Shown piece by piece: positions 1 through 43,146 of a DNA stretch of 43,146 nucleotides (within the stretch, counting starts at the first letter, position 1; every line of letters begins with the position of its first letter). Source of the stretch: Bacillus sp. ISL-55 (lineage in GTDB: Bacteria; Bacillota; Bacilli; Bacillales; Cytobacillaceae); contig NZ_JAGGQU010000047.1 in NCBI RefSeq assembly GCF_018613155.1, positions 1-43,146 of the forward strand, read 5' to 3'. The translations under genes and the position numbers were made by a program. The notes under the pieces were generated by a model. The model was not told where the DNA came from and did no database searches. It saw nothing but the letters and a program-made list of their open reading frames with translations.

Positions 1-15
1 GCGCTTGCGCTTTTT
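1..15. repeat. Tail of a dispersed GC-rich intergenic repeat
   Basis: The window opens with GCGCTTGCGCTTTTT. The same string, ending in TTTTC, recurs at 14930-14943, and a related ending occurs at 30087-30102. I recognise this as the 3' end of a repeat common between Bacillaceae genes. Only the last bases are inside the window, so the call rests on similarity to the other copies. Confidence 0.45.
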
Positions 16-70
16 GTTCTGTCTAATGTTAAAATATAACTAAAATTTAAAAAGGGAAGAAGGAGTACAT

Positions 71-952
71 ATGCTTTCTAAAGAAGATACGGTAATCGGC
101 TTTATTGGTACAGGAGTTATGGGGAAAAGCATGGCAGGCCATCTGCTTGATGCGGGTTATCAGCTCGCCGTATATACCAGAACAAAGGAAAAGGCTGCTG
201 ACCTGCTTGAAAAAGGAGCGGTATGGTCCGAATCGCCGCGTGATGTAGCACAGAAGGCAGATGTTGTTTTTACGATTGTTGGCTATCCATCAGACGTAAA
301 AGAAGTTTATTTGGGGGAGAACGGTCTGATTGACCATGCCAAGCCAGGAAGTTATTTAATTGATATGACAACCTCGACTCCTTCCCTTGCAAAAGAAATA
401 CATGAAAAGGCAAAAGAGAAGGGAATTCATGCAATTGATGCGCCAGTTTCCGGCGGGGACATCGGTGCCCGTGAAGCAAGGCTTGCTGTCATGGCGGGTG
501 GCGATGATGAGGCTTTTCTTCAGGTAGAGCCCTTGCTAAATATCCTGGGCACTAATATTGTTTATCAGGGGCAGGCTGGTGCAGGTCAGCACACAAAGAT
601 GTGCAACCAAATTGCGATTGCTTCCAATATGATTGGTGTATGTGAAGCGATTATCTATGCTGAAAAATCTGGCCTTGACCCAGAAACCGTTTTGAAAAGC
701 ATATCGACCGGAGCAGCAGGCAGCTGGTCGCTTTCCAATCTGGCACCAAGAATAATTGACGGCAATTTCGAGCCGGGGTTTTACATCAAGCACTTTATCA
801 AGGATATGAAAATCGCCCTGGATGAAGCGAAGCGTATGGACATGCAAGTGCCAGGACTTTCTTTGGCGTTGTCGCTATATGAGCAAATCGCGGAAAAAGG
901 CGAAGAAAACAGCGGTACACAGGCACTATATAAGTACTGGAAACAATCATAA
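71..952 (+). CDS. ykwC: NAD(P)-dependent 3-hydroxyisobutyrate dehydrogenase-family oxidoreductase (YkwC-like)
   Basis: A 293-residue cytosolic beta-hydroxyacid dehydrogenase. The N-terminal Rossmann fold carries the dinucleotide motif GFIGTGVMG near residues 10-18. The substrate motif DAPVSGG lies near residue 124, and the conserved lysine of this family falls in GAGQHTKMCNQ near residue 175. Length and motif order are standard. The ATG at 71 follows AGAAGGAG, which supports the start. The family reduces or oxidises small 3-hydroxy acids. The actual substrate of YkwC is not known, so only the chemistry is inferred. It is transcribed alone ahead of a tiny basic-protein gene. Confidence 0.85.
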   Translation: MLSKEDTVIGFIGTGVMGKSMAGHLLDAGYQLAVYTRTKEKAADLLEKGAVWSESPRDVAQKADVVFTIVGYPSDVKEVYLGENGLIDHAKPGSYLIDMTTSTPSLAKEIHEKAKEKGIHAIDAPVSGGDIGAREARLAVMAGGDDEAFLQVEPLLNILGTNIVYQGQAGAGQHTKMCNQIAIASNMIGVCEAIIYAEKSGLDPETVLKSISTGAAGSWSLSNLAPRIIDGNFEPGFYIKHFIKDMKIALDEAKRMDMQVPGLSLALSLYEQIAEKGEENSGTQALYKYWKQS

Positions 953-1014
953 TATTTTCTAGTCATAGTCCCCTCCTCAGGTAAAGATACTAAAACCTAA
1001 AGGAGGGGATTATT

Positions 1015-1191
1015 ATGGCTAAAAGGACGAAAAAGAACGACACGCAGCAAAAGAACAAAAAGGGTTTTGACTCTGCTGTAATTGATTCTGAGTTTTCACA
1101 TGAAATTGGCAGTGCTGCAACCAATAAGATCCATAAGGACAAGGCGAAAAAAGAGAAAGCTTCTAAGAATAACGGGAAATACAAGGCATAA
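1015..1191 (+). CDS. Small lysine-rich hydrophilic protein, 58 aa
   Basis: A short gene starting MAKRTKKNDTQQKNKKGF and ending NNGKYKA, with the ribosome binding site AAAGGAGGGG 7 bases before the ATG. It is very rich in Lys, Asn and Ser and has no hydrophobic segment or cysteine. It ends just before a strong hairpin, so it looks like a real single gene. The composition resembles small acid-soluble spore proteins and the YfhD-like group of Bacillus, but I do not recognise a precise family match. A spore role is only a guess. It is tail-to-tail with patA and shares its terminator. Confidence 0.7.
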   Translation: MAKRTKKNDTQQKNKKGFDSAVIDSEFSHEIGSAATNKIHKDKAKKEKASKNNGKYKA

Positions 1192-1194
1192 TGA

Positions 1195-1226
1195 AAAGCC
1201 GTTCCTGCCGATTTAGGAACGGCTTT
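1195..1226. terminator. Bidirectional rho-independent terminator
   Basis: The arms AAAGCCGTTCCT and AGGAACGGCTTT form a perfect 12-bp stem with an 8-base loop. It lies between the convergent small gene and patA and can serve both. Confidence 0.85.
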
Positions 1227-1231
1227 CCACT

Positions 1232-2386
1232 TTACTTCCGCAAATAACTTTCCAAACGATGCAGCCCTTCTTTTAGCGTATCCATTGAGTACGCGTAGGA
1301 AAGTCTGAAATACCCTTCTCCTAATTCAGAGAATGCACTCCCGGGAACCACTGCCAGCTTCGCTTCATTGACCAATTCCATACAAAAATCAAATGATGAA
1401 ATATTGGATGCCGGAATTTTGACAAAAAAGTAAAACGCGCCATCAGGCTTGATTACATTAAGACCCATAGATTGAAGCCTGTTGAATACATAATCTCGCC
1501 TTGAAGCATACTCCTGCTTCATTGGCAATGCGTCATCCACCCCGGCTGTCAATGCCTCTAAAGCAGCCATTTGTGAAATCGAAGTCGCACATGTCACATT
1601 ATATTGATGCACTTTCAGAATGTGTTTTGCAAGATATTCAGGCGCAAATAGCATGCCTATTCGCCAGCCGGTCATCGAGTGGGATTTGGATAGTCCATTG
1701 ATCACAATGGTTTTTTCTTTCATGAACTGGGCAATTGAAACATGCTGCTGTTCATAAACAAGCTCACTGTAGATTTCATCTGCCAGGACAAAGATTTCCC
1801 TGTCTTTTAGCAGCTGTGCGATTTCTTTCAGTTCCTCTTCATTCAAGCTGACCCCGGTCGGATTTGACGGATATGGGAGGACGATACACCTTGTTTTGTC
1901 GGTGATCAGGCTATCAATCAACTCGGCAGTCATCCTGAATTGTGTATTCCTGATATCCGCATAGACCGGTATGGCACCGCAAAGTTTGATAATTGGTTCA
2001 TACCCTGGGTAAACAGGTCCCGGGATGATGACTTCACATCCTTCTTCAAGAATGGTCCTGAAAGTTATATCAATGGCTTCACTTGCTCCTGCAGTAATAA
2101 TTGCTTCATGTTCTGCTGAATAATCGACATTATATTTTTTACGGTAAAAGTCCGCCGCTGCCTCCCTTAGCTGGATTAGTCCAGCGTTATGGGTATATGT
2201 AGTGATGTTATCATCTATCGCTTTCTTGCCAGCTTCTTTGACATGTCCAGGTGTCGGAAAGTCAGGCTGGCCTATGGTCAAGGAAACCATGTCTTTCACA
2301 TCTGCAACCATATTAAAGAATTTCCTGATTCCTGAGATTTCTATATTTTTCACCCTATTGTTAATTAAATGTTCCACGTCTTTCAT
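1232..2386 (-). CDS. patA: Aminotransferase A (PatA), class I/II PLP-dependent
   Basis: A 384-residue PLP enzyme of aminotransferase class I. The motif YPSNPTGV and the Schiff-base lysine K234 in NGLSKSHSMTGWRIG are present, with the phosphate-binding arginine in the same segment. Near-identity to B. subtilis PatA is visible by eye in EISGIRKF, VISLTIGQPDF-type and HILKVHQYNV segments. In Bacillus, PatA is proposed to take part in lysine/diaminopimelate and aromatic amino acid transamination; the substrate is not fixed by sequence. As in B. subtilis it lies close to cheV and ykyB. Its promoter must lie in the short 2387-2518 gap shared with the divergent DinB-like gene. Confidence 0.9.
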   Translation of the reverse strand: MKDVEHLINNRVKNIEISGIRKFFNMVADVKDMVSLTIGQPDFPTPGHVKEAGKKAIDDNITTYTHNAGLIQLREAAADFYRKKYNVDYSAEHEAIITAGASEAIDITFRTILEEGCEVIIPGPVYPGYEPIIKLCGAIPVYADIRNTQFRMTAELIDSLITDKTRCIVLPYPSNPTGVSLNEEELKEIAQLLKDREIFVLADEIYSELVYEQQHVSIAQFMKEKTIVINGLSKSHSMTGWRIGMLFAPEYLAKHILKVHQYNVTCATSISQMAALEALTAGVDDALPMKQEYASRRDYVFNRLQSMGLNVIKPDGAFYFFVKIPASNISSFDFCMELVNEAKLAVVPGSAFSELGEGYFRLSYAYSMDTLKEGLHRLESYLRK

Positions 2387-2518
2387 CCCTCCGATTGAAT
2401 ATCACTATTTTACCATGATGAATGAGAAAGATGTAAAATTCGTCATTACGGTCAAAAAGGTTATTTAGATTGAGCGGCGAATATTATTTTTAAGTAATAA
2501 CTAAAAGGAGAGATTCAA

Positions 2519-2989
2519 GTGAATTTGGAAGAGATAAGACAACATTATAAAGAATTTAATGGATGGATCCATTCGCTCAAGGGCCTGTCAGAGGCTGAAT
2601 GGAATAAGCCTTTAGGGGATGGAAAATGGTCGGTTGCTGCGGTTGTGTCGCATCTGCTTTTCTGGGATCAATACTCATTAAAGGAAAGGTTCCCTTATTT
2701 CATTGAAGGAGCTGAATTGCCTTCCTACCCTGATTTTCAAAGTGTCAACGAACGAGCACGCGAATACGCAGAAAGTACCACAAAAGAAGAGATTCTCAGT
2801 GGCCTTCTTACTGTTCGAGGAGAATTCCATAAGATGCTTGAAGCAATGGACAATGACAAGTTGGCTGTGTCATTTAAAATTTCCGATCACCACATGACGG
2901 TTGGCGCATATCTGGTCGATTTTATCCAGCACGACCTTCATCATCAAAAGCAAGTAGATGCAGCATTAGGCAGGACATTAGTGAATTGA
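2519..2989 (+). CDS. DinB-like (DinB_2) family protein
   Basis: A 156-residue protein of the DinB/YfiT four-helix bundle superfamily. The helical pattern and the widely spaced histidines fit the family's metal triad: one in VVSHLLFWDQ near residue 44 and a pair in FIQHDLHHQKQVDAAL near residues 140-144. It starts with GTG at 2519 behind AAAGGAGAG. Members include metal-dependent thiol transferases and many proteins of unknown role, and nothing here tells which. It is divergent from patA and ends in its own terminator. Confidence 0.75.
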   Translation: MNLEEIRQHYKEFNGWIHSLKGLSEAEWNKPLGDGKWSVAAVVSHLLFWDQYSLKERFPYFIEGAELPSYPDFQSVNERAREYAESTTKEEILSGLLTVRGEFHKMLEAMDNDKLAVSFKISDHHMTVGAYLVDFIQHDLHHQKQVDAALGRTLVN

Positions 2990-2997
2990 TTCAGAGG

Positions 2998-3024
2998 GCA
3001 AACCGAGCTTTCGGTTTGCTTTTT
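2998..3024 (+). terminator. Rho-independent terminator after the DinB-like gene
   Basis: GCAAACCGA and TCGGTTTGC form a 9-bp stem around GCTT, followed by TTTTTATTT. Confidence 0.85.
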
Positions 3025-3123
3025 ATTTAATCTCAAAACCTGGTTTGTATAAAGTAATCTTGCCGTTTTTGTGACAATAGAACATTTTTTCGTTTCAAGC
3101 ACCTTGTTTCTCAAGTCTTTGAC

Positions 3124-3151
3124 TAAACAGTTTAAATAGTCGTGCCGATAA
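3124..3151 (+). promoter_or_regulatory. Sigma-D (motility) promoter of cheV
   Basis: TAAA at 3124-3127 is followed, 16 bases on, by GCCGATAA at 3144-3151. This compares with the sigma-D consensus TAAA-N15-GCCGATAT (7 of 8 in the -10 element). It lies 42 bases before the cheV ATG. B. subtilis cheV is a known sigma-D gene, which agrees. Confidence 0.75.
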
Positions 3152-3193
3152 GAGGTATATAGTACTAATTTTATATAGAGAAGGAAGAACAAT

Positions 3194-4096
3194 ATGAATG
3201 ATAGCAGTATTTTATTAGAATCAGGCACGAATGAACTGGAAATTGTCGAGTTCGGCATTGGCCAGAATAAATTTGCGATAAATGTCATGAAAGTTAAAGA
3301 AATCCTCAATCCTGTACCTGTAGTGGCAATTCCGAACGCCCATCCATTTGTGGAGGGAATCATGGAACTTAGGGGAGAAGTGCTGCCGGTCATCAATGTC
3401 GCTGCTGCGCTGGGCCTAAAGGAGTCAACAAATCCACAGCAGGACAAGTTGATTGTCGCCGAATTCAATCAGATGAAGACAGTCTTCCATGTCCATACCG
3501 TTTCGCAAATTCACCGCATTTCCTGGGCTCAAATAGAGAAGCCGTCAGAAATGTATCAGGGACAGGAGAGCCAAATAATCGGAGTAATCAAGTTAGGCGG
3601 AGAAATGGTGCTTTTCCTGGACTTTGAGAAAATCCTTCTTGAAATCAATCCTGATTCTGGAATCAAGGTCAGCGATGTCAAGAAACTTGGTCCGAGGGAG
3701 CGATCATTGAAGAAAATTGTGATTGCAGAAGACTCTGCGATGTTAAGAAAAATGCTTCATGATACTTTGAGTGAAGCTGGATTCCAATACCTTGAATTTT
3801 TTGAGAATGGACAAGATGCCATTACATATCTTGAACACCTGGCAGAGAATGCTGATGATTTTTCAGAGGCAGTACAGCTTGTGATCACAGACATAGAAAT
3901 GCCGCAAATGGATGGACATCACCTGACAAAAAGGATAAAAGAACATCCGGTTCTGGAAAAACTTCCTGTTATCATTTTTTCATCATTAATCACGAATGAA
4001 TTGCGCCATAAGGGTAGTGTCGTCGGAGCAGATGCCCAGATCAGCAAGCCGGAGATAAGTGAATTAGTTCTTAAAATAGATGAATTGATTTTATAA
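3194..4096 (+). CDS. cheV: Chemotaxis coupling protein CheV (CheW domain plus receiver)
   Basis: A 300-residue cytosolic protein. Residues about 15-155 form a CheW-like SH3 coupling domain (VEGIMELRGEVLPVINV is typical). Residues about 174-300 form a response-regulator receiver. Receiver residues are intact: acidic pair in IAEDSAM, phosphoacceptor D233 in VITDIEMPQMDG, Ser in IIFSSL and Lys in ISKPEI. CheV couples chemoreceptors to CheA and helps adaptation when CheA phosphorylates it. The start follows AGAAGGAAG. Expression through the upstream sigma-D site would tie it to the flagellar regulon. No other chemotaxis gene is nearby, as in B. subtilis. Confidence 0.95.
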   Translation: MNDSSILLESGTNELEIVEFGIGQNKFAINVMKVKEILNPVPVVAIPNAHPFVEGIMELRGEVLPVINVAAALGLKESTNPQQDKLIVAEFNQMKTVFHVHTVSQIHRISWAQIEKPSEMYQGQESQIIGVIKLGGEMVLFLDFEKILLEINPDSGIKVSDVKKLGPRERSLKKIVIAEDSAMLRKMLHDTLSEAGFQYLEFFENGQDAITYLEHLAENADDFSEAVQLVITDIEMPQMDGHHLTKRIKEHPVLEKLPVIIFSSLITNELRHKGSVVGADAQISKPEISELVLKIDELIL

Positions 4097-4101
4097 TCAA
4101 A

Positions 4102-4130
4102 AAGAGAAAGCTGGTTTTCAGCTTTCTCTT
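4102..4130. terminator. Bidirectional terminator between cheV and ykyB
   Basis: AAGAGAAAGCTG and CAGCTTTCTCTT pair over 12 bp around GTTTT. T-rich flanks occur on either strand, so it can end both convergent genes. Confidence 0.85.
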
Positions 4131-4168
4131 ATGAAAAAAGGTCAATGTCCGGATCCAGCACTTGTCGG

Positions 4169-4639
4169 TTAAGGGTACCGTTCTCCAAGCTTCTTGAATA
4201 CAGGTTTCGCATATTTCCTTGTCTTGCCTGCTCCGGCTGTTTCGGTGGATTCTTTCAACCCTGTGTAGGCTGACAATAACCTTTTCGCTGTAGTCAAGGA
4301 AATGGTGGCCTTCGGGTTCCTCACTGACTGATCCAGCTTACCTAAGTGGGGAAGGTGCTCGAAATCCTGTTTGGTCGGCGGGATATGGAATGTGTAATCA
4401 CCGCAAACCACTAGTACGTCTGATTGCTGCTGGCTGTTTCTCGGGTTGTTTGAAAAATGGAGTCCTGTTTTTTTTGCTTTGCCTTCACGCAGCATTTTTT
4501 TAATCGCATCATGTTTTAACTGATATAAATACTTTGGATTGGGAGCAGTCTTGGCATGACGATTCACAGTGAAGATTGCTTGTGAGAGGTTCTCAATCGT
4601 TGGACGGAGTGAGGGGATCTTGTTCCTTTCATTATTCAA
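4169..4639 (-). CDS. ykyB: YkyB family protein, function unknown
   Basis: A 156-residue basic protein that matches the B. subtilis YkyB family along its length, with the hallmark stretches NRHAKTAPNPKYLY, GLHFSNNPRNSQQQSDV and PPTKQDFEHLPHLG. There is no signal peptide or membrane segment. It sits next to cheV, as in B. subtilis. No biochemical role is known to me. The start follows a weak AAAGGAG at about 4651-4657, and its 3' end lies just past the cheV terminator. Confidence 0.85.
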   Translation of the reverse strand: MNNERNKIPSLRPTIENLSQAIFTVNRHAKTAPNPKYLYQLKHDAIKKMLREGKAKKTGLHFSNNPRNSQQQSDVLVVCGDYTFHIPPTKQDFEHLPHLGKLDQSVRNPKATISLTTAKRLLSAYTGLKESTETAGAGKTRKYAKPVFKKLGERYP

Positions 4640-4724
4640 TGGGTTAGGCTCCTTTCATTTTTGTTAAGCATGTCTTTTTTTACTATTTTTATTATACCCT
4701 TTATTTGGCTGATTGAGAAATAGA

Positions 4725-4921
4725 AGCCATTTAAGAGTGCTCTTTTCTCAAACTTTGTTGCTATTGAATACAAATAGGATTTCAAGATCTGTTTTTTTCG
4801 TAAAGTTGACTCTTTTTATGAGAAAAGAGCATTCAAACTTAGTGCCGACCTGCAAAATGGCTTTTTATTACGTTAAAATCGGCTTTAGGATCTTAACAAC
4901 AATCTTTACGAAAACAGCGTT
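4725..4921. repeat. Imperfect inverted-repeat element (MITE- or REP-like)
   Basis: Nested inverted repeats fill the gap between ykyB and ykuD. TGCTCTTTTCTCA at 4738-4750 pairs with TGAGAAAAGAGCA at 4819-4831, and AAGCCATTT near 4726-4734 pairs with AAATGGCTT near 4854-4862. The outer ends also resemble each other in inverted orientation: GCTCTTTTCTCAAACTTTG at 4739 and, on the other strand, GCTGTTTTCGTAAAGATTG near 4918. A shorter relative occurs near 17480-17525. No coding capacity or transposase is seen. Confidence 0.55.
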
Positions 4922-4931
4922 TAATAGAGAA

Positions 4932-5429
4932 CTATCGGGTGATTCTGACTCTAGTTCCATTTGGAACTTGCCGAGCCAGCTCAAGAACATCTTTGTTATG
5001 CATCCGTATACATCCTTTCGAAACGGCTTTGCTAATCGAAGCAGGATTATTTGTTCCATGAATACCATACCCAAGTTTTGATAACGACAACCACATGGAG
5101 CCGTATGGGCCGCCGGGATTAGGTTCTCTGTTCACAATCACATATTCGCCAACCGGAGTTTGCGTCAGCATTTTTCCGATGCCAACGGGGTAGGATTTTA
5201 TCAGCGTGCCTGAACGGAAAAGTGAAAGCCTTTTGTTGCCCAGTGAAACGGAAATCGAATAAGGAATAGAAGCTGGGTCTGGAAGTCCCGGAATTGCAAT
5301 TCGCTGTCCAGGATAGATTAGTGCGGGATTCGTGATACCGGGATTGGCCGCAAGGAGTTGTTGAAGCGTCCTGCGATAATTAGCGGCAATCACCGCTAGC
5401 GTTTCTCCTCTTTTAACAATGTGATACAT
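4932..5429 (-). CDS. ykuD: L,D-transpeptidase with LysM domain (YkuD)
   Basis: A 165-residue, two-domain wall enzyme. An N-terminal LysM peptidoglycan-binding module spans about residues 1-48 ([14 protein letters not shown] and [15 protein letters not shown]). A YkuD catalytic domain follows, with the conserved HGTNN and the nucleophile C140 in SKGCIRMHN. The family makes 3-3 cross-links in peptidoglycan and attaches proteins in spores and cells. There is no classical signal peptide, as in B. subtilis YkuD (164 residues), which is expressed late in sporulation. The ATG at 5429 is preceded by GAGGAGG on the minus strand. The inverted-repeat element begins right behind its stop. Confidence 0.93.
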
Positions 5430-5632
5430 GGAATCTCCTCCTCTAATGCAGTCTATGCTGGATGATTGGAGAGGGCACCTTTCGAGAATCTTTTGTCGTT
5501 TTTTAGCGAAAGATTGTAAATTTTTAAAAAATAGTATCGTTTTTCCTTATTTTAAAGAGTAAAATAGGAATATAAAACTAGTTCGCAATCATGGACCAGG
5601 TACTATTGTACTTCTGGAATGAGGATGGTTTG

Positions 5633-7750
5633 ATGAATCAGATGAAGCAATCAAGAATAACTAAAAGAAGAGGCATTTCTGCTTCGACAAAAATAGAACA
5701 GATGATTTTAGATATCATCTTTAAACATGTAAAAGATCTTGTTTTTATCATGCAGATCGAACCGGGTTACCAATTCCGTTATTTATTCGCCAATGAGAAT
5801 GGTCTTCACCATGCAGGGATGACTGTTAGTGATATCGGCAGGACGATGGATGAGGTCCTATCTCTAAACCATCTGAATCCGTTAAAAACACAATATATTA
5901 AGGCAGTAAAAGAGGGCGTGGAAGTCGTTTTCCATGATGAAGTAGACATGGATAACGACAATCAGGTTCTTGGAGAGACGCTTTTGACTCCCATCAAGGA
6001 TGAAGACGGAGAAGTAAAATATGTTGTAGCCGTAACCAGGGATATAACAGAGAATTTTAAAGAAAAAAATAGATTGATTGATAGCGAACAACGATATCGT
6101 TCGCTTATTGACCATAATCTGGATGCTGTTTTTTCAATTGATTTAAAGGGGAAGATCCTTGATGTCAATCCGGCCGCTCAATTATTGACAGGCTATACGG
6201 TCAAACAGCTTAAATCGAAGAGAATCACGAGCTTAATATGTGAAAGTGACCTGCATCCCTTTAAGGAAGTGTTATCCGATACGAAAATGGGTAATTCAAA
6301 GGAATCCCTCGATTGTCGGTTCATGCACCGAAAAGGAAAATTCCTGACGGTCCATTTAAAGACAATTCCGATCGTGATTCATTCTGAAATTAAGGGCATG
6401 TATATCATAATCAGAGATCTTTCCGAGCAGGCAAAAAGCACAGAACTGATTAAATACATGGCATTTCATGACCAGCTGACTGGATTGCGCAACAGGCGCG
6501 CCCTCCTTGATCAACTGGATAGTCTTGTCAAAAATAAAAAAAAGCAAAAGACCGAATTTGCCCTTCTGTTTCTGGATATAGATCGTTTCAAGTATTTGAA
6601 TGATACACTTGGACATTTTGTTGGTGACCAGATTTTGAAGCAAGTTGCCGATCGATTGATTGACATCCAAAAAGAAAACTGTACTGTTTACAGACAGGGC
6701 GGCGATGAATTTATCATCGTACTAGAAAGAACAGGCAGAAAAGCTGCTGGGGAATTTGCGCAGAAAGTATTATGCAGATTCAATGAATCTTTTTATTTTA
6801 ATTCCCAAGAGTACTATATTACACCGAGTATTGGAATCAGTCTTTTCCCGAATGACGGGAAGGATGCTGAAACACTGATTAAACATGCCGATGAAGCTTT
6901 ATATAGCGTAAAAGAAAAAGGAAAGGCCCATTTTCAATTTTATCGCTCAGACATGCAGTCTACCGGGGTAAATATCATAGCGCTCGAGGCTCATTTGCGA
7001 AAAGCTATCGAACGGGACGAACTTGAACTCTATTATCAGCCGCAGATCAATCTGCTTACCAATGAAATATCAAGCTTCGAAGCATTGCTGCGCTGGAACA
7101 ACAGTGAATTCGGCTTTATTTCACCAGCTGAATTCATCCCTCTTGCAGAGGACACAGGTTTGATTATACCTATTGGAAACTGGGTAATCGACCGGGCATG
7201 CCGGCAAGTCAAGGAATGGACGGAGAAGGCGGGAAAGCCAATCAGGATTGCTATCAATATATCTCCTAAGCAATTCATGCAGCTGGATTTAGTGCGGATC
7301 ATCAAGAGTTCGATAGAGAAGTACAATATTGAGCCATCTCTTCTTGAAATCGAAATTACCGAGGGAGCAATGCAGGATACAAAGGAGACGATCCCAATTC
7401 TTAAGCGGTTGAAGGATTTGGGAATCAAAATTTCGGTTGATGATTTTGGAACTGGGTATTCGTCGCTTAGTTATTTGAAACAGTTTCCGATCGATGTATT
7501 GAAAATTGACCAAAGTTTTATAAGAGATATAAAGTATAACGGCAAGGATGCCGCAATCATAACAACGATCATCCACTTGGGCAACAGCCTTGGAATGGAA
7601 GTGATTGCCGAGGGTGTCGAGGAGCAGAGCCAGGTTGATTTCCTGACAAATGCCGATTGTGAAAAAGCGCAGGGTTTCTTTTTTGCAAGACCATTAAAAG
7701 CACAGGAAGCTGAGGAAAAGTTTATCCTGAAACAAAAAACAAGCAGCTGA
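5633..7750 (+). CDS. PAS-GGDEF-EAL protein, bifunctional c-di-GMP synthase/phosphodiesterase
   Basis: About 705 residues, no membrane segment. Two PAS-like regions span about residues 15-135 and 150-270 (DSEQRYRSLIDHNLDAVFSI starts the second). A GGDEF domain carries intact GGDEF at 356-360, and an EAL domain carries EAL at 483-485, NISPKQF, EITE, DDFGTGYSSL, LKIDQSFI, AEGVEE and QGFFFARPL, so both active sites look complete. The inhibitory RxxD site upstream of GGDEF is absent (KENC instead). I chose ATG 5633 because GAGGA lies 8 bases before it; an in-frame ATG at 5591 has no ribosome binding site. The gene separates ykuD from ykuE, which are adjacent in B. subtilis. Which activity dominates cannot be read from sequence. 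Confidence 0.92.
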   Translation: MNQMKQSRITKRRGISASTKIEQMILDIIFKHVKDLVFIMQIEPGYQFRYLFANENGLHHAGMTVSDIGRTMDEVLSLNHLNPLKTQYIKAVKEGVEVVFHDEVDMDNDNQVLGETLLTPIKDEDGEVKYVVAVTRDITENFKEKNRLIDSEQRYRSLIDHNLDAVFSIDLKGKILDVNPAAQLLTGYTVKQLKSKRITSLICESDLHPFKEVLSDTKMGNSKESLDCRFMHRKGKFLTVHLKTIPIVIHSEIKGMYIIIRDLSEQAKSTELIKYMAFHDQLTGLRNRRALLDQLDSLVKNKKKQKTEFALLFLDIDRFKYLNDTLGHFVGDQILKQVADRLIDIQKENCTVYRQGGDEFIIVLERTGRKAAGEFAQKVLCRFNESFYFNSQEYYITPSIGISLFPNDGKDAETLIKHADEALYSVKEKGKAHFQFYRSDMQSTGVNIIALEAHLRKAIERDELELYYQPQINLLTNEISSFEALLRWNNSEFGFISPAEFIPLAEDTGLIIPIGNWVIDRACRQVKEWTEKAGKPIRIAINISPKQFMQLDLVRIIKSSIEKYNIEPSLLEIEITEGAMQDTKETIPILKRLKDLGIKISVDDFGTGYSSLSYLKQFPIDVLKIDQSFIRDIKYNGKDAAIITTIIHLGNSLGMEVIAEGVEEQSQVDFLTNADCEKAQGFFFARPLKAQEAEEKFILKQKTSS

Positions 7751-7767
7751 TCAGCTGCTTGTTTTTT
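7734..7767. terminator. 34-base perfect palindrome: bidirectional terminator overlapping two stop codons
   Basis: Seventeen-base arms (AAAAAACAAGCAGCTGA and its complement) meet between 7750 and 7751, exactly where the two convergent genes stop (TGA on each strand). Oligo-T runs lie at both ends. The arm encodes the last residues KTSS of both proteins. Confidence 0.9.
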
Positions 7768-8632
7768 CACTTTTCAATGTGAAAATCGCAAGTTCAGGCT
7801 GGGACAAAAACCTGAACGGGAGCCTGGTCGTTCCAAGACCGCGGTTCACATATAGAGTCAGACCGTCGTTGGGGCCAATAGTATAAAAACCCTCCACATA
7901 TTTTTCGGCAAAAGGCGGGGTAACCAATGGCCCGTAGAAAGGAATCTGGATTTGTCCTCCATGGCTATGTCCGCTCATCTGCATTTGGATTGGATGTTGT
8001 GCAGCTTCTTCTGCCTTGTCTGGAGCATGGGATAAGAGGATTGTATATGAGTTTGCAGGTATTTTGGCCATGGACGCGTTCAGATCCGGTTTACCGAGCA
8101 TAGCATCATCAATTCCGGCAATCCATATTGAACTGCCATCGAGAAGCTTAATGTTAGCTGAGGTGTTCAATAATAATGTGAATCCTGATTGATCCATTAT
8201 TTGTTTATATAGATCTGACCCGTATCCCCCATGGTCATGGTTACCATACACCGCAAACTTTCCTAACGGGGCATCCAGGCTGCTCAAAATGGAAATAAGC
8301 TTGTTTTTTTCAGTGAAGTGTCGGGGATCGTCAAGTAAATCCCCAGTAAAAACAATCAGGTCAGGCTTCTGGTTATTGATCTTGGTAATCAATTGATTCA
8401 GCTGTTCCATTGTATACTGGAATCCAATATGGGTATCGCTGAACTGAATGACCCTGACTCCATCAAACCCGGATGGCAACGCGGCATTTTTAATAGTATG
8501 CCGGGTAATATCAAGCATGCGGGGTTCAACTTCACGGGCATAAAAATAGCTCCCTGTGCCGAGTCCTGCAGCAGTCAACAAGGTTCCGACTGCCCTTTTT
8601 ATAAAAGTCCTCCGAGTGATTTGTTCAGACAT
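7751..8632 (-). CDS. ykuE: Metallophosphoesterase with twin-arginine signal (YkuE)
   Basis: A 293-residue calcineurin-like phosphoesterase. The metal motifs are complete: FSDTHIGF, FTGDLLDD, YGNHDHGG and SGHSHGGQIQIP. The N-terminus MSEQITRRTFIKRAVG followed by a hydrophobic stretch is a twin-arginine signal; B. subtilis YkuE is exported by TatAyCy and binds the cell wall. Substrate is unknown. ATG at 8632 is taken as the start; a TTG at 8644 in the same frame is possible, with AGGTTGG lying between. It abuts the c-di-GMP gene with no spacer and shares its terminator palindrome. Confidence 0.9.
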   Translation of the reverse strand: MSEQITRRTFIKRAVGTLLTAAGLGTGSYFYAREVEPRMLDITRHTIKNAALPSGFDGVRVIQFSDTHIGFQYTMEQLNQLITKINNQKPDLIVFTGDLLDDPRHFTEKNKLISILSSLDAPLGKFAVYGNHDHGGYGSDLYKQIMDQSGFTLLLNTSANIKLLDGSSIWIAGIDDAMLGKPDLNASMAKIPANSYTILLSHAPDKAEEAAQHPIQMQMSGHSHGGQIQIPFYGPLVTPPFAEKYVEGFYTIGPNDGLTLYVNRGLGTTRLPFRFLSQPELAIFTLKSEKTSS

Positions 8633-8807
8633 GAAAAATACCAACCTATTCCCGAATTTTCTCTACTATACTAGCAAACAAACAAGGAAATTAGAAGTGC
8701 CATTTTAGGGAAGGGCCTGATTCATGATGTTTTTAATTAATTCTAGAAGGGAAGAGGAAGGAAATATGACAGGTCCTTAATAGGTAAATGTATTCGAGGT
8801 GTTGTTG

Positions 8808-9032
8808 ATGGATGATTATGATAATAGGATGGAAATGATATTTATTCCCGCAAAAAATGGACATATAAAGGTTTTTGTATATGGTTTTAATCGTTTAGGA
8901 ACATGGGGGAATTCAGTAGCTGTCTTTAATGGCGAGAGTGCTGTCGCGAAAGGTTTTAATAAAAAAAGGACGATCGTCCATTCGCTTGTAAAGCTTCACA
9001 GGTCACTTGAAAAAAAGAGGAGAGAAAATTAA
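8808..9032 (+). CDS. Hypothetical protein, 74 aa
   Basis: I do not recognise this protein. It starts MDDYDNRMEMIFIPAKNGHI and has a hydrophobic beta-like first half and a strongly basic C-terminus (KLHRSLEKKRREN). There is no signal peptide, membrane helix or cysteine. ATG 8808 was chosen because GAGGT lies 7 bases upstream; GTG at 8799 is an in-frame alternative that would overlap that site. It sits alone between ykuE and a convergent C39-like gene. No terminator of its own is obvious. The ribosome binding site and lack of a competing frame support it being coding. Confidence 0.55.
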   Translation: MDDYDNRMEMIFIPAKNGHIKVFVYGFNRLGTWGNSVAVFNGESAVAKGFNKKRTIVHSLVKLHRSLEKKRREN

Positions 9033-9049
9033 AAGTCACTGTTATTGTT

Positions 9050-9085
9050 CCCATGCTTTCCGCCTGAATCGGCTTTCCTCCGGGC
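9050..9085. repeat. Possible remnant of a dispersed intergenic repeat
   Basis: The stretch CATGCTTTCCGCCTGAATCG and the following CTTTCCTCCGGGC resemble worn parts of a GC-rich Bacillaceae repeat with CTTTCCGC ends. The match is from memory and short, so this is tentative. Confidence 0.25.
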
Positions 9086-9107
9086 AATTCATTAGAAAAG
9101 ATCCTAT

Positions 9108-9140
9108 AAAAAAGACAAGGCCGGAATTAATTCCAGCCTT
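9108..9140 (-). terminator. Terminator of the C39-like lipoprotein gene
   Basis: AAGGC-GGAATTAATTCC-GCCTT forms an almost perfect self-complementary stem. On the minus strand it runs into CTTGTCTTTTTT. Confidence 0.75.
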
Positions 9141-9150
9141 ATCCCATATT

Positions 9151-9942
9151 TTAACGGTAACTGACTGCTCTTGATTGCATCGCTTTCCATGATGCAATAA
9201 AGCGATCTTTGTTTACTGACACTTGCTTTCTGCCAGATAGGGGGTCGTTCAGATAGACCGATGTTTCATTGAACCCGACCAGGACTACTGCGTGAAGGTC
9301 TAGTGGCGTTTTGATGACCTCATTGCCATGGTTCCAGGATTCCCACCGATCTGGCAGCCGATAATCACCGGTAGTCCAAACAACTGCTGGATAGCCATCG
9401 GATACATGCTCAAGTACTTCGCTAAAATCTTTGCCTGTCAAATTGACGGCTCTGCCTGGTAAATACCGATTAATTAAATCAACCATTGGTTTATCGAAGA
9501 CCGCGTAACCTGCCTGCTTTCCGGTCATATCTCCAACAAAACCTTCCGCAGGATTCCCCCAGCTCAAAATATCACCGTTAGCTGATCTCTTTAGAGGATC
9601 ATTATCTTTCTTTATCTCATTGAAAAGCTTCATTTTATCTGTATCAGCTCCGGCATATTTCAGCATCATCGCCAGGCTGGTTACTTCACAACCGTATTTC
9701 AACTCCGGATTTTGTTTGATCAAGGGTACATTCATTAACGCTTTACTTTTTTGTTGTTGCTCTTGTTTTTCTTGATTTTGAATAGGGTTTGGGACCGCAA
9801 TATCCTGAATTGGCTCAGGATTTTCATTCGAGATGATTGGTTCATTCAAGGTTTTCTGCATTTGTGTTTCATTTTCGGCGGGCGAGCCGTGGCTGCATCC
9901 AAGCAATGGAAGAAGAATGCCGATGAAATGCCACGTTTTCAT
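9151..9942 (-). CDS. C39-family (C39_2-like) cysteine peptidase lipoprotein
   Basis: A 263-residue secreted lipoprotein. The signal ends in lipobox LLGC, making C16 the lipidated residue. A 60-residue polar Gln/Asn/Glu-rich linker follows, then a papain-like C39 domain of the YvpB type. The catalytic Cys is in YGCEVTSLAMML, the His in DLHAVVLVGF and the Asp in VYLNDPLSG. These domains are found in bacteriocin-processing transporters, but stand-alone surface forms like this one have no known substrate. No bacteriocin gene or transporter is adjacent, so a role in wall or extracellular proteolysis is only inferred. The ATG at 9942 follows AAGGATG. Confidence 0.82.
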   Translation of the reverse strand: MKTWHFIGILLPLLGCSHGSPAENETQMQKTLNEPIISNENPEPIQDIAVPNPIQNQEKQEQQQKSKALMNVPLIKQNPELKYGCEVTSLAMMLKYAGADTDKMKLFNEIKKDNDPLKRSANGDILSWGNPAEGFVGDMTGKQAGYAVFDKPMVDLINRYLPGRAVNLTGKDFSEVLEHVSDGYPAVVWTTGDYRLPDRWESWNHGNEVIKTPLDLHAVVLVGFNETSVYLNDPLSGRKQVSVNKDRFIASWKAMQSRAVSYR

Positions 9943-10121
9943 GTCATCATCCTTCCATAAGCCTATATTTATTTTTGGTTTAAAAGATGATTTTATGACA
10001 TGAGGAAAATGGAAACAGTGTAACTGAGGGAATACTCATATTATGGTAAAATCATTCATATCACATTAGTGGGTTGTAATTTCTCAAGCAGTTGCATTTT
10101 GAAGGGAGGTTTCCGTTTTAA

Positions 10122-11330
10122 TTGGACGCTCTGGATATCTTAACCAACCTTGAACATGTCGTTCCTTTTTTTCAGCCGATTTTTAATGCGGATGAGCATA
10201 AAATCATAGGGTATGAAGTTTTGGGCCGGTATATTGACGGAAAAGATGATATAAGTCTCGGGTCTTTTTTTCAGGATGATTCCATCCCGGAAGAGTATCG
10301 GCTCGAAGTTGAAAATGTTGTTTTTAACAAAGCGATGGAAGTTGCCTCTCACACCGTGGAGCAGGAGCTTTTATGGTTTGTAAACAGGGATGCAGGTTTA
10401 CTAATGATGGATGATGGAGAAGGATTTTTGCAATTGATTCTTTCTTACCAGGAAAAGGGGATCAAACCTGAGCAAATTGTACTTGAAATTTCCGTCTCCA
10501 ACGAACAAGGTCATATACAGCATCTAATCAACTATTACAAAACCTTTGGGATTAAAATAGCTATGGATAAAGTTGGAAATGAAAGCGGCTATTTTGAGCG
10601 CATTGCAGGGATTGAACCTGAAATCCTAAAAGTTGATATGTCCTCTCTTAGGTCCAATAACTCTGGTCCTGCTTATCTCGATGTCCTCCATTCTTTATCA
10701 ATTCTCGCGCGCAAGATTGGCGCAACCCTATTGTTTGAAAACATCGAAACCCCTTACCAGCTGCAGTTTGCCTGGAAGAACGGAGGCAGGTTATATCAAG
10801 GGTTTTATCTGATTAAACCTCAAAGGGAATTAGTTAAAAAAGATATTCTCAGGGAAAAATTAAAGGCTGAAATTCATGGGTTTATTCTATCCGAGAAGAA
10901 AAGGCTTCATGCTTTTTTTGATTTGAGAATCGAGTTGCATACAAAGTTCCAGGATCTGATAAACCGCCATAAAAAATGGCCAAATCCAAGCGAGTTCCTC
11001 ATGTCCCTTGGAGACAGCCTTGATGGAATTGCCTTCCGGATGTATATATGTGACGAAGATGGTTTCCAGCTATCGCCAAACCTTTATAAAACAGGAGATC
11101 AGTGGCTGCTGCAGCCAAAATACGAGGGTAAGAACTGGAGTTGGAGGCCTTACTTCCTCGAGAATATCATTAGAATGAGGACAGGAAAAAAAGGAATCCT
11201 GTCAGACCGCTACAGTGACATTGAAACGGGGGACGTCATTCGGACGTTTTCACTGCCTTTAAATGAAACAGAGTTTTTATTTGTTGATTTGAGCGCTTCC
11301 TTTCTTAATCAACGTGAAGGGTTATTTTAA
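10122..11330 (+). CDS. ykuI: EAL-domain c-di-GMP-binding protein YkuI
   Basis: A 402-residue cytosolic protein that aligns with B. subtilis YkuI (407 residues) throughout, including the near-identical RPYFLENIIRMR and ENWSWRPYF-type ends. An EAL domain covers about residues 1-245 and a PAS/Cache-like YkuI C-terminal domain the rest. The signature reads EVL at residues 32-34 instead of EAL, and the loop DDFG is replaced by MDKVG, so phosphodiesterase activity is doubtful; the B. subtilis protein binds c-di-GMP without clear hydrolysis. The start is TTG at 10122, with AAGGGAGGT about 11 bases upstream. In B. subtilis it precedes ykuJ; here five genes intervene. Confidence 0.92.
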   Translation: MDALDILTNLEHVVPFFQPIFNADEHKIIGYEVLGRYIDGKDDISLGSFFQDDSIPEEYRLEVENVVFNKAMEVASHTVEQELLWFVNRDAGLLMMDDGEGFLQLILSYQEKGIKPEQIVLEISVSNEQGHIQHLINYYKTFGIKIAMDKVGNESGYFERIAGIEPEILKVDMSSLRSNNSGPAYLDVLHSLSILARKIGATLLFENIETPYQLQFAWKNGGRLYQGFYLIKPQRELVKKDILREKLKAEIHGFILSEKKRLHAFFDLRIELHTKFQDLINRHKKWPNPSEFLMSLGDSLDGIAFRMYICDEDGFQLSPNLYKTGDQWLLQPKYEGKNWSWRPYFLENIIRMRTGKKGILSDRYSDIETGDVIRTFSLPLNETEFLFVDLSASFLNQREGLF

Positions 11331-11403
11331 CAAGCCGAAAAGAGCATAGTAAAACGGAATATGCACAATTTATATATACAGCCTTCTATAAGGGGGAGAT
11401 TAA

Positions 11404-11649
11404 TTGAGCATATATACGACCATGCTTTTACTGGCAGGTGCAGGGATACTGGTTGCTGGCCTTTTCTATACCTGGACTTTCGGAAAGGGACAGAAAAGGG
11501 CTCAAGGCAATCTGGATTCCCAGATTCCTGGTGCTGTCCAGGAACACGCTTATATCCGCAACCCGATTTTTTTGACATATATAATTGTTCTCTCCATTGC
11601 CCTGTTGTTCGTCGTTTATTTTGCAGTGACTACTGGAACAGGGTATTAA
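11404..11649 (+). CDS. Small two-helix membrane protein, 81 aa
   Basis: A short protein with one hydrophobic helix at about residues 5-27 and another at about 55-76, joined by a polar basic loop (FGKGQKRAQGNLDSQIPGAV). I do not recognise the family. The start is TTG at 11404 behind AAGGGGGAGA. It lies 73 bases after ykuI on the same strand and ends directly at a terminator, so co-transcription with ykuI is plausible. The topology suggests a membrane-bound helper, but no function can be assigned. Confidence 0.7.
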   Translation: MSIYTTMLLLAGAGILVAGLFYTWTFGKGQKRAQGNLDSQIPGAVQEHAYIRNPIFLTYIIVLSIALLFVVYFAVTTGTGY

Positions 11650-11676
11650 CCTCCAAATGGGGGTTATTTTTTTGGT
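11647..11676 (+). terminator. Rho-independent terminator after the ykuI-linked membrane gene
   Basis: TAACCTCC and GGGGGTTA pair around AAAT, followed by seven T. The stem begins at the stop codon. Confidence 0.8.
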
Positions 11677-11712
11677 TAAAATGAAATGTCACCTGATAAA
11701 ACTACAATTTTT

Positions 11713-11741
11713 TTGACATATGCGTTAGTTCGAGTCATATG
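11713..11741 (+). promoter_or_regulatory. Possible sigma-A promoter for the secreted-protein gene
   Basis: A perfect TTGACA at 11713-11718 is followed after 17 bases by CATATG (4 of 6). It would leave an untranslated leader of about 125 bases. The leader contains an operator-like inverted repeat, TTACGAA/TTCGTAA, at 11794-11812. Confidence 0.4.
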
Positions 11742-11873
11742 AGGGTAAATTGATAGTGTGAAACAGATTTTTCTGTCAGATGCTGATGTTATTTTACGAA
11801 TGAATTTCGTAATCAAATAGGGTAAATGTTGGTAAAATTGTATTTACTAGTCATCACGGAGGAGGGGGAGAAA

Positions 11874-12545
11874 ATGGACAAGCAATTCAAGCTATTATTT
11901 TTGATTTTATCGTTTTTATTATTTATGGTTCCCGCCAACGCATTTGCAAATTCAGATTTGGATGGCAGAGAAGAAGTTTTCGCATTCCTCGGTAAGGCGT
12001 TTGATTCACAGGTAACCTTAAGTGAAAAAAGCCGGAGTATGGAGGAAATTGAAGAAGTACTGGATCCTTATTTTACAGAGGACTATAAGTCCCGATTCAT
12101 AGAAGAGAATGTGGTTGGACAGGAAAATGATTACCAGACTTACGGAACAGACTTCGCTCTATATTATATTCCGTTTTATGCCTTTTCAGAAAAAACAAAA
12201 GTCGTCGAAATGGAGAATGAAATTTATGTCATCGAGTTTTTCCCTGGCAACACGGAAGGACCTGTAGGCTATAAAGATCATTATGAAGGCTTGAAGCTCG
12301 TTAAAGAGACTGGTAAATGGAAGGTAGCAGATTACTTGTATGATGAGGTTCCACAGGGAGTAATCAATAAAGCCTATCCGGAAAAAGCGAAGGAGCAGGA
12401 TCAGGCTGCAAACACTGAGAACGAAGAAAAGCCGACGATCGAAAAATTGGTGTTTGGACCGAATTTCTCAACGCTGAAGACGTTCATGGAGTTAGGAGTA
12501 ATCTTCAAAAATGAGAGCAGGACATTGTTATTCGGTTTATTATAG
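11874..12545 (+). CDS. Secreted protein of unknown function (possibly DUF3993)
   Basis: A 223-residue protein with a clear signal peptide (FKLLFLILSFLLFMVP then ANAFAN, cleavage near residue 25). The mature part is acidic and begins with a helical segment (EVFAFLGKAFDSQVTLSEK). It ends in an unusual basic/hydrophobic tail. It resembles the Bacillus DUF3993 family as I remember it, at low certainty. I chose ATG 11874 because GGAGGAGGGGGAG lies just upstream; a GTG/TTG extension from 11826 would bury the signal peptide. It stands alone, with its own promoter candidate and a strong terminator. Confidence 0.7.
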   Translation: MDKQFKLLFLILSFLLFMVPANAFANSDLDGREEVFAFLGKAFDSQVTLSEKSRSMEEIEEVLDPYFTEDYKSRFIEENVVGQENDYQTYGTDFALYYIPFYAFSEKTKVVEMENEIYVIEFFPGNTEGPVGYKDHYEGLKLVKETGKWKVADYLYDEVPQGVINKAYPEKAKEQDQAANTENEEKPTIEKLVFGPNFSTLKTFMELGVIFKNESRTLLFGLL

Positions 12546-12550
12546 AAATT

Positions 12551-12592
12551 ATTAAGCGTGAAATCTGATAATAGATTTCACGCTTAATTTTT
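12551..12592. terminator. Bidirectional terminator, 16-bp perfect stem
   Basis: ATTAAGCGTGAAATCT and AGATTTCACGCTTAAT enclose GATAAT, followed by TTTTT. It separates the secreted-protein gene and the convergent glutaredoxin gene. Confidence 0.9.
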
Positions 12593-12830
12593 ATTCTTGT
12601 ATATCCAAGACCTTTTTCAACTTCTCAAGGTCAAAGCCTGTGATGATTTCTTCCTCAATCACGATCGTAGGTGTGGAATAGGAGTTGTAGATTTCAGTAA
12701 GTTCTTTCCTGCATTGTTCATCTTGGTTGATATTTTTTTCAGTATAGGCAAAACCGAATTCATTTAGGAACATTTTAATGATTTTACAGGGAGGGCAATC
12801 GTTCTGGGTGTAAACAATGATTTCGGTCAT
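12591..12830 (-). CDS. Glutaredoxin-family thiol-disulfide protein
   Basis: A 79-residue protein with a thioredoxin fold. The redox motif CPPC is at residues 12-15 and the cis-proline segment is STPTIVI near residue 53. The length is normal for NrdH/glutaredoxin-like proteins of Gram-positives. It should reduce disulfides in the cytosol; the electron donor is not clear. It lies one base from the end of the hydrolase gene read from the same strand and is therefore downstream of it in an operon. Confidence 0.85.
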   Translation of the reverse strand: MTEIIVYTQNDCPPCKIIKMFLNEFGFAYTEKNINQDEQCRKELTEIYNSYSTPTIVIEEEIITGFDLEKLKKVLDIQE

Positions 12831-12831
12831 G

Positions 12832-13794
12832 TTAATGGGTTCCTCCAGGATTCTTGTTTAAATAATGAGCCAGCCCCATGGCGCTGACATTTACATCGAG
12901 ATATAGCAGTTCGTATATCGGATGCTGATCTGACAGTCCCAGCTGGGTTAAGTGAGTTTTAATTTTATCATAAAGTTTCTGTGTAATGTACTCAACTTGT
13001 TTTTCTGGATGCTTTTCCTCTTGAACTGCCTGTTTTGCTTCTGTAACGAAAATTTCAAGCCAACTCTCCACTTGCCTGAAAGCTTCAGATGGTTTTTCTG
13101 ACATGCCATAATGTCCAAAATAAATTCGCTCTAGCCCGAGGTCCTTAAAACGGCTTATGGAATGAAGCATTTTTTCCGGATCAAACTGGTTGGGTGAGGT
13201 CGTAGGCAGGTAAAATTCTATGCCTTCGCGATCAAGCTGCGGATAAAAAATCCCGGCGGTGTCACCAGAGAAAATCCCGTTTGTTAGCGGGTGATAGATA
13301 CTGAAGTGGTGGTTTGCATGGCCTGGCGTATCTAAAAATTCAAGTGTCAGTGTCTCACTTATTTTTAGAGTGTCGCCGTCGCCTTTCACCACCAGGCGCT
13401 CTTTGGGAATCTCAACGATCGGGTCAAATAGCTGCGAAAACTTTTCACCATATACAGCCTTTGCTCCCATTATCAATCTTGAAGGGTCAGCTAGATGCCT
13501 GGCGCCCTTTGGATGAACGATTACTTTAGCATTAGGGCAATGCTGGAGCATCAATCCTGCTCCCCCTGCATGGTCTAGGTGTATATGTGTCACAATTATG
13601 TAGGAGATATCGGCTGGAGTTACACCTAGTGCTTGCAAGCCTTCAAGGATATAGGGAATGGAGGGACTTGCGGATGTTTCAATAAGCGTCACCTTTTCTT
13701 CGGTCAAAACATATGTACCTGTGCGTTCCGCCATATTTAAATCAAAATCATCAATCAGAAAGACATTTGCGGATAGTTTCAATGGTTTTTTCAA
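12832..13794 (-). CDS. Metallo-beta-lactamase-fold hydrolase
   Basis: About 320 residues, cytosolic. The zinc-binding motif is THIHLDHAGGAG, with further ligands in FLDTPGHANHHFS, FSGDTAG and FGHYG, so a binuclear site is likely. These proteins hydrolyse thioesters, lactones or related compounds; the substrate is unknown. I chose TTG at 13794 because AAAAGGAGT sits 7 bases before it; an ATG at 13839 in the same frame adds 15 residues but has no ribosome binding site. Glutaredoxin follows immediately, so a link to thiol chemistry such as glyoxalase or bacillithiol conjugates is possible but not shown. Confidence 0.85.
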   Translation of the reverse strand: MKKPLKLSANVFLIDDFDLNMAERTGTYVLTEEKVTLIETSASPSIPYILEGLQALGVTPADISYIIVTHIHLDHAGGAGLMLQHCPNAKVIVHPKGARHLADPSRLIMGAKAVYGEKFSQLFDPIVEIPKERLVVKGDGDTLKISETLTLEFLDTPGHANHHFSIYHPLTNGIFSGDTAGIFYPQLDREGIEFYLPTTSPNQFDPEKMLHSISRFKDLGLERIYFGHYGMSEKPSEAFRQVESWLEIFVTEAKQAVQEEKHPEKQVEYITQKLYDKIKTHLTQLGLSDQHPIYELLYLDVNVSAMGLAHYLNKNPGGTH

Positions 13795-13799
13795 AAAAT

Positions 13800-13809
13800 C
13801 ACTCCTTTT
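13800..13809 (-). promoter_or_regulatory. Ribosome binding site deciding a TTG start
   Basis: Read on the minus strand, GAAAAGGAGTG precedes TTG 13794 by 7 bases. The longer reading frame from ATG 13839 lacks any purine-rich site. Confidence 0.7.
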
Positions 13810-13977
13810 CAAAGCTTTTACTTGTACATCGTCTGACATTATTTTATTCTGTTAATATTGACATGTAAAGAATTGTGTATAGAAAATTCTGAAATCATTT
13901 TACATGGATATAAATAGGCCAATTGCAAAATCTATTTATAAGTTATTGGTTTTTGTTTTGAAAGGAGAGGAAGCATA

Positions 13978-14214
13978 ATGTCACAGCTTCAGGGAATAGT
14001 CACTCGTTTAAAGAATCTGCAGGAGCAGTCCAATGGAGGAGAACCTGCTCAACGCTTTTTTGAAGTTAATGGAGAGCGCAAATGCCAGGTTACATATCAT
14101 CCAAAAACGGAAACATACGAATTGGAAGTATACACTGACAAAGAAAAGCCGAAGAAATATCAATTCGACAACATTGATATGATTACAATCGAGATTTTTG
14201 ATCTTATTCAATAA
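13978..14214 (+). CDS. ykuJ: YkuJ family protein
   Basis: A 78-residue protein matching B. subtilis YkuJ (79 residues), seen in MSQLQGIVTRLKNLQE, QRFFEVNGE and FDNIDMITIEIFDLIQ. It is a small cytosolic alpha/beta protein with a known structure but no established function. The start follows AAAGGAGAGG. It is a single gene closed by a terminator and lies upstream of ykuL, as in B. subtilis, though the intervening ykuK is missing here. Confidence 0.9.
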   Translation: MSQLQGIVTRLKNLQEQSNGGEPAQRFFEVNGERKCQVTYHPKTETYELEVYTDKEKPKKYQFDNIDMITIEIFDLIQ

Positions 14215-14235
14215 TCTGTAATCTTCAATAACAAT

Positions 14236-14259
14236 GGGACCCATCTGTGGTCCTTTTTT
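14236..14259 (+). terminator. Terminator after ykuJ
   Basis: GGACC and GGTCC pair around CATCTGT and are followed by TTTTTTG. The stem is short but GC-rich. Confidence 0.7.
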
Positions 14260-14375
14260 GTTTTGAATTCTGTATTTAATATCCTCTTTTTCTTGAGGTA
14301 AACTAAATAAAAGCGCCTCCATTCGTTTTGTGATAAAATGTAATGGAAAGAAATCCATATTAGGGAGTTTTCGCC

Positions 14376-14822
14376 ATGATTAGTCTTTACAGCGGTGAGT
14401 TTTTAGAAGTGTCAATTAGAGACGTGATGATACCTTCTGAACGCGTAGCCCATGTCCAAGTCGGCAATAGCCTTGAGCATGCTCTTCTTGTTTTAACCAA
14501 GAGTGGGTATACTGCGATTCCTGTCCTTGACCCTCATTATCGACTGATGGGTTTAATCAGTACACCTATTATAATGGATTCAATTCTCGGCCTGGAGAGA
14601 ATCGAGTTTGAGCAGCTTGAGAAAAAACGAGTCGAAGAAGCTATGAATTCGAAAATACCAAGAATCAACATCCACTCAACTCTTCAATCCTCCTTAGACC
14701 TTCTTGTAGATCACCCTTTTCTCTGTATAGAAGATGATTCAGGAATTTTTGAAGGTATTCTGACAAGACGGACCGTATTGTTGAAATTAAGCAAGCAAGT
14801 TAAAAGGTATAATAAGAAATAG
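14376..14822 (+). CDS. ykuL: Tandem CBS-domain protein YkuL (c-di-AMP receptor DarB/CbpB)
   Basis: A 148-residue protein made of two CBS motifs, about residues 14-70 and 85-145, with no catalytic domain. It matches B. subtilis YkuL (DarB) and listerial CbpB. Known biology of the family: it binds c-di-AMP, and the unliganded form activates the (p)ppGpp synthetase Rel and, in B. subtilis, pyruvate carboxylase. This makes it a link between potassium/c-di-AMP status and central metabolism. The ATG lies behind TTAGGGAG. It is followed by a strong terminator, so it is a single gene. Confidence 0.9.
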   Translation: MISLYSGEFLEVSIRDVMIPSERVAHVQVGNSLEHALLVLTKSGYTAIPVLDPHYRLMGLISTPIIMDSILGLERIEFEQLEKKRVEEAMNSKIPRINIHSTLQSSLDLLVDHPFLCIEDDSGIFEGILTRRTVLLKLSKQVKRYNKK

Positions 14823-14831
14823 ACCATAAGG

Positions 14832-14860
14832 CAGCTCCCGGATACGGGAGCTGAATTTTT
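14832..14860 (+). terminator. Terminator after ykuL
   Basis: CAGCTCCCG and CGGGAGCTG form a 9-bp perfect stem around GATA, followed by AATTTTTT. Confidence 0.9.
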
Positions 14861-14896
14861 TACTTTTTAAGAAATAATAACTTTACTTTAAATACT

Positions 14897-14946
14897 CGCC
14901 AGCTTCAGTACTTGTCTGGGCTGAGCAAGGCGCTTGCGCTTTTCTT
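14897..14946. repeat. Short copy of the dispersed GCGCTTGCGC repeat
   Basis: A degenerate copy containing CAGCTTCAGTACTTGTCTGG and ending AAGGCGCTTGCGCTTTTC. It resembles the ends of the longer copy at 29985-30103. It sits directly before the ribosome binding site of the exporter gene. Confidence 0.55.
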
Positions 14947-14960
14947 TAAGAGGTGTGTAA

Positions 14961-16466
14961 ATGGGACAAGCTGAACAAAAAATGAACAAGAAGGAAACAA
15001 AACGCCCTTTTGTACTGGCAACTGTCATGCTTGCCATGTTCATGGGTGCTGTTGAAGGCACAATCGTTTCTACGGCAATGCCGGCAATCGTCGGCGATCT
15101 GGGCGGTTTTGCGTTATATAGCTGGGTTTTCTCTGCGTACTTGCTTATGAATGCAGTTACTGTTCTTATCTATGGAAAATTATCCGATTTATTCGGCAGG
15201 AAACCAATTTTAACATTTGGGATTATCATTTTCTTGATTGGTTCGATTCTTTCCGGAACCGCCGAAACGATGGAGATGCTAATTTTATACAGGTTCATCC
15301 AGGGTTTTGGAGCCGGTGCGGTCATGCCGATTGCAACCACAATTGTAGGGGATATCTATTCAAGGGAAGAAAGGGCGAAGATACAAGGGTATCTTTCCAG
15401 TGTATGGGGAATTTCAGCAGTTTCGGGACCGGCGCTTGGAGGCTTGCTAGTGGAATATGCCAGCTGGAGATATGTTTTCTGGATCAATGTCCCACTCGGT
15501 ATCCTTGCCATCGCTGGTCTCTGGCTTTATCTTCATGAAGATATTGAGAAAAAGAAACATAAGATTGATTATCCTGGAGCAGTGCTCCTTACTGTGGCGA
15601 TAAGTTCACTGATGATTGTCCTGGTCGAAGCGGGAGCAAATTGGGCCTGGACATCCCCACAAACGATCGGCCTGATCGGCTTGAGTGTTCTGACCTTGAT
15701 CCTCTTTATTATTCAAGAGAGAAGGGCAGAAGAGCCGATGATGCCATTTAATATTTGGCGTGAACGGTCTATATTCATTGCGAATATGACCTCCTTGACA
15801 ACTGGTGTCATGCTGATTGGTATTTCAAGCTTTTTGCCTGCCTTTGTACAGGGGGTCATGGAGAGGTCGCCGATTGTAGCTGGCTTCACCTTGACGGCCA
15901 TGTCAATTGGTTGGCCAATTGCAGCGGCGGTTAGCGGTCGCCTGCTCTTGAGTATAGGCTATCGCAAGACTTCTCTATTTGGTGGTGCAGCATTGATTTT
16001 TGGCAGTATCCTGTTTGTCACCCTAAAGCCTGAAGCAGGTCCATTATGGGCTGCGGCAGGGTCGTTTTTCGTTGGAGTGGGGATGGGTCTTACTAGTACG
16101 GCATTCATTGTTTTCATCCAAAGTACAGTTGCCTGGCAGCAAAGAGGCATCGCAACGGCAGCCAATATGTTCATGAGAAACCTTGGCAATACAGTGGGAG
16201 CTGCCTTGCTGGGTGGAGTTCTTAATAGCAGCATCTTGAGCTACATGAAAAAGAATGGAGCAGAAGATCAGGATCTGACGATCGATACAGCCAATGTTCT
16301 GCTCAATGAATCAGAACGGATGAAGCTCCCTGAAGGATTGAAGACAATCCTTCAGGATGCGCTGACAAATGCCCTTCATTCGGTTTACATTGTTGTATTT
16401 ATTTTTGCTATTGTCAGTTTACTGTTCATCTTATTCCTGCCTAAAAAAGAGAAAACTGCAGAGTGA
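14961..16466 (+). CDS. MFS drug exporter, DHA2 (14-helix) family
   Basis: A 501-residue integral membrane protein with about 14 hydrophobic helices, the size of EmrB/LmrB/QacA-type exporters. Motif A appears as GKLSDLFGRKP between helices 2 and 3. The antiporter motif C appears as GISAVSGPALGGLL in helix 5. It should use proton exchange to export drugs or lipophilic compounds; the substrate cannot be told. The start follows AAGAGGTG. A divergent regulator is absent, but the LysR gene ccpC lies 70 bases downstream after a terminator. The last codons lie inside that terminator stem. Confidence 0.9.
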   Translation: MGQAEQKMNKKETKRPFVLATVMLAMFMGAVEGTIVSTAMPAIVGDLGGFALYSWVFSAYLLMNAVTVLIYGKLSDLFGRKPILTFGIIIFLIGSILSGTAETMEMLILYRFIQGFGAGAVMPIATTIVGDIYSREERAKIQGYLSSVWGISAVSGPALGGLLVEYASWRYVFWINVPLGILAIAGLWLYLHEDIEKKKHKIDYPGAVLLTVAISSLMIVLVEAGANWAWTSPQTIGLIGLSVLTLILFIIQERRAEEPMMPFNIWRERSIFIANMTSLTTGVMLIGISSFLPAFVQGVMERSPIVAGFTLTAMSIGWPIAAAVSGRLLLSIGYRKTSLFGGAALIFGSILFVTLKPEAGPLWAAAGSFFVGVGMGLTSTAFIVFIQSTVAWQQRGIATAANMFMRNLGNTVGAALLGGVLNSSILSYMKKNGAEDQDLTIDTANVLLNESERMKLPEGLKTILQDALTNALHSVYIVVFIFAIVSLLFILFLPKKEKTAE

Positions 16467-16481
16467 TCTGCAGTTTTCTCT
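16448..16481 (+). terminator. Terminator with the exporter's stop codon in its loop
   Basis: AGAGAAAACTGCAGA and its exact complement form a 15-bp stem with loop GTGA, which holds the TGA stop codon. A short TTTTCTCT run lies in the 3' arm. Confidence 0.75.
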
Positions 16482-16536
16482 GTAAATGTAAAAAGTTCAT
16501 TTATAATATAAGAAAATCTTATCAAGAGGTTCAGTT

Positions 16537-17430
16537 ATGTCATCTATTTCAGAGTTTCACCTGTTATCTGTGCTTGCACAGGAAATGAATATGAGGAAGG
16601 CCGCGGAGAGATTATTCGTATCACAGCCAGCTTTGTCACAGCGACTCCAATCGCTTGAGAAGGATTGGGGTACTAAGCTTTTCCTCCGGTCTCAAAAAGG
16701 GCTGACTTTAACTCCTGCGGGAGAGATCGTCATCCAATTCGTCAATGAGACAATTGCCAGAGAGGAAAAGGCCAGGGAATCAATCCATGCATTAAATTCA
16801 GAGGTGTATGGAACCCTTAAAATAGCTGTAGCTTCGATTGTTGGTCAAAATTGGCTGCCGCAGGTACTGAAGAAATATGTAAACCGTTACCCTCAGGCAA
16901 AAATTTCGCTTGTTACTGGGTGGAGCAGTGAAATTTCAAAGGCACTTTATGAAGATCAGGTGCACATTGGAATCATCAGGGGCACACCAGACTGGAAGGG
17001 TGTCAAAATCCATTTATTCAAGGACAGTCTGTATTTGGTGGACACGGAAATTACGAGTCCTGAACAAGTATTGGAAACAGACCGTCCGTTTATCCAATTC
17101 AAAAGTGATTCAAATTACTACCAGGAAATCCAGGATTGGTGGTTAAGGCAATTCCAGACTGCGCCAAAAAGGACAATTATTGTAGACCAGATTGAAACCT
17201 GTAAACAAATGACTTTTAACGGCATTGGCTACGCAATCCTTCCCGCAATAACACTTAATGGGGCGGAGAAGGACATTTTCAAAGTCCCGCTGCACGACGA
17301 AAACAATCAACCATTGGGAAGGGACACCTGGCTTCTTGGCTATGAATCAGCCTTCCGGTTAAAGCAGGTCCAAGCCTTCATTGATATCGTCAAAGAACAT
17401 ATTGTTGAGTCCAAGAAAACAGATAAATAG
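16537..17430 (+). CDS. ccpC: LysR-type regulator CcpC
   Basis: A 297-residue LysR protein. The N-terminal winged helix-turn-helix reads NMRKAAERLFVSQPALSQRL (residues 18-37). The effector domain contains KISLVTGWSSEISKALYEDQ and DQIETCKQM. These match B. subtilis CcpC closely. In Bacillus, CcpC represses the citrate synthase and aconitase genes (citZ, citB) and senses citrate. It lies next to ykuL and dapH, as in B. subtilis, but the flavodoxin genes that follow it there are missing. It starts at ATG 16537 behind AAGAGG. Confidence 0.92.
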   Translation: MSSISEFHLLSVLAQEMNMRKAAERLFVSQPALSQRLQSLEKDWGTKLFLRSQKGLTLTPAGEIVIQFVNETIAREEKARESIHALNSEVYGTLKIAVASIVGQNWLPQVLKKYVNRYPQAKISLVTGWSSEISKALYEDQVHIGIIRGTPDWKGVKIHLFKDSLYLVDTEITSPEQVLETDRPFIQFKSDSNYYQEIQDWWLRQFQTAPKRTIIVDQIETCKQMTFNGIGYAILPAITLNGAEKDIFKVPLHDENNQPLGRDTWLLGYESAFRLKQVQAFIDIVKEHIVESKKTDK

Positions 17431-17479
17431 TTTTTCTTGTTTTAAAAACTTTTGTTTGTTAAAGTAATTTTTAGAAAAG

Positions 17480-17525
17480 GCTGTTTTCGCGCTGTTGCTT
17501 TATCACATTAATTCTGTGTAAGAGC
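17480..17525. repeat. Hairpin-forming partial copy of the inverted-repeat element
   Basis: GGCTGTTTTCGCGCTGTTGC recalls one arm of the element at 4725-4921. GTTGCTTTATCACA and TGTGTAAGAGCAAC can pair in 11 of 14 positions. It lies in the leader region of dapH. Whether it acts on dapH or is only a repeat remnant is unknown. Confidence 0.4.
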
Positions 17526-17578
17526 AACTTGTTAATGGGAATAGGCTGAGAATACATACATAATTGGAGGAATAATTT

Positions 17579-18289
17579 ATGAAAATGATGGATGCTAATG
17601 AAATTATTTCGTTTATTCAAAATAGCAAAAAAGCCACACCGGTAAAGGTATATATTAAAGGCGACCTGGAAGGGATCGACTTTGGCGAGAATTCCAAGAC
17701 GTTCATTACTGGCAACACTGGTGTAGTATTCGGAGAGTGGTCTGAAATCAATCCGGCAATCGAAGCAAATCAGGCAAAGGTTGAAGATTATGTCGTTGAA
17801 AACGACCGCAGAAATTCAGCTATTCCATTGCTGGACATGAAGAATATCAAAGCTCGTATTGAACCAGGTGCGATCATCAGGGACCAGGTGGAAATCGGTG
17901 ATAATGCCGTTATTATGATGGGTGCTTCAATTAATATCGGCGCTGTTGTAGGCGAAGGTACTATGATCGATATGAACGTTGTACTCGGCGGCCGTGCAAC
18001 AGTCGGCAAGAACTGCCACATTGGTGCAGGTACTGTGCTTGCTGGTGTGATCGAGCCACCTTCAGCGAAGCCAGTCATAGTTGAAGATGATGTAGTAATC
18101 GGAGCCAATGCTGTTGTCCTTGAGGGCGTAACAGTGGGCAAGGGTGCAGTTGTTGCTGCAGGCGCAATAGTTATCGACGATGTTCCTCCTTATACGGTTG
18201 TAGCTGGAACACCGGCACGCGTCATCAAGGAAATCGATGAAAAAACGAAATCAAAAACTGAAATCAAGCAGGAGCTTCGCCAGCTTTAA
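17579..18289 (+). CDS. dapH: Tetrahydrodipicolinate N-acetyltransferase DapH
   Basis: A 236-residue enzyme of the left-handed beta-helix acetyltransferases. It has hexapeptide repeats from about residue 90 to 215 ([33 protein letters not shown]). It is nearly identical to B. subtilis DapH (236 residues). It transfers acetyl from acetyl-CoA to tetrahydrodipicolinate in the acetylase branch of lysine and meso-diaminopimelate synthesis. The ATG follows TTGGAGGA. It is the first gene of a dapH-dapL pair, with a hairpin between the two genes that may lower expression of the second. Confidence 0.95.
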
Positions 18290-18299
18290 TAGGAAGCAA

Positions 18300-18334
18300 G
18301 AAAGCGTGGATAAATGGTCCGCGCTTTCTTTTAT
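18300..18334 (+). terminator. Intra-operon hairpin between dapH and dapL
   Basis: GAAAGCGTGGA and TCCGCGCTTTC pair over 11 positions in RNA (one U-G) around a TAAATGG loop, followed by TTTTAT. It sits in the 61-base dapH-dapL gap, so it is a likely partial terminator. Confidence 0.65.
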
Positions 18335-18350
18335 AAGGGGAGAGAACTCT

Positions 18351-19475
18351 ATGGATACTACTACTTTCGTAAAAATTAGAAGAGATTTGCATCAAATTCC
18401 TGAGCTGGGTTTCAAGGAATTCAAAACTCAGGCGTATCTCCTTAATTTTTTAAGCAGTCTCTCTCAGGACTCCTTGGAAATTAAGACATGGAAGACTGGA
18501 ATCTTTGTAAGGATCAAAGGAAGAAATCCAAAGAAGACGATTGGTTACAGAGCTGATATCGATGGTCTTCCGATTTCAGAAGCAACCGGTTTGGAATTCA
18601 AATCCCTTCATGAAGGGCAAATGCATGCATGCGGGCATGACTTCCACATGTCCATAGCCCTTGGGCTGATATCCTACTTTGTTGCTCATCCAATTGATGA
18701 CAATTTGCTGTTCATTTTCCAGCCTGCCGAAGAAGGACCGGGTGGGGCTGAGCCGATGCTTAATACTGAGATCATGCAGGAATGGAAGCCTGATATGATT
18801 ATAGCTTTGCATATTGCACCCGAATATCCGGTTGGCACGATAGCAACTAGGGAAGGTCTGCTTTTTGCCAATACTTCCGAACTGTTCATTGACCTTGCGG
18901 GGAAGGGCGGGCATGCTGCTTATCCGCACCAGACTAATGATATGGTCGTGGCAGCATGTGCTCTTGTGAACCAGCTTCAGTCTGTTGTTTCCAGGAATGT
19001 TGATCCACTTGACAGTGCTGTTGTAACTATCGGCAAAATCACCGGCGGCACAGTGCAAAATATCATCGCTGAAACTGCGAGGCTTGAAGGTACAATCCGC
19101 ACACTGTCTGTAGAATCTATGGCTAGAGTGAAGGAAAGGATTGAAGCACTCGTAAAAGGTATCGAAGTAGGCTATCAATGCAAGACTTCAATTGACTATG
19201 GAGCCATGTATCATCAAGTTTATAATCATGAAGAATTGGCACGTGAATTTATCGCCTTTGCTGAGGAAAGTGAAAATATCGACGTGATTGTTTGTAAAGA
19301 AGCAATGACTGGAGAGGACTTTGGTTATATGCTCAAACAGATTCCTGGCTTCATGTTCTGGCTCGGTGTTAATTCGGACCATGGACTTCATCATGCCAGA
19401 CTGGATCCGAATGAGGACGCCATCGGGACAGCTATTAACTTGCTGACAAAGTATATTGAGTATAAAAGCAACTAA
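18351..19475 (+). CDS. dapL: N-acetyl-LL-diaminopimelate deacetylase DapL (M20 family)
   Basis: A 374-residue M20/M40 amidohydrolase. Metal-binding and catalytic motifs are intact: [36 protein letters not shown] and the C-terminal [12 protein letters not shown]. It removes acetyl from N-acetyl-diaminopimelate, completing the branch begun by DapH after the aminotransferase step. Synteny with dapH sets this apart from general hippurate hydrolases. I chose ATG 18351 behind AGGGGAGAG; an upstream extension into dapH is out of keeping with the family. PatA at 1232 is a candidate for the transamination step, by inference only. Confidence 0.93.
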
Positions 19476-19544
19476 ACTGATGATTTGTCAAACCCGGCTT
19501 TAAAGTGTCAGTTAAATAGATATATCAAAAAAGAGGTGTTCGAT

Positions 19545-20000
19545 ATGAGATTGCGTCAGCCTATGCCTGAGATATCTGGAGCTACTGAATGGTTAAACGG
19601 CGAGTTTACCAGGGAACAGCTGGTTGGTGAAAAGCCGACATTGATTCATTTTTGGTCGATCAGCTGCCATCTATGCAAGGTAGCGATGCCATCGGTGAAT
19701 GAACTTCGTGAAAATTATAAAGATAGATTGAATGTAATGTCTGTCCATATGCCAAGATCTGATAAAGACATGAATATGGAAGAAATCAAACAAGTAGCAG
19801 CAGAACATCAGATTTCACATCCCACCTTCATTGATGGTGAACATAAATTGACAGCAGCCTTTGAAAACCAGTACGTCCCTGCTTACTATCTTTTTGACAG
19901 AAACGGTCTATTAAGGCATTTTCAGGCTGGAGGCAGCGGACTGAAAATGCTAGAAAAGCGCGTGGACAGAGTACTCGAAGAAATGGAAAAGGAAGAATAA
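19545..20000 (+). CDS. ykuV: Thiol-disulfide oxidoreductase YkuV
   Basis: A 151-residue thioredoxin-fold protein with active-site C41-H-L-C44 in FWSISCHLCK, matching B. subtilis YkuV, which has the same motif. Other shared stretches are MPEISG, VHMPRSDKDMN and HFQAGGSGLKMLEKRV. There is no signal peptide, so it works in the cytosol as a general disulfide reductase. ATG 19545 follows AAGAGGTG; longer frames to 19485 lack support. It follows dapL by 69 bases. In B. subtilis rok comes next, but here two hairpin repeats follow instead. Confidence 0.92.
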   Translation: MRLRQPMPEISGATEWLNGEFTREQLVGEKPTLIHFWSISCHLCKVAMPSVNELRENYKDRLNVMSVHMPRSDKDMNMEEIKQVAAEHQISHPTFIDGEHKLTAAFENQYVPAYYLFDRNGLLRHFQAGGSGLKMLEKRVDRVLEEMEKEE

Positions 20001-20016
20001 AAGGGAGAATCTGTAG

Positions 20017-20135
20017 CTAACGGACACATTTCTTCAGGAAGACCGCGAGTTTGTCCGATAGAGCCCCTCTAACGGACACATTTCATAATAAAAATCACCT
20101 TTTTGTCCGTTAGAGTAATTCTAACGGACTTTTTT
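20017..20135. repeat. Two-unit hairpin repeat, 52-bp period, TAACGGACA arms
   Basis: Units begin with CTAACGGACA at 20017, 20069 and 20121, exactly 52 bases apart. Units 1 and 2 each close with an inverted arm (TGTCCGATAGAG, then TGTCCGTTAGAG). The third has only the opening CTAACGGAC followed by TTTTTTC. The loops differ completely between units while arms and spacing are kept. The run begins 16 bases after the ykuV stop, so it could also serve as terminator. Confidence 0.85.
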
Positions 20136-20411
20136 CTTGCTCACCATTGATTCTTGCATCCAGAACCATTGGAACTCCTGTTTAGTCATTAATATCAGAT
20201 AATTCACATATACAAAAAAATAAAAAAATTCTAACAAAGTACTGGAAATATATTTCGAAACTCGATATATTAATGTATACGTGCATTTTCTTTTTGTTAG
20301 CTTTTGTTAAGGTTTTTGTAAAGTATTGACTATTACAAGCCGCTATTCGGAAAATAAACAAAAGCATTCTAGCCAAAAAAGAATCTCTAATTTTCCAAAG
20401 GGGGGAAATGA
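20136..20411. other. AT-rich leader before yknU
   Basis: No gene seen. The region is very AT-rich and holds three similar phrases near 20296-20325 (TTGTTAGC, TTGTTAAGG, TTGTAAAG) followed by TTGACT at 20328. A promoter for yknUV should lie here, but no spacing gives a convincing -10 box. Confidence 0.4.
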
Positions 20412-22160
20412 ATGGAGACATTCAAAAAATTAAAAGAATATTATTGGCCTTTTAGAAATTATTTTATATGGTCAATATTATTTATGTTGATTGTAACAGC
20501 GATTACCGTAGTTTATCCGATGATTCTGCAGCTTACAATTGATGAAGCTGTCATTGGAGGACGGTATGACCTGATTCCGCTCCTGGCTGCCGGGTTTGTC
20601 GGATCGATGGTCGTGAAAGGAATCTGTACTTACATTTATCAATATACAGGGGACCTGTTCGGGATTCACTCTGTCTATAAGCTGAGAAATTCTCTTTATG
20701 AAAAGCTCCAGTTCCTTTCGTTCCGGTATTACGACAATGCGAAGACAGGGGATTTGATGTCAAGGCTTACCGCGGATGTGGAAGGCTTCCGCTTTTTCCT
20801 AAGCTTTGGCTTCTCTGAGTTGATTCGTTTTGTTCTCTTAATCGGAATAAGTTTTTCTGTTATGTTCTATTATTCTATTTCATTGACTTTTGTGACACTT
20901 GCCACACTGCCTTTCCTTGCAGTAGTTGTATATAAGTTTGACAGAGCAGTCCATCCGGCGTTCAGGGGCATCAGAAAATCGTTTGGGAAACTGAATACAA
21001 AAGTCCAGGAGAATATTAGCGGAATTAACACGGTAAAATCACTTTCTCGCGAAGACTATGAGATTGGCAGATTCAATGCTTCGAATGGAAATTATAAAGA
21101 TCAATACTTATTCACTTCGGAAATTTGGGCTAAGTATTTTCCGTTAATGGAGTTCCTGGGAAATTTGAGTGTTGTCCTGCTTTTAGGATATGGCGGATTC
21201 CTTGTTATGAATGATTCTTTGCTCCCAGGAGAGCTGGTGGCATTTTACAGCCTCGTTTGGTACATCATGTGGCCAATCATGAACCTCGGTTTCGTGGTGA
21301 ATCTATTTTCCCAATCAAAAGCTTCGGGTGAAAGATTGTTAGAAATACTTGAGGCTGATGAGGAGATTGAAGAGAAGCGTGGGGCATTGAAAGTAGAAAA
21401 GCTTTCTGGTGATGTAGAATTCAATGATGTAACACTCAGGTATGGAGATGACGAAAACGAAGCTTTATACAATATAACGTTTAAAGCACGTCCGGGTCAG
21501 ACAATTGGACTGATTGGTTCGACAGGTTCAGGAAAAACAAGCATTACCCAGCTGATGACAAGGTTTTACGAGCCAGTCGCTGGCCAGGTTCTCGTTGATG
21601 GCCTGGATATCAAGGATTATTCTCTCCGTTCACTTCGCAGCAATATAGGGATTGTCCTTCAGGAATCTTTTCTGTTTTCATCTTCGATCAAAGCCAATAT
21701 TTCTTATGGCAATCCTGACGCTACAATGGAGGAAATCATTGCTGCAGCAAAACGTGCCCAGGCACATAGTTTCATTATGGAGCTTCCGGATGGATACGAT
21801 ACGATTTTGGGAGAACGAGGTATGGGGCTCTCAGGTGGCCAAAAGCAAAGAATCGCGATTGCAAGGGCGATTTGTGTCAATCCAAGTATTTTAATACTTG
21901 ATGATGCCACAAGTGCAGTAGATATGGAAACAGAGTTCAAGATTCAACAAGCATTACTGGAAGTCATGAAGGGGCGGACGACGTTTATCATCGCACACCG
22001 TATTTCTTCCCTTAAGCATGCAGACGAAATCCTTGTGCTTGAAAATGGATCAATTGCTGAGCGAGGGACACATGAACAACTGATTAAGAATGGCGGAACA
22101 TATCAAAAGATTTATGATATTCAATTCAAAGATCGTGAAAAGGTATCGCAAACTGGCTGA
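20412..22160 (+). CDS. yknU: ABC exporter half-transporter YknU (degenerate ATPase site)
   Basis: A 582-residue fused exporter subunit. Residues 1-310 hold six membrane helices and residues about 335-575 an ATPase domain. Walker A is GSTGSGKTS, the signature is LSGGQKQR, and Walker B is ILILDDATSAVD. The residue after the Walker B Asp is Asp, where catalytic exporters have Glu. The H-loop is IIAHRIS. This marks it as the partner with the weak site in a heterodimer. It resembles B. subtilis YknU in length and order. The start follows AAGGGGGGAAA. YknV follows 75 bases later. Confidence 0.9.
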   Translation: METFKKLKEYYWPFRNYFIWSILFMLIVTAITVVYPMILQLTIDEAVIGGRYDLIPLLAAGFVGSMVVKGICTYIYQYTGDLFGIHSVYKLRNSLYEKLQFLSFRYYDNAKTGDLMSRLTADVEGFRFFLSFGFSELIRFVLLIGISFSVMFYYSISLTFVTLATLPFLAVVVYKFDRAVHPAFRGIRKSFGKLNTKVQENISGINTVKSLSREDYEIGRFNASNGNYKDQYLFTSEIWAKYFPLMEFLGNLSVVLLLGYGGFLVMNDSLLPGELVAFYSLVWYIMWPIMNLGFVVNLFSQSKASGERLLEILEADEEIEEKRGALKVEKLSGDVEFNDVTLRYGDDENEALYNITFKARPGQTIGLIGSTGSGKTSITQLMTRFYEPVAGQVLVDGLDIKDYSLRSLRSNIGIVLQESFLFSSSIKANISYGNPDATMEEIIAAAKRAQAHSFIMELPDGYDTILGERGMGLSGGQKQRIAIARAICVNPSILILDDATSAVDMETEFKIQQALLEVMKGRTTFIIAHRISSLKHADEILVLENGSIAERGTHEQLIKNGGTYQKIYDIQFKDREKVSQTG

Positions 22161-22235
22161 GATAAAACTCAAAAAGATTGATATCTGTCCGTCATTTTGT
22201 TCATCGCTTATTTACAAAGTACAGGGGGGAAGGTT

Positions 22236-24053
22236 TTGAGTAAGAAAAGAAACTCTCAAGTTTTGAAAAGGTTTCATTATTCTACTGACCAGGTTATAGA
22301 TAAGCCTTTTAACTGGAAGCAGATGTCAAGGCTTTTCGGTTATATGCTGCCATACAAGAAGAATCTCGTCCCGCTTTCCATTGCTATGGTATTAATCACG
22401 ACAGCGGTAAGGCTGGTTATTCCAATTTTGATCGGAATTTACACGCTTGACAGAGCTGTTAAAAACAAGGATGCAACTATGCTGTTGTGGCTGGTCGCTC
22501 TAATCGCAGGGCTATATTTGGCTTCCTATATAGCGAATATTTTCAGGATCCGCTGGATGAACCAATTGGGCCAAAATGTGATATATGATTTGCGCAAACA
22601 CTTATTCACACATGTGCAAAATCTCTCCCATCGCTTTTTTGACCAGCGTTCAGCTGGATCCATTCTTGTGCGGATCATGAATGATATCAATTCTCTCCAG
22701 GAGTTGTTCACTAACGGTGTCATCAACTTATTGATGGACATCGTACTGCTGGTAGGTATTTTCTTTATTCTGTTCTCGTTAAGTCCGCAGCTTACACTGG
22801 CAATCATGGTTATTTTACCGATCATGTTCTTGATTTCAACAAAGTTGAGAAAAAATATCAGACGTTCCTGGCAGGATGTCCGCATGAAACAATCAAAGTT
22901 AAACTCCCACCTGAATGAAAGTATCCAGGGAATCAGGGTTACACAATCTTTTACTCAGGAAAAGGAAAACATGGCGTTTTTTGACGGAGTCAACGATGAG
23001 ACCTTCCAAAGCTGGAAATCTGCTTCACAGAAAAATGCGATGTTCCGTCCGATGGTTGAACTGACCAACGCGCTTGGAACAGCTGTCCTGATTTGGTATG
23101 GAGCGAGTTTAATCCAAAATGGAACAATTACAATTGGTGTATTCGTCTCATTTGCCTTCTATCTCGGTATGTTTTGGGAACCAATCTCAAGATTGGGCCA
23201 GGTATATAACCAGTTATTGATGGGGATGGCTTCATCGGAACGTATATTTGAATTTCTTGATGAAAAGCCAATTGTTTCTGAGGCAGATTATCCGGTTGAA
23301 CTTGAAGATATGCGCGGTGAAATTAAATTTGAAAAAGTGGTCTTTTCATACGATGATAAGCGAACAGCGCTTAAGGGGATCAGCCTCGAAATGAAGGCGG
23401 GACAGACCGTTGCTCTCGTAGGCCATACGGGGTCCGGGAAGACGACAATTGCCAATTTGATCAGCCGGTTTTATGATGCAACCTCTGGAAGGGTATTGAT
23501 TGATGGTCATGACCTAAAGGAAGTTTCAATTGGCAGTCTCAGGAAGCATATCAGTAGTGTGTTACAGGATACGTTTATTTTTTCTGGGACGATTTACGAT
23601 AATATTCTGTTCGGCAGGCCGGATGCAACAGAGGAAGAAGTAAGAGCTGCAGCGGAAGCGGTAGGGGCGTCCGAGTTCATCCAGAAGCTGCCGAATGGAT
23701 ATAAAACGGAAGTGGAAGAGAGGGGTAATATCCTTTCGGTTGGTGAAAGACAGCTCCTTTCATTCGCCAGGGCATTGCTAGCGAATCCAAGAATCTTGAT
23801 CATGGATGAAGCGACGGCAAGCATCGACACAGAAACGGAAATGAAAATTCAAAAGGCATTGAAAACCCTGCTGAAAGGCAGAACGGCAATCATCATTGCT
23901 CACAGACTGTCGACAATCAGGGAAGCGGATAATATCTTCGTACTGGAAAATGGTATGATCATCGAGCGAGGCAATCATGCTCAACTTATGGAGCTTGAAG
24001 GAGAATATCATGACCTTGTCAAAGCACAATTCAATATGCTAGATGCAGTGTAA
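22236..24053 (+). CDS. yknV: ABC exporter half-transporter YknV (catalytic Walker B)
   Basis: About 605 residues, six membrane helices then an ATPase domain. Walker A is GHTGSGKTT, and Walker B is ILIMDEATASID with the catalytic Glu. The signature is altered to LSVGERQ in place of LSGGQ. Paired with YknU this gives one complete and one degenerate ATP site, as in heterodimeric exporters such as BmrCD. Length agrees with B. subtilis YknV (604). I chose TTG 22236 because AGGGGGGAAGG lies just before it; a start at 22197 adds 13 residues without a ribosome binding site. The substrate is unknown. Confidence 0.9.
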   Translation: MSKKRNSQVLKRFHYSTDQVIDKPFNWKQMSRLFGYMLPYKKNLVPLSIAMVLITTAVRLVIPILIGIYTLDRAVKNKDATMLLWLVALIAGLYLASYIANIFRIRWMNQLGQNVIYDLRKHLFTHVQNLSHRFFDQRSAGSILVRIMNDINSLQELFTNGVINLLMDIVLLVGIFFILFSLSPQLTLAIMVILPIMFLISTKLRKNIRRSWQDVRMKQSKLNSHLNESIQGIRVTQSFTQEKENMAFFDGVNDETFQSWKSASQKNAMFRPMVELTNALGTAVLIWYGASLIQNGTITIGVFVSFAFYLGMFWEPISRLGQVYNQLLMGMASSERIFEFLDEKPIVSEADYPVELEDMRGEIKFEKVVFSYDDKRTALKGISLEMKAGQTVALVGHTGSGKTTIANLISRFYDATSGRVLIDGHDLKEVSIGSLRKHISSVLQDTFIFSGTIYDNILFGRPDATEEEVRAAAEAVGASEFIQKLPNGYKTEVEERGNILSVGERQLLSFARALLANPRILIMDEATASIDTETEMKIQKALKTLLKGRTAIIIAHRLSTIREADNIFVLENGMIIERGNHAQLMELEGEYHDLVKAQFNMLDAV

Positions 24054-24059
24054 ATGTAG

Positions 24060-24088
24060 AAAGCCTTCATTGTGAAGGCTTTTTTTTT
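24060..24088 (+). terminator. Terminator after yknUV
   Basis: AAAGCCTTCA and TGAAGGCTTT form a 10-bp stem around TTG, followed by a run of T. Confidence 0.9.
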
Positions 24089-24238
24089 GATTAAAATTGG
24101 AAGCATTCTTTGTCGTTATGAACAGATAGGAGAACATGTGCCCGAGATGGGACGGGTCCAATTTCTTAGGTGAATTGTAACTTTTTAACAGAGTTACCGT
24201 CATATTCATAAATAGAAGTGTTTCAAGGGGGCTTTTCA

Positions 24239-25189
24239 TTGTTAAAGAAGATGTCTTTTATGGGTCTTGTGTTTGTTTTGCTACTTGCCGGATGCAGTGG
24301 GGGGATGTCAGAAGAGAATAGTAAGATGAGTTCTGAAGGTGATATGAATTCTGCATCTGACATGGAAAATGTGAGTCAGGATATTGGTTTTTCGGAAGAT
24401 GAAAAACAAGTTGCAGATGCTGGAGAGAAATCGAAAGCAGAGGGCCAAGCCAGTCAAGGGACAGATGAAGTGGCTGCTCAGCGGATGGTCATCTTTAATG
24501 CGGAAATGGATATAAGAGTGGACAACTTCGAAAAAGCGCGCAATGCTCTGGAACAGAAAGCGCAATCGTATAATGGATATATTGTACAGTCCAATTCAAA
24601 TCGTTATGATGGCGAACAGCAAAGCGGTACGATGACGTTCAGGATTCCCCAGGAGCATTTTAATGCGTTCCTGAACGATGCTGAGGGACTTTCAGTACAA
24701 GTGAATAATCGCCACGTAAGCGGGCAGGACGTTACAGAGGAGTACGTTGACCTGGAATCTCGGCTGAAATCAAAGAAGGCCGTTGAAGCAAGGCTGCTTG
24801 ACTTCATGAAGCAAGCGCAAAAAACTGAGGATCTTTTAAAGATTTCATCCGACTTAGCAGATGTCCAGGAACAGATTGAACAAATAGCGGGCAGAAAGAA
24901 GTTCCTCGAAAACCAGACTGCACTTTCGACTGTAACTATCACTCTGCAAGAAAACGAAGTGGCAGTTCCAAAAATAGATAATGACAGCCTGAACACCTGG
25001 CAGAAAATAAAAAAGCAGTTTGCTGATAATATTAACATCTTGCTGGCAGCAGGTTCTGGAATCGTTGTATTCCTGATTGGAAACCTACCAATCCTTTTAA
25101 TAGTAGGAGTAATTGTTGCCGTTATCATATTCTTTATTCGAAGGAAGGCAGGTACAAAACAAAACAGCAATATTGATTCAAATAGCTAA
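24239..25189 (+). CDS. DUF4349 membrane-anchored lipoprotein
   Basis: About 316 residues. The signal peptide ends in lipobox LLAGC with C18 lipidated. A Ser/Glu/Asp-rich linker runs to about residue 85. The DUF4349 domain (RMVIFNAEMDIRV to VTITLQENE) spans about residues 88-245 and includes a coiled-coil-like helix. A membrane helix lies near residues 278-302, so both ends are membrane-attached. The family's role is unknown; an extracytoplasmic sensor or scaffold is a guess. The start is TTG 24239, behind AAGGGGG; a start at 24218 would lengthen the signal unnaturally. Confidence 0.85.
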   Translation: MLKKMSFMGLVFVLLLAGCSGGMSEENSKMSSEGDMNSASDMENVSQDIGFSEDEKQVADAGEKSKAEGQASQGTDEVAAQRMVIFNAEMDIRVDNFEKARNALEQKAQSYNGYIVQSNSNRYDGEQQSGTMTFRIPQEHFNAFLNDAEGLSVQVNNRHVSGQDVTEEYVDLESRLKSKKAVEARLLDFMKQAQKTEDLLKISSDLADVQEQIEQIAGRKKFLENQTALSTVTITLQENEVAVPKIDNDSLNTWQKIKKQFADNINILLAAGSGIVVFLIGNLPILLIVGVIVAVIIFFIRRKAGTKQNSNIDSNS

Positions 25190-25190
25190 C

Positions 25191-25225
25191 AAAAAAACCG
25201 TTGCGACATTCGCAACGGTTTTTGC
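25191..25225. terminator. Bidirectional terminator between the DUF4349 gene and rnjA
   Basis: AACCGTTGCGA and TCGCAACGGTT pair around CAT, with oligo-A before and oligo-T after the stem. Confidence 0.9.
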
Positions 25226-26893
25226 TTAAACTTCCATGATGATCGGCAGGATCATTGGACGACGTTTTGTTTTTTCATAAAGGAAAGGTGCAAGAGTATC
25301 AGTGATTTCATTTTTAATTTCTGACCACTGAGTCGTTTTTCTTTCCATCACTTTATTCAAATGCTTATTGATTAGGCTCTGGGCATCATTGATCAAGTCA
25401 CCGGACTCTCTCATGTAGACAAATCCACGTGAAATCAGGTCTGGACCTGCTGCAATTTTGAATTCCTTCATATTGATGCTTACCACAACAACGACAAGGC
25501 CTTCCTCGGAAAGGATTCGGCGGTCGCGAAGAACGATGTTTCCGATATCGCCAACCCCGCTTCCATCAATGTAAACATTGCCGGAAGGAATTTTGCCTGC
25601 GACGCTGACTTCATTATCGCCAAGAGCAAGTACTTCACCGTTATCCATAATGAAGCAGTTCTCTTCTGGAACTCCACAATCAGTAGCGAGTTTCGAATGC
25701 ATCTTCTGCATGCGGTACTCACCATGGATTGGCATGAAGTATTTTGGTTTGATCAGGCGAAGCATCAATTTCTGTTCTTCCTGGCCACCATGACCTGAAG
25801 TATGAATGTCATTCAAAGAGCCGTGTATAACATCAGCACCTGCGCGGGAAAGCATGTTGATGGTCCTGTTAACACTGATGGTGTTACCTGGAATTGGTGA
25901 AGACGAGAATACAACAGTATCTCCAGGCTGAATTTGGATTTGGCGGTGTGTACCATTCGCAATCCTTGATAAAGCAGCCATTGGCTCGCCCTGGCTTCCA
26001 GTACAAAGGATTGTAACCTGGTTAGCAGGGAGCCTGTTGATTTGCTGCGCCTCAATGAATGTATCCTTTGGCGCAGTGATATAGCCTAGTTCTTGTCCGA
26101 TATTAATAGCAGATTCCATGCTGCGCCCGAAAACGGCAACTTTCCTGCCATTAGCAACTGCTGCTTCTACAACCTGCTGCAATCGATGGATATTGGAAGC
26201 GAAAGTAGCGAAGATGATCCGCCCATCCACTTTTCGGAAAATATCATGAATACTTTCGCCAACACGGCGCTCAGACATTGTGAAATGAGGAACCTCGGCG
26301 TTCGTGCTGTCCGAAAGCAGGCAAAGGACACCTTCCTTGCCGATTTCAGCCATCTTAGTCAAATTCGCTGGTTCGCCTACAGGTGTAAAATCAAACTTAA
26401 AATCGCCAGTGTGGACGACTTGGCCAGGAGGAGTTTTCACGACAATGCCATATGAATCAGGGATACTGTGTGTAGTCCTGAAGAAAGTGACTGATGTCTT
26501 ACGGAACTTGATGACATCGTCTTCTTTGATTTCAATCAGCTTTGCTTTTCGCAACAGACCATGTTCTTCAAGTTTGTTTCTGATCAGGCCAAGTGCAAGC
26601 TTTCCGCCATAGATTGGTACATTGATCTCACGCAAAAGATAAGGAATGCCGCCGATATGGTCTTCATGGCCATGGGTAATAAAAAGGCCCTTGATTTTGT
26701 CTTCATTTTTAACTAAGTAGGAATAGTCAGGAATTACATAATCGATGCCCAGCAATTCGTCCTCTGGGAATTTTATGCCAGCATCAATCAGGACGATTTC
26801 ATCCTGGAACTGCACACCGTACGTATTCTTACCGATTTCGCCTAATCCACCGAGCGCGAAAACGGCTGTTTGGTCATTTTTAACGAATTTCAT
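25226..26893 (-). CDS. rnjA: Ribonuclease J1
   Basis: A 555-residue metallo-beta-lactamase/beta-CASP nuclease. The zinc motif is [10 protein letters not shown] near residue 73, with further ligands in HTGDFKFD and SDSTN, and the beta-CASP region is [17 protein letters not shown]. RNase J1 has 5' exonuclease and endonuclease activity and is central to mRNA decay and 16S rRNA maturation in Bacillus. Length matches the family. It overlaps no gene but starts 3 bases after the rpoY stop, so the two form an operon, as in B. subtilis. The ATG at 26893 is read within the rpoY tail region. Confidence 0.97.
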
Positions 26894-26896
26894 AAA

Positions 26897-27109
26897 TTAT
26901 TCGATCTCCAATACTTCAAAGTCTTCTTTTTGCTTCTCATACTCGAAATAGTTACCCTCAACTGCCTCGACATATTCAATATTATATTGACGGTCAGCAA
27001 CTTTTGTCCGTACATCTCTTTCAGAGTCACCTTTTACATAAATGGTTTGCGTTTTCTCGCGAACTGGTACTTGCTTGTTTGATTCCTGGAAGTATACTTT
27101 AAAAATCAT
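26897..27109 (-). CDS. rpoY: RNA polymerase epsilon subunit RpoY
   Basis: A 70-residue acidic protein matching YkzG/RpoY, with MIFKVYFQESNKQVPVREKT as N-terminus and the segment QYNIEYVEAVEGNYFEYEK. It is the small auxiliary epsilon subunit of Firmicutes RNA polymerase. The ribosome binding site AGGAGAGAG lies upstream on the minus strand. It is the first gene of rpoY-rnjA, tying a polymerase subunit to an RNase in one transcript. Confidence 0.95.
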   Translation of the reverse strand: MIFKVYFQESNKQVPVREKTQTIYVKGDSERDVRTKVADRQYNIEYVEAVEGNYFEYEKQKEDFEVLEIE

Positions 27110-27281
27110 TAAAAATCTCTCTCCTTAAATTTACATTTTCTATTTTATAGGCAATTTTCGTTGAATGTTTCGCAGGTTTATGCGATACCGAGTCTGAAAA
27201 TCTAAAGGTAGACGAACTCAAATAAGCAGGTAAAGCATAATTCTGTCAAAACACTATTCGAAATCAGCCATATATAAAAAT

Positions 27282-27301
27282 TAACAATGTTACCATTGTT
27301 A
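27282..27301. promoter_or_regulatory. Operator-like palindrome upstream of rpoY
   Basis: TAACAATG and CATTGTTA flank TTAC, a perfect 8-bp inverted repeat. It lies about 175 bases upstream of rpoY. Its role is unknown. A minus-strand reading frame of 17 hydrophobic residues (27264-27317) crosses it, but has no good ribosome binding site. Confidence 0.35.
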
Positions 27302-27351
27302 TGATCCATCCTGCCATGTTTTCCGCTATTAACCAATTTACAATAAGGAAG

Positions 27352-27377
27352 GAGCCCTTCGCAAGTTTGAAGGGCTC
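27352..27377 (-). terminator. Hairpin ending the cationic micro-gene
   Basis: GAGCCCTTC and GAAGGGCTC form a 9-bp perfect stem with an 8-base loop, 6 bases past the stop of the 23-residue frame. The minus-strand tail CTTCCTTATTG is only moderately T-rich. Confidence 0.6.
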
Positions 27378-27383
27378 AAAAAG

Positions 27384-27455
27384 TTAAGCGATTGTTTTTT
27401 TTCGAAGCAAATCTTTCCACTGTTTTAAAAGCTTCTTTCTTAGCTTCTTTAACAT
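27384..27455 (-). CDS. Cationic amphipathic micro-protein, 23 aa
   Basis: A tiny gene too short for usual gene callers. It starts MLKKLRKKLLKQWKDLL and ends RKKTIA. It has ten Lys/Arg, one Asp and seven aliphatic or Trp residues spaced so that one helix face is hydrophobic. Support for coding: AAGGAGATG lies 7 bases before the ATG, and a 9-bp hairpin follows the stop. There is no cysteine and no membrane-length hydrophobic run. I do not recognise it. Possible roles include a membrane-surface peptide like SpoVM, a regulator or an antimicrobial-type peptide; none is shown. It is a stand-alone unit between rpoY and ykrA. Confidence 0.65.
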   Translation of the reverse strand: MLKKLRKKLLKQWKDLLRKKTIA

Positions 27456-27805
27456 AGTGGATCATCTCCTTAGTTCTTATTTTAAACTATCCTTGTCCAA
27501 AGTAAAGTAAACAAGGAAAAGTTTAGCAAAGATTATTTTTCAAATTCCTATCTTTTTGTTTATATTATATGATGAAATAGCAAAATTTTTCATGGTTATT
27601 GATGGGATGTCATAAATTGTCATTGTTTTGACACAGTTTATCATTTCTTATTTCTGTACACGCACCAGTGAATTTGATAGACTACCGTGATTACTGTATA
27701 TAAATCAAAATGTTGGTTTCTTTTTGTTTTCAAAAAATATTATGAAAAGGGCCATTGGGAAAAAATAAGAAAATACTTTCAAGAAAAGCATCAAAGGAGA
27801 AGATC
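27456..27805. other. AT-rich region between the micro-gene and ykrA
   Basis: No further gene seen. It must hold the divergent promoters of the micro-gene (minus) and ykrA (plus). For the micro-gene, GTTTAC and GGATAG spaced 14 bases apart (minus strand, near 27490-27515) faintly resemble a sigma-B site. Confidence 0.4.
27674..27702 (+). promoter_or_regulatory. Candidate sigma-A promoter of ykrA
   Basis: TTGATA at 27674-27679 and TATATA at 27697-27702 are 17 bases apart. The -10 match is imperfect (4 of 6). It lies about 100 bases before the ykrA start. Confidence 0.45.
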
Positions 27806-28576
27806 ATGAGTAAAATTGTATTTTTTGATATTGATGGTACATTGCTGGACCATGATAAAAATTTGCCGGCCTCAGCTAAAGAGGCGATTGAAACATTGAA
27901 GGAAAATGGAGTTTTCGTGGCTATTGCTACTGGACGAGCTCCATTCATGTTCGAAAGTCTTAGAAAAGAGCTGGAGATCGATTCATTTGTTAGTTTTAAC
28001 GGACAATATGTTGTATTTGAAGGAGAGGCAATCTACCAAAATCCTTTGAACAGTAAAAAGATTGAAGAAATATACCAAGAGGCTTCTGGGAAGGGACATC
28101 CAGTCGTATTTATGAACCACAAGACGATGAAGTCCTCAGTAAAGCACCACAACTACATTGAAACAAGCCTTGGAGGCCTAAAGTTCGCCCATCCAGAACA
28201 TGATGACCGGTTTTATGTAGACCGAGAGCTCTATCAAACACTCTTGTTCTGTGAAGAAGGGCAGGAAGAGTATTACCGGGAAACTTATCCGGAATTTACA
28301 TTTATCAGGTGGCATCCATTTTCAGTGGATATTCTCCCTGCTGGAGGATCGAAGGCGGAAGGTATAAAGAAAATGGTGGAGCGATTAGGCTTTAAGCCGG
28401 AAGATGTATACGCTTTTGGTGACGGACTCAATGACCTTGAAATGCTAAAGGCAGTTGGCACTGGGGTAGCCATGGGGAATGCCGTTCCAGAATTGAAGGG
28501 ACTGGCGAATAAAGTAACCCGAGATGTAGATGACGACGGTATCTGGCATGGATTGAAAGAACTGAAGTTGATTTAG
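27806..28576 (+). CDS. ykrA: HAD-superfamily Cof-type phosphatase YkrA
   Basis: A 256-residue HAD hydrolase of the Cof/type IIB group. Motif I is FFDIDGTLLD, motif II lies in FVAIATGRAP, motif III is the Lys in GGSKAEGIKKM, and motif IV is FGDGLNDLEML. All catalytic residues are present. Such enzymes dephosphorylate sugar phosphates, flavin or PLP; the substrate is unknown. Neighbours rpoY-rnjA and def agree with B. subtilis ykrA. I chose ATG 27806 behind AAAGGAGAAG; an upstream frame from 27755 is unsupported. No terminator is evident before the 52-bp array, so the array may be transcribed from here. Confidence 0.9.
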   Translation: MSKIVFFDIDGTLLDHDKNLPASAKEAIETLKENGVFVAIATGRAPFMFESLRKELEIDSFVSFNGQYVVFEGEAIYQNPLNSKKIEEIYQEASGKGHPVVFMNHKTMKSSVKHHNYIETSLGGLKFAHPEHDDRFYVDRELYQTLLFCEEGQEEYYRETYPEFTFIRWHPFSVDILPAGGSKAEGIKKMVERLGFKPEDVYAFGDGLNDLEMLKAVGTGVAMGNAVPELKGLANKVTRDVDDDGIWHGLKELKLI

Positions 28577-28680
28577 ACCAGAGAAATTCGAGAGTAAGTG
28601 AAACAGGTTCGATGTCAGGTGTCTGATGATGTATTGGTGTGCTTTAGTTATTATGACAAGATGAAAAGGGAAAACGGAAA

Positions 28681-29190
28681 AGCTGTCAAGAAAAGGCTGT
28701 TATTCTGACAGGTTTGAGCCCACCAAGCGAAAAGCTGTCAAGAAAAGGCTGTTATTCTGACAGGTTTGAGCCCACCAAGCGAAAAGCTGTCAAGAAAAGG
28801 CCGTAATTCTGACAGGTTTGGACCCACCAAGCGAAAAGCTGTCAAGAAAAGGCCGTAATTCTGACAGGTTCCAGCCCATCAAGCGAAAAGCTGTCAAGAA
28901 AAGGCTGTTATTCTGACAGGTTCGAGCCCACCAAGCAAAAAGCTGTCAAGAAAAAGCATTTATTCTGACAGGTTTGGACTCACCAAGCAAAAAGCTGTCA
29001 AGAAAAAGCATTTATTCTGACAGGTTTGGACCAACCAAGCGAAAAGCTGTCAAGAAAAAGCCGTAATTCTGATAGGTTTGAACCCACCAAGAGAAAAGTT
29101 GTCAAGAAAAGGCCGTTATTCTGACAGGTTTGGACCCACCAAGCAAAAAGCTGTCAAAATAAGACCGTAATTCAGACAGATTTACATGGT
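28681..29190. repeat. Tandem array of 52-bp hairpin units (9 full, 1 partial)
   Basis: AGCTGTCAAG-like unit starts occur at 28681, 28733, 28785, 28837, 28889, 28941, 28993, 29045, 29097 and 29149, an exact 52-base period. Each unit has arm CTGTCA-A-GAA, a variable 10-base loop and arm TTCTGACAG, then a conserved spacer GGTTTG-ACCCACCAAGC. Arm changes keep pairing by wobble (TTGTCA in unit 9, TGATAG in unit 8). The tenth unit is decayed. The period is not a multiple of three and no reading frame runs through, so it is noncoding. It fills the space between convergent ykrA and def. Confidence 0.95.
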
Positions 29191-29264
29191 GAATCTGGAA
29201 ATTGTCACAACTAGACTCCTAAAAGGCTTTGGCCTTTATTTAATAGAAATAATTCAAGCCATAA

Positions 29265-29296
29265 AAAAGCCGAATCACTCAGGATTCGGCTTTTAT
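29265..29296 (-). terminator. Terminator of def
   Basis: AAAAGCCGAATC and GATTCGGCTTTT pair around ACTCAG, with T-runs available on both strands. It overlaps the def stop codon. Confidence 0.85.
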
Positions 29297-29847
29297 CTTT
29301 CCACTGGCTTTGCATCAGGAACTTCGGCGTATGGATCTAGTTTATTAATGTGGTCGTAAAACATGATGCCATTTAAATGATCGATTTCATGCTGGAATAC
29401 AATCGCTGGCAGGCCTTTCAGGCGAAGTTTGATTTCGTTTCCTTCAAGGTCTGTCCCTTTTACGGTTATTCTTGCATATCTAGGCACATATCCAGGAATC
29501 GACTCATCAACTGACAGGCAGCCTTCACCGGCTGAAAGGTAGGAGCGTTCCACCGAATGGCTGATGATTTTTGGGTTGAAGAGGGCATGGCTTAATACAT
29601 TCTCTTTTTCATCTGTTACGTGAACAGCAATCATTCTTTTCGATACATTTATTTGTGGTGCGGCAAGACCGATTCCGGGACGGAGACCATGTTTTTGGGC
29701 AACTTCAGGGTCCTGGCTGTTTTTAACATATTCAATCAGGCTTTCAAGCATTGCCTTATCTTCCTGTGAAGGAGGCATAGGAACCTCTTCCGCGACTTTT
29801 CGGAGCACGGGATGTCCATCACGGACGATATCATTCATCGTCAACAT
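29293..29847 (-). CDS. def: Peptide deformylase
   Basis: A 184-residue metalloenzyme with all three deformylase motifs: GIGLAAPQ, EGCLSVDE and HEIDHLNG. It removes the N-formyl group from new proteins. The length and insert pattern fit the type II (Gram-positive) group, such as B. subtilis YkrB/DefB, the neighbour of ykrA. An ATG at 29847 follows AGAGGTGAAG on the minus strand. It is a single gene, convergent with ykrA across the repeat array. Confidence 0.96.
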   Translation of the reverse strand: MLTMNDIVRDGHPVLRKVAEEVPMPPSQEDKAMLESLIEYVKNSQDPEVAQKHGLRPGIGLAAPQINVSKRMIAVHVTDEKENVLSHALFNPKIISHSVERSYLSAGEGCLSVDESIPGYVPRYARITVKGTDLEGNEIKLRLKGLPAIVFQHEIDHLNGIMFYDHINKLDPYAEVPDAKPVER

Positions 29848-29984
29848 TTACTTCACCTCTAGTATGTAATAATGTTTAGTCTAACAAATGAACAGTAAAA
29901 AGTTAACTAGAAATGTTAAAAGAGAGAGGGACTTGCCCTCCCTCTTATCTAACTGCATAAGAAAAGCATTGAGCACTAAGATTA

Positions 29985-30103
29985 GTACTTATCTCCAGTG
30001 CCTGCTTCATTGCTAGGCCCTCAGAAGCCTTACCCGCCAGCCACAGGACTGGCGATTTAGGCGGAAGCGCTTGTCGGGCTGACCAAGCCGTTTACGCTTT
30101 TCT
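29985..30103. repeat. Long copy of a dispersed GC-rich intergenic repeat
   Basis: A GC-rich block in AT-rich surroundings, opening CTTATCTCCAGTGCCTGC and closing GCCGTTTACGCTTTTC. Internal stems include GCCAG/CTGGC near 30037-30054. The start and end resemble a repeat family common in Bacillaceae (TCCAGCGCCT to GCGCTTGCGCTTTTC), and two shorter copies lie at 1-15 and 14897-14946. No reading frame is evident. Confidence 0.6.
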
Positions 30104-30105
30104 AA

Positions 30106-30231
30106 TTAAAACTTCCAGCAGGCGCAGCCAACAATGATCAGCAGGATGAACAACACGACAATCAAAGCGAATCCATTGCCATATCCTGCTCCTGCCACGG
30201 GATAACCACATCCATATCCGTAACCGTACAT
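30106..30231 (-). CDS. YjcZ-family sporulation peptide, 41 aa
   Basis: A small gene below usual length limits. It starts [20 protein letters not shown] and continues with one membrane helix ([15 protein letters not shown]) and the tail CACWKF. A Gly/Tyr-rich head followed by a single C-terminal helix is the hallmark of YjcZ/SscA-type spore assembly peptides. The ribosome binding site GAGGAGG lies before the ATG. A sigma-K-like promoter is visible upstream, in keeping with mother-cell expression. The dispersed repeat begins right behind its stop. Confidence 0.85.
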
Positions 30232-30283
30232 TAGGAAACCTCCTCAATTGTATTTTTCTCGCCCGTAAATCGGTCGATTGCTA

Positions 30284-30310
30284 TAGCCTATGCACAAGAA
30301 AATATAAAGT
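30284..30310 (-). promoter_or_regulatory. Sigma-K-like sporulation promoter
   Basis: On the minus strand CATAGGCTA (30292-30284) fits the -10 form CATAnnnTA, and AC (30310-30309) lies 16 bases upstream as the -35. It points to the YjcZ-like gene about 50 bases away. Confidence 0.5.
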
Positions 30311-30422
30311 GTAGGCTTAAGCCCAGAGCATAAACACACTGAGGAGTGAATATATTTAAGGGTAAGGACAAGCAGTTACCACTTCCAGGATGAACAATTA
30401 TTCCCGCAAAATTTCATATCTA

Positions 30423-30451
30423 TTGTCAAATCACGTCGCAATCGCTATAGT
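30423..30451 (+). promoter_or_regulatory. Sigma-A promoter of ykyA
   Basis: TTGTCA at 30423-30428 and TATAGT at 30446-30451 are separated by 17 bases. Each has 5 of 6 matches. It ends 30 bases before the start codon. Confidence 0.7.
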
Positions 30452-30481
30452 AAAATTGGTATCAATGAGGAGGTTATTATT

Positions 30482-31156
30482 TTGTCCATAATCAAAAAAA
30501 TAAGTTTAGCTATTATAATGATGGCTGGAGTTTTAAGTCTAGCTGGGTGTTTGGACAAGCAATCACCAGAGGAAAAAATGTTTGAAGCGCTTGAGAAGGT
30601 CGTCTCGATTGAAAAAGGGTTTGAGGATCAGCAGGATCCGCTTGTAGAGTTGGAGAAGAAGGAAAAGGAAATTTACGAGCAAATCATTTCACTGGGAATG
30701 AAAGAATATGACAAGATTGTTAAGCTGGCAGACGAGGCATTGGCTATAGCTGACAAACGTGCAGAACATATTGATAAAGAAAAAGAAAGTATAGATGAAT
30801 CTGAAAAAGAGTTTGGCAATGTAGACCAAATCATCGACGAAATAGATGATTCAAACCTGAAAAAACAGGCAACTGAACTGCAGTCGACTATGAAAGAAAG
30901 ATATGAAATTCATGATAAGTTATATGAAAACTACAAACAAGGACTTCAATATGACAAAGAGCTTTATGAAATGCTTAAGGATAAAGAATTAAGCTTTGAG
31001 AAACTCGAAGAACAAATCAATAAAGTGAATGAAGTATATGAAATTGTCTTGAATAACAATCAAGAGTTCAATGAAAAGACTGACCAGTATAACCAAGAAA
31101 AAATGGATTTTTACAAAAAAGCTGGAATAGAAGTTAGCACGGATAAGGAAAAGTAA
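30482..31156 (+). CDS. ykyA: YkyA-family lipoprotein
   Basis: A 224-residue lipoprotein with lipobox LAGC (C23). The rest is highly charged and almost wholly helical (Glu/Lys-rich, KEKESIDESEKEFGNVDQII), predicted to be coiled coil. It fits the YkyA family, which lies upstream of pdhA in B. subtilis as it does here. Function is unknown; it was described as a putative cell-wall binding lipoprotein. The start is TTG 30482 behind GAGGAGG. It has its own promoter and terminator, so it is not part of the pdh operon. Confidence 0.87.
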   Translation: MSIIKKISLAIIMMAGVLSLAGCLDKQSPEEKMFEALEKVVSIEKGFEDQQDPLVELEKKEKEIYEQIISLGMKEYDKIVKLADEALAIADKRAEHIDKEKESIDESEKEFGNVDQIIDEIDDSNLKKQATELQSTMKERYEIHDKLYENYKQGLQYDKELYEMLKDKELSFEKLEEQINKVNEVYEIVLNNNQEFNEKTDQYNQEKMDFYKKAGIEVSTDKEK

Positions 31157-31168
31157 TAAGGGAAATGT

Positions 31169-31197
31169 AAAGCCGCTTTTTATTAGCGGCTTTTTGT
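31169..31197 (+). terminator. Terminator after ykyA
   Basis: AAAGCCGC and GCGGCTTT pair around TTTTTATTA, followed by TTGTTTT. Confidence 0.85.
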
Positions 31198-32876
<1,679 letters not shown>

Positions 32877-32879
32877 GCC

Positions 32880-33857
32880 ATGGCTCAAATGACAATGATT
32901 CAAGCAATTACAGACGCTCTTCGCGTAGAGATGAAGAACGATCCAAACGTACTTGTATTCGGGGAAGACGTAGGCGTTAACGGCGGTGTATTCCGTGCGA
33001 CTGAAGGCCTTCAAAATGAATTTGGAGAAGATCGTGTATTTGATACACCACTAGCAGAATCCGGAATTGGCGGTTTGGCGATCGGACTTGCGCTTCAAGG
33101 TTACCGTCCTGTTCCTGAAATCCAGTTCTTCGGCTTTGTTTTCGAAGTTATGGATTCTATTGCAGGGCAAATGGCGCGTATGCGTTACCGCTCAGGCGGC
33201 CGCTACAGCTCGCCGGTAACAATCCGTTCACCATTTGGCGGTGGCGTACATACTCCAGAGATGCACGCTGACAGCCTTGAAGGAATGGTTGCACAGCAGC
33301 CTGGCCTAAAAGTCGTGATCCCATCAACTCCATATGATGCAAAAGGATTGTTGATTTCATCTATCCGTGATAACGACCCAGTCATTTTCCTTGAGCACAT
33401 GAAGCTGTACCGTTCTTTCCGTCAGGAAGTTCCTGAAGAAGAATACACAATTCCACTAGGAAAAGCAGATGTTAAGCGTGAAGGAAAAGACCTTTCAATT
33501 ATCACTTATGGTGCAATGGTTCATGAATCACTAAAGGCAGCTGAAGAGCTTGAAAAAGAAGGTTACTCTGTAGAAGTAATCGACTTAAGAACAGTAATGC
33601 CTTTCGATATTGAGACAATCATCGCTTCTGTTGAAAAAACCGGAAGAGCGATTGTCGTTCAGGAAGCACAAAAACAGGCTGGTATGGCTGGACAGATTGT
33701 TGCAGAAATCAATGATCGTGCAATCCTTAGCCTTGAGGCACCTGTGCTGCGTGTAACAGCTCCAGATACAGTTTTCGCATTCTCTCAAGCAGAATCTGTT
33801 TGGCTGCCTAACTACAAAGATGTAATTGCAACGGCTAAAAAAGTACTTACATTCTAA
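32880..33857 (+). CDS. pdhB: Pyruvate dehydrogenase E1 beta subunit
   Basis: A 325-residue transketolase-like beta subunit. Typical stretches are [29 protein letters not shown] and [11 protein letters not shown]. It forms the alpha2beta2 E1 with PdhA and completes the thiamine site. The start lies 3 bases after the pdhA stop, with AAGGAG inside the pdhA end. Codon choice is smooth and biased, as in highly expressed genes. Confidence 0.97.
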
Positions 33858-33908
33858 TTAAACACTGAAATTATAAAGGTTTGAAAAAACTTAGGAGGGT
33901 GAATTCCA

Positions 33909-35285
33909 TTGGCATTCCAATTTAAGCTGCCAGACATCGGTGAAGGTATTCACGAAGGTGAAATCGTCAAATGGTTCGTAAAACCAGGCGATAAAGTTCA
34001 GGAAGACGATGTACTTTGCGAAGTACAGAATGACAAAGCAGTTGTAGAAATTCCTTCACCTGTCGCTGGTACAGTCGAAGAAGTATTAGTAGAAGAAGGA
34101 ACAGTAGCAACAGTAGGACAGGTTCTTGTAACGTTCGATGCTCCAGGCTATGAGCACCTTAAGTTTAAAGGTGAAGACGAAGATGCACCTGCTGAACAGC
34201 CAAAACAGGAAAAGACGGAAGCTCAGGTTCAGTCTACATTAGAAGCTGGACAAAAAATTGAAAAAGAAGCGGCAGATACATTTGCTCCTGCAGGTCAAAC
34301 TGGTGCTGGCGCAGCAGCTGCACCACAAGCAGAGGTTGACCCTAACCGCCGCATCGTCGCTATGCCATCAGTCCGTAAATATGCACGTGAAAAAGGTGTT
34401 GATATTCGTCAGGTTGCTGGCTCAGGAAAGAATGGCCGCATCGTGAAGGATGATATCGACAGCTTCCTAAACGGAGGCGCTGCTGCAGCAGCTGCACCTG
34501 CACCGCAAGCAGATCAAGCACAGGCAGCACAAGCTGAGGAAGCACCAAAAGCTGCAGCGGCTCAGGCTATCCCAGAAGGACAATACCCTGAGACACGCGA
34601 AAAGATGAGCGGAATCAGAAAAGCGATTGCTAAGGCAATGGTTAATTCCAAGCATACAGCTCCACACGTTACATTAATGGACGAAGTTGATGTAGCAAAG
34701 CTTGTCGCGCATCGCAAACAGTTCAAAGAAGTGGCTGCAGAAAAAGGAATCAAGCTTACATTCCTTCCTTATGTGGTAAAAGCATTAACAAGTGCATTGC
34801 GTGAATATCCAGCTTTAAACACATCATTAGATGATGCGACAAGCGAAATCGTTCACAAGCACTATTACAATATCGGTATTGCAGCAGACACTGATAAAGG
34901 ATTGCTTGTTCCAGTCGTGAAGGACGCTGACCGCAAATCTGTATTCACTATCTCTAATGAGATCAATGAACTTGCTGGAAAAGCTCGTGACGGCAAGCTT
35001 GCTCCAGATGAAATGAAAGGTGCTTCTTGCACAATCACTAACATCGGATCTGCTGGCGGACAATGGTTCACACCAGTTATCAACCATCCAGAAGTTGCGA
35101 TCCTTGGAATCGGCCGTATTGCAGAAAAGCCAGTGGTCAAGGATGGAGAGATTGTGGCTGCTCCTGTACTAGCGCTTTCCCTAAGCTTCGATCACCGTAT
35201 GATTGACGGCGCTACTGCACAGCACGCTTTGAATCACATTAAGCGCCTATTGAACGATCCAGAACTATTGTTAATGGAGGGGTAA
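33909..35285 (+). CDS. pdhC: Dihydrolipoamide acetyltransferase E2
   Basis: A 458-residue E2. One lipoyl domain covers residues 1-80 with lipoylated K43 in [10 protein letters not shown]. An Ala/Pro/Gln linker follows, then the peripheral subunit-binding domain ([19 protein letters not shown], about residues 152-190). A second Ala-rich linker leads to the catalytic domain, with the active-site motif [10 protein letters not shown] near residue 430. It passes acetyl to CoA and is the core of the complex. The start is TTG at 33909 behind TAGGAGGGTG. The 51-base gap before it shows no terminator. Confidence 0.97.
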
Positions 35286-35288
35286 TAA

Positions 35289-36698
35289 ATGGTAGTAGGA
35301 GATTTTCCAATCGAAACTGATACTCTTGTCATTGGTGCCGGCCCCGGCGGATATGTGGCAGCGATTCGCGCTGCCCAGCTGGGCCAAAAAGTAACAATCG
35401 TAGAAAAAGCAACACTTGGCGGCGTGTGCCTGAACGTAGGATGTATTCCTTCGAAAGCTTTAATTTCTGCAGGCCACAGATTCGAAAACGCTAAGCATTC
35501 TGAAGACATGGGAATCAAAGCGGAAAACGTAACGCTTGATTTCTCTAAAGTTCAGGAATTTAAAGCTGGAGTAGTCAAAAAACTAACTGGCGGAGTCGAA
35601 GGTCTATTGAAGGGCAACAAAATCGATATCGTAAGTGGTGAAGCATATTTCGTCGATTCGAATACAATCCGTGTAATGGATGAAAATTCAGCCCAGACAT
35701 ATACTTTCAAAAATGCGATCATCGCTACAGGATCTCGTCCAATCGAGATTCCAGCTTTCAAATACTCTAAGCGTGTCCTGGATTCAACTGGAGCACTTAA
35801 TCTTCAGGAGCTTCCAGAGAGCATCGTCGTTATTGGCGGTGGCTACATTGGAACTGAGCTAGGCGGAGCATACGCAAGCTTTGGCACTAAGGTGACGATT
35901 CTTGAAGGCGCAGACGAAATCCTTAATGGATTCGAAAAGCAAATGTCAGCTCTAGTAAAACGCAACCTGAAAAAGAAGGGTGCAGAAATCATCACTAAGG
36001 CACTTGCAAAGGGTGTTGAGGAAACTGAGACTGGCGTAACAGTTGCGTATGAAGCAAACGGAGAAGAGAAGAAGATCGAAGCAGACTACGTGTTTGTCAT
36101 GGTAGGAAGAAAGCCTAACACTGACGAACTAGGACTTGAGCAAGTTGGCATCGAGATGTCTGACCGTGGTGTTATCAAAATCGACAAACAGTGCCGCACA
36201 AGTGTAAGCAACATCTATGCGATTGGTGACATTGTCGAAGGACCGCCACTTGCACACAAAGCATCTTATGAGGGTAAAATTGCTGCTGAAGCAATCGCTG
36301 GACATCCTTCAGAGATCGACTACCTGGCAATCCCGGCAGTTGTATTCTCTGATCCAGAATTAGCATCAGTAGGTTATTCTGAAAAGGAAGCGAAAGATGC
36401 AGGCATCAATATTACGGCATCTAAATTCCCATTTGCTGCAAATGGCCGTGCGCTTTCCCTTAATCAGACAGACGGCTTCTTGAAGCTGATCACTCGTAAA
36501 GAAGATGACATTGTCATCGGTGCTCAAATCGCTGGTCCGAATGCTTCTGACATGATCGCAGAGCTTGGTCTAGCTATTGAAGCAGGTATGACTGCTGAAG
36601 ACCTCGCAATGACAATCCATGCTCACCCGACTCTAGGTGAGATTACCATGGAAGCTGCAGAAGTAGCACTTGGGAATCCGATTCATATCGTAAAATAA
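35289..36698 (+). CDS. pdhD: Dihydrolipoamide dehydrogenase E3
   Basis: A 469-residue flavoprotein disulfide reductase. The FAD motif is [18 protein letters not shown], the redox pair is C47/C52 in [13 protein letters not shown], the NAD motif is [19 protein letters not shown], and the active-site His is in IHAHPTLGE near the C-terminus. It reoxidises lipoamide for the pyruvate complex and probably for other 2-oxoacid complexes. The start lies 3 bases after pdhC, with AATGGAGGGG as ribosome binding site. A strong terminator closes the operon. Confidence 0.97.
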
Positions 36699-36702
36699 AC
36701 AT

Positions 36703-36734
36703 AAAAAAATCCTTTCCAGATACGATGGAAAGGA
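36703..36734. terminator. Terminator of the pdh operon (bidirectional)
   Basis: ATCCTTTCCA and TGGAAAGGAT pair around GATACGA, flanked by A- and T-runs on each side. It can also end the convergent Slp-like gene. Confidence 0.9.
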
Positions 36735-36827
36735 TTTTTTTTTTGCTGTTTTCGCACTTACTATCAGCAGCATTTTGAAGGGCTTAGGGGACTTTAATTA
36801 ACTGGCAATAAACTCGAAACAAGAGCA

Positions 36828-37205
36828 TTATTCATTATTCAGGACAGCTGATAGAGGTTCGATAATCTGATCCTTAGTTACATTGCCATTCACATTGGCA
36901 AGTACTTGATCCTGATGGACGACCAGAATTGCCGGGAACTTTTTTACCTTGAATAGATCATAGTATCTATTGGCGTTTGCTGCGGAAATGACAACAATCT
37001 TATCGAATTCGGCAGGATATTCTTTCTTTAATTCAATAATAGCATCATAATAGGATGCTTCTTGTTTATAGTTCTCATCATCGGAAAAGAAAACGATTTG
37101 TTTTATATCTTTATTTAGCTCCAATTGATCTGAATCGTTGACTGGGTTGCATGAAGCCGTAAGAAATAGGAACGTAGCGACAAAAACAAAAGACAAACTT
37201 TTCAT
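36828..37205 (-). CDS. Small Slp-like lipoprotein with thioredoxin-like fold
   Basis: A 125-residue lipoprotein with lipobox LTASC (C19). The mature part reads like a thioredoxin fold (KIVVISAANANRYYDLFKVKKFPAILVVHQ, with a cis-proline position) but has no CXXC, so it is not redox active. In B. subtilis slp, a small peptidoglycan-associated lipoprotein, lies after pdhD, and this gene holds the same place though on the opposite strand. The match to Slp is by position and type rather than by clear sequence recall. Function is unknown. Confidence 0.65.
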   Translation of the reverse strand: MKSLSFVFVATFLFLTASCNPVNDSDQLELNKDIKQIVFFSDDENYKQEASYYDAIIELKKEYPAEFDKIVVISAANANRYYDLFKVKKFPAILVVHQDQVLANVNGNVTKDQIIEPLSAVLNNE

Positions 37206-37424
37206 TTATCTTTGCCTCACTTTTTTCGGATTATTGTTTCACACGGGTAACTGGTTGTCCATATTCTATCACAGCAATTTCCAAAAGAATGGAATGTTAT
37301 TGAATTGTTACATAAATGAAAAATATCCACACCAACCGGACATATACTAGTAAAAAGATCTGGATGTTTATCTTAAAGTGGCTTGGGAAAAAGATATTTA
37401 GACATGGTGGTGGAGGTTTTGAAG

Positions 37425-37664
37425 GTGTATACAGCAATGCTGCTTCAATTAATGATCTGGAGTGGCTATACCTTAATAGAATGGCTATCCAAACACGATC
37501 ATCCGATTTATAATGGTATTATGTTCTTGGTGTTTTTCTATTTAGCAATAATAATAGGCAATAATATAGTGAAATCGGCAAGAAAAACCTTTTTCATAAC
37601 GGTCTTGAGCCTTGCCATTTATGTATCGTTTCATATGACAATGTCTTTTATTTCTTCTATCTAG
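37425..37664 (+). CDS. Small membrane protein, 79 aa
   Basis: A hydrophobic protein with about three membrane helices: VYTAMLLQLMIWSGYTLI, the segment IMFLVFFYLAIIIG, and FFITVLSLAIYVSFHM. I do not recognise it. GTG 37425 was chosen because GGTGGAGG lies 8 bases upstream; ATG 37383 lacks a site. Charged residues are few (KHDH between helices 1 and 2, KSARK between 2 and 3). It stands between the divergent Slp-like gene and the deacetylase. It may be read together with the latter, 81 bases away. Confidence 0.6.
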   Translation: MYTAMLLQLMIWSGYTLIEWLSKHDHPIYNGIMFLVFFYLAIIIGNNIVKSARKTFFITVLSLAIYVSFHMTMSFISSI

Positions 37665-37745
37665 ATCCCTGATAATACCGAACAGTGAAAAACAGCTAAT
37701 CCATCAGCTCTGGCAGCAATGAGTTACTAGCAGGAGGGGAAAGTC

Positions 37746-38615
37746 TTGAAAAGAACATTTTTATTAGCAATTTCAGCTTCGATTATTTTGGCTGGATGCG
37801 GAGCCGCAGAAGAAGCGCAGAAGTCAGCCGGTACAACCGAAAAAGAAGAACAAGTCCAAAAAGAAGAAAAAGCCGCAGTGGAAAAGACAGAAACAGAAGG
37901 TACAGTAGCAGCTGAAGGCACTTCTGAAGACGTTTCACAGACCGAAGAAGTAATACAAGCTGCACCTCAGTATGAAATGAAGAGCAATTTTTCTATTCAA
38001 AATATCGCTAACCCTGATGAACAAATAGTTTTATTGACAATTGACGATGCGCCAGACAAAAATGCCCTCGAGATGGCTAAAACGTTAAAGGATTTGAATG
38101 TAAAAGCCATCTTTTTTGTAAATGGCCATTTCCTTGACACTCCTGAAGAAGGGGAAGTCCTGAAACAGATTCATCAAATGGGCTTTCCGATTGGGAACCA
38201 TACATATAACCATAAATCGTTGAGAGATTTACCAGAGGAACAACAAAGGAAGGAAATTGTAGACCTTAATGACAGGGTCGAGGAACTCATTGGCGAAAGG
38301 CCGCAATTTTTCAGGGCTCCGTTTGGAATGAATACGGATTATAGCAAGCAGGTAGCTGCTGATGAAAAAATGCTGCTTATGAATTGGACCTACGGATATG
38401 ACTGGGAAAAGGATTATCAATCAAAGGAAGCTCTTGCGGATATTATGGTTAATACACCATTGCTCCTGAATGGCGCAAATTTGCTGATGCATGACCGGAA
38501 GTGGACAAGCGAGGCCCTTGGTGATATCGTAAAAGGCCTGCAAAATAAAGGGTATAAGGTCGTTGATCCAACTCAGATTGAAACACCAGCAAACAAAGAA
38601 AATGCTGCTCAATAG
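37746..38615 (+). CDS. Polysaccharide deacetylase (NodB) lipoprotein
   Basis: A 289-residue surface lipoprotein: lipobox LAGC (C18), a Glu/Lys/Thr-rich linker to about residue 75, then a NodB domain (about 95-280). The carbohydrate esterase 4 motifs are intact: TIDDAPD (the usual TFDDG with the Asp pair kept), GNHTYNH, RAPFG, YGYDWE and LLMHD. It probably removes acetyl groups from peptidoglycan or another wall glycan. ATG follows GGAGGGGAAAG. No counterpart is found at this place in B. subtilis, so it appears inserted between the pdhD/slp region and SR1. Confidence 0.88.
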   Translation: MKRTFLLAISASIILAGCGAAEEAQKSAGTTEKEEQVQKEEKAAVEKTETEGTVAAEGTSEDVSQTEEVIQAAPQYEMKSNFSIQNIANPDEQIVLLTIDDAPDKNALEMAKTLKDLNVKAIFFVNGHFLDTPEEGEVLKQIHQMGFPIGNHTYNHKSLRDLPEEQQRKEIVDLNDRVEELIGERPQFFRAPFGMNTDYSKQVAADEKMLLMNWTYGYDWEKDYQSKEALADIMVNTPLLLNGANLLMHDRKWTSEALGDIVKGLQNKGYKVVDPTQIETPANKENAAQ

Positions 38616-38626
38616 CAGCATTTTCA
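38599..38626 (+). terminator. Terminator overlapping the deacetylase stop codon
   Basis: AAAATGCTGC and GCAGCATTTT pair around TCAATA. The last four codons and the TAG lie in the stem-loop. Confidence 0.8.
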
Positions 38627-38634
38627 GTTTGTCT

Positions 38635-38676
38635 CCAAAAGGGGTTCGGAATGATCTCATTCCGAACCCCTTTTGG
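38635..38676. terminator. 42-base perfect palindrome between convergent genes
   Basis: Twenty-base arms starting CCAAAAGGGGTTCGGAATGA surround TC. It lies 20 bases after the deacetylase stop and 14 bases past the stop of the minus-strand gene, so it acts as a second, bidirectional terminator. Confidence 0.85.
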
Positions 38677-38689
38677 GTTTTAATCCGAT

Positions 38690-39124
38690 TTATTTCCGTG
38701 GATAGAAGTACATGACTCTTCCGTTGAATAAATGGAGCTCTCCCTGTAATTTTTTACCAATAAATTTACTGAATTCATTTGCTTTTCCCTTATCCCCAGC
38801 AGTTGCTGTCGGCGGCAAGGTAATTTGTATGTATGATTGCTCACGTTCTGTCCCGTTTTCGTCGACAACGTTTTCTTTATCAACACCAATCAAGATTGCA
38901 TTATAACGGTCCTGGGAAGATTGCAGATAGAACCATGTGCCTTTCCCATCCTCTTTTTCCTTCAAATCATAAGGGAATGCGGAATGTTCATAATTCCAAT
39001 CAACCTGGTCGCCTGTTTTAGCGGTTATTTCCTTATAGTAATTAAATAAATCCTTCAGTTCTTCGGTGGAAATGGCTTGCTGAGATGATGATGGAACAAG
39101 TTTTATATACGCATTACTAGACAT
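38690..39124 (-). CDS. Conserved protein, possibly DUF1885 family
   Basis: A 144-residue soluble protein. It starts MSSNAYIKLVPSSSQQAIST and contains YYKEITAKTGDQVDWNYEHS and a C-terminal GELHLFNGRVMYFYPRK. There is no signal, membrane segment or cysteine. It resembles the DUF1885 family of Bacillus and Geobacillus, for which a structure but no function is known to me; I am only moderately sure of the family. A minus-strand ribosome binding site AAAAGGGG precedes the ATG. It shares the long palindromic terminator with the deacetylase. Confidence 0.7.
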   Translation of the reverse strand: MSSNAYIKLVPSSSQQAISTEELKDLFNYYKEITAKTGDQVDWNYEHSAFPYDLKEKEDGKGTWFYLQSSQDRYNAILIGVDKENVVDENGTEREQSYIQITLPPTATAGDKGKANEFSKFIGKKLQGELHLFNGRVMYFYPRK

Positions 39125-39218
39125 CGTCCAATCCCCTTTTCCTATCTATTCTCCATCATTTTATCACTCCTGAAAAACCGTTGACAATAGAATTGCAGCT
39201 TTTTAGCTTCCTAGGCAC

Positions 39219-39247
39219 TTGCCTTTTTGTCAAAAATAAATTATAAT
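39219..39247 (+). promoter_or_regulatory. Sigma-A promoter of the DUF3055-like gene
   Basis: TTGCCT at 39219-39224 lies 17 bases before a perfect TATAAT at 39242-39247. The start codon is 37 bases on. Confidence 0.65.
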
Positions 39248-39283
39248 AATATTCTAAATATTTAATTAAAAAGGAGGAGGCAT

Positions 39284-39583
39284 ATGGAACTATTCGATAA
39301 GCTTTATGATGAGCACGAAAAGGTTCACGTCAGGTTTGTGGGGTTCACTACTTATGATACTCGTTATGACTTTGGGATTGTGTATACCAATATGTTTTTC
39401 GGGAAACCTCTTGTAGTTTGCATGCAGACGGGGCGTTCAGCACTCCTCGACCCTAAGGACATTGAAGACGTAGAATACTTACAGAAAGCATTCCATATTA
39501 CAGAAGTCCGGCAGGCTGAGGACCTTGCATTATTTTTCAATGAAGAATTGCCGACAGCCCCGTTCCAGACTCAATATGAATAA
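39284..39583 (+). CDS. Conserved protein, probably DUF3055
   Basis: A 99-residue soluble protein containing YDFGIVYTNMFFGKPLVV and MQTGRSALLDPKDIEDVEYL, which I recognise as the DUF3055 (SAV0927-like) family of Bacilli. There is no catalytic motif. Function is unknown. The start follows AAGGAGGAGG, and promoter and terminator are both visible, so it is a single-gene unit. It lies between the DUF1885-like gene and SR1. Confidence 0.78.
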   Translation: MELFDKLYDEHEKVHVRFVGFTTYDTRYDFGIVYTNMFFGKPLVVCMQTGRSALLDPKDIEDVEYLQKAFHITEVRQAEDLALFFNEELPTAPFQTQYE

Positions 39584-39595
39584 GCAGGGGAGAAG

Positions 39596-39620
39596 AGCAG
39601 GCCAAGTAGGCCTGTTTTTA
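39596..39620 (+). terminator. Terminator after the DUF3055-like gene
   Basis: CAGGCC and GGCCTG pair around AAGTA, followed by TTTTTAG. Confidence 0.75.
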
Positions 39621-39742
39621 GTTTGTCATGGATTGAGGATAAAATAATCAAGCCTTTATTTTGGCTAAAAAATGTCATACTAATTATTAGTATCACATAT
39701 ATTTAGGGTACATATAACAAAATGCACATAATAAAAAATAAA

Positions 39743-39753
39743 AGTGTTATACA
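39743..39753. promoter_or_regulatory. CcpN-like operator 1
   Basis: AGTGTTATACA matches 10 of 11 positions of the CcpN operator TRTGHYATAYW (the first base differs). It lies upstream of the SR1 -35 box and 32 bases before a second copy, about three helical turns. Confidence 0.55.
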
Positions 39754-39761
39754 ATTTAGGC

Positions 39762-39790
39762 TTGAATTCTTAATAGTGTTATATTATTAT
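39762..39790 (+). promoter_or_regulatory. Sigma-A promoter of SR1
   Basis: TTGAAT at 39762-39767 and TATTAT at 39785-39790 are 17 bases apart. The start point predicted near 39797 gives a transcript of about 215 bases, like the 205-base SR1 of B. subtilis. Confidence 0.65.
39775..39785. promoter_or_regulatory. CcpN-like operator 2, overlapping the -10 box
   Basis: AGTGTTATATT matches 10 of 11 positions of the CcpN consensus. It lies in the promoter spacer and touches the -10 box, a place suited to repression. B. subtilis SR1 is repressed by CcpN under glycolytic conditions. Confidence 0.6.
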
Positions 39791-39804
39791 ATATTTAGAG
39801 GCTG

Positions 39805-39818
39805 ATAAAGCGCTTTCA
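39805..39818. promoter_or_regulatory. cre-like site (CcpA) at the start of SR1
   Basis: ATAAAGCGCTTTCA matches 12 of 14 positions of the cre consensus TGWAANCGNTNWCA. It lies just after the predicted transcription start, so CcpA binding would block transcription. CcpA control of SR1 is known in B. subtilis. Confidence 0.5.
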
Positions 39819-39847
39819 AAATTCAAAATGAAAAGGAGTTTGAAAAG

Positions 39848-39970
39848 ATGGGCACAATCGTTTGTCAAACTTGCAATTCTACAATTGACCATTTCGAAGA
39901 TGAGAAAGTAACGGTGTTATATTCAAAAAAATGCAACTGCTGCGACCATGAAGGTGCAGAGGAAAGATAA
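39848..39970 (+). CDS. sr1P: GapA-binding peptide SR1P, 40 aa
   Basis: A 40-residue peptide starting MGTIVCQTCNSTIDHFEDEK and containing KVTVLYS, the pattern of SR1P. It has CxxC at residues 6-9 and CNCC at 29-32, suggesting a metal knuckle. In B. subtilis SR1P binds the glycolytic enzyme GapA, stabilises gapA mRNA and favours the contact of GapA with RNase J1; rnjA is also in this window. AAAGGAG lies 11 bases before the ATG. It is too short for usual gene finding. Confidence 0.87.
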   Translation: MGTIVCQTCNSTIDHFEDEKVTVLYSKKCNCCDHEGAEER

Positions 39971-39980
39971 GAATAGACAA

Positions 39981-40013
39981 AAGGGCATGCATGCTGCATG
40001 CCCTTCTTTTTTT
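39981..40013. terminator. Terminator of SR1 (also usable by speA)
   Basis: AAGGGCATGC and GCATGCCCTT form a 10-bp stem around ATGCT, followed by CTTTTTTT. The minus strand side has TTTTGTC, so it may also end speA. Confidence 0.88.
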
Positions 40014-40062
40014 AGTTTAGCTCCTTCGTTTAACGGAGCTGAACAAGGTGCTTCCTCATTTA

Positions 40063-41532
40063 TTATCTGATCGCTTTGTGTTCCTTGATTACCCTGAATG
40101 ATTTAAGTTCATCATCTTCTGGGCCTTGTACTGGAAGTCCGGCTTCCATATTGGTCTTGATATATTTAAGGTTTTCTTCGGTGATGATTTCTCCCGGGAT
40201 GAAAATTGGAATTCCAGGTGGATATACCATAACGAATTCGGCAATGATCCGTCCTTCCGATTCCTCTACAGGCACCACTTCGGTATCTGCGTAGAACGCA
40301 TCGCGAGGTGTCAACGCTAATAATGGAATGTCAGGAAGCATTACTTCTGCATGCACTTTTTCAGCAAGATAGTGGAATTCTTTTGAAAGTTCACGTAATG
40401 CCTGGACCAGAATATCAGCTTCTTTTTGAGTGTCTCCAGGGGTAATGATGCAAAGAATATTGTACAAGTCTGAAAGTTCAACTTCAATATTGTACTTTTC
40501 CCGAAGCCATTTTTCGACCTCATACCCTGTAATATTTAGATCTTTTATGCTGATGAGTACTTTGGTTGGATCAAAGTCGTAAGTAGCGTTCGTACCAAGC
40601 AAGTCTTCTCCCGGACAGTAAAGGTGCTCAATGCCATTAACCTGTTCCCGGATCCACTGTGCTAATTTAATCGTGGTGTCAATGATTTCTCTTCCTTCAA
40701 TGGCAAGCCTTCTTCTCGCCGTATCCAGGGATGCGAGCAAGAGGTAAGAAGTAGAGGTAGTCGTCAGCATGCTGATGATGGATTGAACGCGCTTTGACGA
40801 TACCAACCCTTCTTTTACATTCAGAATCGAGCTTTGTGTCATTGATCCGCCTAGCTTATGGACGCTGGTTGCTGCCATGTCCGCACCTGCTTGCATAGCT
40901 GAGAGCGGCAGGTCTTCATGGAAGTGAATATGGACGCCATGAGCTTCATCCACTAGAACCGGGACATCGTAAGAATGGGCTATCTCAACAATTTTTTTCA
41001 GGTCAGCTGCAAAGCCGAAATAGGTCGGGTTGATCACAAGCAGACCTTTTGCATCAGGATGTTGTTCAAGCGCCTTTTCAACTGAATCAGTTGAAATTCC
41101 GTGTGAAATTCCGAGCTTCTTATCTATTTCAGGGTGGATGAAGATTGGAATCGCACCGGAAAAAACGATAGCGGACATAATCGATTTATGCACGTTTCTC
41201 GGTACGATGATCTTATCTCCAGGTCCACAGACTGTCATGATCATGGTCATGATAGCGCCGCTTGTTCCCTGTACTGAAAAGAAAGTATGGTCAGCACCGA
41301 ATGCTTCAGCGGCCAGCTCCTGAGCCTGTTTGATGATGCCTTTAGGAGAATGCAGATCATCAAGAGGCCCGATATTAATCAAATCGATAGAAAGTGCATT
41401 ATCACCAATGAATTCTCTGAACTCCGGGTCAATCCCGCTTCCTTTTTTATGACCGGGAATATGGAACTGAATCGGATTATTTTTTGCGTGTTTTAATAGG
41501 CTGGTAAACAACGGTGTCTCTTTTTGTGACAA
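40063..41532 (-). CDS. speA: Arginine decarboxylase SpeA (Orn/Lys/Arg decarboxylase family, PLP)
   Basis: A 489-residue fold-type I decarboxylase. The PLP lysine is K226 in ATSVHKLGGSMTQ, and LVDEAHGVHIHF holds the Asp that contacts PLP. The N-terminal IQFHIPGHKKGSG is typical of the group. Length matches B. subtilis SpeA (490), which makes agmatine for polyamine synthesis. It lies beside SR1 as in B. subtilis, which supports SpeA over a lysine decarboxylase. A minus-strand promoter lies at 41620-41647. The ATG follows AAGAGGTGTG. Confidence 0.92.
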   Translation of the reverse strand: MSQKETPLFTSLLKHAKNNPIQFHIPGHKKGSGIDPEFREFIGDNALSIDLINIGPLDDLHSPKGIIKQAQELAAEAFGADHTFFSVQGTSGAIMTMIMTVCGPGDKIIVPRNVHKSIMSAIVFSGAIPIFIHPEIDKKLGISHGISTDSVEKALEQHPDAKGLLVINPTYFGFAADLKKIVEIAHSYDVPVLVDEAHGVHIHFHEDLPLSAMQAGADMAATSVHKLGGSMTQSSILNVKEGLVSSKRVQSIISMLTTTSTSYLLLASLDTARRRLAIEGREIIDTTIKLAQWIREQVNGIEHLYCPGEDLLGTNATYDFDPTKVLISIKDLNITGYEVEKWLREKYNIEVELSDLYNILCIITPGDTQKEADILVQALRELSKEFHYLAEKVHAEVMLPDIPLLALTPRDAFYADTEVVPVEESEGRIIAEFVMVYPPGIPIFIPGEIITEENLKYIKTNMEAGLPVQGPEDDELKSFRVIKEHKAIR

Positions 41533-41619
41533 TTGATGATCACACCTCTTTATTTTATTGGATTTCCTTATTTATAGGGTTATGAATAGGTTTTGCTTTT
41601 AAAAAAATAAAACACATGC

Positions 41620-41647
41620 ATTATAGCACTAATCAAGGTGTTTGCAA
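41620..41647 (-). promoter_or_regulatory. Sigma-A promoter of speA
   Basis: On the minus strand TTGCAA (41647-41642) lies 16 bases before a perfect TATAAT (41625-41620). It leaves a leader of about 80 bases to the speA ATG. Confidence 0.65.
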
Positions 41648-41754
41648 AGAATTTCAGAATATCAAGGAAGTCCTGAACCAATAAATTTAAAAACAGGAAA
41701 AACAGCTGTGAAAATAGAAGTTATATCGTACCAAGACTGAGAGGGAGAGAGAGT

Positions 41755-42714
41755 ATGAACTGGAATACTGATGTAACGAACCTATTAGGCATCCAATATC
41801 CAATTGTCCAGGGAGGTCTTGCTTATCTGGCTTATTCAGAATTGGCCGCAGCTGTATCGAATGCTGGGGGATTAGGTCAGATAACAGCAATGTCCCTTCC
41901 AGATCCTGATGCTTTAAGGAATGAAATTCATAAAGTGAGAAAGCTGACTGACAAGCCGTTTGGAGTCAATTTTGCGATTGGGCAGCATGGCAGGCCATTT
42001 TCACATTTTCTTGATGTAGCTATAGAAGAAGATGTTCCTGTTATCTCAATGACGGGGGGAAACCCGGCACCCATCTTTGAACAGTTAAAAGGAACAAATG
42101 TTAAAAAGCTTGTTCTTGTGGCTGCGAAAAGGCAGGCTCAGAAAGCAGAGGAGTTGGGAGCAGACGCAGTCATGGTTGTCGGCCAGGAAGGTGGCGGGCA
42201 TCTGGGAAAGAGCGATATCGGAACGATGGTGCTTATTCCATCCGTTGTTGATGCAGTTAACATCCCTGTAATCGCCTCAGGAGGGATTGGAGATGGCCGG
42301 GGTCTAATGGCGGCATTAAGTCTTGGGGCTCAGGGCATAGAAATGGGCACCCGCTTTATTGCTACTCAAGAATGTGTCCATGCGAATGAGCTGTATAAGC
42401 AAAAGCTTGTTGAAGGTACCGAAAATGATACTACTGTAATAAAAAGATCCCTGGGGATGCCAGCAAGAGCGATTGCCAACCCATTGACGCAAAAAATCCT
42501 CGAAATTGAGAAACAAGGCGGAGGTTATGAAGAATTAAAAGAGCTGATCAGCGGAACAGCAAACCGCAAGTATATCTATGAAGGCGATGATGAAAGCGGG
42601 TTCGGCTGGGCAGGCCAGGTGATGGGATTAATCAAGGATTCTCCTACAGTAGCTGAGCTATTTGCCAGAATGATCAACGAAGCAGAAGAAATTAGAATCA
42701 AATGGGGAAGCTGA
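41755..42714 (+). CDS. Nitronate monooxygenase / FabK-like FMN enzyme
   Basis: A 319-residue TIM-barrel flavoprotein of the 2-nitropropane dioxygenase superfamily. The N-terminal YPIVQGGLAYLA, the His in GQEGGGHLG and the FMN phosphate-binding IPVIASGGIGDGRGLMAALSLGAQGIEMGTRF region (about residues 171-202) are typical. The family includes nitronate monooxygenases, which detoxify nitroalkanes, and enoyl-ACP reductase II; sequence alone leaves both open. It resembles B. subtilis YrpB. The start follows GAGAGGGAGAG. It is divergent from speA and followed by yktA. Confidence 0.85.
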   Translation: MNWNTDVTNLLGIQYPIVQGGLAYLAYSELAAAVSNAGGLGQITAMSLPDPDALRNEIHKVRKLTDKPFGVNFAIGQHGRPFSHFLDVAIEEDVPVISMTGGNPAPIFEQLKGTNVKKLVLVAAKRQAQKAEELGADAVMVVGQEGGGHLGKSDIGTMVLIPSVVDAVNIPVIASGGIGDGRGLMAALSLGAQGIEMGTRFIATQECVHANELYKQKLVEGTENDTTVIKRSLGMPARAIANPLTQKILEIEKQGGGYEELKELISGTANRKYIYEGDDESGFGWAGQVMGLIKDSPTVAELFARMINEAEEIRIKWGS

Positions 42715-42822
42715 ACCTGCGATATCCTTGCGCTCTAAATTAAATAAAGGTAAAATCGATTAACATACAAGGAATGCATTGGAGCAGATGCTCCTGTCAT
42801 TGCACAAAAAGCAGGTGAAATA

Positions 42823-43110
42823 ATGGAATACCAATATCCAATTGATTACACATGGTCCACAGATGAAATTGTTGATGTCATCCACTTTTATGAATGTATT
42901 GAAAAAGCATATGAAAAAGGAATCGACCGGGATGCATTGCTTAAGGCTTACAGACGTTTTAAAGAAATCGTACCAGGAAAAGCCCATGAGAAAACACTTT
43001 TCAAAGAATTTGAAGAAGTAAGCGGCTACGTGCCATACCAGGCAGTAAAAGGGTTAAAAGAGGCAGGAACTGGTGAAAAGATCATGGTCGTTCAAAAAAG
43101 AAAAAACTAA
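42823..43110 (+). CDS. yktA: UPF0223 family protein YktA
   Basis: A 95-residue protein matching the UPF0223 family (YktA in B. subtilis, next to speA there), with [30 protein letters not shown] and [10 protein letters not shown]. It is a small helical cytosolic protein without known function. The ATG lies behind AGCAGGTG. It ends 36 bases before the window edge, and no terminator is visible before the edge. Confidence 0.92.
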
Positions 43111-43146
43111 GTTATTAGGGAGAGCCTGAACTATACCCCGGATAGC

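Follow-up and report, generated by a model that had tools for sequence, protein, structure and literature searches.

Tandem 52-bp palindrome arrays in Mesobacillus and other genera share a hairpin plan and mostly follow the direction of replication

Introduction

Tandem repeats with a constant unit of 52 nt are in print for Bacillus genomes, M. selenatarsenatis among them, without an assigned function (Subirana & Messeguer 2021, PMC8161180). In the passages of that report on which we draw, the class is stated to lack sequence conservation, the repeats of M. selenatarsenatis are described as common to B. boroniphilus and B. subterraneus, and nucleoid binding or small RNAs are suggested as roles. 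The repeats of B. coagulans are transcribed and were found in RNA-seq, according to the portion of a second report considered here (PMC8625621).

Here we describe an array in a stretch of 43,146 nt from Bacillus sp. ISL-55 (contig NZ_JAGGQU010000047.1, positions 1 to 43,146), referred to below as the window. The array is a further member of the 52-nt class. We compared it with its relatives in the same genome, in Mesobacillus and across the order with respect to hairpin structure, constraint, orientation and gene context.

The array and its setting

A sequence-only reading of the window had proposed an exact 52-bp tandem array of hairpin units, and this array is real: Tandem Repeats Finder (TRF) gave 9.8 copies at a period of exactly 52, with 90% matches, 0% indels and a score of 741 (Table 1). 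The unit consensus is GAAAAGCTGTCAAGAAAAGGCCGTTATTCTGACAGGTTTGAACCCACCAAGC. The arms CTGTCA and TGACAG, which had been ascribed to every unit, are found in most of them, the former in nine of ten (TTGTCA in the other) and the latter in eight (TGATAG and AGACAG once each), and the core CTGTC-N19-GACAG is intact in eight. CCCACC, noted earlier as part of a conserved spacer, is not invariant; it also occurs as CCCATC, CTCACC and CCAACC and is missing in the last unit. The decayed end of the array is also present, by eye, as GAAACCGGAAACCTGTCATAA in loci L046 and L047.

Table 1. Features of the array and its surroundings, in window coordinates
Feature	Position	Strand	Basis
52-bp tandem array, forward form AAAGCTGTC...GACAGGTTT, linker purine-rich on +	28677..29183	+	TRF; ten units laid out
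First palindromic unit core CTGTC-N19-GACAG, recurring each 52 bases	28683..28711	+	Sequence; per-position constraint
Decayed array end GAATCTGGAAATTGTCAC	29184..29206	+	By eye
ykrA-like HAD phosphatase gene, 5' of array	27755..28576	+	Longest ORF, true start may be later; homologues found; gene name from the sequence-only reading
Terminator-like hairpin AAAAGCCGAATC...GATTCGGCTTTT, between array and def	about 29263..29296	.	By eye; terminator search, on def strand
def (presumed peptide deformylase), convergent with ykrA	29293..29847	-	ORF; gene name from the sequence-only reading

The array lies between the end of ykrA and an ORF that we take to be def, 5' of a terminator-like hairpin. The closest relatives of ykrA are those of Bacillus sp. 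ISL-37 (98% identity) and M. selenatarsenatis SF-1 (99%), and the source genome therefore belongs in Mesobacillus. The check proposed earlier, a search for the array in close strains, gave a divided answer at this gap: among the 11 closest ykrA-def loci, three carry an array (L046, L047 and L051) and eight do not. The eight gaps are short and end in the same kind of hairpin, so that, by eye, the terminator-like hairpin is retained in relatives without the array.

Two observations concern other parts of these data. The ykrA genes in L049 and L083, from records titled Chryseobacterium sp. ISL-80 and Pseudomonas sp. ISL-84, are 86% and 72% identical to that of the window, and because of this resemblance both records are probably misnamed Bacillaceae. 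A short 24-bp repeat of 2.2 copies at 34494-34546, GCACCGGCACCACAAGCAGAGCAA, is probably the alanine-proline linker of a dehydrogenase E2 subunit, 3' of pdh-like genes (by eye).

Distribution of the arrays

A blastn search of the source genome with the window array gave 67 matches, which, with at most 40 candidates scored, were grouped into at least 38 arrays; this number is a minimum, since a further array type (C1:83463) came to light separately. Each of the 37 other loci has a period of 52, as in the window, the linkers are array-specific, and at least two inner-stem types occur. With the arrays of other genera included, nearly all steps fall at 51-53 bp. As such, the constant length with variable sequence and the several families of equal length per genome that mark the 52-nt class are both found here.

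The core pattern was found in 18 of 21 Mesobacillus genomes, and a longer, stricter pattern in six of 299 genomes of the order, all of them Mesobacillus. In Rossellomorea vietnamensis CH34_1T, locus L124 carries arrays of period 53 with different letters and the same TGTC-N19-GACA spacing, and from this spacing a general pattern was derived, namely three TGTC-N19-GACA units in a row. Across the order, 69 of 397 genomes, belonging to 28 of 132 genera, carried this pattern, including all ten Mesobacillus members of that sample. In a phylum sample of 249 genomes (four from the order, our own included), it was found in our own genome only. A reversed control pattern gave 0 matches in every genome of the four pattern searches, the 21 Mesobacillus and 397 order genomes included, which rules out chance for the pattern matches.

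The presence of arrays is patchy inside genera in the order-wide sample, and their function therefore cannot be essential. Three Mesobacillus members (G012, G017 and G019) have no strict-pattern arrays. Regarding all three as array-less proved partly wrong, as G019 has 48 general-pattern matches (G018 has 118); G012 and G017 were outside the sample searched with that pattern.

The Rossellomorea arrays (L124:2580-2874; L166-L173) form a family of their own, with the core GGTGTC...GACACC and a period of 53, on several contigs. Genome G228 carries, beside TGTC arrays, a 52-bp family that lacks the TGTC foot and is built on a different palindrome (L249:1245-1542, L249:18547-19325, L254:7370-7546 and L242:17581-17732). 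By eye, this foot-less family resembles family 1_52_139 of coagulans as given in the part of PMC8161180 consulted. In G005, a complete genome of another species, three 52-bp arrays (L126, L127 and L129) lie directly 3' of rRNA operons, after the 5S gene; in L126 and L127 one arm is altered (AAAAGTTGTC) and the core used in the strict search is lacking.

Carriage of the arrays by plasmids or phages was considered and set aside, as blastn with the arrays gave no match in either collection. The general pattern did occur in four viral contigs, and in one of these, L235, the match has by eye the look of a true array. On this putatively viral contig (IMGVR_UViG_3300007759_000741), the apparent TGTC array spans L235:3450-3720 with a period of about 52 bp.

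Hairpin plan and constraint on the units

A large subset of the 52-nt class has a common plan, TGTC-N19-GACA, with an 11-bp stem and a 5-nt loop. This plan was obtained from 38 distinct consensus hairpins of 39 arrays in 21 genomes, the arrays being the places listed first, with several from one genome, and not a random choice. Pairs 5-23 to 11-17 are complementary above shuffled arms (p 0.02 to 0.0005 or less), most strongly pair 8-20 (0.95 vs 0.33 shuffled), whereas pairs 12-16 and 13-15 are no more complementary than shuffled arms; this sets the stem at 11 bp and the loop at 5 nt. Covariation was assessed in 22 sequences, one chosen consensus for each of the 21 genomes and one window unit. 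Cells changed on both sides numbered 48, against 19.4 (sd 3.4) in shuffles, none of 500 being as high, and the covariation score was 0.491 against 0.161 shuffled and at most 0.193 in slid controls. The count of pairs altered on both sides (seven) was not above shuffles (6.7), whereas the other four measures were. Among the other-genus loci the TGTC/GACA foot is invariant because the search required it. The rest of the stem differs in its letters between genera and between arrays of one genome (e.g., G280, G191, G205, G408 and G130) with complementarity kept. The Mesobacillus stem has imperfect pairing past the foot, with G.G predominating at pair 6-36.

Constraint is also seen within arrays. 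In arrays of at least five units, with end units left out, the mean within-array mismatch over two genomes was 0.011 and 0.025 in the two core arms, 0.114 between the arms and 0.171 in the linker, and positions 15 and 27 (0.003 and 0.004) are as fixed as the foot. In Mesobacillus, 0.1-0.8% of units depart from their array consensus at the TGTC and GACA positions (interior units taken by phase). The earlier suggestion of selection on structure is thus borne out twice, by stems that covary between genera and by core arms that are some 7 to 16 times less variable than the linkers.

It had also been argued that the array is not a fresh duplication, and we agree: at 27 of the 38 array loci of our genome, G005 has an array at the corresponding place, with flanks mostly 77-93% identical. 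Linkers of 25 such pairs are 57% identical, compared with 39% for other pairs, and the cores are 99% identical, compared with 97%. Orthologous arrays differ widely in copy number (e.g., 13 vs 2 and 4 vs 15 units). Partial conservation of arrays whose length is seldom kept is likewise a trait of the 52-nt class.

The units might act as RNA. On this account the arrays, co-directional with replication, would be transcribed into strings of hairpins held apart by purine-rich linkers, and would serve as protein sponges or as sources of small RNAs, in line with a role put forward for the class by Subirana & Messeguer. The transcription of the B. coagulans repeats (PMC8625621, as noted above from the portion considered) speaks for it, and strong RNA folding is seen for a G160 unit (z -4.67). 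However, for a single window unit, RNA folding does not surpass that of shuffled sequences (z -0.48, and 0.28 for the reverse strand). The entire window array as single-stranded DNA does fold better than shuffles (z -5.7), with arms of different units pairing. Nor did Rfam 15 place the arrays in a known structured RNA family at gathering score: the window region gave sub-threshold matches only at E up to 5, and the matches at 26 other loci were to rRNA, tRNA, T-box and SAM, none on the arrays. Fixed spacing is no obvious need of RNA hairpins.

Arm changes that keep G-U pairing had been noted in the window, where two are indeed of the G-T kind, but a preference for wobble does not extend to more units or genera. 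Among 694 distinct units of two genomes (L037 and L150 left out as unclear), pair 7-35 is T.G in 26 and C.A in 8, and pair 3-39 is A.C in 75 and G.T in 7. In 39 arrays of other genera, stem cells with G.T (85) and A.C (79) are about equal, against the RNA account; a wobble signature of RNA was accordingly rejected.

Orientation along the chromosome

In G005, with dnaA at 334 and again at most 40 candidates scored, the 40 listed loci were examined, of which 38 have intact cores. All 22 arrays before 2.25 Mb run forward and all 15 after 2.7 Mb run backward, such that 37 of the 38 follow replication, the remaining one near 2.27 Mb being without clear direction. In five further genomes (G003, G007, G009, G011 and G020), scored with a profile trained on own-genome units oriented by G/C at two S positions, 97 of the 103 clusters listed (at most 40 scored candidates per genome) fit one switch point per genome, and 96 do so with the switch fixed halfway. 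The six misfits are all clearly reversed by profile score. Two of them (L223 and L226) lie near the switch point, and two more, L221 in G003 and L224 in G020, are one locus in two species (88-90% identical); because this reversed array has been kept in both, a "wrong" orientation can persist.

Genome G122, from another bacterial family, has three arrays before 1.6 Mb opposite to five after 2.3 Mb (8/8), its origin not being located; at two of the eight loci (L230 and L234) local GC skew is weakly positive against the expected sign. In our own genome, assembled as 69 contigs, local GC skew is in accord with the orientation of 32 of 37 arrays, and of 25 of 27 where it exceeds 0.05. The window array is among those that agree, GC skew on the + strand being positive in all seven stretches of the window. 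For other genera, orientation was set by linker purines as a proxy: the purine-rich linker strand matches local GC skew in 29 of 39 arrays, in 21 of 26 with clear skew, and in 19 of 20 where the purine bias is clear as well. In 60 stretches of 20 kb from three more complete genomes, arrays were too few for a polarity count. The purine-rich strand of most 52-bp arrays in these stretches is the locally G-rich one, with at least one exception (G228, 2.0 Mb, 1245-1542).

The purine content of G005 linkers on the leading strand is 0.746, against 0.543 for non-coding DNA close by and 0.511 for third positions of codons, and it exceeds 0.5 in 34 of 38 arrays when oriented by coordinate alone. The core is nearly two-fold symmetric, and it is the free positions that lean to purine on the leading strand. 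Polarity may therefore come from a rule on purines more than from a motif with a direction.

These properties bear on the possibility that the arrays are neutral or weakly selfish satellites, made and homogenised by hairpin slippage on the lagging strand, with template switching keeping the arms complementary and with polarity as a by-product of strand-specific mutation and orientation-dependent instability. A purine bias confined to free positions, copy numbers that vary freely between orthologous arrays and a patchy presence in genera are all in keeping with this explanation. Neutral drift would not, however, spare the same core positions in each unit; linker purine content stands far above that of other sites on the same strand; and an identical foot and length are shared by 28 of the 132 genera sampled. 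We consider neutral satellites unlikely.

Polarity is also pertinent to a further explanation, under which a single-strand transposase, Y1 (RAYT) or another, works on the lagging-strand template and has dispersed the units as REP-like miniature elements. IS200-type elements show a lagging-strand bias, and single-strand transposition would account for the hairpin, the intergenic dispersal and the polarity together. The strongest Y1 matches in G005 and G007 lie on + in the first half of the genome and on - in the second, the leading orientation, as the arrays do. However, Y1_Tnp matches do not track the arrays, which weakens the transposase as spreading agent: G016 and G020 have arrays with no Y1 match, G012 and G017 have Y1 with no strict-pattern array, and Y1 occurs in 8/8 array-rich and 6/8 array-poor genomes of the same genera. 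In addition, the units form long head-to-tail arrays at loci that are old and shared, unlike recent single insertions. We regard this origin as very improbable.

Gene context and terminators

With neighbours called as longest ORFs and named by eye, 37 arrays of G005 comprise 19 in sense tandem, nine convergent, five divergent and four in antisense tandem relative to the array; the corresponding numbers in our own genome are 16, 10, 1 and 7, with three at contig edges. Most arrays thus also run with their upstream gene (28/37 in G005), as the RNA account would have it, and consequently few loci separate replication from transcription. The four G005 arrays that are antisense to both flanking ORFs still follow replication, against that account.

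Among arrays with a co-directional upstream gene, a terminator precedes the array in 15 of 28 (G005) and 10 of 26 (own genome), again contrary to the RNA account, and stands only after it in none and three, respectively. The terminator search found none for the other 13 of 28 and 13 of 26. The arrays of L126 and L127, 3' of an rRNA operon, lie beyond a terminator-like hairpin, also against an RNA role. A string of RNA hairpins read from ykrA, as envisaged earlier, does fit the window, whose array lies 5' of its terminator. That picture fails for the family as a whole, given arrays oriented by replication and the frequent presence of a terminator before the array. For the other roles put forward, as terminator, RNA-decay buffer or recombination site, we found no support. 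Taken together, gene context, terminators and the G.T/A.C balance favour DNA, none being decisive alone. On balance, an element that works at the level of DNA and is linked to replication is better supported than an RNA element of ykrA, and we judge an RNA role for the family to be rather unlikely.

Proposed role

Tentatively, with a probability of about 0.45, we propose that the arrays are a chromosome-wide 52-bp satellite family that acts as DNA, not as RNA of the neighbouring genes, and that may offer a platform to a protein. The observations are that every unit has a palindromic sequence that could fold into a hairpin or cruciform, that its foot is conserved and that its stem stays complementary although the letters differ between genera. 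The period is near five helical turns, the linker is purine-rich on the leading strand and the orientation follows replication. Helical phasing, with about five turns per unit, is plausible, given a period of 51-53 in nearly all steps. A putative DNA-binding protein may read the TGTC/GACA foot of the palindrome, or of a hairpin formed as the fork opens, and could bind many units in register, which would make the array a cooperative platform for chromosome organisation or lagging-strand handling. Slippage or recombination would alter copy number, and selection would preserve the core of each unit.

Several findings weigh against this DNA-level proposal. Polarity is not absolute, six of 103 clusters being clearly reversed; transcription also agrees with array direction at most places; the Mesobacillus stem is imperfect; the B. 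coagulans repeats are transcribed; presence in genera is patchy; and no terminator was found in 13/28 and 13/26 of the cases above.

A bolder and quite doubtful extension is that the arrays are landing sites that form hairpins on the lagging-strand template. Once opened by the fork, they would be recognised at their TGTC/GACA feet, which the duplex spaces by five turns, and the putative dedicated protein that does so would load or guide machinery for replication, repair or segregation. If true, this would amount to an uncharacterised polar signalling system on both chromosome arms, in many genera of one order.

The role of the 52-nt repeats becomes testable because of the shared hairpin plan, the constraint on each copy and the polarity set by replication. 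A published enigma, with constant length, no sequence rule and no function, is thereby turned into questions: which protein reads TGTC/GACA, how well an inverted array is tolerated, and how an array acts at the fork. The patchy spread in genera provides natural pairs of array-rich and array-poor genomes for a search for the reader gene.

Comparison with known systems

CRISPR arrays share regular spacing and, in some types, a palindromic repeat. Our arrays differ in that repetition covers the entire 52-bp unit, the linkers recur instead of being unique, and about 38 loci occur in one genome, and we therefore concur with the sequence-only reading that they are not CRISPR. The KOPS sites of FtsK, the SRS sites of SpoIIIE and Chi are skewed polar signals, purine-rich on the leading strand and running in the same direction along each replichore. 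These are dispersed short words, in contrast to palindrome arrays of period 52.

REP elements of the GTAG and CGTC superfamilies are, in the portions of PMC3733652 considered here, similar in being short intergenic palindromes in many copies, with stems of 8-9 bp and loops of 4-5 nt, and their CGTC tag is TGTC in many repeats, like the foot of the arrays. In contrast to that account, in which the tags are unpaired at one end, the TGTC of the arrays pairs with GACA, and we saw no separate conserved unpaired tag beside the stem-loop. REPs are described there as singletons, dimers and mixed clusters, unlike the long head-to-tail arrays with fixed period and replication polarity, and the association with Y1/RAYT of the GTAG group was not found for the arrays.

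The closest system remains the 52-nt class itself, which, as far as PMC8161180 was drawn on, resembles our arrays in its period of 51-53 nt, several families per genome, mostly short arrays and strain-variable copy number. By eye, the TGTC...GACA plan can be made out in several of its consensus repeats (coagulans 2_52_35 and 8_52_18, litoralis 42_52_9, thermoamylovorans 30_53_11 and alkalitelluris 71_52_7, among those given in the part consulted), whereas other families of the class have no TGTC foot, unlike the present subset. The words hairpin, palindrom- and orientation are absent from the main text of that report, within the part on which we drew, and the open-access literature on 52-nt repeats gave no report of a shared hairpin plan or of replication polarity. 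As far as our searches show, the shared architecture of one subset, the constraint at the level of the unit and the replication polarity are new properties of a published class, and the purine-rich linkers are also new relative to the consulted part of PMC8161180.
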